Origin: Nitrospirota bacterium
Lineage (GTDB): Bacteria > Nitrospirota > Thermodesulfovibrionia > Thermodesulfovibrionales > Magnetobacteriaceae
Reading direction: 5' to 3'
Length of the DNA: 41,233 nt
Assembly: GCA_015233015.1 (NCBI GenBank)
Contig: JADFYO010000029.1
Span: 1 to 41,233 of the forward strand
Below the pieces are notes generated by a model that saw nothing but the letters and a program-made list of their open reading frames with translations, ran no database searches and had not been told where the DNA came from. Each line of letters opens with the position of its first letter. The first letter of the stretch is position 1. The position numbers were made by a program, and so were the translations under genes. This document shows, piece by piece, positions 1 to 41,233 of the stretch.

Positions 1-6
1 TCAATT

Positions 7-13
7 CTCCTTT
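7..13 (-). promoter_or_regulatory. Ribosome-binding site of a leftward gene lying off the window
   Basis: Read on the minus strand, this is AAAGGAG, a strong Shine-Dalgarno sequence only a few bases from the left edge. A start codon at normal spacing would fall just outside the window, so a gene divergent from kdp probably begins there. A second possibility is an ATG at 31-29 (minus strand), itself preceded by GAAGGAG, whose frame stays open to the edge. No product can be named. Confidence 0.35.
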
Positions 14-57
14 ATTTTGACCTTCTCCCATTGGGTGTGTTCTCCTTCTTCTCTTTT

Positions 58-86
58 TTGACATAACTCCTTGTCTTATATATTAT
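58..86 (+). promoter_or_regulatory. Sigma-70-type promoter upstream of kdp
   Basis: A perfect -35 TTGACA (58-63) and a -10 TATTAT (81-86) are separated by 17 bases. Transcription would start near 93, leaving about 150 bases of untranslated leader before kdpF. No credible ORF lies in that leader, only a 7-codon ATG frame at 177 without a ribosome-binding site. It could be a basal kdp promoter or serve an unrecognised RNA. Confidence 0.45.
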
Positions 87-194
87 TTTTATCCCACTTC
101 ATAATTCAACTGCTTTTTCTAGGTTTATCTTTATAAAATCTTAACACTCCTTCTGCGTTTCTTGACACCTATTTTATGAAATCAAATGCTACGA

Positions 195-225
195 TATAAT
201 TGGATGCCGGAGCGATTCCGGTTTT
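195..225 (+). promoter_or_regulatory. Probable kdp -10 element and leader hairpin
   Basis: A consensus TATAAT sits at 195-200, with no good -35 at 16-18 bases; the nearest TTGACA (162-167) is 27 bases away. A weak -35 is what a promoter activated by a response regulator such as KdpE would show, though that is inference. Just downstream, CCGGA (207-211) pairs with TCCGG (217-221) around GCGAT and is followed by TTTT, forming a small terminator-like hairpin in the leader. Confidence 0.4.
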
Positions 226-247
226 ATCACAGTTTATGGGGGTAGCT

Positions 248-337
248 ATGGAGAGTTTTTACTGGATTGGAGGAGTTGTCAGCATAGTATTGCTTATCTA
301 TCTGACGATAGCGCTCTTGAAACCGGAGGTGTTTTAA
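248..337 (+). CDS. kdpF: KdpF, small subunit of the potassium-transporting ATPase
   Basis: This 29-residue ORF directly precedes kdpA, with one base between its TAA and the kdpA ATG. The peptide has a single hydrophobic helix (about residues 7-24, rich in I, V, L and G) and ends in LLKPEVF. It resembles KdpF proteins, which are about 29 residues, have one helix and typically end in a short polar tail. KdpF is known to stabilise the KdpABC complex in the inner membrane. The tail codons of kdpF contain GGAGGT, the ribosome-binding site of kdpA, so the two genes are probably translationally coupled. Identification rests on size, helix, position and tail. Confidence 0.85.
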   Translation: MESFYWIGGVVSIVLLIYLTIALLKPEVF

Positions 338-338
338 G

Positions 339-2129
339 ATGACACAAAACGGGATATTTCAGATTGGGTTGTATCTTGCTGTCCTGGGATTGTTGGTTAA
401 ACCACTGGGCAGCCACATGGCGGCGGTATATGAAGACAGGCCAACTATCTTTAGTTCACTGTTAAGGCCTGTCGAAAAACTCCTGTATCGCTTGTTTGGC
501 GTGAAAAGTGAGGACGATATGTCATGGAAGCAATATACGGCGTCTGTGTTAGTGTTCAGCCTTGTTGGCGCGATATTGTTATACATGCAGCAGCGGTTTC
601 AGAACCATCTGCCGTTAAATCCACAGGGATTTCCTGCCGTATCGTGGGATTCGTCTCTAAACACGGCGGTAAGTTTTCTGACCAACACCAACTGGCAGGG
701 CTATGGCGGGGAGTCGACGATGAGTTACCTTACCCAAATGGCCGGACTTGGCGTTCATAATTTTCTGTCAGCGGCAACCGGCATGGCCGTGCTCGTCGCG
801 TTAATCAGGGGATTCTTAAGACGAAGCGCTCAGACAATCGGCAATTTCTGGGTTGACCTTACTCGCTCAATCCTGTATATACTCTTGCCGCTTTCAATAC
901 TTTTTACGATTGCCCTGGTGTCTCAGGGTGTAGTTCAGAACTTTAAACCTTATCGGACCGTTCCTCTTATGCAAAAGGTAGCATACGATAAACCGGTTGT
1001 CGATGCTCAGGGCAACCCCGTCAAAGACGCTTCGGGGAAAGACAAAACGGAACCAGCTGAAATGACAGAGCAATCTCTTCCCGGCGGCCCGGCAGCCTCT
1101 CAGATAGCCATTAAGCAGCTCGGCACTAACGGCGGCGGGTTTTTTAACGTTAACTCAGCTCATCCATATGAAAACCCCACGCCTCTTTCTAATTTCCTGG
1201 AGGCCCTCGCCCTACTGCTCATACCGGCGGCGCTTTGCTATACCTTTGGCAGAATGATAGGAGATACACGCCAGGGGTGGGCGCTGCTGATTGCTATGTT
1301 TGTTATACTCATACCGTTGCTGGTGCTCTGCTATCACAGCGAGACAGTTGACGCGCCATATGTTAAGGGACTGGGTGCGGCGGTTGTGGCTCACGACGGC
1401 AATATGGAGGGTAAGGAGGCCAGGATTGGAGTTGCAAACTCAGCCCTTTGGGCGGCAGCTACTACTGCCGCGTCAAACGGCTCGGTAAATTCCATGCACG
1501 ACTCCTTTAGCCCGCTTGGCGGACTTGTCCCGCTTTTTCTTATGCAGTTGGGTGAAATAGTCTTTGGCGGCGTGGGTTCAGGGCTTTACGGCATGATCAT
1601 ATTTGTCGTGATTTCGGTGTTTGTTGCGGGGCTTATGGTAGGGCGAACGCCAGAATATCTTGGGAAAAAGATCGAGGCATTCGAGATGAAAATGGCCTCT
1701 CTGGTTATTTTGATTCCCGCCGTCTGTGTTCTACTGGGTACGGCCATAGCAGTTGTCTCAAAAGACGGTATAGCTGGCATTGCCAATCCCGGCCCGCATG
1801 GGTTTTCAGAAATTCTTTACGCGTTTTCATCGTGCTCCAATAACAACGGCAGCGCCTTTGCCGGCCTTTCCGCAAACACTCCTTTCTATAACATATCGCT
1901 TGCGGTTGTTATGATGTTGGGGAGGTTTGGCGTAATTGTCCCAGTGCTTGCGGTGGCGGGGGCGTTGGCAAGGAAAAAATACGTGCCGGTTGGTTCAGGT
2001 ACTTTACCCACTCATACACCTCTGTTTGTGGTGTTTTTAATAGGGGTAATTATGATAGTCGGCGCTCTGACGTTTCTGCCAGGCCTTTCGTTAGGACCTA
2101 TAGCAGAACACTTCATGGCTATAAAATAA
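339..2129 (+). CDS. kdpA: KdpA, potassium-binding channel-like subunit of the Kdp ATPase
   Basis: The protein has 596 residues, close to the usual 560-600, and is polytopic. KdpA belongs to the superfamily of K+ transporters with four selectivity-filter loops. Recognisable stretches include TNTNWQGYGGE (about residue 115), LGTNGGGFFNVNSAHPYENP (about 261) and SCSNNNGSAFAG (about 499), which correspond to KdpA filter loops. It moves K+ across the inner membrane into the pump, driven by ATP hydrolysis in KdpB. The start ATG follows GGAGGT at 324-329. A charged segment near residues 217-245 (KPVVDAQGNPVKDASGKDK) is a periplasmic loop. It lies in the kdpFABC operon, 20 bases before kdpB. Confidence 0.97.
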   Translation: MTQNGIFQIGLYLAVLGLLVKPLGSHMAAVYEDRPTIFSSLLRPVEKLLYRLFGVKSEDDMSWKQYTASVLVFSLVGAILLYMQQRFQNHLPLNPQGFPAVSWDSSLNTAVSFLTNTNWQGYGGESTMSYLTQMAGLGVHNFLSAATGMAVLVALIRGFLRRSAQTIGNFWVDLTRSILYILLPLSILFTIALVSQGVVQNFKPYRTVPLMQKVAYDKPVVDAQGNPVKDASGKDKTEPAEMTEQSLPGGPAASQIAIKQLGTNGGGFFNVNSAHPYENPTPLSNFLEALALLLIPAALCYTFGRMIGDTRQGWALLIAMFVILIPLLVLCYHSETVDAPYVKGLGAAVVAHDGNMEGKEARIGVANSALWAAATTAASNGSVNSMHDSFSPLGGLVPLFLMQLGEIVFGGVGSGLYGMIIFVVISVFVAGLMVGRTPEYLGKKIEAFEMKMASLVILIPAVCVLLGTAIAVVSKDGIAGIANPGPHGFSEILYAFSSCSNNNGSAFAGLSANTPFYNISLAVVMMLGRFGVIVPVLAVAGALARKKYVPVGSGTLPTHTPLFVVFLIGVIMIVGALTFLPGLSLGPIAEHFMAIK

Positions 2130-2149
2130 GAGAATAGGAGAGATAAATT

Positions 2150-4213
2150 ATGTCAGTAAAACAGAATCTTTTCGACTGGCGGCTCATTGCCAGGGCATCG
2201 GCTGACTCGGTTATTAAGCTAAATCCATTATATCAAATACGCAAACCCGTGATGTTTGTCGTAGAGATAGGAAGCATTCTCACGATGGTGCTTTTTGTCT
2301 ATTCTCTTTATGAACCATCGGGGGACCCGCCGTCGTTTATATTAGCAGTCTCGCTGTGGTTATGGTTCACCGTGATATTTGCCAATTTTGCAGAGTCAAT
2401 GGCAGAGGGCAGGGGTAAGGCCCAGGCCGCTAACCTCAGAAACAGCAGGCGTGATATTCAAGCAAAGCTCCTGTCAGCCCCCAGGCGCGACGCCACCGTA
2501 ACCCTCGTAGTGTCGCCAAAGTTGAGAAAAGGCGACTGCGTCCTGGCTGAGGCAGGCGATATTATCCCAAGCGACGGCGAAGTAATCGAGGGCGTTGCCT
2601 CGGTAAATGAAAGCGCCATAACCGGAGAAAGCGCACCGGTAATCAGAGAAAGCGGCGGCGACAGAAGCGCCGTTACCGGAGGCACACTTGTAGTGTCCGA
2701 CTGGCTGGTAATCAGAATAAGCGCTAACCCGGGTGAGACCTTTATCGACAAGATGATTTCTATGGTCGAGGGCGCAAAAAGACAAAAGACGCCTAACGAG
2801 ATAGCCCTCGATATCCTGCTTGCCGGGCTGACTATCATCTTCCTGATAGCCACGGTTACGATAGTGCCGTTTTCAATTTTCAGCGTCAAGGCGGCTTCAC
2901 ACGGCAGTCCCGTCTCCGTAACGACGGTAGCGGCCTTGCTGGTCTGCCTTATCCCCACAACGATAGGGGGGCTTCTTTCCGCTATTGGAATTGCCGGAAT
3001 GGACAGAATGATACAGGCCAACGTAATAGCGATGTCGGGGCGGGCAGTTGAGGCCGCGGGGGATGTGGATGTATTGCTGCTGGATAAGACCGGGACTATA
3101 ACGCTTGGCAACAGACACGCGACCGAGTTTATTCCTGTACATGGAATACCCATAAAAACGCTTGCCGATGCCGCCCAACTAGCATCCCTTGCCGACGAAA
3201 CTCCCGAAGGACGCAGTATAGTCGTTCTTGCCAAAAATGAATATGGAATCAGAGAGCGTGACATAAACTCCCTTCACGCTATATTCGTGCCATTTTCAGC
3301 GCACACACGCATGAGCGGGGTAAACATGGATGGGGTAGAGATACGTAAGGGTGCTGCCGACGCCGTCCTGGAGTATGTAAAAAAACAGGGCGGGGTATTT
3401 CCCAATGAAGTTGGAAGCATTGTGGCTGAGATAGCCCGTGAGGGCGCTACCCCACTAGTTGTGGCGCAGGATAAAAGCGTATTAGGCGTCATACGTCTGA
3501 AGGATATAGTTAAGGGGGGCATAAAGGAGCGATTTGCGGAACTCAGGCATATGGGAATCAAAACCATTATGATTACCGGGGATAATCCCCTTACGGCAGC
3601 CGCGGTTGCTGCCGACGCAGGAGTTGACGATTTTCTTGCCGAGGCAACCCCTGAGGCCAAATTGAAGCTCATACGCGAGTATCAGGCAGGCGGTAAATTG
3701 GTCGCGATGACAGGAGACGGCACAAACGACGCCCCTGCCCTTGCCCAGGCCGATGTTGCCGTTGCTATGAACACGGGAACTCAGGCGGCTAAAGAGGCCG
3801 GCAACATGGTTGACCTGGACTCAAACCCTACCAAACTCATAGAGATTGTTGAAATCGGCAAGCAGCTCCTCATCACCCGCGGCACTCTGACCACATTCAG
3901 CATTGCCAACGATGTGGCAAAGTACTTTGCCATTCTTCCCGCGGCGTTTTTGGGTATTTACCCTGAGCTTGGCACACTTAATATCATGAGATTGGCTACC
4001 CCTCACAGCGCTATCCTGTCGGCTGTAATCTTTAATGCCATTATTATCGTGATATTAATTCCACTTGCCCTAAGGGGTGTAAAATTCCGCCCGCTCGGCG
4101 CTCATGCCCTCTTAAGGAATAACCTTCTGATCTATGGGCTTGGAGGCGTTGTCGTGCCGTTTATAGGGATAAAGTTAATTGATATGTTAATCGGTGTGCT
4201 GAATATATTTTAA
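2150..4213 (+). CDS. kdpB: KdpB, catalytic P-type ATPase subunit
   Basis: This 687-residue protein is of normal family length. It carries the P-type ATPase hallmarks: the TGES actuator motif (ITGESAPV, about residue 160), the phosphorylation motif DKTGT with Asp312, the [11 protein letters not shown] region (about 476) and the hinge [14 protein letters not shown] (about 522). Transmembrane segments lie near 35-80, 220-285 and 590-685. KdpB hydrolyses ATP, becomes phosphorylated on Asp312 and energises K+ transport through KdpA. It starts 20 bases after kdpA with a purine-rich AGGAGAG upstream. Long minus-strand open frames inside it are coding shadows. Confidence 0.98.
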
Positions 4214-4226
4214 AGGGGGATTGATT

Positions 4227-4808
4227 ATGGCAGTTATCAGAACATCAATTGTATCGCTGGTTGTCTTTACGGTTATATTAGGGATTGTTTATCCTGCTGT
4301 TATGACTGGGGTCTGTCAGATGATTTTCCCAAATGAGGCAAATGGAAGTCTTATTTGGAAAAACGGCAAGGCTGCCGGGTCTTCTCTCATAGGACAGCCG
4401 TTCAGCAGCCCGGAATATTTCTGGAGCAGGCCGTCGGCCACTACGCCATATCCATATAACGCCGGTTCCTCTTCGGGGTCAAATCTGGGACAAAACAATC
4501 CTGATTTACATAAGGCGCTCGCTGACAGGATTGCCGCGTTAAAAGCGGCTGACCCGGAAAATGCCAAACCGGTTCCAATGGATATAATCACCGCTTCGGG
4601 AAGCGGTCTCGACCCTCACATCAGCCCCGCGGCGGCGCTCTATCAGGCGAGCCGTGTTGCAAAACAAAGAGGGATAAGCGAGGCTGAAGTGTATTCGCTC
4701 ATCGAGAAGTATAAAGAGTCCCGGCAGTTGGGAATTTTAGGAGATCCAGTTGTTAACGTTGTAAGATTAAACATGGCCCTGGATAACTTAGGAGTTGTCA
4801 ACAAATAA
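4227..4808 (+). CDS. kdpC: KdpC, assembly/accessory subunit of the Kdp ATPase
   Basis: The protein has 193 residues, with one N-terminal transmembrane helix (about 6-28) and a soluble periplasmic domain. Family signatures include the SLIGQPFSSPEYFWSRPSAT region, the NLGQNNPDL stretch, and DIITASGSGLDPHISPAAA near residue 124. KdpC is the periplasmic subunit thought to raise K+ affinity. The ATG at 4227 is preferred over a TTG at 4221 because AGGGGG (4214-4219) then lies 7 bases upstream. The gene follows kdpB after 13 bases. Confidence 0.95.
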   Translation: MAVIRTSIVSLVVFTVILGIVYPAVMTGVCQMIFPNEANGSLIWKNGKAAGSSLIGQPFSSPEYFWSRPSATTPYPYNAGSSSGSNLGQNNPDLHKALADRIAALKAADPENAKPVPMDIITASGSGLDPHISPAAALYQASRVAKQRGISEAEVYSLIEKYKESRQLGILGDPVVNVVRLNMALDNLGVVNK

Positions 4809-4838
4809 GTGTTACAAATAAAAATGGAGGAATATGAA

Positions 4839-5786
4839 ATGGAAAGACTTTCACGGGTATTAGTGGATACTGTCTTGTTATCTATCATGGCACTGTTAAT
4901 CACTATGGGCCTCGTCATGTCAGGCGTACCTGCCTATGCCGATGAGGAAAAGGCCACGCATCATGAAGAGGCAACCCCGGTGCCTGCAAAAGATGAGTCT
5001 GCGGCTATCCCTCCCGAAGGCACGGCAGGGCCTGATAACGCAACATTCAGCCTGGTGCTCAGCGCCTTTAACAGGTACATGTACCGAGGATATGAACTGA
5101 GTTATGGCAGTGCGGTTTTTCAGCCGTCCCTGACGTTTTCCTATATGGGGTTTTCGGCAAATGTATGGGGCAACATTGACACGTATGAGCAACCGACTCA
5201 GAATTTCGTCCCCAATACTCCCTACTCAGGCAGCTTTAATGAAGTCGATATAAAGCTCAGCTATACGCGTTCATGGGGCGTGTTCAGCCTGACAGGCGGA
5301 TATATCTATTATGGATTGCAGTATGCCAGACAGACTGAAGAGATATTCGTGGCCGGTGCGTTGGATATTCCTACTAAGCCCGTCCTTACGGTTTACAGGG
5401 ATATTGACAGCTATCAGGGGACGTACTTCAATCTGGCATTCAGCCACTCGATACCAATTCCGGCAGTGAAGGATATGACGATTGACCTCGGCGCGTGTTT
5501 TGGCTATCAGGCCGGCAGTTCAAACTACTGGCGCACGTATGAGACATATGGATTTTTGGGAGCGGGCGGCTACACGGGAAGAAAATACAGCGCCTTTCAC
5601 GACGGCATGGTATCGCTTGGCGTAACCATCCCGATAGTAAATAACTTAACTATACAGCCGATAGCGATGTACACGTTTCCCATTTCGACCGATGCAAGCA
5701 GGATGGTTAACGGCGTTTCGTATAATCCAAACGGCGCGCTTGACCCAACCTTTGTCTATGGCCTTAACCTCACGTATAATTTCTAA
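4839..5786 (+). CDS. Outer-membrane beta-barrel porin-like protein
   Basis: The 315-residue product has a signal peptide (hydrophobic about 9-30, probable cleavage after AYA at about 34), an acidic/His-rich linker, then a barrel of alternating hydrophobic strands ending in the terminal aromatic NLTYNF, a typical outer-membrane insertion signal. The first strand region (RYMYRGYELSYGSAVFQPSL) resembles TorF-like putative porins, which begin with an RG motif of this kind. The start at 4839 has GGAGG at 4826-4830. It lies 30 bases after kdpC and is followed by a strong hairpin, so it probably ends the kdpFABC transcript. A role in outer-membrane K+ passage is inferred from position only. Confidence 0.75.
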   Translation: MERLSRVLVDTVLLSIMALLITMGLVMSGVPAYADEEKATHHEEATPVPAKDESAAIPPEGTAGPDNATFSLVLSAFNRYMYRGYELSYGSAVFQPSLTFSYMGFSANVWGNIDTYEQPTQNFVPNTPYSGSFNEVDIKLSYTRSWGVFSLTGGYIYYGLQYARQTEEIFVAGALDIPTKPVLTVYRDIDSYQGTYFNLAFSHSIPIPAVKDMTIDLGACFGYQAGSSNYWRTYETYGFLGAGGYTGRKYSAFHDGMVSLGVTIPIVNNLTIQPIAMYTFPISTDASRMVNGVSYNPNGALDPTFVYGLNLTYNF

Positions 5787-5796
5787 TAAATAACAG

Positions 5797-5825
5797 CCCC
5801 CCGCCGCATTCTCGGCGGCGGGGGG
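5797..5825 (+). terminator. GC-rich hairpin after the porin gene
   Basis: An 11-bp perfect stem (5797-5807 with 5815-5825) made almost wholly of G:C pairs encloses a 7-base loop, 10 bases after the porin stop codon. The downstream sequence lacks a clean T-tract, so it may be a partial terminator or an RNA-stabilising element separating kdpFABC-porin from the genes downstream. Confidence 0.7.
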
Positions 5826-5865
5826 TGTGTTGAAATATATCTGGGGGGTATGGTACAGTAAAGGC

Positions 5866-6186
5866 ATGAGTGTGATAGCGATACCAAGGTCATTGCGAGA
5901 GAAGTCAGGAGATGACGGCGTTGACGGTTTAATTACCGTTATCAATGAGGTAGGGCTGGGGTCTCGTTTGAACATGGCAACTAAAGCCGACCTTAGAGAA
6001 GTAAAAGACGATAATAGAGCATTAAGAGACAATATGTCCAAACTTGAAATGAAGCTTGAAGTCAAAATGGAATCGATCATGGCCGAAATCGAGAAATCTA
6101 AATTAGATTCCATTAAATGGATGCTCGCCTTCTGGGCAAGTCAAATCGGTATAATGATAGCCGCCTTAAAGTTTTTCATAAAATAA
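5866..6186 (+). CDS. Small coiled-coil membrane-anchored protein, DUF1640-like
   Basis: This is a 106-residue protein. The N-terminus (VIAIPRSLREKSGDDG) is followed by a charged heptad-like helix (about residues 42-80, many K, E, D and L) and one C-terminal transmembrane helix (WMLAFWASQIGIMIAALKFF, about 85-104). This order resembles the DUF1640/CCDC90-like small proteins seen in several bacterial lineages, whose function is not established. The ATG at 5866 is chosen because the conserved-looking N-terminus begins there; an upstream TTG would add 13 unconvincing residues and overlap the hairpin. It sits between the porin and kdpD. Confidence 0.65.
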   Translation: MSVIAIPRSLREKSGDDGVDGLITVINEVGLGSRLNMATKADLREVKDDNRALRDNMSKLEMKLEVKMESIMAEIEKSKLDSIKWMLAFWASQIGIMIAALKFFIK

Positions 6187-6192
6187 TCAATT

Positions 6193-6930
6193 ATGACTGT
6201 GTCCACTGACTACATCTTCCGGACGTTCAGTTCTGCGGCACCAGGCATATCCGCCCTCGCAGCATTCGGACTTGCGGGATATGCGCTTGTGTACAATCTC
6301 ATGGGGACAGAACTAGTTAAAAATGATGCGCTAAAAGATGTTTACGACCCTCTGTTGTCATCATATCACAACACTCTGAGAATAGTCGCCTGGCTTTCAG
6401 TTACTGCAATTCTCACTAGCTTAGAACTTATATATCTGAATGGATATGGAACTACTCCAGTCTGGTGTATTGTGATAGTCAGCGTTATCGATTTAATAGC
6501 AGTGATAGTCAGCATAGATTTTGTGGTCTCAATCATCGATACCCAAAAAGGAATTAACGGAGCTATTAAGGAGGTACGAGATACTGAAGGGGCTGGCCTT
6601 ACCATAATTCCGGTGAAAAATTTCTTCGGCAAATGTACATATCTGGAGAAAACCGTACGTGACTTTCTACAAAAAAATAATATGTACAGAGGATTACAAC
6701 AACTGTTGTCATTTCGTCAAATGATTTATGTGCTTTACAGGAATAAAACTATTGATCGTGAACTCTTAGAAGAGCTTCAGGATATTAACAGATACAGAAA
6801 TCTCATATTCCGCGGGCTGATGAGCGATGTAACCGTAGATATGATGTCGCTTGTTGTCGATGCAACCTCAAAGGCAGAGCAATGTTTCAATAAATATGAC
6901 GGGGGAGAGCTAAACTCAACAAAAGAATGA
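6193..6930 (+). CDS. Unrecognised membrane protein
   Basis: I do not recognise this 245-residue protein. It shows three hydrophobic segments (about residues 15-35, 63-82 and 91-112), then a soluble, charged C-terminal half (about 120-245) with mixed helix character and no motif I know. It begins 6 bases after the preceding small coiled-coil gene, with no clear ribosome-binding site, suggesting translational coupling. It is the last gene before kdpD, so a link to potassium sensing or envelope stress is possible but unproven. Confidence 0.6.
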   Translation: MTVSTDYIFRTFSSAAPGISALAAFGLAGYALVYNLMGTELVKNDALKDVYDPLLSSYHNTLRIVAWLSVTAILTSLELIYLNGYGTTPVWCIVIVSVIDLIAVIVSIDFVVSIIDTQKGINGAIKEVRDTEGAGLTIIPVKNFFGKCTYLEKTVRDFLQKNNMYRGLQQLLSFRQMIYVLYRNKTIDRELLEELQDINRYRNLIFRGLMSDVTVDMMSLVVDATSKAEQCFNKYDGGELNSTKE

Positions 6931-7015
6931 AGGAAGCACAAGAAGGTAAAATAAACATTGTCTCCATTCATCAACTGCATTAAAGGCGCAATTAAAAGTA
7001 CGAAAATAAAAACAG

Positions 7016-9718
7016 ATGGAGAATATGGAAGAACAAAGACCGTCGCCCGATGCCCTGTTGGCTCAGTTTAAGCAGGAAGAGGCGCGTAAGAGGCAAGGCA
7101 ATCTGAAAATATTCTTCGGCTCAGCCCCCGGTGTGGGAAAAACCTATGCCATGCTCGAGGCCGCCCGTCAAAAGAAATCCGATGGCATGGACGTTGTCGT
7201 TGGAGTAGTGGAGACACACAAACGTGCAGAAACGGAGAAACTCCTTGACGGCCTTGAGGTAATGGGGCGTAAAAGTGTCGATTACCGCGGCTCTGTCTTG
7301 TATGAATTTGACATTGACCAGGCCATAAAGCGCAAACCTTCGCTTATACTTGTAGATGAGCTTGCCCACACAAACGCCCCAGACAGCCGCCACAAAAAGA
7401 GATGGCAGGATGTGTTCGAACTCCTCGAAGCCGGCATGGACGTTTACTCAACGCTCAACGTCCAGCACGTGGAGAGCCTCAGTGACATCGTTACACAAAT
7501 TACCGGCATAACGATTAGAGAAACTTTGCCTGATTTAGTTCTTGAGCGGGCCGATGAGATTGCCCTTGTCGATATCACCCCTGATGAGCTTTTACAGAGA
7601 CTTAAGGATGGGAAGGTATATATGCCTGAGCTGGCAGTGCAGGCAAGTGGGAATTTTTTCAGAAAAGGCAATTTGCTTGCCCTGAGAGAACTTGCGCTTC
7701 GAACAACGGCAGGGCGCGTCGATGAACAGATGCAGAGTTACCGCGAGGGAAAGAGCGTCAAAGAAGTGTGGCCTGCCGCCGAGAGGATTTTGGTAAGCAT
7801 AAGCTCAAATCCACGCTCGATACGCTTGATACGCGCCGCAAAGAGAATGGCGACCGGCCTTAGGGCCGAGTGGATAGCCGTTAATGTGGAAGCGCCGTCA
7901 AAAGTAAAACCCACAAAGGCAGATCTCGCAAAACTTGCAGGGCATATTCGTCTGGCCGAAACCCTTGGCGCAGAAACAGTAACTCTCTCGGCTCAGAAGG
8001 CCAGTGAGGAAATCCTGCACTATGCAAGAAGCCGCAACGTTACTAAGATAATTATAGGCAAGCCGGCACATCCCCGATGGAAGGACATCCTATTCGGCTC
8101 CATGCTCGATGAAATAGTGAGGGGAAGCGGTGATATCGATGTATATGTAATAAGCGGCGATAAGGGGCAGCCAGCGCCGGTACAGGTTATAAAATCAAAA
8201 AGAAAGCCACTGGCCATGAGAGATATTACACTCAGCGCCATAACTGTTGCGGTCTGTACGGCTGTTGCCCAATTGTTGGATAGTTATGCGGCTCTGTCCG
8301 ATATTGCAATGGTCTATTTGCTTGGTGTAGTGTTTACGGCAACTCGTGCAGGGAAAATACCGTCTTTCCTTACTGCGCTTTTTGGAGTGTTGGCGTTCGA
8401 TTTTTTCTTTGTACCCCCGCGCTATAGCCTTCAGGTAAGCTCTCCAGGTTATCTTTTTACATTTGCCGTAATGTTTTCCATAGCGCTTGTTATAAGCAAA
8501 CTTACGTCAAAGGTTAAGGCGCAGGCCGATGCCGCCAGGCAGCGTCAGCAAATCACGGCATCGCTTTTCAACCTGAGCCGTAAGCTGGTCAACGAGCAGG
8601 ACATTGAGCACCTTAGCGCACTGGTCATAAATCATATAGCCGATGCCTTATCCTGCAGGGCAGTTGTGCTTCTGCCCGATGATATGGGAAAACTGGAGGC
8701 TAAGGCGGCTGTATCCGATACCTTTGAGCTTGACCAGAAGGAATACGGCGTTGCGAAGTGGTGTTTTGACCATAAGCATCAGGCCGGGTTTTCTACGGAT
8801 ACGCTCTCCGGCGCTAAGGCAATGTATCTGCCTCTTGTTGCGGGAGCTAAGGCCGTAGGGGTAGTTGGAGTGCTTATTGAACCTGCTCAGGAGTATTTTG
8901 AACAGGGACAGATTCACATTCTGGAGAGTATTGCAAACCAAACGGCTATGGCCATAGAGCGGATAATGCTTTCAACGGAGGCTCAGCAGGCACTTCTGAA
9001 GGCGGAAGCCGAAACCCTGCGCAACACCCTCCTTAGCTCTATATCCCATGACCTGCGCACCCCCCTTGCGGCCATTACGGGTGCCGCCTCCACACTTCTT
9101 GAAAAAGACATGGACTTCAATTCTTATGAAAAGCATGAGCTGCTTCAGACCATATATGAGGAGGCCGAACATCTTAACCAGATAATCCGGAATATTCTCA
9201 ACATGACACGCATAGAGGCCGGTGGTATAACCGTAAAAAAACAGTGGCAGTTCATCGAGGAAATCGTAGGCGCCGCCCTTAACCGCATTTCGGAAAAACT
9301 TGGGGACAGACCTGTAGAGATGAGCTTCCCCGAGGATTTGCCGATGCTGCTGTTCGACCCGCTTCTAATTGAACAGGTGCTGATGAATCTCATGGATAAC
9401 GCCATTAAATATACGCCTCACGATACACCCATAGAGCTTGCGGCAGCAGTCAAGGACGGCGCCGTTGTTATGGAGGTTAAAGACAGAGGCCCTGGACTGA
9501 CCCCCGGTGAAGAGGAACGAATATTTGATAAGTTTGTACGAAGCTCCTCCAAAGGCGGAGGTATTGGGCTTGGGCTGACAATCTGCCGCGCTATCGTCTC
9601 AGCCCATGGCGGAGTAATAAGTGCGCAAAACAGGCAAGGGGGAGGGGCTGTGTTTACATTCTCACTCCCTATCGTAAACCAACCTGACGCCACAGCAGAG
9701 CACGCTGGAGTGAGATAA
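7016..9718 (+). CDS. kdpD: KdpD, potassium-responsive sensor histidine kinase
   Basis: The protein has 900 residues, matching full-length KdpD. In order it has an N-terminal KdpD domain with a Walker A motif (GSAPGVGKT, about residue 32) and VDELAHTNAPDSRHKKRWQD; a UspA-like domain (about 250-380); four closely spaced transmembrane helices (about 400-500); a GAF-like region (about 530-645); a HisKA domain with SISHDLRTPLAA and phospho-acceptor His678; and a HATPase domain (NLMDNAIKYTP, DRGPGL, GGGIGLGL). It phosphorylates KdpE in response to low K+ or osmotic signals. The start is uncertain between ATGs at 7016 and 7025, since neither has a good ribosome-binding site. Confidence 0.97.
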   Translation: MENMEEQRPSPDALLAQFKQEEARKRQGNLKIFFGSAPGVGKTYAMLEAARQKKSDGMDVVVGVVETHKRAETEKLLDGLEVMGRKSVDYRGSVLYEFDIDQAIKRKPSLILVDELAHTNAPDSRHKKRWQDVFELLEAGMDVYSTLNVQHVESLSDIVTQITGITIRETLPDLVLERADEIALVDITPDELLQRLKDGKVYMPELAVQASGNFFRKGNLLALRELALRTTAGRVDEQMQSYREGKSVKEVWPAAERILVSISSNPRSIRLIRAAKRMATGLRAEWIAVNVEAPSKVKPTKADLAKLAGHIRLAETLGAETVTLSAQKASEEILHYARSRNVTKIIIGKPAHPRWKDILFGSMLDEIVRGSGDIDVYVISGDKGQPAPVQVIKSKRKPLAMRDITLSAITVAVCTAVAQLLDSYAALSDIAMVYLLGVVFTATRAGKIPSFLTALFGVLAFDFFFVPPRYSLQVSSPGYLFTFAVMFSIALVISKLTSKVKAQADAARQRQQITASLFNLSRKLVNEQDIEHLSALVINHIADALSCRAVVLLPDDMGKLEAKAAVSDTFELDQKEYGVAKWCFDHKHQAGFSTDTLSGAKAMYLPLVAGAKAVGVVGVLIEPAQEYFEQGQIHILESIANQTAMAIERIMLSTEAQQALLKAEAETLRNTLLSSISHDLRTPLAAITGAASTLLEKDMDFNSYEKHELLQTIYEEAEHLNQIIRNILNMTRIEAGGITVKKQWQFIEEIVGAALNRISEKLGDRPVEMSFPEDLPMLLFDPLLIEQVLMNLMDNAIKYTPHDTPIELAAAVKDGAVVMEVKDRGPGLTPGEEERIFDKFVRSSSKGGGIGLGLTICRAIVSAHGGVISAQNRQGGGAVFTFSLPIVNQPDATAEHAGVR

Positions 9719-9719
9719 A

Positions 9720-10406
9720 TTGGAAAACGGCCTTATCCTTCTCGTAGAAGATGAAGCTCAAATGCTCCGCTTCCTGCGCATTACAATAAAGGGGCATGGG
9801 TACAGACTTATCGAGGCTGAAACTGCAAAGGATGGTTTAATGCAGGCGGCAATGCGCAATCCAGACGCAATATTGCTTGATTTGGGACTTCCCGATATGG
9901 ATGGCATCGAGGTAATAAAACAGCTTCGCGGCTGGAGTGACGCCTCTGTCATAGTCATATCGGCAAGGGAACAGGAGGAGGACAAGATAAAGGCGCTGGA
10001 CATGGGGGCTGACGACTATCTGACAAAACCATTCAGTGCCGGTGAGCTGCTTGCCCGCATACGTGTGGCCTTCCGGCATAAGGCTACAGCTGCACAGGGG
10101 CAGCACATATTCACCGTTTATGATATGAAGGTTGATCTTTCTACCAGACAGGTTTATATAAAGGACGAGGAAATTCACTTAACGCCAATCGAGTACAACC
10201 TTTTGACGGTATTGATAAAAAATGCCGGCAAGGTTGTAACTCATTCTCACCTTCTCAAAGAGGTTTGGGGGGTAAATTACGCAAACCAAACGCAATATCT
10301 GAGGGTTTACATGGCGCAGCTTCGCCGCAAGCTCGAATCTAATCCTGCGCGCCCAAAGTTTTTAGTAAATGAACCGGCAATCGGTTACAGGCTGAAATTA
10401 ACCTGA
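9720..10406 (+). CDS. kdpE: KdpE, OmpR-family response regulator
   Basis: The 228-residue protein has an N-terminal receiver with acidic pocket (VEDEA), phospho-acceptor Asp54 in LLDLGLPDMDG, and the conserved Lys in DYLTKPF. A winged-helix DNA-binding domain of the OmpR/PhoB type follows (about 130-226; HLTPIEYNLL, LRVYMAQLRRKLE). Phosphorylated KdpE activates kdpFABC. Translation starts at a TTG one base after the kdpD stop, with GGAG 9 bases upstream, consistent with coupling. It is convergent with the next gene. Confidence 0.97.
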   Translation: MENGLILLVEDEAQMLRFLRITIKGHGYRLIEAETAKDGLMQAAMRNPDAILLDLGLPDMDGIEVIKQLRGWSDASVIVISAREQEEDKIKALDMGADDYLTKPFSAGELLARIRVAFRHKATAAQGQHIFTVYDMKVDLSTRQVYIKDEEIHLTPIEYNLLTVLIKNAGKVVTHSHLLKEVWGVNYANQTQYLRVYMAQLRRKLESNPARPKFLVNEPAIGYRLKLT

Positions 10407-10465
10407 AACGAAGTTGCGATCTGCGGACAGACTGTGTCACAATAGCCATCAGCTGGAGTACAGAA

Positions 10466-10481
10466 GCCGCCAACGGGCGGC
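10466..10481. other. Short GC hairpin downstream of kdpE
   Basis: GCCGCC (10466-10471) and GGCGGC (10476-10481) form a 6-bp stem around AACG, about 60 bases after the kdpE stop. No T-tract follows. It lies in a 171-base convergent intergenic stretch in which I see no gene. Confidence 0.4.
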
Positions 10482-10522
10482 AGCCCAAATTCAGCGGATA
10501 AAACATGTGCGAGAACAGGGGT

Positions 10523-10543
10523 GAAGGGGGATTATCCCCCTTC
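10523..10543. terminator. Bidirectional terminator-like hairpin between convergent genes
   Basis: GAAGGGGG (10523-10530) pairs with CCCCCTTC (10536-10543) around ATTAT, whose outer A and T can also pair, giving up to a 9-bp stem. It sits between kdpE (plus) and the SpoIIAA-like gene (minus), the expected place for a shared terminator. Neither side has a strong T-tract. Confidence 0.55.
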
Positions 10544-10577
10544 GTCGTTAATCATTATACAGACTTATTGACTACTC

Positions 10578-10931
10578 TCAGGATTTCAGCCACGACAGCG
10601 CGGCGTCAAGATCGTTGTGAAACACCTTGTGATTTTTCGACAATATGAAGGCAATCGAGGCAAGAAAGGCTGTTGCCGCACCCGGCACTACCGTAGCACT
10701 CTTTTGTACCTTATCTCTTATCTTTGCATCGAATGATTTCATCTCCATAGCCAGTTTCATAGAGGGGGAGTCCATATTTAATGTATTGTATAGAATGCGT
10801 GTGCTCTGGGATTTACTTAAAAGGTCTTCAATGCCGGCGGCGGCTTGTTTCACTATTTCCATATCCATCTCGCCTGTATATACCGCTATAATTATCCCAT
10901 CCTGAAGCGTAACCTCCGCCGAACCTTTCAT
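10578..10931 (-). CDS. SpoIIAA-like (STAS/SEC14-like) small protein
   Basis: The 117-residue protein has the alternating strand/helix pattern of SpoIIAA-like proteins: an opening strand (GIIIAVYTGEMD), a helix followed by RILYNTLNMDS, the ATVVPG strand, and the common ending HNDLDAALSWLKS. Members of this fold often modulate partner proteins; lipid or anti-sigma partners are known for some, but none can be assigned here. Its ATG overlaps the motB stop by 4 bases (ATGA), so it is co-translated with the stator genes and may act on motility. Confidence 0.65.
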   Translation of the reverse strand: MKGSAEVTLQDGIIIAVYTGEMDMEIVKQAAAGIEDLLSKSQSTRILYNTLNMDSPSMKLAMEMKSFDAKIRDKVQKSATVVPGAATAFLASIAFILSKNHKVFHNDLDAALSWLKS

Positions 10932-12202
10932 TGCTTCCCCTCCTTTTTTTTATTACTCCTATCATCCTTAAGCAGATCAATCGGCTCATTGGCTTTATCA
11001 TTAGCCGCAGGTGCGGCTTTTACATTATTCTTAAGCATATCAGCCGGCGCATTGGCCTTATTATTTTTATCGATTGCAGTTTTTATATTCTTATTCAGTA
11101 TATCGGTCTGAAAACTTGCGTTATCGCCCTTGTTAGCGGCAGGCGCAACTATCTCGGCAGGCGCAGCCTTTATGTTCTTCTTAATTATATCGGCCTTTAC
11201 ATTGGCAGGGTTCGTCGAATATACCAGAATAGTTATCCTTCGGTTTCTCGGGTCGTTGGGATTTTCTTTGATCAGAGGTTCGGTCGAGGCAAATCCTGCC
11301 ACCCTCGATAAGTTATTAGGGTCAATGCCGTCGTACTCGAGTTCCCGCCGGGCAGCCGATGCCCTGTCGGTTGAGAGTTCCCAGTTTGTATATTTACTGC
11401 CAGCATAACCCAGTGCGTCCGTATGGCCCTCTATCGAGAGCTTTACGTCTCGCAGTGTCAGGAGATCTGTCGTTATAATCTTCAGTATCTTCTTAGCGTC
11501 AGGCATCAGCTCAGGGCTTCCAAGGGCAAACATGGGTTTGCCGGCCTTGTCAACAATCTGGATTCTCACGCCGCCCTCGATAACATCTACCAGTACCTGA
11601 TCTTTTAATTCGGAGCTTTTGTCCCCTATTTCTAATTTAAGTTTCTCCCCTATGTCTCTTTTCAGCTTCTCCTTGAACCTTTCGGCGTTGATGGACTCCG
11701 CGGGCGCTGCGTTTGCGGCCATGGCTTCTTTGATTTTTTCCTCTACGTTGCCCTTCTCCTTTTTCAGTTTCTCCAGGAGTTCTTCAAGTTTTTCCGCTTG
11801 AGCAGGCATAGCAAGCTTGAGTTCCTGTTCCGTTGCCTCTATCTCTTTTTTCAGCTTTTCAGCAATCGCTTTGAGCTTTTTGACCTCTTCCGCCTCCGCG
11901 GGAGAGGCGCCTTCGACCTTTTCCTCTACCTCCCTCGGGGATGATGTGACATTTGAGTCAACCACATCCTTACCCCTTCCTATAAAATACATGGACATGG
12001 CGCTAAACATGCTCAAATTTTTAAAATACGTCGAAAGCTGCAACTTTTTCGATGCGGAGGTCATATTAAGCAGCCACATCAGGAGGAAAAAGGCCATCAT
12101 CGCGGTAACAAAATCCGCGTAAGCCACCTTCCACGAGCCGCCATGTCCGCCGCCATGCCCGGCCTTCTTCTTTCGCTTTATTATTATGTTTTGTCCTTTC
12201 AT
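10928..12202 (-). CDS. motB: MotB-type flagellar stator protein with repeat-bearing tail
   Basis: The 424-residue protein is longer than typical MotB (about 250-310). The N-terminus has KAGHGGGHGGSWKVAYADF with the ion-path Asp30 at the start of its one transmembrane helix (about 28-48). A long charged coiled-coil region (about 88-165) follows, then an OmpA-like peptidoglycan-binding domain (about 205-330; SIEGHTDALGY, STDRASAARREL, NRRITILVY). After it comes an extra 90-residue tail with four related units: ADIIKKNIKAAPA (337), TDILNKNIKTAID (366), ADMLKNNVKAAPA (387) and a partial IDLLKDD (408). MotB anchors the stator to the cell wall. It begins 7 bases after motA. Confidence 0.92.
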   Translation of the reverse strand: MKGQNIIIKRKKKAGHGGGHGGSWKVAYADFVTAMMAFFLLMWLLNMTSASKKLQLSTYFKNLSMFSAMSMYFIGRGKDVVDSNVTSSPREVEEKVEGASPAEAEEVKKLKAIAEKLKKEIEATEQELKLAMPAQAEKLEELLEKLKKEKGNVEEKIKEAMAANAAPAESINAERFKEKLKRDIGEKLKLEIGDKSSELKDQVLVDVIEGGVRIQIVDKAGKPMFALGSPELMPDAKKILKIITTDLLTLRDVKLSIEGHTDALGYAGSKYTNWELSTDRASAARRELEYDGIDPNNLSRVAGFASTEPLIKENPNDPRNRRITILVYSTNPANVKADIIKKNIKAAPAEIVAPAANKGDNASFQTDILNKNIKTAIDKNNKANAPADMLKNNVKAAPAANDKANEPIDLLKDDRSNKKKEGKQ

Positions 12203-12209
12203 TTTCTAA

Positions 12210-13058
12210 TCATTTCCTGACGGCGTTCTCAAGCTCGGAAAATGTCGGCCTGTCGTGCCCTGGAATTGCCCTCCTGCCGGACTCTACCGCTATCTGAGGC
12301 GCTGCCCCGCCCACGAAGGCCACTAGCGCAGTCTTTATTACGTAAAATATAATTTCCCCTTCTTTTGCCTTCAACTCAAGGTTCGTCGCTATCGGCCCGA
12401 CAAATCCATAACACAACAGCACGCCCAAAAACGTCCCCACAAGGGCCGACCCTATGCAGTGTCCCAAAATAGCGGGAGGTTCCGATATCTTCTCCATCGT
12501 CAACACCACGCCAAGCACCGCCGCCACTATTCCAAAGCCGGGCAAGGCGTCCCCCATCTTTTGAAGTGCCATAGCCGGAAGTATTTCCTCGTTCGCGTTG
12601 GCTTCAATGTCTATGTCCAGTAAATCCGCCAGCTCATGGGGCGGCATATTGGTAGTTATAATAACCTTTAGATTATCGCAAATAAACCGCATCGCGTGAT
12701 GGTTCGATATTACGCTCTTGTACTTTGAGAACATGGGGCTTTTATTCGGCTCTTCCACATCCGCCTCGATAGATATCAGACCTTCTTTTCTCACCTTGGA
12801 AAACACAATAGAGAGCAAAGCAAGCATCTCTAAATAATCCTGTTTTGTATGCCCTCCCTCTTTCAATATCGATGTAACGTTTGATATTACTCCTTTAACC
12901 ACCTTCATCGGCGACCCAACAACCAGCGACCCGAATGCCGAGCCGAATATTATCAAAAGCTCCGGGGGATTTAACAGGAGCGCAACATTGCCCTCCTCAA
13001 TCAGATACCCTCCAAGTATGGCCCCTATCACCATGAGCATTCCTATTATTACTGTCAT
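12210..13058 (-). CDS. motA: MotA-type flagellar stator protein
   Basis: The 282-residue protein has the usual MotA length and four transmembrane segments (about 3-22, 31-50, 168-190 and 200-225). Conserved features include GDALPGFGIVAAVLGVV with its mechanistically important Pro, and VGTFLGVLLCYGFVGPI. The N-terminus MTVIIGMLMVIGAILGGYL is also typical. MotA forms the ring around MotB that couples ion flow to rotation of the flagellar switch complex. The Asp/MotA sequence type suggests proton coupling, but this is not proven here. It lies between the PilZ gene and motB in one operon. Confidence 0.95.
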   Translation of the reverse strand: MTVIIGMLMVIGAILGGYLIEEGNVALLLNPPELLIIFGSAFGSLVVGSPMKVVKGVISNVTSILKEGGHTKQDYLEMLALLSIVFSKVRKEGLISIEADVEEPNKSPMFSKYKSVISNHHAMRFICDNLKVIITTNMPPHELADLLDIDIEANANEEILPAMALQKMGDALPGFGIVAAVLGVVLTMEKISEPPAILGHCIGSALVGTFLGVLLCYGFVGPIATNLELKAKEGEIIFYVIKTALVAFVGGAAPQIAVESGRRAIPGHDRPTFSELENAVRK

Positions 13059-13082
13059 GTCAGATATACCGCCGTAATATTA

Positions 13083-13883
13083 TTATTTTCTTTCATGGTC
13101 AGCACCCTTGTCCTTGTAGAAATGATCACGTTGTTTTCTCAGCATCTCACGCTGTCTGTTTAAGGTATATCGAATTATCTCGTCCCTTACGTCTTCCCCG
13201 ACATTGATGAAAGTAATCGATACCTCGCAATCGCCGGCATCGAGAGCTGCCGACATTATGACATTTCCATAAACAATAAGGCCAACCGGGGGCGACGACG
13301 GCAGCAGCATCTTTACTTCGACCAGATCTCCTTTCTCAAACTGGCAGGGGTATGACAGGCGCACTCCGGAGGCGCTTATGTTGACCTCCTTCTCCTCGGC
13401 GTCCACCAGTCCTTCCTTCTCCAACGACAGCTTATCCAATATCAAACCCAGCTTCATATCTATATCGAGCAGCATCTTCCACAACACAGGGCTTACTGTC
13501 TCGTCCGGGATATCCACGCTATAGCTTCTCAAATTCGACATCTCTTTGCCAAACTCCGAGATAATCTTGGATTTTTTATTAGGACTTATAGCTTTGAGTT
13601 TTTTCACAACTATCGTCAGACAATCGTCCACCCGGAAAAAATCACGCTGTTCGGTACCAAGCCAGCGCAAATGCACATATTTGCCCTCTATAGAGGAGAC
13701 TTCTGTGTAGTAATCCGCCGCATCGGTCGATACCATAATGTGCTGTCCTTTTCTGAATTGTCCGGCGGTCACATCATCGACGTATAAGACCACAGCGTCC
13801 CCTTCTACCGAAAATATGGAGGTTTCGTACCGCTCAATCTTTGGTATTAACTTGCATGTTACAGCGTCACCTTTTGTCAGCAA
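13083..13883 (-). CDS. PilZ-domain protein, likely cyclic di-GMP-responsive motility brake
   Basis: The protein (266 residues from this start) has an N-terminal YcgR-like beta domain (about 1-100) and a PilZ domain. Both cyclic di-GMP-binding signatures are visible: RxxxR in QRDFFRVDD and NxSxxG in NISASGVRL. Unusually, about 85 residues separate them, including a helix (SPVLWKMLLDIDMKLGLILD) with heptad-like hydrophobic spacing, recalling tetrameric PilZ proteins. The start is a TTG at 13883 with AGGAGG 5 bases upstream; a GTG at 13925 would add 14 residues but has a poor site. It precedes motA by 24 bases, so it probably tunes the stator. Confidence 0.85.
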   Translation of the reverse strand: MLTKGDAVTCKLIPKIERYETSIFSVEGDAVVLYVDDVTAGQFRKGQHIMVSTDAADYYTEVSSIEGKYVHLRWLGTEQRDFFRVDDCLTIVVKKLKAISPNKKSKIISEFGKEMSNLRSYSVDIPDETVSPVLWKMLLDIDMKLGLILDKLSLEKEGLVDAEEKEVNISASGVRLSYPCQFEKGDLVEVKMLLPSSPPVGLIVYGNVIMSAALDAGDCEVSITFINVGEDVRDEIIRYTLNRQREMLRKQRDHFYKDKGADHERK

Positions 13884-13947
13884 CACACCCTCCTGAATCT
13901 CCCGGTCTGAATCTGCACAGCCCACACACTACGGGACACCTATGTAC

Positions 13948-13975
13948 ATTAACAAAAGACTAACCTGAGTGTCAA
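13948..13975 (-). promoter_or_regulatory. Putative promoter of the PilZ-motAB operon
   Basis: On the minus strand, a perfect -35 TTGACA (13975-13970) is followed after 16 bases by GTTAAT (13953-13948), a 4-of-6 match to the -10 consensus. Transcription would begin near 13941, leaving a leader of about 58 bases before the TTG start of the PilZ gene. No sigma-28 pattern was obvious. Confidence 0.4.
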
Positions 13976-14048
13976 GATTTTTACATGAGGCAATACGCAA
14001 TAAATTAAACTCAGGAAATCAAACTCCGGCGGCAGCTGTATTGTTATC

Positions 14049-14990
14049 TCAATTGCTTTGACGCATCCAGTTAAGCAGGCCCTTTGCCATTTTGTGTGTA
14101 AAGGTACCCTCTTTGATGTATTTTTTAAGGAATAACCTCGTTTTTGAGACAGGGGCGGCATTGTTTGAATTGTTGTTATAGCTTTCGTATATCGATTTGA
14201 TAGCCCATGTCATTTCCTTAAGGTGGTCAATGGCGGGATGAATCTCCGGTCCATAAACTGATTTTATTGTATTTGTGATAAGTTCATAGCACTCGAGGTG
14301 TGCGTTTAAGGGGTCCTTGAGAATTGTATTGCAACCGTGAAGCCTGTATGAAAGCAGTTTTTCATTTATTAAAAAATTACATCCTTTTTCGTTATATTTC
14401 AACGCCCTGACTGCGAAATCGTAATCGAGTATGTACCTTAGGTTATCAAAAGGGCCGATTTCGTTTGTTAAACCGGCCTTGAAAAAGAAGTTGGAGGTGC
14501 TTATCGTATAATTTCCCCCTAATATGGCCTTTAACGGGGATGCGGCCTGAAGGTAACCGTTTTTTAATTTGTTATACCACTTGAGCCAATGGTGTTCGGG
14601 GTCGTTCACGGGGTTCGAATGGCTGTCGATGAGCGTCAAGTCAGTTGTCTGGAAGATATAACCGCCCTCTTTTGCCGTGGTCAACATCCTGTCGAGGCGT
14701 TTTATATGATATGCGTCGTCGGAATTTATTATAGATATGTAATTGCCTGCCGCCAAAGAAACGCCGCGGTTAATGGCGGCATGTGAGCCGCCGTTTTCCT
14801 GAAAATAGTATTTAATTCGCGGGTCTTTGTACTTTTTTATGACCTTCTCGGTTGCATCCGTCGAGCCGTCGTTTATTATTATAAACTCAAAATCGGTAAA
14901 GGTCTGATTCAGGACGCTCTCTATCGCCTCACCCACGTAAAGTTCATGGTTATAAGCGGGCATCACAACGCTTATCTCCGGTTTTATCAT
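14049..14990 (-). CDS. Family-2 glycosyltransferase
   Basis: This 313-residue GT-A protein starts with the family-2 signature ISVVMPAYNHELYVGEAIES, then DFEFIIINDGSTDAT, and a nucleotide-sugar/metal-binding acidic motif INSDDAYH (about residue 90). Such enzymes transfer sugars from nucleotide donors, usually in polysaccharide or glycoprotein synthesis. The acceptor cannot be inferred. It lies upstream of the PilZ-mot operon on the same strand, separated by about 165 bases containing a separate promoter, and is divergent from another glycosyltransferase. Confidence 0.88.
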   Translation of the reverse strand: MIKPEISVVMPAYNHELYVGEAIESVLNQTFTDFEFIIINDGSTDATEKVIKKYKDPRIKYYFQENGGSHAAINRGVSLAAGNYISIINSDDAYHIKRLDRMLTTAKEGGYIFQTTDLTLIDSHSNPVNDPEHHWLKWYNKLKNGYLQAASPLKAILGGNYTISTSNFFFKAGLTNEIGPFDNLRYILDYDFAVRALKYNEKGCNFLINEKLLSYRLHGCNTILKDPLNAHLECYELITNTIKSVYGPEIHPAIDHLKEMTWAIKSIYESYNNNSNNAAPVSKTRLFLKKYIKEGTFTHKMAKGLLNWMRQSN

Positions 14991-15120
14991 CCTGTCCGCC
15001 TCGCCTTAAAAAAGCAGCATTCCCCTTTCGGATTTTTGCGTCTATATACGCTTTTCTGATATAATTTCATCCATTAGTCCTTAGTAAGCTGAATGTGAAT
15101 TATAGAAAAGTATGCTCTTT

Positions 15121-15156
15121 TTGTCAAGATATTTTATGCCCATAAAGATTTATAAT
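15121..15156 (+). promoter_or_regulatory. Putative promoter just before the large glycosyltransferase gene
   Basis: TTGTCA (15121-15126) and a perfect TATAAT (15151-15156) are present but 24 bases apart, so they do not form one canonical promoter; a weaker TAAAGA lies at 16 bases from the first. The TATAAT lies only 8 bases before the GTG start codon, and no Shine-Dalgarno sequence is seen, which would fit a leaderless or very short-leader transcript. Confidence 0.35.
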
Positions 15157-15163
15157 AACGATT

Positions 15164-16834
15164 GTGAACCCCTTAACCATATTTAAGCGTTATGCGAAGA
15201 GGAAACTACGGCCTTTTTATATAAAAGCCGCCAATTTTTTTTTAGAAGAGAAGGCATACCGCGCCTGGATGCACACTAATGAACCTGATGCTGCCGCCCG
15301 TGGCGCTCAACGTACTCACAAGTTTGACAATATGCCTTATTTCGCTGTCGTATGTGTTATAAACAGTGCGTCTAGCGTACAAATACCGGCAATTATTGCC
15401 TCGGTCCGGGGGCAGACATACAACAGGTGGCGGTTATATCTCCTCTGCCGCACTTCTGAAGATGCGCGAAAATACCTTGAAGCCGAAGGAAACATAGAGA
15501 TCCTCGATAGTTCTTTGCCTCTGAATGAGATACGCGGCCTTGTCGAAGGTGATTATATTGTGTCGATGGGGCAAAACACAATCCTTTGCCCATTTGCGCT
15601 ATATGAAATAACCGCTTCGATAAATGCCAATCGGGAGGGGAAGTTATTCTATTCGGACGAAGACACTATGATTGGCGGCAAACGGGCTTCCCCTCATTTT
15701 AAGCCGGACTGCTCGCCGGATACACTGAGAAGTTTTAACTATATCGGGGGCTTGCTGGTAATAAAACGGGAAGCTTATGAGAAAAATCTCTCACTGTCAG
15801 ACAGATATGCCCTCGCACTTAAATATATTCAAAAGACGGGTGCTCTCGTTCACATTCCAAAGGTGCTTTTCCATACCGCAGGCAAAGGGGATAACACGCT
15901 GCCCTCGGCAGAAAAGGGCGCACTCGCCGCCCATCTGGCCGAGTGTGGAGTTGCCGCGGAGATTGAACAGCGCCTTCCCGGTCTGTTTAATATTATATAC
16001 GAAATAAAAGACAGCCCCCGCGTTTCTATAATTATTCCAAACAGGGACAACGCCGCACTGCTTGCGAAGTGTGTGAAGTCTGTTATGACAGCGGCTTATG
16101 ATAACTATGAAATAGTAATTGTCGAAAATGGAAGTACCCGGGGGGACACGTTCACACTTTATGATACGCTTGGAAAGGACGATAGAATAAAGATAATCGG
16201 CTGGCAGGGGAGGTTTAATTATCCTAAGATAAATAACTATGCCGCCCGGTACTCCTGCGGGTCGGTGCTGCTGTTTTTAAATAACGATATAGAGGCGGTA
16301 AATGCCGACTGGCTGGTAAACATGCTCCGCCATGCCGTAAGGAAAGATGTGGGCGCTGTTGGGGCCAAGTTATACTATCCTGACGGCACTATCCAGCATG
16401 GTGGTATTGTGGTAGGTGTGGGGGGCATTGCGGTAGAGTATCACAAGGGATTTGACGGGCGGAGCGCCGGGTACTTTAACAGGCTTTCAATAGTACATAA
16501 CGTTGCCGCGGTTACGGGGGCCTGTATGATGTTAAAGCGGGAGTTGTTTGACAAGGCAAGCGGCTTTGACGAGCGGTACGCACTTGCCTATAACGATGTG
16601 GACTTGTGTCTGAGATTAATGGAACTGGGGTATCCTGCGGTGTGGACGCCGTATTCGGAACTCATTCACTACGAATCAAGAACAAGGGGATATGAAATCA
16701 CGCGGGCACAGAGGCAAAGGCTGAATGATGAGTCCGAAATATTCACAAAGAGATGGCGGCACATACTCGATAAAGGCGACCCGTTTTATAACCCTAATCT
16801 ATCGCATAAAAAAGGGGACTTCACGCTGGAATAA
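15164..16834 (+). CDS. Two-module glycosyltransferase (GT2), O-antigen/rhamnan type
   Basis: The 556-residue protein has two family-2-like halves. The N-terminal half (about 60-250) is reduced but keeps FYSDEDTMIGGKRASPHFKP and the FNYIGGLLVIKREAY segment. The C-terminal half (about 285-540) is a full GT2 domain: PRVSIIIPNRDN, YEIVIVENGST, the acidic motif LFLNNDIEAV, AVTGACMMLKRELF and YNDVDLCLRL. Similar two-module proteins build O-antigen or other surface polysaccharides. The start is a GTG; an in-frame stop upstream (15143) excludes a longer protein. No neighbouring polysaccharide export genes are present. Confidence 0.87.
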   Translation: MNPLTIFKRYAKRKLRPFYIKAANFFLEEKAYRAWMHTNEPDAAARGAQRTHKFDNMPYFAVVCVINSASSVQIPAIIASVRGQTYNRWRLYLLCRTSEDARKYLEAEGNIEILDSSLPLNEIRGLVEGDYIVSMGQNTILCPFALYEITASINANREGKLFYSDEDTMIGGKRASPHFKPDCSPDTLRSFNYIGGLLVIKREAYEKNLSLSDRYALALKYIQKTGALVHIPKVLFHTAGKGDNTLPSAEKGALAAHLAECGVAAEIEQRLPGLFNIIYEIKDSPRVSIIIPNRDNAALLAKCVKSVMTAAYDNYEIVIVENGSTRGDTFTLYDTLGKDDRIKIIGWQGRFNYPKINNYAARYSCGSVLLFLNNDIEAVNADWLVNMLRHAVRKDVGAVGAKLYYPDGTIQHGGIVVGVGGIAVEYHKGFDGRSAGYFNRLSIVHNVAAVTGACMMLKRELFDKASGFDERYALAYNDVDLCLRLMELGYPAVWTPYSELIHYESRTRGYEITRAQRQRLNDESEIFTKRWRHILDKGDPFYNPNLSHKKGDFTLE

Positions 16835-16931
16835 TCAAGCCATGTTGCCCCGTCGGGGAAGCACTACCAAAATGCGTTCAAAGAAGTAAGCAAACTTGAA
16901 TCATCCTGAAACAAAAGAATCATCCTGAGCT

Positions 16932-17179
16932 TGTCGAAGGTGAGCTCCTATCTGGGGTCTGTTAACTAAACTGTGTCAGGCCCGATTTTAGCCCTTAACT
17001 CACCTTCGACAGTCGTAATTAAACAAGGCTAAAATACAGCGTAATAACAAGCAGTTACAGGATATATCAAAAAAGGCGTGTGCCTACGCTTTTGAACTTT
17101 TTTGGGCTTTTTTGATGCCTATCCCTACATTCTATGCGGGTCTTTGATGATTTATTTGTCTATGACTGTCGAAGGTGAG
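16932..17179. repeat. Dispersed short inverted repeat, TGTCGAAGGTGAG, three copies
   Basis: The 13-mer TGTCGAAGGTGAG occurs at 16932-16944 and 17167-17179, and in reverse at 16999-17011. The second and third copies match over 16 bases (16999-17014 against 17164-17179). The first is part of a CCTGAGCTTGTCGAAGG context that resembles intergenic repeats common in some bacterial genomes. The arrangement can form large stem-loops. No protein gene is evident between the glycosyltransferase stop and about 17190. Confidence 0.6.
16958..16978 (+). mobile_element. Possible solo transposon-end relic, copy 1
   Basis: This 21-base sequence, ending AAACTGTGTCA, matches 17 of 21 bases of the segment at 25639-25659. 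Both begin with CTGTT and an AAC core, resembling terminal inverted repeats of IS256-like elements from memory. No transposase ORF or opposite end is found in the window. Confidence 0.3.
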
Positions 17180-17191
17180 GTTACGGTTATT

Positions 17192-17323
17192 ATGCTTGAG
17201 TATTATTTATCGAAAAGAGTGCCGGAGCTGGCTAAAGAAATAAATCGGGAGCAAACCCCTGCCTCTGCTAAACCCTATGCAGTCCCCGACTTCCCAATCT
17301 CAATTCCAATTGAGAAAAATTAA
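17192..17323 (+). CDS. Doubtful small ORF
   Basis: A 43-codon frame starts at an ATG 12 bases after a weak GTGAGG, which is itself part of the repeat described nearby. The product is charged in its first half (LSKRVPELAKEINREQ) and Pro-rich in the second, without hydrophobic segments. I do not recognise it. It may be a chance ORF or a fragment. Confidence 0.2.
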   Translation: MLEYYLSKRVPELAKEINREQTPASAKPYAVPDFPISIPIEKN

Positions 17324-17372
17324 GGAGCCACCCCGGGCCGGTTACGGAGAGACTGCTCCCATTGCCCTGATA

Positions 17373-17537
17373 TTACCTAAAAATATGTCTGATTATAAAT
17401 AATAAAATGGAAATCATTATAGCCCCTGAAATGAAAAGCACTATACACCCTATCCCCATCCCAACAGTAGGGTCACGTGGGTTAGGGGTATGTGAGTTAG
17501 GGTCATGTGAGTCGCGTGATTGATTTATGTCGCCCAT
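17373..17537 (-). CDS. Small single-helix membrane protein with N-terminal repeats
   Basis: This 54-codon ORF begins at ATG 17537, with GAGG about 11 bases upstream. The N-terminus consists of three five-residue near-repeats (SHDPN, SHTPN, PRDPT) encoded by a 15-bp tandem repeat. It is followed by one strong transmembrane helix (about 27-49) and a short basic end (RHIFR). Size and layout would fit a tail-anchored peptide or a type I toxin-like peptide, but I recognise no family. Confidence 0.4.
   Translation of the reverse strand: MGDINQSRDSHDPNSHTPNPRDPTVGMGIGCIVLFISGAIMISILLFIIRHIFR
17468..17512. repeat. 15-bp tandem repeat, three units
   Basis: Three units of the form TAGGGTCAYGTGRGT occupy 17468-17482, 17483-17497 and 17498-17512; the middle unit varies in its sixth to eighth bases. 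The unit length is five codons, so copy-number change would keep the minus-strand small ORF in frame. Confidence 0.75.
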
Positions 17538-17678
17538 GCCGTTAACATTCCTCTTTCATCTGGGTTTGAAGCGCTGACCAACCCTCTATCGATATTAGTG
17601 ATTGCCCACTCACTAAAACGTCAAAATCCCGACATATTCTTTACGCAGGTGCGTTATTAACGTAAAGCCATGCCTCGC

Positions 17679-17843
17679 TCAAATTATATTGTTGTTTAAA
17701 ATAACTCTTCGTATATCCCTTGTCTTACCTTTGCCGGTTAAAATCAGGTACTTAATATCGTTTATGCCGCTGCCCTCCGATGGTAATGGTTCTTTTTCTG
17801 ATTCCACGTCCAGATCGTCACAGCATTGCTCTGCCCAGCGCAT
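17679..17843 (-). CDS. Small hypothetical protein
   Basis: This 54-codon ORF starts at ATG 17843, preceded by AAAGGAGGG at normal spacing, the best ribosome-binding site in this stretch. The product is hydrophilic and acidic in the first half (CCDDLDVESEKEPL) and basic in the second (TGKGKTRDIRRVIL), with no membrane segment. A Cys-Cys pair lies near residue 7. I recognise no family. The transcript could run on toward the next minus-strand small ORF. Confidence 0.5.
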   Translation of the reverse strand: MRWAEQCCDDLDVESEKEPLPSEGSGINDIKYLILTGKGKTRDIRRVILNNNII

Positions 17844-17974
17844 TATAATACCCTCCTTTATCATAATAATCCCTCGAAATCAGGCACACTCTCAAGCATT
17901 CCTGCCCTGTTTTGTCCTGTTATAATATAGCACAAATCGTGCCACCAACAGCCATTCTAAATTCTAATCAGTGA

Positions 17975-18151
17975 TCAACCAAACACAGCGTCAACCACAT
18001 AATACACGCCGCTCGATACAATGCTGCCAACAGTGGACGATAGAAGCATCGCAAGCCCCCGGCTGAATCCGTTTCGTGCAAAAATAACGTTAAGCCATAT
18101 GAACACCGCCGAACCGGTTATAAAAGATACAATTAAGGCCGTCATAGACAT
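17975..18151 (-). CDS. Small two-helix membrane protein
   Basis: This 58-codon ORF starts at ATG 18151 with AAGGAG 9 bases upstream. The product has two hydrophobic stretches (about 4-24 and 33-52) joined by a basic turn (ARNGFSRG), giving a hairpin membrane protein. The second helix is rich in Ser, Gly and Val. I recognise no family. It is the first of three minus-strand small ORFs in this gene-poor area. Confidence 0.5.
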   Translation of the reverse strand: MSMTALIVSFITGSAVFIWLNVIFARNGFSRGLAMLLSSTVGSIVSSGVYYVVDAVFG

Positions 18152-18319
18152 AACCGCGGTCTCCTTACGTGTTAATATGGGACATCTGTAAACCGTTTAA
18201 TCCTTGACAGCCTCTTTCATAATTATGCTACCATAAAGAACAGAAGTAATCATAGAGCGAAACGGGCAGCCGGTGAAGCAATCTGATGCCGGACAGCACA
18301 GAGAGAGGGGGTGTGTTAC

Positions 18320-18841
18320 TTGGAAGAATTATTCGTCGATGTCTTATATTCGATAATCCCCCTGGTGGAGTTCAGAAACACGCCAAGCGTAAGGTTTCAC
18401 ATGCTCCCGGGAAATATAATCCCCCGCATAGACTCGGTGGACAGGGTCGAACACGGCCCAAACGCGATTTCACCAACCATAAAAGGGGGTTCAGGGCGGT
18501 ATTGGTATTATCACAAGGCGCAAACAGATAATCTTCTCGTCTTCCTCGGCTCAAGGATTACAGAGCTTTATACACCAAAACATGGAAAGATAGAAACCAT
18601 AGAAGTAACGGCTGAGTGGGTCAGGCGCAACGGTGAACTGGTTATAGAAGCCCCTGCGATACTCTCATGGCCGCCCGGCGTGTTTCACAGGGTGTCAAGT
18701 GGACAAGAGGGGTCGCTTTCATTAAATTTCGCGGTACACAACCCTGGGTTTTCCCTCGAGGACAACTTCGACATTTACGAAGTTGACACGGAAACCGGGC
18801 AGTATAGTATCGTCAGGCATGGTTTTTTAGACCAGAAGTAA
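18320..18841 (+). CDS. Cupin-like protein
   Basis: The product (173 residues from this TTG) is rich in beta strands with cupin-like spacing: RYWYYHKAQTDNLLVFLGS, then EAPAILSWPPGVFHRVSS near residue 115. A His/Gly/Pro pattern like WPPGVFHRV is typical of the second cupin motif. Most cupins bind a metal or small ligand; none can be assigned. The TTG at 18320 has a purine-rich GAGGGGG about 8 bases upstream, whereas a GTG at 18311 is too close. It stands alone and is followed by a terminator. Confidence 0.6.
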   Translation: MEELFVDVLYSIIPLVEFRNTPSVRFHMLPGNIIPRIDSVDRVEHGPNAISPTIKGGSGRYWYYHKAQTDNLLVFLGSRITELYTPKHGKIETIEVTAEWVRRNGELVIEAPAILSWPPGVFHRVSSGQEGSLSLNFAVHNPGFSLEDNFDIYEVDTETGQYSIVRHGFLDQK

Positions 18842-18843
18842 TC

Positions 18844-18861
18844 GGTAAAATTGCTTTTACC
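18844..18861 (+). terminator. Rho-independent terminator after the cupin-like gene
   Basis: GGTAAAA (18844-18850) pairs with TTTTACC (18855-18861) around TTGC, 2 bases after the stop codon. It is followed by a pyrimidine-rich tract (CCTTTTCTCTTCTCT). This separates the cupin-like gene from the signalling genes that follow. Confidence 0.7.
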
Positions 18862-18944
18862 CCTTTTCTCTTCTCTATATCGGGGTTAGGGTAGGAAGCC
18901 GCCGTTAAGCCATTAAGAGATAATGTTGCCTTCTGAGGGAGAAC

Positions 18945-21900
18945 ATGATGATGAAAAATCTAAAAATAGGAACCCGCATCACCATAGGATATCTGATCTT
19001 ATTACTTATTTTTCTGCTGTTGTCCTTATTTTCGATAAGCAAAATAGACTATTCGGCTGATCAGACAAAGCAGATGTATGAACATCCTTACATTGTAAGA
19101 AGCAAACTACAATCTATTGGTGAGCATAGTTTCAGAATCAGATTTTTACTGAGAAGGGCATATGAAACGGCTAATAACGATGAAATCGTAGAAATGAAAA
19201 CACAGGTAGCGTCTCTTAAACCTAAAATAATAGAAGATCTGGCAGTCGTAGCAAATAGATATTTGGGCGATAAGAATTTAATAAAACAAATTAGTAGTAA
19301 TTTTGACAGATATTCTTCACTTTACGATGATTATTTTGATCTGCTTCTACAGGGGAAAAAGCCTGAGGCTATTCATTTGTTAGATAGTAAAATGTATGGT
19401 TATGCCGAAGAAAATGAAAAGCTTCTAGGGGACGCGACCACCTTTGCCTCTGACAAGGCGGCCTCGTTATATGAAATCGCTCTGAAATCGAACGCTGATT
19501 CCAAGCGTATCCTATATTCTCTTTTAGGAATATCAATTCTTTTAAGCGCTGCATTGTCGTTTGTCTTTACACGAACCATAACCGTTCCGGTTTCGAGGTT
19601 ATTGGATGTAACAAAAGAAATAAGTTCGGGAAATCTCGATGTCACCATAGACGTCTCGGCAAAGGATGAAGTTGGCATGTTGTCTAAATCGTTTCTTCAA
19701 ATGGTAGGGACCTTGCGTAATAATCTATCGGCAAGAGATATAGAGGATTGGAAGAAATCTGGTTCCGCCCAAATAAACGGGATAACGCGTGGAGAGAAGG
19801 ATATTATCACCCTCTCACAGAACCTGATAAAGTCAGTCTCCGAATACATGAGTGCGCATATAGGGGCGATTTACCTGGTTCATGGACAAGACACCTTGAA
19901 GCTGATGGGTACATACGCATACAGCAAGCGCAAGAATCTTTCCAACGAGTATGCCTTTGGCGATGGCCTGATAGGGCAGGCGGCGCTTGAAAAGCAAAGT
20001 ATTTTGTTGACCGAGGTACCGGCAGATTATATAAAGATAACTTCGGGACTGGGTGAGGCAGCGCCTTTAAGCATATTAGTTACGCCGTTTATGTACAACG
20101 GCGAGGTAAAAGGCGTTATTGAGCTGGGGTCGTTTGCCGCGTTTGCAGAGCATCAGCTTGAATTTATGACAGCTGTTGCGGATGGAATTGCCATAGCCTT
20201 CAGCGTCGCGCAGTCTCGTGAAACAATGCGAGGGCTCCTGGAGGAAACCCAAAACCAGGCTGAAGAACTTCGAACGCAGCAGGAGGAGTTAAGGGCAAAT
20301 AACGAAACATTGGCAAGTCAGACGAAGATACTGAAAGTGTCCGAAAGCAAGCTTCAGGAACAACGGGAGGAACTCAGGCAGGCAAACGAGGAGCTTGAGG
20401 AACACGCGAAACTGATGGAAAAACAACGGGACGAGATAAAGAAAACAAACATGGAGCTTGAGAGAAATCAGAAGTTTAACCTTCAAAAGACCAGAGAACT
20501 CGAAATAACGAGCAAGTATAAGTCTGAATTTATGGCAAATATGTCGCACGAGTTAAGAACCCCGCTCAACAGTATACTCCTGCTGTCTAAATTTCTCTCG
20601 GAAAACAAAGACGGCAACCTCACGCTAAAACAAATGGAGTGTGCCGGTACGGTTTACTCATCCGGCAAGGACCTGCTTGCCCTTATAAACGATATCTTAG
20701 ACCTTTCAAAGGTCGAGGCCGGCAAGGTGGAATTACACGTCGAGGCAATGGGAACTGACAGTCTGAAGACATTCATAGAGAACAATTTTTTACCTCTTAC
20801 CGAGGAAAAGAAGCTGGCACTGCAAGTGGCAATATCGGAAAACGCGCCGGAAAATATTCATACCGACATACAAAAAATGGAGCAAATAATCCGGAACCTG
20901 CTGTCAAACGCTATAAAATTCACTGATAAGGGCGCTATAACGGTAACAATAGACCGGGTTGCTAAAGTACCCTACGGCAGCGGATTATCTGTCTCCGTCT
21001 CCGACACAGGCATAGGCATCCAGGAGGACAAGCTGGGAGTTATTTTCGAGGCATTCAAACAAGCCGATGGAACGACGAGCAGAAAGTATGGAGGCACAGG
21101 ACTTGGCCTGACAATATCCAAAGAACTCGTAAAACTGCTGAAGGGCGAGATAGTGGTCAAAAGCGAGCTTGGCTCCGGTAGTACCTTTACCATACTCATT
21201 CCAGATTTAAAAGACATTGCCCCTATGGAAGATACCCCAAAGGAAATGGAAAACGCTAAGGCGACGGAGGACGACAGAGAGGGGCTTACACCGGGAGAGA
21301 AATCGATTTTGATAATAGAAGACGATGCGGCCTTTGCAAAGGTATTGCAGGATATAAGCAGGGAGAGAGGTTATAAGGGTATCGTAGTTCACAACGGCAC
21401 GGACGGCATAGACTGCGCGCGTAAATATCAGCCGAAAGCGATAATATTAGACATGGGCCTGCCTGATATTGACGGTTGGGTGGTGATTGAGCGGTTGAAG
21501 CAATCCCCGGAGACGCGCAACATTCCAGTTCATATAATTTCGGCGTCGGAGAAAGACATAGACGTTCTGAAATCAGGCAGTGTCGGGTATTTAACGAAAC
21601 CGGTTAATATGGAAAAAATCGAGGAGGCCTTCAACAGACTGGAAAGTATATTTTCAGCGGGGAAAAAGAAAATCATGGCGGTTAACATGGATGCTAAACA
21701 GGCATCGATGCTTAATGAACTATTAAAAAACACGGGCATTGAAGTCGATTACGTATCGGCAAAGAAGGCGCAAACAGATATAGAGTCACACCAGTACGAT
21801 TGCATCGTAATGAATATTCCAGGAAGCGAACCTGTCTGTTTTGCTTTCCTCGATAAAATAAAAAACACCGAGCATATAAGCGGTACACCGGTAATAATAT

Positions 21901-22466
21901 ATAACATCAGGCAGTTAAGCGTTGGGGATGAGATAAGGCTGAGTATGTATGCCCAGAGGATAGTGCTTAAAGCGGTGAAATCACCGGAGAGGCTGCTTAA
22001 CGAAATAGTGCTGTTTTCACATATTATCGAATCGCAATTACCGCTGGAAAAGCAGAATATCCTTAAACATGTATATGATAACGAGCATATATTCAAGGGC
22101 AAAAATATACTGATAGTCGATGATGACTCAAGAAATGTCTTTGCCCTGACCAGCGTACTGCAGGACAAGGGGATGAACGTACTCGTGGCGGGAAACGGAG
22201 TGGAGTGTATCAAAATATTAAATCAAAACGACTCCATAGACATTGTGTTGATGGATATAATGATGCCTGAGATGAATGGATACGAGGCGATAAAACAGGC
22301 AAGAAAAATAAGGCATTACAGGGATATACCGATAATAGCGCTAACGGCGAAGGCAATGAAAGAAGACAGGATAAAGTGCGTTGAGGCAGGGGCAAACGAT
22401 TACCTGTCCAAACCTATAGACAAGGACAGGCTCATGTCCCTTCTTCGGATTTGGCTATATCAGTAG
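18945..22466 (+). CDS. Hybrid histidine kinase with HAMP, GAF, kinase and three receiver domains
   Basis: The 1173-residue protein has in order: transmembrane helix 1 (12-30); a four-helix-bundle periplasmic sensor (35-185); transmembrane helix 2 (190-210); HAMP (211-262); GAF (285-420); a long coiled coil (425-525); HisKA with His535 in MSHELRTPLN; HATPase (NLLSNAIKFTD, DTGIGI, GGTGLGL); REC1 with Asp836; a REC2-like domain (908-1025) with Asn957 where the phospho-Asp should be; and REC3 with Asp1104. It is probably an inner-membrane sensor feeding its own receivers. The three tandem ATGs leave the start uncertain by 1-2 codons. Fourteen bases separate it from cheR. Confidence 0.93.
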   Translation: MMMKNLKIGTRITIGYLILLLIFLLLSLFSISKIDYSADQTKQMYEHPYIVRSKLQSIGEHSFRIRFLLRRAYETANNDEIVEMKTQVASLKPKIIEDLAVVANRYLGDKNLIKQISSNFDRYSSLYDDYFDLLLQGKKPEAIHLLDSKMYGYAEENEKLLGDATTFASDKAASLYEIALKSNADSKRILYSLLGISILLSAALSFVFTRTITVPVSRLLDVTKEISSGNLDVTIDVSAKDEVGMLSKSFLQMVGTLRNNLSARDIEDWKKSGSAQINGITRGEKDIITLSQNLIKSVSEYMSAHIGAIYLVHGQDTLKLMGTYAYSKRKNLSNEYAFGDGLIGQAALEKQSILLTEVPADYIKITSGLGEAAPLSILVTPFMYNGEVKGVIELGSFAAFAEHQLEFMTAVADGIAIAFSVAQSRETMRGLLEETQNQAEELRTQQEELRANNETLASQTKILKVSESKLQEQREELRQANEELEEHAKLMEKQRDEIKKTNMELERNQKFNLQKTRELEITSKYKSEFMANMSHELRTPLNSILLLSKFLSENKDGNLTLKQMECAGTVYSSGKDLLALINDILDLSKVEAGKVELHVEAMGTDSLKTFIENNFLPLTEEKKLALQVAISENAPENIHTDIQKMEQIIRNLLSNAIKFTDKGAITVTIDRVAKVPYGSGLSVSVSDTGIGIQEDKLGVIFEAFKQADGTTSRKYGGTGLGLTISKELVKLLKGEIVVKSELGSGSTFTILIPDLKDIAPMEDTPKEMENAKATEDDREGLTPGEKSILIIEDDAAFAKVLQDISRERGYKGIVVHNGTDGIDCARKYQPKAIILDMGLPDIDGWVVIERLKQSPETRNIPVHIISASEKDIDVLKSGSVGYLTKPVNMEKIEEAFNRLESIFSAGKKKIMAVNMDAKQASMLNELLKNTGIEVDYVSAKKAQTDIESHQYDCIVMNIPGSEPVCFAFLDKIKNTEHISGTPVIIYNIRQLSVGDEIRLSMYAQRIVLKAVKSPERLLNEIVLFSHIIESQLPLEKQNILKHVYDNEHIFKGKNILIVDDDSRNVFALTSVLQDKGMNVLVAGNGVECIKILNQNDSIDIVLMDIMMPEMNGYEAIKQARKIRHYRDIPIIALTAKAMKEDRIKCVEAGANDYLSKPIDKDRLMSLLRIWLYQ

Positions 22467-22480
22467 ATTAGGAGACCAGG

Positions 22481-23464
22481 GTGGATTACTACGATAACGA
22501 AGACAATGAGAACCTGGAGATAATGCTCCTGCTTGAGGCGATGAATGCAAAATATGGATATGATTTCAGAAATTACGCGAAGGCCTCGATAAAAAGAAGA
22601 ATAAGGCACAGGATGTCAATTGCCGGAATTAAAAAGATAACGGAAGTAATCGAAAGGGTAATCTATGACAGGGAGTTTTTTATAGAACTGCTCGGTGATT
22701 TTTCGATAAGCACGACGGAGATGTTCAGGGACCCCTCTTTTTTTCAGGCACTGAGAAAGAGTATTTTCCCCGCGTTACAGCACCTGCCGTTTATAAAGAT
22801 ATGGGTGGCGGGCTGCTCCACCGGCGAAGAGGTCTATTCCATCGCGATAATGTTAAAAGAGGAAAACCTTTCAGATAAAACCATGATTTACGCAACCGAC
22901 TACAGCGATAAATCTCTAAGTGCCGCAAAAGAAGGCGTCTTTAGTATAAAATCGGTAAAACAATATGCCTCCAACTACAACGACGCAGGAGGAATCCAAT
23001 CATTCAGCAATTATTTCACGGCAAAAGGCGATGTGGCAGTTATTGACAAGTCGCTAAGACACAACGTAGTATTTTCAATCCATAACCTCGCATCGGACGG
23101 TGTATTCGGGGAGATGAACATTATTTTATGCAGAAATGTATTGATATATTTCAACAGAGAGCTTCAGAACAAGGTGTTTGATTTATTTACCAAATCACTG
23201 GAAGAGGGAGGGTTTCTTTGTCTCGGCTCAAAAGAGACTATCAGGCTCTCACCCTTTTCCGGCAATTATGACGAGGTTCTGAACGACGAAAAGATATACA
23301 AGAGAAACACCAGACCGGTCTCCTATTCGCAGAAAATCGATAACAACCCTGTGGTTACGCCTGAGTTTGTTACAAAGGGCGGGGAGTTGATAAGGGCAAT
23401 GAAATCAAAAATAGAAGAGCTGGACTGTCTGATTAGCGGCGTCCAGGGTAAAGGCGGGGTATGA
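22481..23464 (+). CDS. cheR: CheR-type protein methyltransferase
   Basis: The 327-residue protein has the CheR N-terminal helical domain (IKRRIRHRM basic helix) and the SAM-binding domain with KIWVAGCSTGEEVYSIA, MIYATDYSDKSL and ILCRNVLIYFN. CheR methylates glutamates on chemoreceptors; no receptor gene is in the window, so its substrate here may be the coiled coil of the hybrid kinase or an unlinked protein (inference). GTG start with GGAG 6 bases upstream. Its last 4 bases overlap the cheB start (ATGA). Confidence 0.93.
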   Translation: MDYYDNEDNENLEIMLLLEAMNAKYGYDFRNYAKASIKRRIRHRMSIAGIKKITEVIERVIYDREFFIELLGDFSISTTEMFRDPSFFQALRKSIFPALQHLPFIKIWVAGCSTGEEVYSIAIMLKEENLSDKTMIYATDYSDKSLSAAKEGVFSIKSVKQYASNYNDAGGIQSFSNYFTAKGDVAVIDKSLRHNVVFSIHNLASDGVFGEMNIILCRNVLIYFNRELQNKVFDLFTKSLEEGGFLCLGSKETIRLSPFSGNYDEVLNDEKIYKRNTRPVSYSQKIDNNPVVTPEFVTKGGELIRAMKSKIEELDCLISGVQGKGGV

Positions 23465-24048
23465 GGCGATATGAGGCTGTTGTGATAGGGGCGTCTGCCG
23501 GTGGTTTGGATGCACTTAAGACACTACTTACACACCTGCCGAATGATTTTTCACTACCTATAGCTGTGGTGTTACACCTGCATCGAAATACAAAGGGCGA
23601 GTTGATTAATGTTTTGCAAAAGGGTACCAGATTAAACGTCAACTATGCACAGGACAAAAAAAGAATCCAAAAGGGATATTTATACATAGCGCCGCCGGAT
23701 TATCATCTTTTGATAGAAGACGACAAGACATTGTCGCTATCGGTGGATGAACCTGTGAATTACTCCCGCCCGTCGATAGACGTTCTTTTTGAAAGCGCCT
23801 CGGACGCTTTTCGTGAGCATGTTATTGGAATAATATTGACCGGAGCAAACAGGGATGGAAGCATGGGGTTAAAGAGGATAAAGGAACGCGGAGGTACGGC
23901 GATAGTGGAAAATCCTCAAAGCGCGGAATATTCTGAAATGCCTTTGGCCGCAATAGCAGAAACGCAATCCGACTACATTTTAGACGTCGATGAGATAGCG
24001 CGTAAAATCTATGAACTCTTGGGGGGGGAGAAGTGCAAAACATTTTAA
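23461..24048 (+). CDS. cheB: CheB-type methylesterase domain without a receiver
   Basis: The 195-residue protein is only the catalytic half of CheB. The catalytic triad is visible: Ser12 in GASAGG, His39 in VVLHLH and Asp133 in GANRDGSMGL. The receiver domain that normally regulates CheB is absent, so control must come from another protein, perhaps one of the kinase's receivers (inference). It would remove methyl groups added by CheR. It overlaps cheR by 4 bases and the next gene by 16 bases. Confidence 0.92.
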   Translation: MRRYEAVVIGASAGGLDALKTLLTHLPNDFSLPIAVVLHLHRNTKGELINVLQKGTRLNVNYAQDKKRIQKGYLYIAPPDYHLLIEDDKTLSLSVDEPVNYSRPSIDVLFESASDAFREHVIGIILTGANRDGSMGLKRIKERGGTAIVENPQSAEYSEMPLAAIAETQSDYILDVDEIARKIYELLGGEKCKTF

Positions 24049-25628
24049 TAGTTGACGACAGGCCAGAGAACCTTCTGGTACTGGAAACCATACTTACTCA
24101 ACTGCCGGACGTAAATATCGTAAAGGCTCTAAGCGGCAAAGACGCATTGTGGAGTGTCCTGCGCGATGATGTTGCGTTAGTTATTCTGGATGTGCAGATG
24201 CCTGAAATGGACGGTTTTGAGACGGCAGCCCTAATCAGAAGTAATAACAAAACCAAAGAGATCCCAATAATTTTCATAAGCGCCGTAAGCACAGACGAGA
24301 AATATATTTTTAAAGGGTATGTAGCCGGTGCTGTAGATTATCTGGTAAAACCAATAAACGATGAGATCTTAAAAAGCAAGGTAAACGCGTTTCTGGCCAT
24401 TCACAAACAAAAGCAGTTAATCAGGGAACAATCGGAGCAACTGAGTAAGGTAAACGAATATCTGGAAAAAGAAATCAAGATTATCTTTGAGCAAGCGCCG
24501 ATTGGAATTGCCGTAATGGAGTCAGAGACAGGCAGATTTGTTAAGATTAACCAGACATTCTGCGATATTCTTGGATATTCTCATGAGGGGATATTAACGA
24601 GCACATGTTATGAAGTTACACATCCCGACGATCTTGAGCAGTTCATGTTTGGATTAAAACGTTTATCCAGCGGCGCTATTTCGGTTTTAAGCATGGAGAA
24701 ACGATGTGTTCGTAAGGATTCAACCATAGTATGGGCAAACTTTAAATGTATCCCCTTGTTGATAGGGGCATGCCAGCTGCCGCTTAATCTAATCATAATT
24801 GAAGACATAACAGAGAAGAAACGCCTGACAGAGCAATTACAAAACGTAAATACCAATCTTGGAAAGATGGTAACAGAGGAAATCAGGAAAAGGCAGCAAC
24901 AGGAGCAAATGCTTATTCAACAGTCCAAGATGGCGGCAATGGGTGAGATGGTAGGATTAATCGCCCACCAATGGAGGCAGCCTCTGAACGCTATAGGATT
25001 AAACGTGCAGGATTTGAGAGATGCTTATAATCACGGAGAACTCAACGAGAATTCTATTAAAGATATTGTCGATACGACAATGGGTCAAGTTTCCTTTATG
25101 TCAAAAACAATAGACGATTTTAGAAACTTCTTCAAGCCGTCAAAGAAAAAAAAACAATTCGATGTTAAAACCGCCATCGAAGAGCTGCTCTCGATGTTCG
25201 AACAATTATTCAGGACAAGCGATGTATCTATTTCTGTAAGAACAGGGCAAGATACAATATTATCCACGCAGGGATACCCCAATGAGTTTAAACAGGTGAT
25301 TCTCAACATTCTGAATAACTCAAAAGATGCTATCACTTCAAAAAAAGACACCCACACCAGGGCATATGGGCTGATAGAAATAACAATTCGCAACAATGCA
25401 GAAAGGGATAAAATAATAATTTCTATAAGAGACAACGGCGGCGGTATTCCAGAACAGGTGATAGCGAGAATATTTGAACCCTACTATACGACAAAGGGAG
25501 AAACGGGTACCGGAATTGGGCTATATATGTCAAAAACCATAATCGAAACGAATATGGGCGGCAGCCTTACGGTCAGAAATGTCGATGACGGGGCTGAGTT
25601 TGTAATAATATTAGATATAACAGGTTAA
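24033..25628 (+). CDS. Receiver-PAS-histidine kinase
   Basis: The 531-residue soluble protein has an N-terminal receiver (IVDDRPENL; phospho-Asp53 in ILDVQMPEMDG; Lys in YLVKPI), a PAS domain (about 148-265, FEQAPIGIAVME), a coiled linker, a kinase domain with an AHQWRQPLNA H-box (His312), and a HATPase domain (NILNNSKDAI, RDNGGGI, GTGIGLYMSK). Such receiver-kinases relay phosphate from another kinase to a downstream output. GTG start after a long G-run. It ends the signalling operon; no DNA-binding output gene is adjacent. Confidence 0.93.
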   Translation: MQNILIVDDRPENLLVLETILTQLPDVNIVKALSGKDALWSVLRDDVALVILDVQMPEMDGFETAALIRSNNKTKEIPIIFISAVSTDEKYIFKGYVAGAVDYLVKPINDEILKSKVNAFLAIHKQKQLIREQSEQLSKVNEYLEKEIKIIFEQAPIGIAVMESETGRFVKINQTFCDILGYSHEGILTSTCYEVTHPDDLEQFMFGLKRLSSGAISVLSMEKRCVRKDSTIVWANFKCIPLLIGACQLPLNLIIIEDITEKKRLTEQLQNVNTNLGKMVTEEIRKRQQQEQMLIQQSKMAAMGEMVGLIAHQWRQPLNAIGLNVQDLRDAYNHGELNENSIKDIVDTTMGQVSFMSKTIDDFRNFFKPSKKKKQFDVKTAIEELLSMFEQLFRTSDVSISVRTGQDTILSTQGYPNEFKQVILNILNNSKDAITSKKDTHTRAYGLIEITIRNNAERDKIIISIRDNGGGIPEQVIARIFEPYYTTKGETGTGIGLYMSKTIIETNMGGSLTVRNVDDGAEFVIILDITG

Positions 25629-25842
25629 GGCGATGGAGACTGTTTAACAAACTGTGTCAATCCTAAAAAAGCGAAGGGAAGAGCGGCGGTACTATGGTAT
25701 GAGTTTGTATCGCCTGCGGACTAACGGCTATCCCCTCTCGCTCTGGTAGCCTACACTTAGACGGGCATGTCAAGTTTGCAAAGGTGCAACCTGCTTCACG
25801 TTGTTACGCCCCTTCGTCTTTAATCCTTTTTGTCCGGCGTTA
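25629..25842. other. Intergenic stretch without a gene
   Basis: This 214-base convergent gap holds no plausible ORF. It begins with a transposon-end-like sequence (25639-25659), and CGAAGGG (25672-25678) is complementary to CCCTTCG (25810-25816), about 130 bases apart. An unrecognised RNA or mobile-element remnant is possible. Confidence 0.4.
25639..25659 (+). mobile_element. Possible solo transposon-end relic, copy 2
   Basis: This 21-base sequence, ending AAACTGTGTCA, lies 10 bases after the receiver-kinase stop codon and matches 17 of 21 bases at 16958-16978 in the same orientation. No transposase or matching opposite end is seen. Confidence 0.3.
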
Positions 25843-27936
25843 CTACTTCTTTAACTCATTTAAGGTCTTTTCTATATTGACTATCAAATCTTTCTTTTCC
25901 AGAGGTGCCTTTAATAATACGATATTTAAAAGGATTCGCTGGTCGTAAGGCTTCCCGAATTTCATAGACAGCACGGCTAAATTATATACATCGTCAAACG
26001 ATAACTTCTCCGAAAACACATCGACCGCTTTTTTCAGGGCATCATATGCCTTTCTTTCCTGCTTCATGTTCAAATAGCACATGTATAGCTGGTGGTAAAT
26101 TCCCTTTTTCTCGGCATCGCTGGCCTTATCGAAGGAAATATTCAATACTTCAACCGCCTCTTCATATTTATGAAGCCGGCTGAGCATATCCGCTTTTATG
26201 TTATAGGCAGTCGGGATTTCAGGATAAAATTTAATAGCTGCGTCTATAAATGGCAATGCCTGTTCATATTCTCCTTTCATGACATATATGCGTGCCAAAG
26301 ACTGGGTGACAAGAAGGCTGGGATAGATATCGAAAATCCCCCGTGCCTCTCTGATATACTCGTCGCTCTTGCCGGCAGGGGTTTGGTCCGTCAGCTCAAT
26401 TCTGAGCGCGAATGGATTGATTTCTCTGATTTCATATTTGGCGGCAATATCGGGATAGATAAGTTTATTTACATACAACACTTCGGCGTCGTCAAAAAAG
26501 ATAAGTGTATAATTGGTATAATGTTTGCTGAAATCGCCCAATGAACTATACGTAATTGGTATGGTTATAAAAGCCGGATTGTATTTATTAATGACATTTC
26601 TCAGCACTATCTCTTCCTTGAATACACGTAATGAAGCAAACATATCATAGTCCGTAAATAAATGAGGGACTTCCATATCCATAAAGATTTTATACTTTGG
26701 ATAAAGCATCCACTGCAGGTATCCTCCATTATTATGGGTGTTCAGGATATTTCCGCCAGCGTCCAATCCTAAGAGAAACTGTGTGACGCCGCGCGGCATA
26801 GTTGACGGCAGTCTTTTCATGTCTGTCAGGGCATTATTGAGAGTGAGCACCGCTATTAAAATAAATACGGTATTGACAACCCCCTTTGTTTTATCTGCTT
26901 TAAATAAATTCTCAAAGGGATCGGCCTTTGCGATACAAGGCAGGGCAAGCAGCACAAATTCATTAAAAAATCGTAACCCCCGAAACAATAAAAAAGCCCC
27001 TCCAATAAACAAAATCGCTTGGCTTAACTTGATAGTTTTATTTAAGACACTCTGAGAAAAGGCAAGGAAGGCCATCAACACTAAAACACTGCCAAACATC
27101 CTGATATCATGGCTGAGGGGCGAGACAACAAACGCAAACAGCTCGGCAAATGAAAATGGCCTCAGTTCTTTGATATATATTGACGCATAATCGGTTGGAA
27201 TGAAAGGCACTTTAAGAAGGCCGGGGCCGTTTGGAGTAAAAAATATCATCGCCGCCGAGATTACAAGCGATATTATTAAAACCGTATTTTTTTCATTATT
27301 ATTGCCAGCCCGTGGCCGTATTCGAAGCAACAATGCCTCAGCTGAGTAAGCCGCTATTATCAGCAGCATAACAGGATACTCTATGCCATGCACATTAGAC
27401 CATATCAGCGCTAACACAGGCAGGACAAACGCCTTTCGGGGGTGAAATTCAATAATGTATATGAAGGCCGCTATTATGGTATAAGTAAACACATGCGGCC
27501 TTAGATTTGAGTATCTGTCAATTAATCCTATGGCATAGAGAATGATTATAAATGCGATATAGGGAATATTTTGTCTTTGTTTTTTGTATAGAAACGAGAG
27601 AATAATTGACAATATTAAGATATAGAACGCCGTCCTGAAAACGATAAGCCCGAGGTCGCCGTAGGAAGAGTATATCTTATAGACTATAACCTGAAACAGC
27701 CAGAAGTAATTGCTGCGGTCTCTCTCCGGTTGTATGAAAGAGAAAAAGCTGCTGTATGCCGGGCTTGCATTTGTCGAGAAATACCTTCCCCCGCTTAAAT
27801 GGTACCACAGGTCTGTGTCTCCCACAAAAAGCGGGATAGACGCGAACATATAAATTGCGGCGATTAACAGAACAACTATTATCATTACATTGTAATAATT
27901 GCTCTTATTAATCGCCGTTACCTGTTTTTGGCTCAT
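25843..27936 (-). CDS. Polytopic GT-C-like membrane protein with TPR tail
   Basis: The 697-residue protein has about 10-12 hydrophobic helices (about 15-375). The first periplasmic loop contains GDTDLWYHLSGGR, an acidic/His motif like those of GT-C-fold glycosyltransferases, and NLRPHVFTY follows a later helix. A soluble segment with HNNGGYLQWMLYPKYKIFMD resembles a conserved region in bacterial GT-C-like proteins. The C-terminus (about 545-690) is helical TPR-like repeats (YIREARGIFDIYPSLLVTQS, then units at about 575 and 607). It begins 8 bases after pilQ, with no clear ribosome-binding site, so it is likely coupled to it. A role in pilin or envelope glycosylation is inference. Confidence 0.7.
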   Translation of the reverse strand: MSQKQVTAINKSNYYNVMIIVVLLIAAIYMFASIPLFVGDTDLWYHLSGGRYFSTNASPAYSSFFSFIQPERDRSNYFWLFQVIVYKIYSSYGDLGLIVFRTAFYILILSIILSFLYKKQRQNIPYIAFIIILYAIGLIDRYSNLRPHVFTYTIIAAFIYIIEFHPRKAFVLPVLALIWSNVHGIEYPVMLLIIAAYSAEALLLRIRPRAGNNNEKNTVLIISLVISAAMIFFTPNGPGLLKVPFIPTDYASIYIKELRPFSFAELFAFVVSPLSHDIRMFGSVLVLMAFLAFSQSVLNKTIKLSQAILFIGGAFLLFRGLRFFNEFVLLALPCIAKADPFENLFKADKTKGVVNTVFILIAVLTLNNALTDMKRLPSTMPRGVTQFLLGLDAGGNILNTHNNGGYLQWMLYPKYKIFMDMEVPHLFTDYDMFASLRVFKEEIVLRNVINKYNPAFITIPITYSSLGDFSKHYTNYTLIFFDDAEVLYVNKLIYPDIAAKYEIREINPFALRIELTDQTPAGKSDEYIREARGIFDIYPSLLVTQSLARIYVMKGEYEQALPFIDAAIKFYPEIPTAYNIKADMLSRLHKYEEAVEVLNISFDKASDAEKKGIYHQLYMCYLNMKQERKAYDALKKAVDVFSEKLSFDDVYNLAVLSMKFGKPYDQRILLNIVLLKAPLEKKDLIVNIEKTLNELKK

Positions 27937-27944
27937 CTATCGGT

Positions 27945-30458
27945 TTACGAAGGCTCGTCTGCCTCTCTGTTTACAATCCGGGGAGTTATGAATATCAGGT
28001 ACTCGCTAAGGGTTCTCTGATAGGTCTCGGTCTTAAACAGCCATCCCAGTACCGGAATGTCTTTCAGAAGTGGAAGGCCCTCCTCGCCCGACGTCTCTTT
28101 CCATTTGAAAACACCACCCAATACGAGGGTTTCGCCGTCTTTTACCAATACCTTCGTATCTTCTGAAACCTTTGATGTCTGCGGGGCTGAGCTTCCACCG
28201 ATTGTGACTGAGCTTTCGAAGTCCTCCTTGCCTATGGTCAACTGTAATATAATCGAATTGTCGGGGGTAATCTGCGGCGTAACGGATATGCTTATCGTTA
28301 CGTCTTTGAAATCTGCCGAGATTTCACCCTGAGCGTTCATCTTAGGATAAGGAATGCTCTCACCCTGAGATATGGAGGCCTTTTGGAGATTTAACGTGAG
28401 CAGGCGCGGGTTCGTGAGGATTTTCCCCTGATTGGTCGATTCCAGCGCATTGAGTTTCAGGTCAAGTGACGCGGTCTGGGCGGAATTTATAAACCCGAGT
28501 GCAACGCCGCCGCTTAACCCGGATACTACCGTAGGTAAAGTGCCCAGATATGTATTGCCGGTCAGCGTGCCCTCTGCTGCCCCAACGCCAAGCCCGCTTG
28601 CCTTGCTTGAGCTGACTGCCTTATTATTATATCCCAGCACACCCCAGTTTATGCCGAGGGTGTCGTTGACGCCCTTTGAGACTTCCACAATTCTTGCCTC
28701 TATCAGCACCTGTTGCGGCGGCTTGTCTAATTGTTTGATCATCTTTTCTATATTGTTCATGACACGCGGGATATCAACCACAATAATGGAGCTTGTCCTT
28801 TTATCGACTGTCATCGAGCCGCGCGAAGATAATAACCCTCCATATGCCGCGGAAGAAGAGGTGGATGTGCTGCTATATTGCGATTCCAGATAGGAGGCCT
28901 TTGCAATCACTGCTTTGTTTATTGCCTCTTTTGCCGCGTCTGTGGAGTTAGATGCAGTGGAAGCAGCCGGGGTGGCGGGTGGCGGCGGGGCTATCGATGT
29001 CAGAAGGCCTTTTATATCTTCTACCGTTGCGTAGTTGATTTTGAATATTTTGGTCACGAGGGGTTCCATTTGTTCTTTAGTATCCATAATACTCTTATCG
29101 GTAGTTAACCTTTTTTGTTCTGCATCCTTCTCCGCGTCAAGTTTTGCCTTGGGGGCAATTCTTATTATATTTCCGGTAACTTCGCAGCCAAGCGAATGAA
29201 TCTTCAGTATCAAATCGACTATCTGAAACCACGACGAATCCTTCACCTGCATGGTTATCTGCCCCTGAACAGTAGGGTCAACTACTATGTTACAGCCGCT
29301 TTCCTCTGACAGTATCTTGAAAACCGACACAATGCCGGCGCTTTGAAAATCCAGGCTGAGCAGTTTGTTGTTCGTGCCGCAGGACACTTCTTCACCGCAG
29401 AGATGTCCCTTTACTTCGTTGACAGGTGGGGCCGGAGCAGCCGGAGCTCCCGCATTATCGCCTTCAGCGCCTGACAAGGACACAGGCAGTGGGGACGCAC
29501 CAGGAGCTGGAGCGTCAGTGGGAAGCGCCTCTTCAGCCGGTTGCGCGGCGGCCTTTGCCGCGTCCGATTTTTTCCATTCCGCAGCGTTAGCCTTGCGCCT
29601 TGCCTCTACGCCGGACTTCTTTTTCATTAACGCGTCAACCATTGCCGTCGTCGTCAGAGACACTATCACGGTGTCGCCTACGTTTAATACCTTTGACGAG
29701 GCATCTTTATCCAGTGTTATAACGAGCCGCACACCTGAAACCTTTTCCTCCCATTTGAGATCCAAAACAGGGGGGATTAATTCGGTTGGCATGACGGCGG
29801 TTAAACGAACGCCGGGGATGTCCAGAAACATTGTCTCTCTCAGCGTCGAGTAATTCGGTTTCATAGTGCCGTCGCCCTGGATTACTATGTTTACGGCGCC
29901 GTCCTCTTTTTTAAATGTCAAACCGGTTACATTCCTCGCGTCAGAGCTGTATGGGGCAGGGGCGCTTTCCGCGGTATCAGTCACGGGCATAACAAAGCCA
30001 TCGTCGCCGGGGATGGGTTGTACCGGTGCAGATGCGGTATCTCCCTGTCTTTTGACGTTAACTGTCAGGACTTTGCCGGTGACGGCATGGGAAACTTCCA
30101 GCGGTGCGGATAAGGTTATCTCGATAAGGGTTGCCTTTACGGGCAGCGTCTTATTCACAAACGCTACCTCGCTTATGCCTTCCTTTTTAGGGATTATACG
30201 CTCTGTGAATTGCCCCTGGTTAACCCCTTTTAATTCGATAAACACCTTAAACGGGTCAGCGGTTCTCGAAAAGGTATATTCAAAGTTTTCGGCAGCCGTG
30301 AATTTCAGCGAATAGTCTTCGATACTAACCGCCTTTAATTCGTTATCGACGACGGCGCGTTCGGGTTCTTCACCCATTGTGGTGCTTATGGTAGCACAGC
30401 TGGAAATTAATAACAGCGCTAACAATAATGAAACAACTATGCTGCTCTTACCGATCAT
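27945..30458 (-). CDS. pilQ: PilQ, type IV pilus secretin with lipoprotein signal
   Basis: The 837-residue protein begins with a lipoprotein signal (LLLISSC lipobox, Cys about 21). It then has two AMIN domains (about 44-138 and 175-270), a Pro/Ala-rich linker, an STN/N0 domain (about 365-440, SLDFQSAGIVSVFKILSEES), an N1 domain (about 465-590) interrupted by a Ser/Ala/Thr-rich insertion, and the secretin pore domain (about 640-830; ILTNPRLLTLNLQKA, VLGGVFKW, DIPVLGWLF). PilQ forms the outer-membrane channel for the pilus. GGAGG lies 7 bases before the ATG. It is the sixth gene of the operon. Confidence 0.95.
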   Translation of the reverse strand: MIGKSSIVVSLLLALLLISSCATISTTMGEEPERAVVDNELKAVSIEDYSLKFTAAENFEYTFSRTADPFKVFIELKGVNQGQFTERIIPKKEGISEVAFVNKTLPVKATLIEITLSAPLEVSHAVTGKVLTVNVKRQGDTASAPVQPIPGDDGFVMPVTDTAESAPAPYSSDARNVTGLTFKKEDGAVNIVIQGDGTMKPNYSTLRETMFLDIPGVRLTAVMPTELIPPVLDLKWEEKVSGVRLVITLDKDASSKVLNVGDTVIVSLTTTAMVDALMKKKSGVEARRKANAAEWKKSDAAKAAAQPAEEALPTDAPAPGASPLPVSLSGAEGDNAGAPAAPAPPVNEVKGHLCGEEVSCGTNNKLLSLDFQSAGIVSVFKILSEESGCNIVVDPTVQGQITMQVKDSSWFQIVDLILKIHSLGCEVTGNIIRIAPKAKLDAEKDAEQKRLTTDKSIMDTKEQMEPLVTKIFKINYATVEDIKGLLTSIAPPPPATPAASTASNSTDAAKEAINKAVIAKASYLESQYSSTSTSSSAAYGGLLSSRGSMTVDKRTSSIIVVDIPRVMNNIEKMIKQLDKPPQQVLIEARIVEVSKGVNDTLGINWGVLGYNNKAVSSSKASGLGVGAAEGTLTGNTYLGTLPTVVSGLSGGVALGFINSAQTASLDLKLNALESTNQGKILTNPRLLTLNLQKASISQGESIPYPKMNAQGEISADFKDVTISISVTPQITPDNSIILQLTIGKEDFESSVTIGGSSAPQTSKVSEDTKVLVKDGETLVLGGVFKWKETSGEEGLPLLKDIPVLGWLFKTETYQRTLSEYLIFITPRIVNREADEPS

Positions 30459-30501
30459 AGGCCTTCCTCCAGAGGGAGATTATTCTTTATGAAATAAAAC
30501 A

Positions 30502-31971
30502 TTATTCCTTCACCTTTTTCTTTTGAGATACGGGTTGTGTATCCGTTTGATTCAAATCCAGACATATGCCGCCGTCGCCGGCCGCTAAGTTTGCCCGTTT
30601 TATAGTCTTTACTACACCGTTGGCGTCAGAGAACGTGACGCTTATATCGCTTATATACAGAGATTGGCCGGATTTACTGCCGGCAGAGGACGCAAGCGTC
30701 TCGCCGGGGACTATTCTTATTACGCCGCCCTCTACGATTTTCTTTAACCTGCTGGAATCCATGACTAAATCCAGTGCCTTTTCCCACGGCATATCCTTGA
30801 CATGAATAGACACCTTACCGCTTACCTGCGGGTCAACCACTACGCTAAAGCCGCTTGCGGCGGCTATGAGCTTTAGAACCGACGTAACTTCAACATTATT
30901 AAAGTCCATAGTTACAGGTTCACTATCGTGCGCGGCCTGCGGTTTTGGCTCTTTTGCGGCGGGTTTGTCATCTCTTTTGACCTTGGAGGCGGCAGGCTGC
31001 GCGGGGGCCTCAGCCGGCGTCTCTTCGACAGCCGGGGCCTTTTCTCCGGCATGGGCCAGGGCGGCAGCGTCGGCTATGTAGATAACGAGTTTATCGCCTA
31101 GCTGCTCGGCCTTATATACCGTGTTATCGGATAAATCCATCACTATCCGCACCTTGTCATTGTATTGTGACCATCGGATTGAGTTGAGGGGCGGCGCAAT
31201 ATCTGTTGGCACTGCAGCCGCCATTTTTGCCCCGCGCAAATCGGCGACAACCCTTCCCTCAAGGGTAAATACGTCTGCCGTTAATGTGCCGTCTCCCGTT
31301 ATCTCCACTCTGGCGGCCTTGTCCGAGTCTTTCGCAAATTGAATGCCTGTTATATATTTTCCCGCGGGTGAACGTCCTTTTTTCTGGGCAGGCTTTGCTG
31401 TGAGGGGCGTTGAACTTACACCCGGCTCCGCTTTAGCAAACGACAGAGACAGGTTGTTCTCGGAATAATTGTCTTTTATCCTGACAATCGACGTAAGCGT
31501 CAACACCACTACCGCATTTGTCCTCTGGGCATCGGACGGCCTCACTGTTATGTCTGCTACCTTAGTGCTTCCCGGCAGTATAATATCTTCAAAACGTCCC
31601 GGAGAGACGTCATATAAATCGATCATCTTTGTATATGGATCGTCGGTGTCCGTAATCCTGTATCTGAAGGGTTTGGCCGCCGTTATATTTACAAATTCAT
31701 TTGCCACCTCTATTGATTTAATGGCGTTGTCCGGCTGCCTGCGCGGGCTGCCAGCGTCCGATACCTTAGCGTTGTCAGAGACGTAGGGGGCTGGCGCCGC
31801 CGTGGTTACCGGTTCTTTTGCCAAATCCATAGCCGTGATGGGCTGGTCGGACGAGACATTTGAGGCATTTTTTGTGTTTTCAATCGCCGGTGCGCAACCG
31901 TAGAGAAACGCGCAACTATAAAGGGAAATAAAGCATAAGCCGGTTACTGTCAATCTTTTCATTTTCTTCAT
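30502..31971 (-). CDS. AMIN/STN lipoprotein, truncated secretin-like paralogue
   Basis: The 489-residue protein starts with a lipoprotein signal (CAFLYGC, Cys about 26), then two AMIN-like domains (about 88-185 and 205-300), a Pro/Ala/Lys-rich linker, and one STN/N0 domain (about 353-425; TMDFNNVEVTSVLKLIAAAS, VDPQVSGKVSIHVKDMPWEK). It ends with a short unique tail and has no secretin pore domain. Its layout mirrors the first half of PilQ, so it is probably a duplicated, shortened relative acting as a pilotin-like or peptidoglycan-binding helper. Its ATG overlaps the pilP stop by 4 bases. Confidence 0.88.
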   Translation of the reverse strand: MKKMKRLTVTGLCFISLYSCAFLYGCAPAIENTKNASNVSSDQPITAMDLAKEPVTTAAPAPYVSDNAKVSDAGSPRRQPDNAIKSIEVANEFVNITAAKPFRYRITDTDDPYTKMIDLYDVSPGRFEDIILPGSTKVADITVRPSDAQRTNAVVVLTLTSIVRIKDNYSENNLSLSFAKAEPGVSSTPLTAKPAQKKGRSPAGKYITGIQFAKDSDKAARVEITGDGTLTADVFTLEGRVVADLRGAKMAAAVPTDIAPPLNSIRWSQYNDKVRIVMDLSDNTVYKAEQLGDKLVIYIADAAALAHAGEKAPAVEETPAEAPAQPAASKVKRDDKPAAKEPKPQAAHDSEPVTMDFNNVEVTSVLKLIAAASGFSVVVDPQVSGKVSIHVKDMPWEKALDLVMDSSRLKKIVEGGVIRIVPGETLASSAGSKSGQSLYISDISVTFSDANGVVKTIKRANLAAGDGGICLDLNQTDTQPVSQKKKVKE

Positions 31972-32531
31972 TCCTGGTCCTCTTTTCTTAGTTGTATTGA
32001 CTGTAAAGACTTGATCTCTTTGCCGAGTTCGTCATATTTAACCACTTCGACAATAAGCCTGTCATTGTTTATTTTGACAACCCTTCCGCCTTCATTGCCC
32101 AGATATGTCTTCTCCGTAATAACATATGTCTTTCCTTTGATTTCTACGACGGCATATTTATTTTTCGCATCCATCACGATACCTTTCAGGGCGATAGACT
32201 TCAGATCGGGTTCCTCCAGAGGCGAGAGTGCGCGGGGCGGCTTGTTCACCTTTGCCGGCGCGGACGCGGGCAGCTTCTTATCTACCAGCGGCATGAAAGG
32301 GTCTCTCCTTCCACTGGATTCATATATGTACCGCTCTATTGCAAGAGGCGTTAACGCCGACGCCGTCTCGTTATCCATGGCGGCAGGGGCAGCAGGCGCA
32401 GGCGGCGGCGATGCTGGCGAGCCGGACACGGGAGGGATAGCAGGGCATTCCCCTGGCGCGCCCATGAGGACACAAAAGGCTCCCAGCGCCGCTATGAGGC
32501 GTAATCTGCTTATTATATCTCTGAAATCCAT
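31968..32531 (-). CDS. pilP: PilP, pilus alignment-complex protein
   Basis: The protein has 187 residues. It has an N-terminal hydrophobic signal (about 10-25), a Pro/Ala-rich disordered region, then the PilP core: SSGRRDPFMPLV, ALKGIVMDAKNKYAVVEIKG and a beta-rich end. PilP bridges the PilN/PilO complex to PilQ in the periplasm. Most PilP proteins are lipoproteins; here the candidate MGAPGEC has Glu before the Cys, so the lipobox is atypical. The ATG at 32531 follows the pilO stop directly with GGGGA upstream; upstream GTG-like extensions would overlap pilO. Confidence 0.9.
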   Translation of the reverse strand: MDFRDIISRLRLIAALGAFCVLMGAPGECPAIPPVSGSPASPPPAPAAPAAMDNETASALTPLAIERYIYESSGRRDPFMPLVDKKLPASAPAKVNKPPRALSPLEEPDLKSIALKGIVMDAKNKYAVVEIKGKTYVITEKTYLGNEGGRVVKINNDRLIVEVVKYDELGKEIKSLQSIQLRKEDQE

Positions 32532-32532
32532 G

Positions 32533-33114
32533 TCATTTCCCCGGTTCGGGTATCGAAGAGAAAGTTCGGGCCTCAAGGCTTATCCCCAGAGTGGCCTCCT
32601 TGTCTGATGTCCTTGTGGTCAGATCGATTTTCGATGTGTTGACAATCCTGTCCAGCGCCGTTATTCTGCTCAGGAAATCGCCAAGTTTGTGATACGTGCC
32701 CGTAACTTGCACCCTGACGGGTATCTCATAAAGTATATTGCTCGGATGATTTCTCTTTTGCTGAGGTTCCCAGAGGTCAACCTTTAGACCGGCGCTTATA
32801 GCGCTGTCCGATACCTGCTTGAGAAGGGTTGTTATCTCGTTTTCCTCGGGTAGGTACCTTCTGATTTTATTATACTCATCTTCGGCTGCCTTCTGTTGTG
32901 TCTTGAGGACGGGCAGCTTTGACACCCTTTTTTCGGCAGTGGCTATGTCTTCGTCTGTCTTTTTTATCTCTGTTTTCAATTTACCGATTTGTTCGGTCGT
33001 CGGGCTGTACATCAGCAGATAAAAAGGAATGGCTATTAAGATAGCCGGCAAAAAAGCTATCAATGCCTTGAGGCCGGGGTGAAGCTTGTTTATGTCCGGC
33101 ATTACAATCGCCAC
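32533..33114 (-). CDS. pilO: PilO, pilus alignment-complex protein
   Basis: The 193-residue protein has one N-terminal transmembrane helix (about 15-33), a coiled-coil stretch (KLKTEIKKTDEDIATAEKRV, about 43-63) and a C-terminal ferredoxin-like domain (SISAGLKVDL-type segment, PVRVQVTGTYHKLGDFLSRI). PilO pairs with PilN on the periplasmic face. GTG start shares one base with the pilN stop; an ATG four codons later is possible. Confidence 0.9.
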   Translation of the reverse strand: MAIVMPDINKLHPGLKALIAFLPAILIAIPFYLLMYSPTTEQIGKLKTEIKKTDEDIATAEKRVSKLPVLKTQQKAAEDEYNKIRRYLPEENEITTLLKQVSDSAISAGLKVDLWEPQQKRNHPSNILYEIPVRVQVTGTYHKLGDFLSRITALDRIVNTSKIDLTTRTSDKEATLGISLEARTFSSIPEPGK

Positions 33115-33686
33115 TACGCCGCCGCCTTAACCGCCGTACTTATACTCATCTGCATCTCAAAATTATATACCGGCAGGTCGCTCAGAGCGCCGCTTTGGGA
33201 CTTGCTCAGATAGACATTATTAAACAGTTTTGAGTTCTTCAGGTTATTTACGAATATAACCACATCGTCGTTTTTCTTGGCCGTCCCGCTTAATTGCAGG
33301 CCCTGTTCGGTTATGCTCATCTTTATCAGCCAGACGTTGTCCGGCAGGAGTTTGCTGATTTCATCGAGAACCTTCACGGGGGTGCTTTGATTGGCCTTCA
33401 ACAGCTCGATTACCTTTTTATTTTCGTTAATAGTCTTTATTTTTGCCTCGAGGGCTTCGACATCCTTTGTCTTTGCCTTCAATACCTCAAGTTGTTTAGT
33501 TTTCTCCGCCTTTTCCTTTTGTGCCATATCCAGCGCATTTGACAACATCTTATACCCAAAACCTGCCGCCGCTAATGAGACCACCAGCACTAATACTGTT
33601 GCCGCATATACGAGAGGTATCGCTGCAGGGGGTTTTTTCCTTCTTTTCGCCTTTCCATCTGAGGGAAGGAGATTTATTTTGATCAT
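33114..33686 (-). CDS. pilN: PilN, pilus alignment-complex protein
   Basis: The 190-residue protein begins MIKINLLPSDGKAKRRKKPP, the conserved PilN cytoplasmic peptide that docks into PilM. It continues with one transmembrane helix (about 25-45), a Lys/Glu-rich coiled coil (about 55-95) and a small periplasmic domain (LPDNVWLIKMSITEQGLQLS). The ATG overlaps the pilM stop by 4 bases. Confidence 0.93.
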   Translation of the reverse strand: MIKINLLPSDGKAKRRKKPPAAIPLVYAATVLVLVVSLAAAGFGYKMLSNALDMAQKEKAEKTKQLEVLKAKTKDVEALEAKIKTINENKKVIELLKANQSTPVKVLDEISKLLPDNVWLIKMSITEQGLQLSGTAKKNDDVVIFVNNLKNSKLFNNVYLSKSQSGALSDLPVYNFEMQMSISTAVKAAA

Positions 33687-34741
33687 CTGTCGCCGAGCCT
33701 TCTCGTTGCCAGGCCAACGGCTATCGTGGCAACAGGCGCTATGGACTCTATATAGGCGGCGTCAAAACCCTTAGGTATCTTAATGTTTTTAAAGGGATTT
33801 AACAACGTTACCTGATAGCCTGTCATGTCAGACAACTTATCTTTTAACCCTCTTACCAGCGCTCCCCCGCCTCCAAGCCACAACCCTTCTATCGCCTCCA
33901 TCTCCGGCGAATCGCTGAAGAAATCCAGCGAATGATTTATCTCCATCACTATTTCCTCGGATACGCCGTCAATCACCGTGGCTGCCTGTTCAGGGGTTAT
34001 ACCGTTTACCGTCATACCGGTTTTTATCTGCTCCGCCGCTTCGTATGTTACCGAGAACTCCCTCATCAGGGCCTCTGTGTGATTTTTACTTCCAATGGAG
34101 CTGTCTCTTGTGAAGGCGGAGACCCCGTTTTTCAATATATTTATCGTCGTATTCGACGCACCGACGTTGAGCAGGGCAACACTCCTCGCCGATTCGTTCT
34201 GATAATTTGCCCCATACATGTTTTCGAGCGTAAAGGCGTCCACATCTACTATAACGGGAACTAATCCGGCCTCTTTGACCGCGCTTATGTAGCTGTTTAA
34301 TACATCTTTCTTTACCGCCACAAGTATCACGTCAATCTGGCCTGGTTCATCGGTGGGGCCAAGTATCTGATAATCGAGATTTACGTCGTCTATCCCAAAC
34401 GGCACATACTGCTCTGCCTCATAACGTATATTTTCGTTTAGCACCTCCTCTGTCATTTCTGGCAGAGTGATGCGTTTGATTATTACAGAGGAGTGCCCGG
34501 AGATTGATATTACGGTGTTTTTGGTCTTTATTTTTGCCTTTTTAATCAGCGCTTTGATTGCCTCGGCAAGGCTGTGCTGGTCTGCCACCACATTCTCGAC
34601 AATAAGGTCAGAGGCAATCGGCAGGAAGTCAAACAGCTCTAATTCGTATCCAGATTTGCCGTCTTTCAACTGCACGGCCTTTATGCTGGACGAACCTATG
34701 TCCAGCCCAAGCAGCGATTTAGGCCCAAATAAATCTAACAC
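33683..34741 (-). CDS. pilM: PilM, actin-like pilus assembly protein
   Basis: The 352-residue cytoplasmic protein has the actin-like fold signatures: GLDIGSSSIKAVQL at the N-terminus, ALLNVGASNTTINIL (about 189), and GLWLGGGGALVRGLKDKLS near the C-terminus. PilM binds ATP and the PilN tail, organising the inner-membrane platform. The start is a GTG at 34741 with no Shine-Dalgarno sequence; a nearby ATG is out of frame and stops after two codons. It is the first gene of the pil operon. Confidence 0.94.
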   Translation of the reverse strand: MLDLFGPKSLLGLDIGSSSIKAVQLKDGKSGYELELFDFLPIASDLIVENVVADQHSLAEAIKALIKKAKIKTKNTVISISGHSSVIIKRITLPEMTEEVLNENIRYEAEQYVPFGIDDVNLDYQILGPTDEPGQIDVILVAVKKDVLNSYISAVKEAGLVPVIVDVDAFTLENMYGANYQNESARSVALLNVGASNTTINILKNGVSAFTRDSSIGSKNHTEALMREFSVTYEAAEQIKTGMTVNGITPEQAATVIDGVSEEIVMEINHSLDFFSDSPEMEAIEGLWLGGGGALVRGLKDKLSDMTGYQVTLLNPFKNIKIPKGFDAAYIESIAPVATIAVGLATRRLGDR

Positions 34742-34748
34742 ATTCTAT

Positions 34749-34776
34749 ATTTAACATAAATAAAATATCTTGTCAA
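34749..34776 (-). promoter_or_regulatory. Promoter of the pilMNOPQ operon
   Basis: On the minus strand, a perfect -35 TTGACA (34776-34771) is followed after 16 bases by TTAAAT (34754-34749), a 4-of-6 -10 match. The predicted start of transcription falls at about 34742, essentially at the GTG start codon of pilM. A leaderless or very short-leader mRNA is therefore possible. Confidence 0.5.
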
Positions 34777-34828
34777 GTGTTTTTTTCCATTTTTTTAGCT
34801 ACTTAACAATTTATTATAAAATTTTGCT

Positions 34829-35704
34829 TTAACTATTGCGCTGGTTTTTTCCCAAAAAAGTCGTTAGTCTGATTTTACTGTCTCCGTACGTGCCAATGGC
34901 GAATAAATTTCCGCTTATGTCTTTTAATCTCAGGGCTGAGCCGTTTTCGCGGCCAGGGGCGAAGTCGTCAAGCGTGGAACCGTTTAGTATCTTCCTTTGT
35001 TCATCCGGGGTAAGGGTTCTCTCGTTGAGATGGCTTAGTGTCTCGTCCATAGACATGACCCGCGCGCTGTCAAGGGTATCGAGGCTGCATGAGCCGGATA
35101 TGTCAAATTTTCCGACGCCCGTGCGCCTAAGCGCATGAACATGTCCGCATGAGCCGAGGCTCTCGGCAAGGTCGCTGCAGAGGCTTCTGACGTATGTCCC
35201 CTTCGAGCAGTGGATGTCCAGCGTTACGTAAGGCAAATCAAATGCCGTAAGGCGGATGTCGAATATCGTAATCGTCCGCTGTTTACGCTCAACCTCAAGC
35301 CCCTTGCGGGCGAGTTTATAGAGTGGTGTGCCGTTTATTTTCAGGGCTGAGTACATGGGCGGGGTTTGGGAAATTACGCCTGTGAATGACTTTAATGCCT
35401 CTGTAATGCCTTCGGCGGTTATCCCCGTGACGGGGGCTTCTCTGATGATTTTCCCTTCTCTGTCGAGGGTGTCTGTGTGAACGCCTAGTTTTACGACGGC
35501 GGTATATTTTTTGTCCAGCGTGGCAAGATATGGGGTTAGTTTTGTGGCCTTGCCGCAAAGCACGATAAGAACGCCGCAGGCCAGCGGGTCAAGCGTACCG
35601 GCGTGCCCTGCCTTGCTTAATTTTAAAGCAGTCTTTACCCGCTGAACCGCGGTATGGGAGGATATTCCCTCCGGCTTATCGAGATTTATGGCGCCGCTAA
35701 TCAC
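34829..35704 (-). CDS. truB: TruB, tRNA pseudouridine-55 synthase
   Basis: The 291-residue protein has the TruB signatures: GAINLDKPEGISSH, the catalytic motif KAGHAGTLDPLACGVL with Asp39, and CSKGTYVRSLCSDLAE (about 175). It converts U55 of the tRNA T-loop to pseudouridine. GTG start overlaps the nrnA stop by 8 bases. This is the last gene of the infB-side block and is followed, after a short AT-rich gap, by the pil promoter. Confidence 0.96.
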   Translation of the reverse strand: MISGAINLDKPEGISSHTAVQRVKTALKLSKAGHAGTLDPLACGVLIVLCGKATKLTPYLATLDKKYTAVVKLGVHTDTLDREGKIIREAPVTGITAEGITEALKSFTGVISQTPPMYSALKINGTPLYKLARKGLEVERKQRTITIFDIRLTAFDLPYVTLDIHCSKGTYVRSLCSDLAESLGSCGHVHALRRTGVGKFDISGSCSLDTLDSARVMSMDETLSHLNERTLTPDEQRKILNGSTLDDFAPGRENGSALRLKDISGNLFAIGTYGDSKIRLTTFLGKNQRNS

Positions 35705-36662
35705 CCCCGGAGGACTCTCCGATGCCGTCCAACGACTCTAACAGTGCCTTTTTCGACGTCTCGATATCTCCCGTTATTCTGAAACCCGCCGCGTTTTTAT
35801 GCCCGCCCCCACCCAATTTCTCGGCTATTTTAGCCACGTTTACATCTCCGCGCGAGCGCAGGGACGCCTTCCAGAAGTCCTTGCCGGTCTCTTTAAACAG
35901 GGCGGCGACTTTTATGGTATTAATCATAATGGGGAAGTTGACGAAGTTTTCGGTGTCCTCGGGTTTAGCGCCCGTTTTTTTCAGCATATCGTTTGTGATA
36001 AAACATATGGCCGTGTCTTTTTGTATATCGAGATTATTGAGCATATGCTTGAGGAGCATGAACCTTGCCTCAGTCCAGTTGTTATGCAGACGGTCGGCTA
36101 CAAAGGCCGGCCTGACGCCTTTCGATACGAGGTCGGCGGCCACGGAAAGAGACTCGGCGGTTGTGTTGGAGTACCTGAATATCCCGGTATCCACGGCAAG
36201 CGCCGTATAAATATTTAAGGCCATTGCGCCGCTTATCTCGATGCCGAGGGCCTTAATGAGAAAATATATCATCAGGCCGGTTGCCGGGGCCTTAGGCAGT
36301 ATCCATCTGATATCGCCAAAGTCAGACTCCGTCTCATGGTGGTCGATGACTATGGTATATTTAAACTTTATCCGGTCTATTTCAGCCCTGTTGGGGGCAT
36401 TGCAGTCAACGAGCACCAGGACGGCGTCTTCGGTCGAAGTGAGATCGCTTATTGGGGCTATACGGTTGGCTTCCGGCATGAAATTAAACATATCCGGCAC
36501 GGGGTCGCGCGAAAAGACTATTGCCTTTTTGCCTATGCCGCATAGTGCGCTCTCAAGCGCAAGGGCTGACCCCAGGGCGTCGCCGTCGGGATACATATGC
36601 GGTACGATGTAGAATTTGTCGTTTTCTTTTAAGTACGAGAGCAGTGTTTCAGGTGGTTTCAT
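35697..36662 (-). CDS. nrnA: DHH-family phosphoesterase, NrnA-like nanoRNase/pAp phosphatase
   Basis: The 321-residue protein has the DHH metal-binding motifs: PHMYPDGDALGSALAL (Asp26, Asp28), VLVDCN, VIDHHETES and DTGIFRYSNTT. The C-terminal DHHA1 domain has GGGGHKNAAGF (about 285). NrnA degrades short oligonucleotides and pAp. It lies between rbfA and truB, a common position in bacteria, and overlaps rbfA by 14 bases and truB by 8. Confidence 0.92.
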   Translation of the reverse strand: MKPPETLLSYLKENDKFYIVPHMYPDGDALGSALALESALCGIGKKAIVFSRDPVPDMFNFMPEANRIAPISDLTSTEDAVLVLVDCNAPNRAEIDRIKFKYTIVIDHHETESDFGDIRWILPKAPATGLMIYFLIKALGIEISGAMALNIYTALAVDTGIFRYSNTTAESLSVAADLVSKGVRPAFVADRLHNNWTEARFMLLKHMLNNLDIQKDTAICFITNDMLKKTGAKPEDTENFVNFPIMINTIKVAALFKETGKDFWKASLRSRGDVNVAKIAEKLGGGGHKNAAGFRITGDIETSKKALLESLDGIGESSGGD

Positions 36663-37032
36663 TGGTTACTTTTTTCCTTTCATCCAGTTCTGAATTTTTT
36701 ATGTTATTTAACAGGCCGTCGATTTTCATTCCATACTCGATGGCCTTGTCTTCTGCGAATACCATACTTGGAATCCGCCGTAGTTTGACGTTTTTTGCGG
36801 CCTCATGGCGGATAAACCCGGCCGCTGCGTTTAGTATCTTTAGTGTGCGCGATACTTCACCCTTTTTCAGGACGCTTATAAAAACATGCGCGGTTTTAAG
36901 GTCGTCGCTCAGCTCCACGTCTGTAACCGTGATAAATCCCAGCCGCGGGTCTTTTATTCTGCTCAGGATAATCTCCGAAATCTCCTGCCTCAGGAGATCT
37001 CCGACACGTTGAGAACGCTTATATGGCAGCAT
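36649..37032 (-). CDS. rbfA: RbfA, ribosome-binding factor A
   Basis: The 127-residue protein has the RbfA KH-like domain: YKRSQRVGDLLRQEISEIIL, DPRLGFITVTDVELSDDLK and the RRIPSMVFAEDKAIEYG stretch. It assists late maturation of the 30S subunit. Its start overlaps the preceding gene's stop by one base. Confidence 0.95.
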   Translation of the reverse strand: MLPYKRSQRVGDLLRQEISEIILSRIKDPRLGFITVTDVELSDDLKTAHVFISVLKKGEVSRTLKILNAAAGFIRHEAAKNVKLRRIPSMVFAEDKAIEYGMKIDGLLNNIKNSELDERKKVTNETT

Positions 37033-37310
37033 CAGGACAGCTCCAGCGAATAATCGAGGATTTCTATCTGCGGGTCCTTTTCTATCATGTTTTTTACGTT
37101 TTCAAGCGTGCTGTTTACGTGCTGAGTGTCAGTGGATATACAGGCCACATAAAGCTCCACACGCTGCCACAGGTCATTTGCCTCTTCCGCAAGTGAGACG
37201 TTGAATTTATTTTTAATCTTGTCTTTCACCGATTTAACGACAAATCTCTTGGCCTTCAGTGAATCCGCCTCTGGTATATATATGCTTACCCGCATTATTC
37301 CCAGTATCAT
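37032..37310 (-). CDS. ylxP: YlxP-like DUF503 protein
   Basis: The 92-residue protein begins MILGIMRVSIYIPEADSLKAKR, then KDKIKNKFNVSLAE and WQRVELYVACIST, all typical of DUF503/YlxP. The family sits in infB-rbfA operons and is linked to ribosome assembly, but its exact role is not settled. It follows infB by 29 bases. Confidence 0.9.
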   Translation of the reverse strand: MILGIMRVSIYIPEADSLKAKRFVVKSVKDKIKNKFNVSLAEEANDLWQRVELYVACISTDTQHVNSTLENVKNMIEKDPQIEILDYSLELS

Positions 37311-37339
37311 AAGACGGCACCCATAAGTTTGGCCGGTGG

Positions 37340-39850
37340 TTACAGCTTACCGGCAACCTTTTCTATCTTAAAGTTTTCCAGAATGTCGCCGAGTTTTAAA
37401 TCATTGAAATTCTCTACGAGAATGCCGCACTCATAGCCCTTATGGGCCTCTTTAATGTCGTCTTTAAATCTGCGCAGAGTGGCTATTTTCCCGTCGTAAA
37501 TAACTATATTGTCCCTTATTACCCTGATGCCGTCGCTTCCTCTCTGAATAACCCCTTCGGTTACCTGGCAGCCGGCAATTGTGCCTATCTTGGAGATAGT
37601 GAACAGCTGCTTAACCTCCGCCGTGCCGAGAATAGTCTCTTTCAGGGTTGGCTCGAGCAGACCCTCGAGCGCCTTTCTGACTTCGTTTATGGCGTCGTAG
37701 ATGACATTATAGAACCTGATATCGACGCCTTCCCTGTCGGCAAGTTTCATGCTCTTTGCATCTGCCCTGACATTAAACCCGATGATTATCGCGTTTGACG
37801 CCGATGCCAGCATAACGTCGGATTCGTTAATGCCGCCCATGGAGGTATGGATAACCTTTACCTTTACCTCTTCATGCTTTATACCCTCCAGAGATGACCG
37901 GAGGGCCTCGGCGGAGCCTTGTACGTCGGCCTTTATGATAATATTCAGTTCCTTGATTTCAAGTTCTTTTATCCTCGCATAGAGTTCGTCGAGATTGAGT
38001 TTTTTCGCATGAGCCACGGTAAGCGTCTGCGCCTTTTGTTTTCTGGACAGCGTTATCTGCCGCGCCTTTTTTTCGTCATCCACTACCATAAACATTTCAC
38101 CGGCGTTTGGAACGTCCGAAAACCCTATGACCTCAACCGGGGTTGACGGTGTGGCTGCTATGGTCTTAACGCCGACATCGTCTATGAGTGCCCTGACGCG
38201 GCCAAAATTTACACCGGCGACGAATACGTCTCCGACTTTAAGCGTCCCCGACTGAATGAGTACGGTTGCTATGGCCCCGCGGCCTTTGTCCAGCCTCGAT
38301 TCTATGATTACGCCGCGTGCCGGCTTTTTGGGGTTGGCCTTTAGTTCCATCATCTCGGCCTGAAGGATTATCATCTCGAGAAGGTCTTCTATACCGATTT
38401 TTTTCTTTGCCGATACCTCTACAAATATATTCTTGCCACCCCACGCCTCTGAGATAACCTCATGCTCGGCGAGTTCTTTTTTCACCCGGTCGATGTCGGC
38501 GTTGGGTTTATCTATTTTATTTACAGCCGCTACTATGGGCACTCCGGCGGCCCTGGCATGGTCAATGGCCTCGATAGTCTGAGGCATTACGCCGTCGTCG
38601 GCCGCTACTACAAGCACGACGATGTCCGTCACTTTTGCCCCGCGCGCCCTCATCGTAGTGAATGCCTCGTGTCCCGGTGTATCCAGAAACACTATTTCCT
38701 TGCCTTTGAGAGTTACCTTGTATGCCCCGATGTGCTGAGTTATCCCGCCGGCCTCGGACTCCGTCACCTTAGTCTTTCTGATGGCGTCAAGCAGAGAAGT
38801 CTTGCCGTGGTCAACATGTCCCATAATAGTGACAACCGGGGGGCGGTGTATAAGCGTTTCTGCGTCTTCCGCAACCTCTGTCATCTCGAAATCCTGCACT
38901 TCGGAGACCTCTATTTTGACGCCGAAGTGCTCGGCCACTATAGCGGCTGCCTCGATGTCTATGGGCTGATTTATCGTGGGCATCGTGCCGAGTTCCATAA
39001 ATTTCTTTATTACCTCTGAGCTTTTTTGTCCGATAGCCTTTGCGAATTCACTTATGGTAGTGCCTTCCTGGATTTTCATTATCTTTTTACGGGGGACGGT
39101 TGCCGGAATTAGCTGCTTTTGAGGCATTGACCTCGATGATGACCGTGAGCGCATCCCTTTTTTGTTTGAGCGCGAGTCAAATATCTTTTTCTGTTCAACC
39201 TTTCTTATCGACTGGAAGGCGCGCTGCATACTGACCTTTGGCTTGGCCTTTTCTGCCTTTTCCACTTCGACTTTCTTTTTAAATCTATCGGGAATGGTTA
39301 TTTCATCTTCTTCCTCGGCGGTCTTAACGGCGATTACGCCGGGAATTGCACCGGCAACGGGCAGGAGCTTGTCCTTATCTTTTTCCGGTTGAGCCGGTTG
39401 AAAAGGTTTCGGACCGGCGTGTGCCTGAGGCTGCGGCGGCCTTGCCGTCGATGGTGATGATGACGGCGTGTGTTTTTTGGGATGCGAGGTATGTTTCGCG
39501 GCCTGAGGATATCTTTTTTCGTGCTGGGGGACTTGTCTTGCCGACGCCGGCGTATGCGGCCTTTCCTGCGAGGGCGGCCTTGCGGGCGACGCAGGTGACA
39601 GCGGCACCGGTGTATATGGCCTTGCGGGCGGTGTATATGGCGGCCTTACCTGCGATGGCGGCGTATGCGGCCTTACAGGTTCCAGAGTCCCTTTTCCCTT
39701 AACAGCTACCTTAAGTCTGTCTGCCAGTTCCTGCGATATGCCCGAGGAGTGAGTTTTACCTTCGATGCCCATCTTTTTTATTAAATCAAGCAGTTCCTTG
39801 TTAGTTACGTTTAGTTCCTTGGCAATTTCGTTTACCCTTATTGTGTGCAT
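37340..39850 (-). CDS. infB: Translation initiation factor IF-2
   Basis: The 836-residue protein starts with an IF2-N module ([20 protein letters not shown]), then a Pro/Ala/Arg/Ser-rich linker (about 60-190) with repeated RPxTP-like units, a second IF2-N module (about 260-310), the GTPase domain (about 345-500; [26 protein letters not shown]) and the C-terminal domains. IF-2 places initiator tRNA on the ribosome. The ATG at 39850 lies inside the end of ylxR (13-base overlap). Confidence 0.97.
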
Positions 39851-40110
39851 GCAGCCTCAACCTCCGTTTTCAATAACTCCCCCAATGTCGGCAGCGTGGT
39901 TATTTTTTTTCTTAAGATTTTATTTATTTTTTTTCCATCCATAAATTTATCTATACATTTTTTATCGGGGCACAGGTAGTATCCCCTGCCAGACATTTTT
40001 TGGACTTTGTCGAATACTGGGGCGTCTTCCGGTACTATTATCCTTAAAAGTCCGCTTTTCGCACCCTTTTTCCTGCAACAAACACATGTCCTCTCTGGCA
40101 CCCGCAACAT
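39838..40110 (-). CDS. ylxR: YlxR-family (DUF448) RNA-binding protein
   Basis: The protein (90 residues) has the YlxR signatures: PERTCVCCRKKG (a Cys-rich start), LLRIIVPED and SGRGYYLCPDKKC. It is a small probable RNA-binding protein normally between nusA and infB. Here nusA is absent upstream; a tRNA gene on the other strand lies there. An overlapping GTG (40113) precedes the ATG by one codon. No Shine-Dalgarno sequence is seen, and TATGAT motifs lie just upstream. Confidence 0.93.
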   Translation of the reverse strand: MLRVPERTCVCCRKKGAKSGLLRIIVPEDAPVFDKVQKMSGRGYYLCPDKKCIDKFMDGKKINKILRKKITTLPTLGELLKTEVEAACTQ

Positions 40111-40203
40111 CACTGTATATCATATTATCATATGCTAATACTATTGTGCAATCCCCCCCTTGCACCTTAGTGCCGGTTAATGCAGTTCGGGAGTCGTCGT
40201 AGT

Positions 40204-40233
40204 TTGACAAATATACTTTATAACTTTTATAAT
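40204..40233 (+). promoter_or_regulatory. Consensus promoter of the tRNA-Lys gene
   Basis: TTGACA (40204-40209) and TATAAT (40228-40233), both perfect, are separated by 18 bases. Transcription would begin near 40240, just before the tRNA 5' end at 40242. The match to consensus fits a highly expressed tRNA gene. Confidence 0.8.
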
Positions 40234-40241
40234 GTATCGTT

Positions 40242-40316
40242 GCGCCACTAGCTCAACGGTAGAGCAGCGGACTCTTAATCCGTTGGTTGAAGGTTCAAAT
40301 CCTTCGTGGCGCACCA
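40242..40316 (+). tRNA. tRNA-Lys (anticodon CTT)
   Basis: A full cloverleaf is visible. The acceptor stem pairs GCGCCAC (40242-40248) with GTGGCGC (40306-40312). The anticodon stem GCGGA/TCCGT encloses CTCTTAA, giving anticodon CTT, which reads the Lys codon AAG. The T-loop contains GGTTCAAAT, and the genomic CCA follows discriminator A. It carries a consensus promoter and is followed by a short region with no clear gene. Confidence 0.97.
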
Positions 40317-40535
40317 AATATTCTATAAATAAAACAAGGCATTAAACGATTTTCGTCAACCCCTTTTCTTTTTTGACTCCCTTTTTATTGTGCCACACCC
40401 ACGGCTTTTGTCCGCTTTTTTTAATTGTGAACAGGAAAGAGGGAACAAGGCGGAAACCCAGCGGCACTATTTCTTCGATTATCATGTGATTATCAGGGGT
40501 TGAACTAATCTGCCCATATTTGTTATTATTCCGCA

Positions 40536-41006
40536 ATGGCAGACTATGAGGCTATGCCTTTGAAAGGTATCAGAGGTTTCTCGTTAATTGAACTTATGGT
40601 TGTTATTTCGATCATCAGTTTGTTGACCGCTATCGCCGTGCCGGCCTATTTGGGGCAGAGGGAAAAGTCAAAGGTCAGGGCAACTGAGTCAAACGCCAAA
40701 AGTGCGGCTACCGATTTACAAGGATACCTTGATTCCTATGTATCAGGTGACCCCTATATGGTAACTACTGATTCGACGGGCACTCAAGGATGCGTTGAGT
40801 CCGCTAGCGCATCGGCGGTTAAGAGTTGCTTAACCGTTTTCAATCAAGCCAGCGTGACCACATATCCGGCATTCCCAAACGGCCTGACAACGGTTATCTC
40901 CCACTTTGCCAGCACACACACGTTTAACGGCGACAAAAGCGCGTTCAAAAAGCTTCCCTTGTTCGTCACATCGCATACGGCAGATGGCTGGGGTCAGGTT
41001 CTTTAA
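40536..41006 (+). CDS. Type IV prepilin-like protein
   Basis: The 156-residue protein has a type IV prepilin leader and the cleavage motif GIRG|FSLIELMVVISII (cut after Gly14, or Gly8 if translation starts at the ATG codon 7), with Glu at position +5 and a hydrophobic helix. The globular part has two Cys residues (GCVES and KSCL) that could form a disulfide loop. Such pilins are processed by PilD and assembled through the PilMNOPQ machinery. The name pilA is not certain, since it could be a minor pilin. No strong ribosome-binding site is visible. Confidence 0.9.
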   Translation: MADYEAMPLKGIRGFSLIELMVVISIISLLTAIAVPAYLGQREKSKVRATESNAKSAATDLQGYLDSYVSGDPYMVTTDSTGTQGCVESASASAVKSCLTVFNQASVTTYPAFPNGLTTVISHFASTHTFNGDKSAFKKLPLFVTSHTADGWGQVL

Positions 41007-41105
41007 GCCCGTCGGGGAGCCGCGCGATTATCATGACTGCTTTTGCAACAAACTCCACTGCACCAATATACAGCCAAATAGTGGCCGTCCGTTAATAAAG
41101 AACGG

Positions 41106-41231
41106 TCACCATAACATCTCAGCCATATCGGCCAATACCCGAAACAGAAGCGCTACGTACATAAAAAATATCGCAGATACCATCAACCATGTCAGGAGCC
41201 GTGGTTTAGCCGACCCTGCAAAACCATCCAT
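41106..41231 (-). CDS. Small membrane-helix ORF at the right edge, possibly partial
   Basis: A minus-strand frame runs from ATG 41231 to TGA at 41108-41106 (41 codons), and remains open to the window edge. It has one hydrophobic segment (about 13-32, LTWLMVSAIFFMYVALLF). It may be a small membrane protein or the C-terminus of a larger gene; only two bases upstream are visible, so the start cannot be judged. Confidence 0.35.
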   Translation of the reverse strand: MDGFAGSAKPRLLTWLMVSAIFFMYVALLFRVLADMAEMLW

Positions 41232-41233
41232 TC

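Follow-up and report, generated by a model that had tools for sequence, protein, structure and literature searches.

The gene at positions 25843-27936 of the window, by which is meant the whole stretch of 41,233 nucleotides that was analyzed, codes for a membrane enzyme from a GT-C family that has not yet been named and is distantly related to the protein glycosylation enzyme STT3. Since family genes recur beside type IV pilin genes, the enzyme probably attaches sugars to pilus proteins. In literature searches, no publication was recognized as describing this family.

The gene and its setting in the window

The gene, the pil genes upstream of it, and a more distant pilin-like gene were located as follows:

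25843-27936, minus strand: GT-C/TPR gene, 697 aa, ATG start (ORF list, homologues)
27945-30458, minus strand: pilQ, the secretin gene, 8 nt upstream of the GT-C/TPR gene (Secretin domain, E 4e-45)
30502-31971, minus strand: gene for a protein with AMIN and STN domains, between pilP and pilQ (Pfam)
31968-32576, minus strand: pilP (PilP, E 3e-13)
32533-33114, minus strand: pilO (PilO, E 8e-31)
33114-33686, minus strand: pilN (PilN, E 7e-18)
33683-34741, minus strand: pilM (PilM_2, E 2e-75)
40536-41006, plus strand: type IV pilin-like gene, a possible acceptor, 12.6 kb away (N_methyl, 32.5 bits, over the cut-off)

As an earlier note on this DNA had claimed without mention of the strand, the gene starts 8 bases after pilQ; the gap comprises positions 27937-27944, and the gene lies on the minus strand. 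Upstream, the order is pilM, pilN, pilO, pilP, the gene for the AMIN-STN protein, and pilQ, all on the minus strand. That the gene closes a pil operon held in the window but not among the relatives fetched with their flanks, where pilQ was not a neighbor. A conserved pilQ adjacency was rejected after tblastn with the pil proteins of the window, in which no pilQ was found adjoining the relatives; weak secretin matches within 8 kb of relatives occurred only in loci L054, L063, and L064. The placement next to pilQ is a local one. In the pilQ product of the window, an STN domain was found together with an AMIN match that stayed below threshold, and the AMIN-STN protein encoded at 30502-31971 may have arisen by duplication of part of the PilQ N terminus.

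Full-length orthologues at 53 to 58% identity were found in genomes of the same genus, and relatives were also found in other phyla; therefore, the open frame is not a product of chance. The closest named relative (58%) was encoded on a contig of Ca. Magnetominusculus xianensis HCH-1, and a second copy (37%) was present in the same genome as the window, on contig C44 (locus L044). Members scoring over 500 bits were detected in 9 of the 295 genomes sampled in the window's own phylum. In the phylum sample of genome G306, which is also that of Solidesulfovibrio (G308), they were detected in 8/247 genomes at E 1e-80, or 9/247 counting G308, and the broad family in 83/297.

Fold, topology, and conserved residues

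The protein was divided into three parts, within which the following conserved elements were placed:

26812-27906, minus strand: membrane part, residues 11-375, 11 helices in the model, GT-C fold (AlphaFold2, fold comparison)
26422-26811, minus strand: periplasmic core, residues 376-505, superposing with the STT3 core (AlphaFold2, fold comparison)
25846-26364, minus strand: C-terminal TPR domain, residues 525-697, predicted to be periplasmic (Pfam TPR_2, model, charge distribution)
27796-27822, minus strand: EL1 motif GDTDLWYHL, residues 39-47, with D40, D42, and H46 (conservation)
27493-27516, minus strand: EL2 RYSNLRPH, residues 141-148, R-x6-H (conservation; pairing by hand)
27388-27402, minus strand: EL3 WSNVH, residues 179-183, with W179, N181, and H183 (conservation)
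27166-27168, minus strand: E257, aligned with the EL5 glutamate (SxSE) of STT3/PglB (conservation, profile alignment)
26971-26973, minus strand: R322, aligned with the EL6 arginine of STT3/PglB (conservation, profile alignment)
26677-26733, minus strand: NNGGYLQWMLYPKYKIFMD, residues 402-420, aligned with WWDYGYxxxYxxRRxTxxD of STT3/PglB (profile alignment)

In domain searches, the TPR part alone was recognized. Nothing in Pfam matched residues 1-522 at E values up to 10, TPR_2 being matched at 27.7 bits (cut-off, 27.0), and the NCBIfam matches were confined to the TPRs, with none in the membrane part. A profile of 43 members compared with PDB sequences revealed no relative of the membrane part, the two matches obtained (E 1.9 and 2.6) being at chance level. 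Ca. Magnetominusculus xianensis is magnetotactic; a match to the magnetosome protein MamA scored 30.9 bits, the cut-off being 200, and was rejected as a generic TPR match.

The AlphaFold2 model, built on 43 homologues, had a pLDDT of 90.8 and a pTM of 0.88. By our own count, it contains 11 membrane helices, and the TPR domain was evident in the model as well as in the sequence, so that the many helices and TPR tail described in the earlier note were both recovered. Foldseek ranked AglB, PglB, and STT3 first (E 7e-6). With VIA-align, yeast STT3 gave a Z of 23.6 and an rmsd of 4.3 over 450 aligned residues, covering about residues 3-493 of the model, followed by AglB (Z 20.3), PglB (19.5), Pmt4 (18.6), ArnT (17.8), and DPY19 (16.2). 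A model of the first 505 residues, without the TPRs, had a pLDDT of 90.2 and again placed STT3 first (Z 21.1); each of the 50 matches listed for it was either a GT-C enzyme or subunit U of the GPI transamidase (chain U), which we take to be a GT-C relative, and 57 of 1,000 chains reached Z 8. STT3 and other oligosaccharyltransferase catalytic subunits topped both structure comparisons, and helix 1, the large first external loop, and the multi-helix membrane body of GT-C enzymes were all present. The fold comparison that had been proposed as a check found a GT-C fold, the presence of which is considered almost certain.

The loops placed in the cytoplasm had K+R/D+E counts of 3/0, 2/1, 4/1, 2/0, and 3/3. 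These charges are consistent with a predicted N-in topology in which the periplasm contains the conserved loops, the core, and the TPRs. In close relatives, polytopic proteins of ∼620 to 633 aa adjoin the gene (L032:10418-14218, L034:7121-8983, and L054); the two examined had no Pfam match, and these neighbors are possibly further GT-C enzymes.

Conservation was scored over 33 close subfamily rows and 45 distant rows. The GDTDLWYHL loop pointed out in the earlier note directly follows the first helix (residues 11-33), and its acidic residues, whose conservation had been named as a second check, are retained: D42 was found in 33/33 close and 43/45 distant rows, the other two being gaps (76/76 ungapped rows), and D40 in 33/33 and 35/45. 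H46 gave the same counts as D42 (33/33 and 43/45, with 2 gaps; 76/76 ungapped). An acidic motif of the DxD, DD, or ExD type shortly after the first helix is a GT-C hallmark (PMC6801728), and D40-T-D42 is a motif of this type. Also present in all 33 close rows were R141 and, with distant counts in brackets, W79 (44/45, 1 gap), R146 (43/45), P147 (45/45), W179 (44/45), N181 (40/45), H183 (44/45), E257 (43/45), R322 (44/45), and D420 (40/45). H148 was found in 32/33 close rows, with Q in 24/45 distant rows.

Profile comparison with hhalign supports homology to STT3/PglB rather than to TMTC-like GT-C/TPR proteins of bacteria. Against a set of 10 STT3/PglB-like proteins, present in 10 of 99 genomes, the family profile gave E 8.7e-8 with a score of 70.6, versus 15.8 to 31.6 for seven controls (reversed STT3, TMTC-like, reversed TMTC-like, NuoL, NuoM, reversed NuoL, and reversed self). 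The 137-member profile gave E 3.7e-9 with a score of 79.2, versus 16.7 to 46.0 for five controls; the 46.0 came from comparing the 137-row family with itself reversed, so that the STT3 match stands out by a moderate margin. In the alignment, the SxSE glutamate lies opposite E257, the RF arginine opposite R322, and WWDYG...D opposite NNGGYLQW...D420. The catalytic residues of PglB are D56, R147, D154, D156, E319, and R375 (PMC6801728), and D42, E257, and R322 are the counterparts of three of these by alignment. By spacing, R141-x6-H148 would pair with R147-x6-D154 of PglB, with Asp replaced by His; the D154 position is occupied by H or Q in the family. The WWDxG pattern was absent at the aligned place in the core, occurring in 1/137 members outside that place, and PF02516 was matched neither by the protein nor, with E values of up to 10, anywhere in the genome.

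The replacement of PglB D154 by His, together with the adjacent pilQ in the window, would suit a catalytically dead GT-C protein serving as a pilus assembly factor, its TPRs docking PilQ or pilins in a role like that of TfpY or PilW; TPR proteins commonly serve pilus assembly. A scaffold would not need D42, R146, E257, and R322, however, and these are kept in distant branches without pilQ linkage. We regard such a scaffold as very unlikely, and the protein is predicted to be, very probably, an active glycosyltransferase.

Filament genes beside family members

In six genomes, 6 of 8 members lay within 3 kb of a PF07963 (N_methyl) match, the expectation by chance being 1.2 to 3.3% for each (P 7e-9 if independent); two sub-threshold N_methyl matches in genome G004 are omitted from this count. 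Under a single pattern used for every row, a pilin-like gene was found within 2.5 kb of 24/35 subfamily members versus 7/39 distant relatives (Fisher P 1.5e-5), rows that are not independent, as many are orthologues in one genus. Seventeen of the 35 lay within 500 bp of such a gene. With a strict pilin pattern the count within 2.5 kb was 22/34, and loosening it (A for G, D for E) gave the 24/35 by adding L058 and L054. The L054 orthologue, from Nitrospirae bacterium MYbin6 (L054:7974-10087), is broken into three ORFs by a frameshift or an assembly error.

In a tree of 137 tips, the window copy fell in a clade of 45 (support, 0.86), which contains an inner clade of 34 with support of 1.0. Pilin linkage was observed for 30 of the 44 other clade members versus 9/92 outside, counts that exclude the window copy, itself labeled as pilin-linked in the tree. 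The linkage needs 10 changes on this tree versus at least 28 in 500 shuffles.

In the closest relatives, L032 and L034, the gene comes last in a series of genes for a T2SSE-type ATPase, a T2SSF-type protein, and pseudopilins, as judged by a Pfam scan of L032 and one L034 protein. The paralogue from the window's own genome (L044) has five pilin genes and several other GT-C-like or TPR genes around it, one of the latter matching PMT_2, and the member in Solidesulfovibrio alcoholivorans DSM 5433 (L063) adjoins pilins. Recurrent pilin neighbors of the TPR-bearing branch span Nitrospirota, Deltaproteobacteria MAGs, and Solidesulfovibrio. The neighborhoods in many genomes give independent support to the earlier guess that the protein could glycosylate pilin, of which catalysis, donor, and acceptor stay conjectural. 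A pilin is the likely acceptor.

No pilin-like gene was found within 2.5 kb of 11/35 subfamily members, namely, L038, L040, L041, and L042 (one genus), L033, L043, L045, L047, L059, L060, and the window copy (12.6 kb). Some of these 11 are at contig ends. Three of the four from one genus adjoin genes taken, from their ORF starts, for FtsEX (putative).

These four members without a nearby pilin, along with 57/64 distant relatives in the Solidesulfovibrio phylum sample that are beside neither a pilin nor an OmcE-like gene, would suit a GT-C enzyme acting on a lipid-linked or surface glycan instead of a protein, the pilin linkage then reflecting shared loci for surface structures; nucleotide-sugar genes also occur in some of the pilin loci. 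Such an enzyme would not be expected to have pilins recurring beside its TPR-bearing branch in the three groups named above, its best fold matches (STT3, PglB, and AglB) all glycosylate proteins, and the long periplasmic core with TPRs suits a protein acceptor. A glycan acceptor is considered unlikely.

Among distant Nitrospirota members, 13/39 had an OmcE-like cytochrome gene within 1.5 kb. In the Solidesulfovibrio phylum sample, such a gene was found within 1.5 kb of 0/64 members and a pilin within 1.5 kb of 7/64, and a filament-only role for the whole family was unsupported in that sample. Distant relatives in nine loci (L145, L146, L147, L151, L152, L154, L155, L159, and L050) lie 0 to 500 bp from genes for four-heme cytochromes of ∼210 to 250 aa; the L145 cluster also holds PPIase and NHL genes. 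The cytochromes from L145, L050, L154, and L159, all four that were compared, matched 7tfs_A by phmmer (E 2e-35 to 5e-22). 7TFS is OmcE (PMC12954529), the filaments of which have been described as extensively glycosylated (PMC9473688). The side-branch members are candidate enzymes behind the reported glycosylation. A tentative and somewhat doubtful extension is an STT3-related family whose branches have specialized on subunits of extracellular filaments, pilins for the branch with the TPR arm and OmcE-like nanowire cytochromes for the other; the OmcE-linked branch would then supply the missing OmcE glycosyltransferase.

Proposed reaction, sugar donor, and known systems

The reading judged most probable is that of a periplasmic pilin glycosyltransferase of an STT3-related GT-C family. 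The protein would be an inner-membrane glycosyltransferase with its active site towards the periplasm, in which the donor and metal would be bound by the acid pair of the first loop (D40/D42), the R-x6-H loop (R141, R146, and H148), E257, and R322. Acceptor binding would fall to the periplasmic core and TPR tail, the acceptor most likely being a type IV pilin or pseudopilin that is handed to the same PilMNOPQ assembly machine. The likeliest donor would be a monosaccharide linked to undecaprenyl phosphate, for which an ArnC/DPM-type GT2 would be responsible. The fold, conserved residues, remote homology, predicted topology, and pilin linkage support this reading; catalysis, donor, acceptor, linkage chemistry, and the TPR role are its inferred elements. 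Counting against it are the missing WWD, the change of PglB D154 to H/Q, and the 11/35 members without a nearby pilin.

Clues to the donor came from genes beside the relatives. In L142, a pilin, a family member, and another pilin are followed by a GT2 near the ArnC (E 1e-64) and PgfS (3e-72) models, both matches being under the curated cut-offs, and by genes for WecD-like and NeuD-like acetyltransferases, a Gfo/Idh dehydrogenase, and DegT aminotransferases. L138, L139, and L143 resemble this locus, judged from ORF starts, and each of the four clusters, with its amino-sugar biosynthesis genes, looks like a dedicated pilin glycan locus. In L102, a GT2 gene overlaps the family gene by 20 nt and matches a dolichyl-phosphate hexose transferase, under the cut-off. 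These neighbors point to polyprenyl-phosphate monosaccharide donors, for the relatives concerned only. GT2 genes of such a type were found within 6 kb of 6/35 subfamily members, the window copy not among them. A monophosphate sugar donor is somewhat favored, but R322 matches the class of diphosphate-donor enzymes and makes this an uneasy fit.

A donor variant of the pilin glycosyltransferase reading, with which its confidence overlaps, is a PglB-like oligosaccharyltransferase that would transfer a whole oligosaccharide from undecaprenyl diphosphate under a different acceptor rule. STT3/PglB were closest by profile and by fold, and the alignment of R322 with the EL6 arginine also agrees with this variant. 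The ArnC/PgfS-like and dolichyl-phosphate hexose transferase-like GT2 neighbors of some relatives imply monophosphate donors instead, and the sequon pocket formed by WWD is missing; we consider the variant doubtful. If the protein is a pilin glycosyltransferase as proposed, it would represent a separate STT3-related route of pilin glycosylation in Nitrospirota, Desulfovibrio relatives, and uncultured Deltaproteobacteria, in which the TPR arm may choose the acceptor. The member beside pilins in the named strain S. alcoholivorans DSM 5433 makes direct testing possible.

The architecture had been said to recall the eukaryotic O-mannosyltransferases TMTC1-4 (GT105). The order of parts, a GT-C membrane domain followed by lumenal or periplasmic TPRs, is indeed shared, and the 11 helices equal the number given for TMTC (PMC6801728), as would be expected of a bacterial TMTC-type O-mannosyltransferase. 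However, Pfam scans of the protein found no DUF1736, the closest solved relatives were STT3, PglB, and AglB, with STT3 topping the fold ranking, and the profile against nine bacterial GT-C/TPR proteins reached only the chance level of E 0.26 (E 0.12 with the 137-member profile, for bacterial look-alikes only). A TMTC origin was rejected on these grounds as extremely improbable. Because the comparison with TMTC-like bacterial proteins was at chance level, the TPR tail is an analogy only; the two differ in closest fold, and no sequence relation with the bacterial look-alikes compared was found.

To our knowledge, the known bacterial pilin glycosyltransferases, TfpO/PglL and TfpW, come from few proteobacteria, and we know of no TPR tail in TfpW. 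PglL acts on type IV pilins in the periplasm. TfpO also acts on type IV pilins there, and TfpO and TfpW are both described as pilin glycosyltransferases (PMC11841053). The O-oligosaccharyltransferases TfpO/PglL carry a ligase domain of the Wzy_C type that is absent here, neither a Wzy_C nor a PglL-type Pfam domain being matched by the GT-C/TPR protein. TfpW, the Pseudomonas pilin arabinosyltransferase, is a pilin-linked GT-C enzyme that glycosylates pilins (PMC11841053). Unlike STT3/PglB/AglB (CAZy GT66), the present protein lacks WWDxG, has His for the EL2 Asp, carries an added TPR tail, and has 11 helices in the model versus 13 in STT3 (PMC6801728). These enzymes nevertheless gave its best fold match, including the periplasmic core, and a significant profile match, and it has conserved residues that would correspond to the acid of EL1, the Arg of EL2 and of EL6, the Asn of EL3, and the Glu of EL5.
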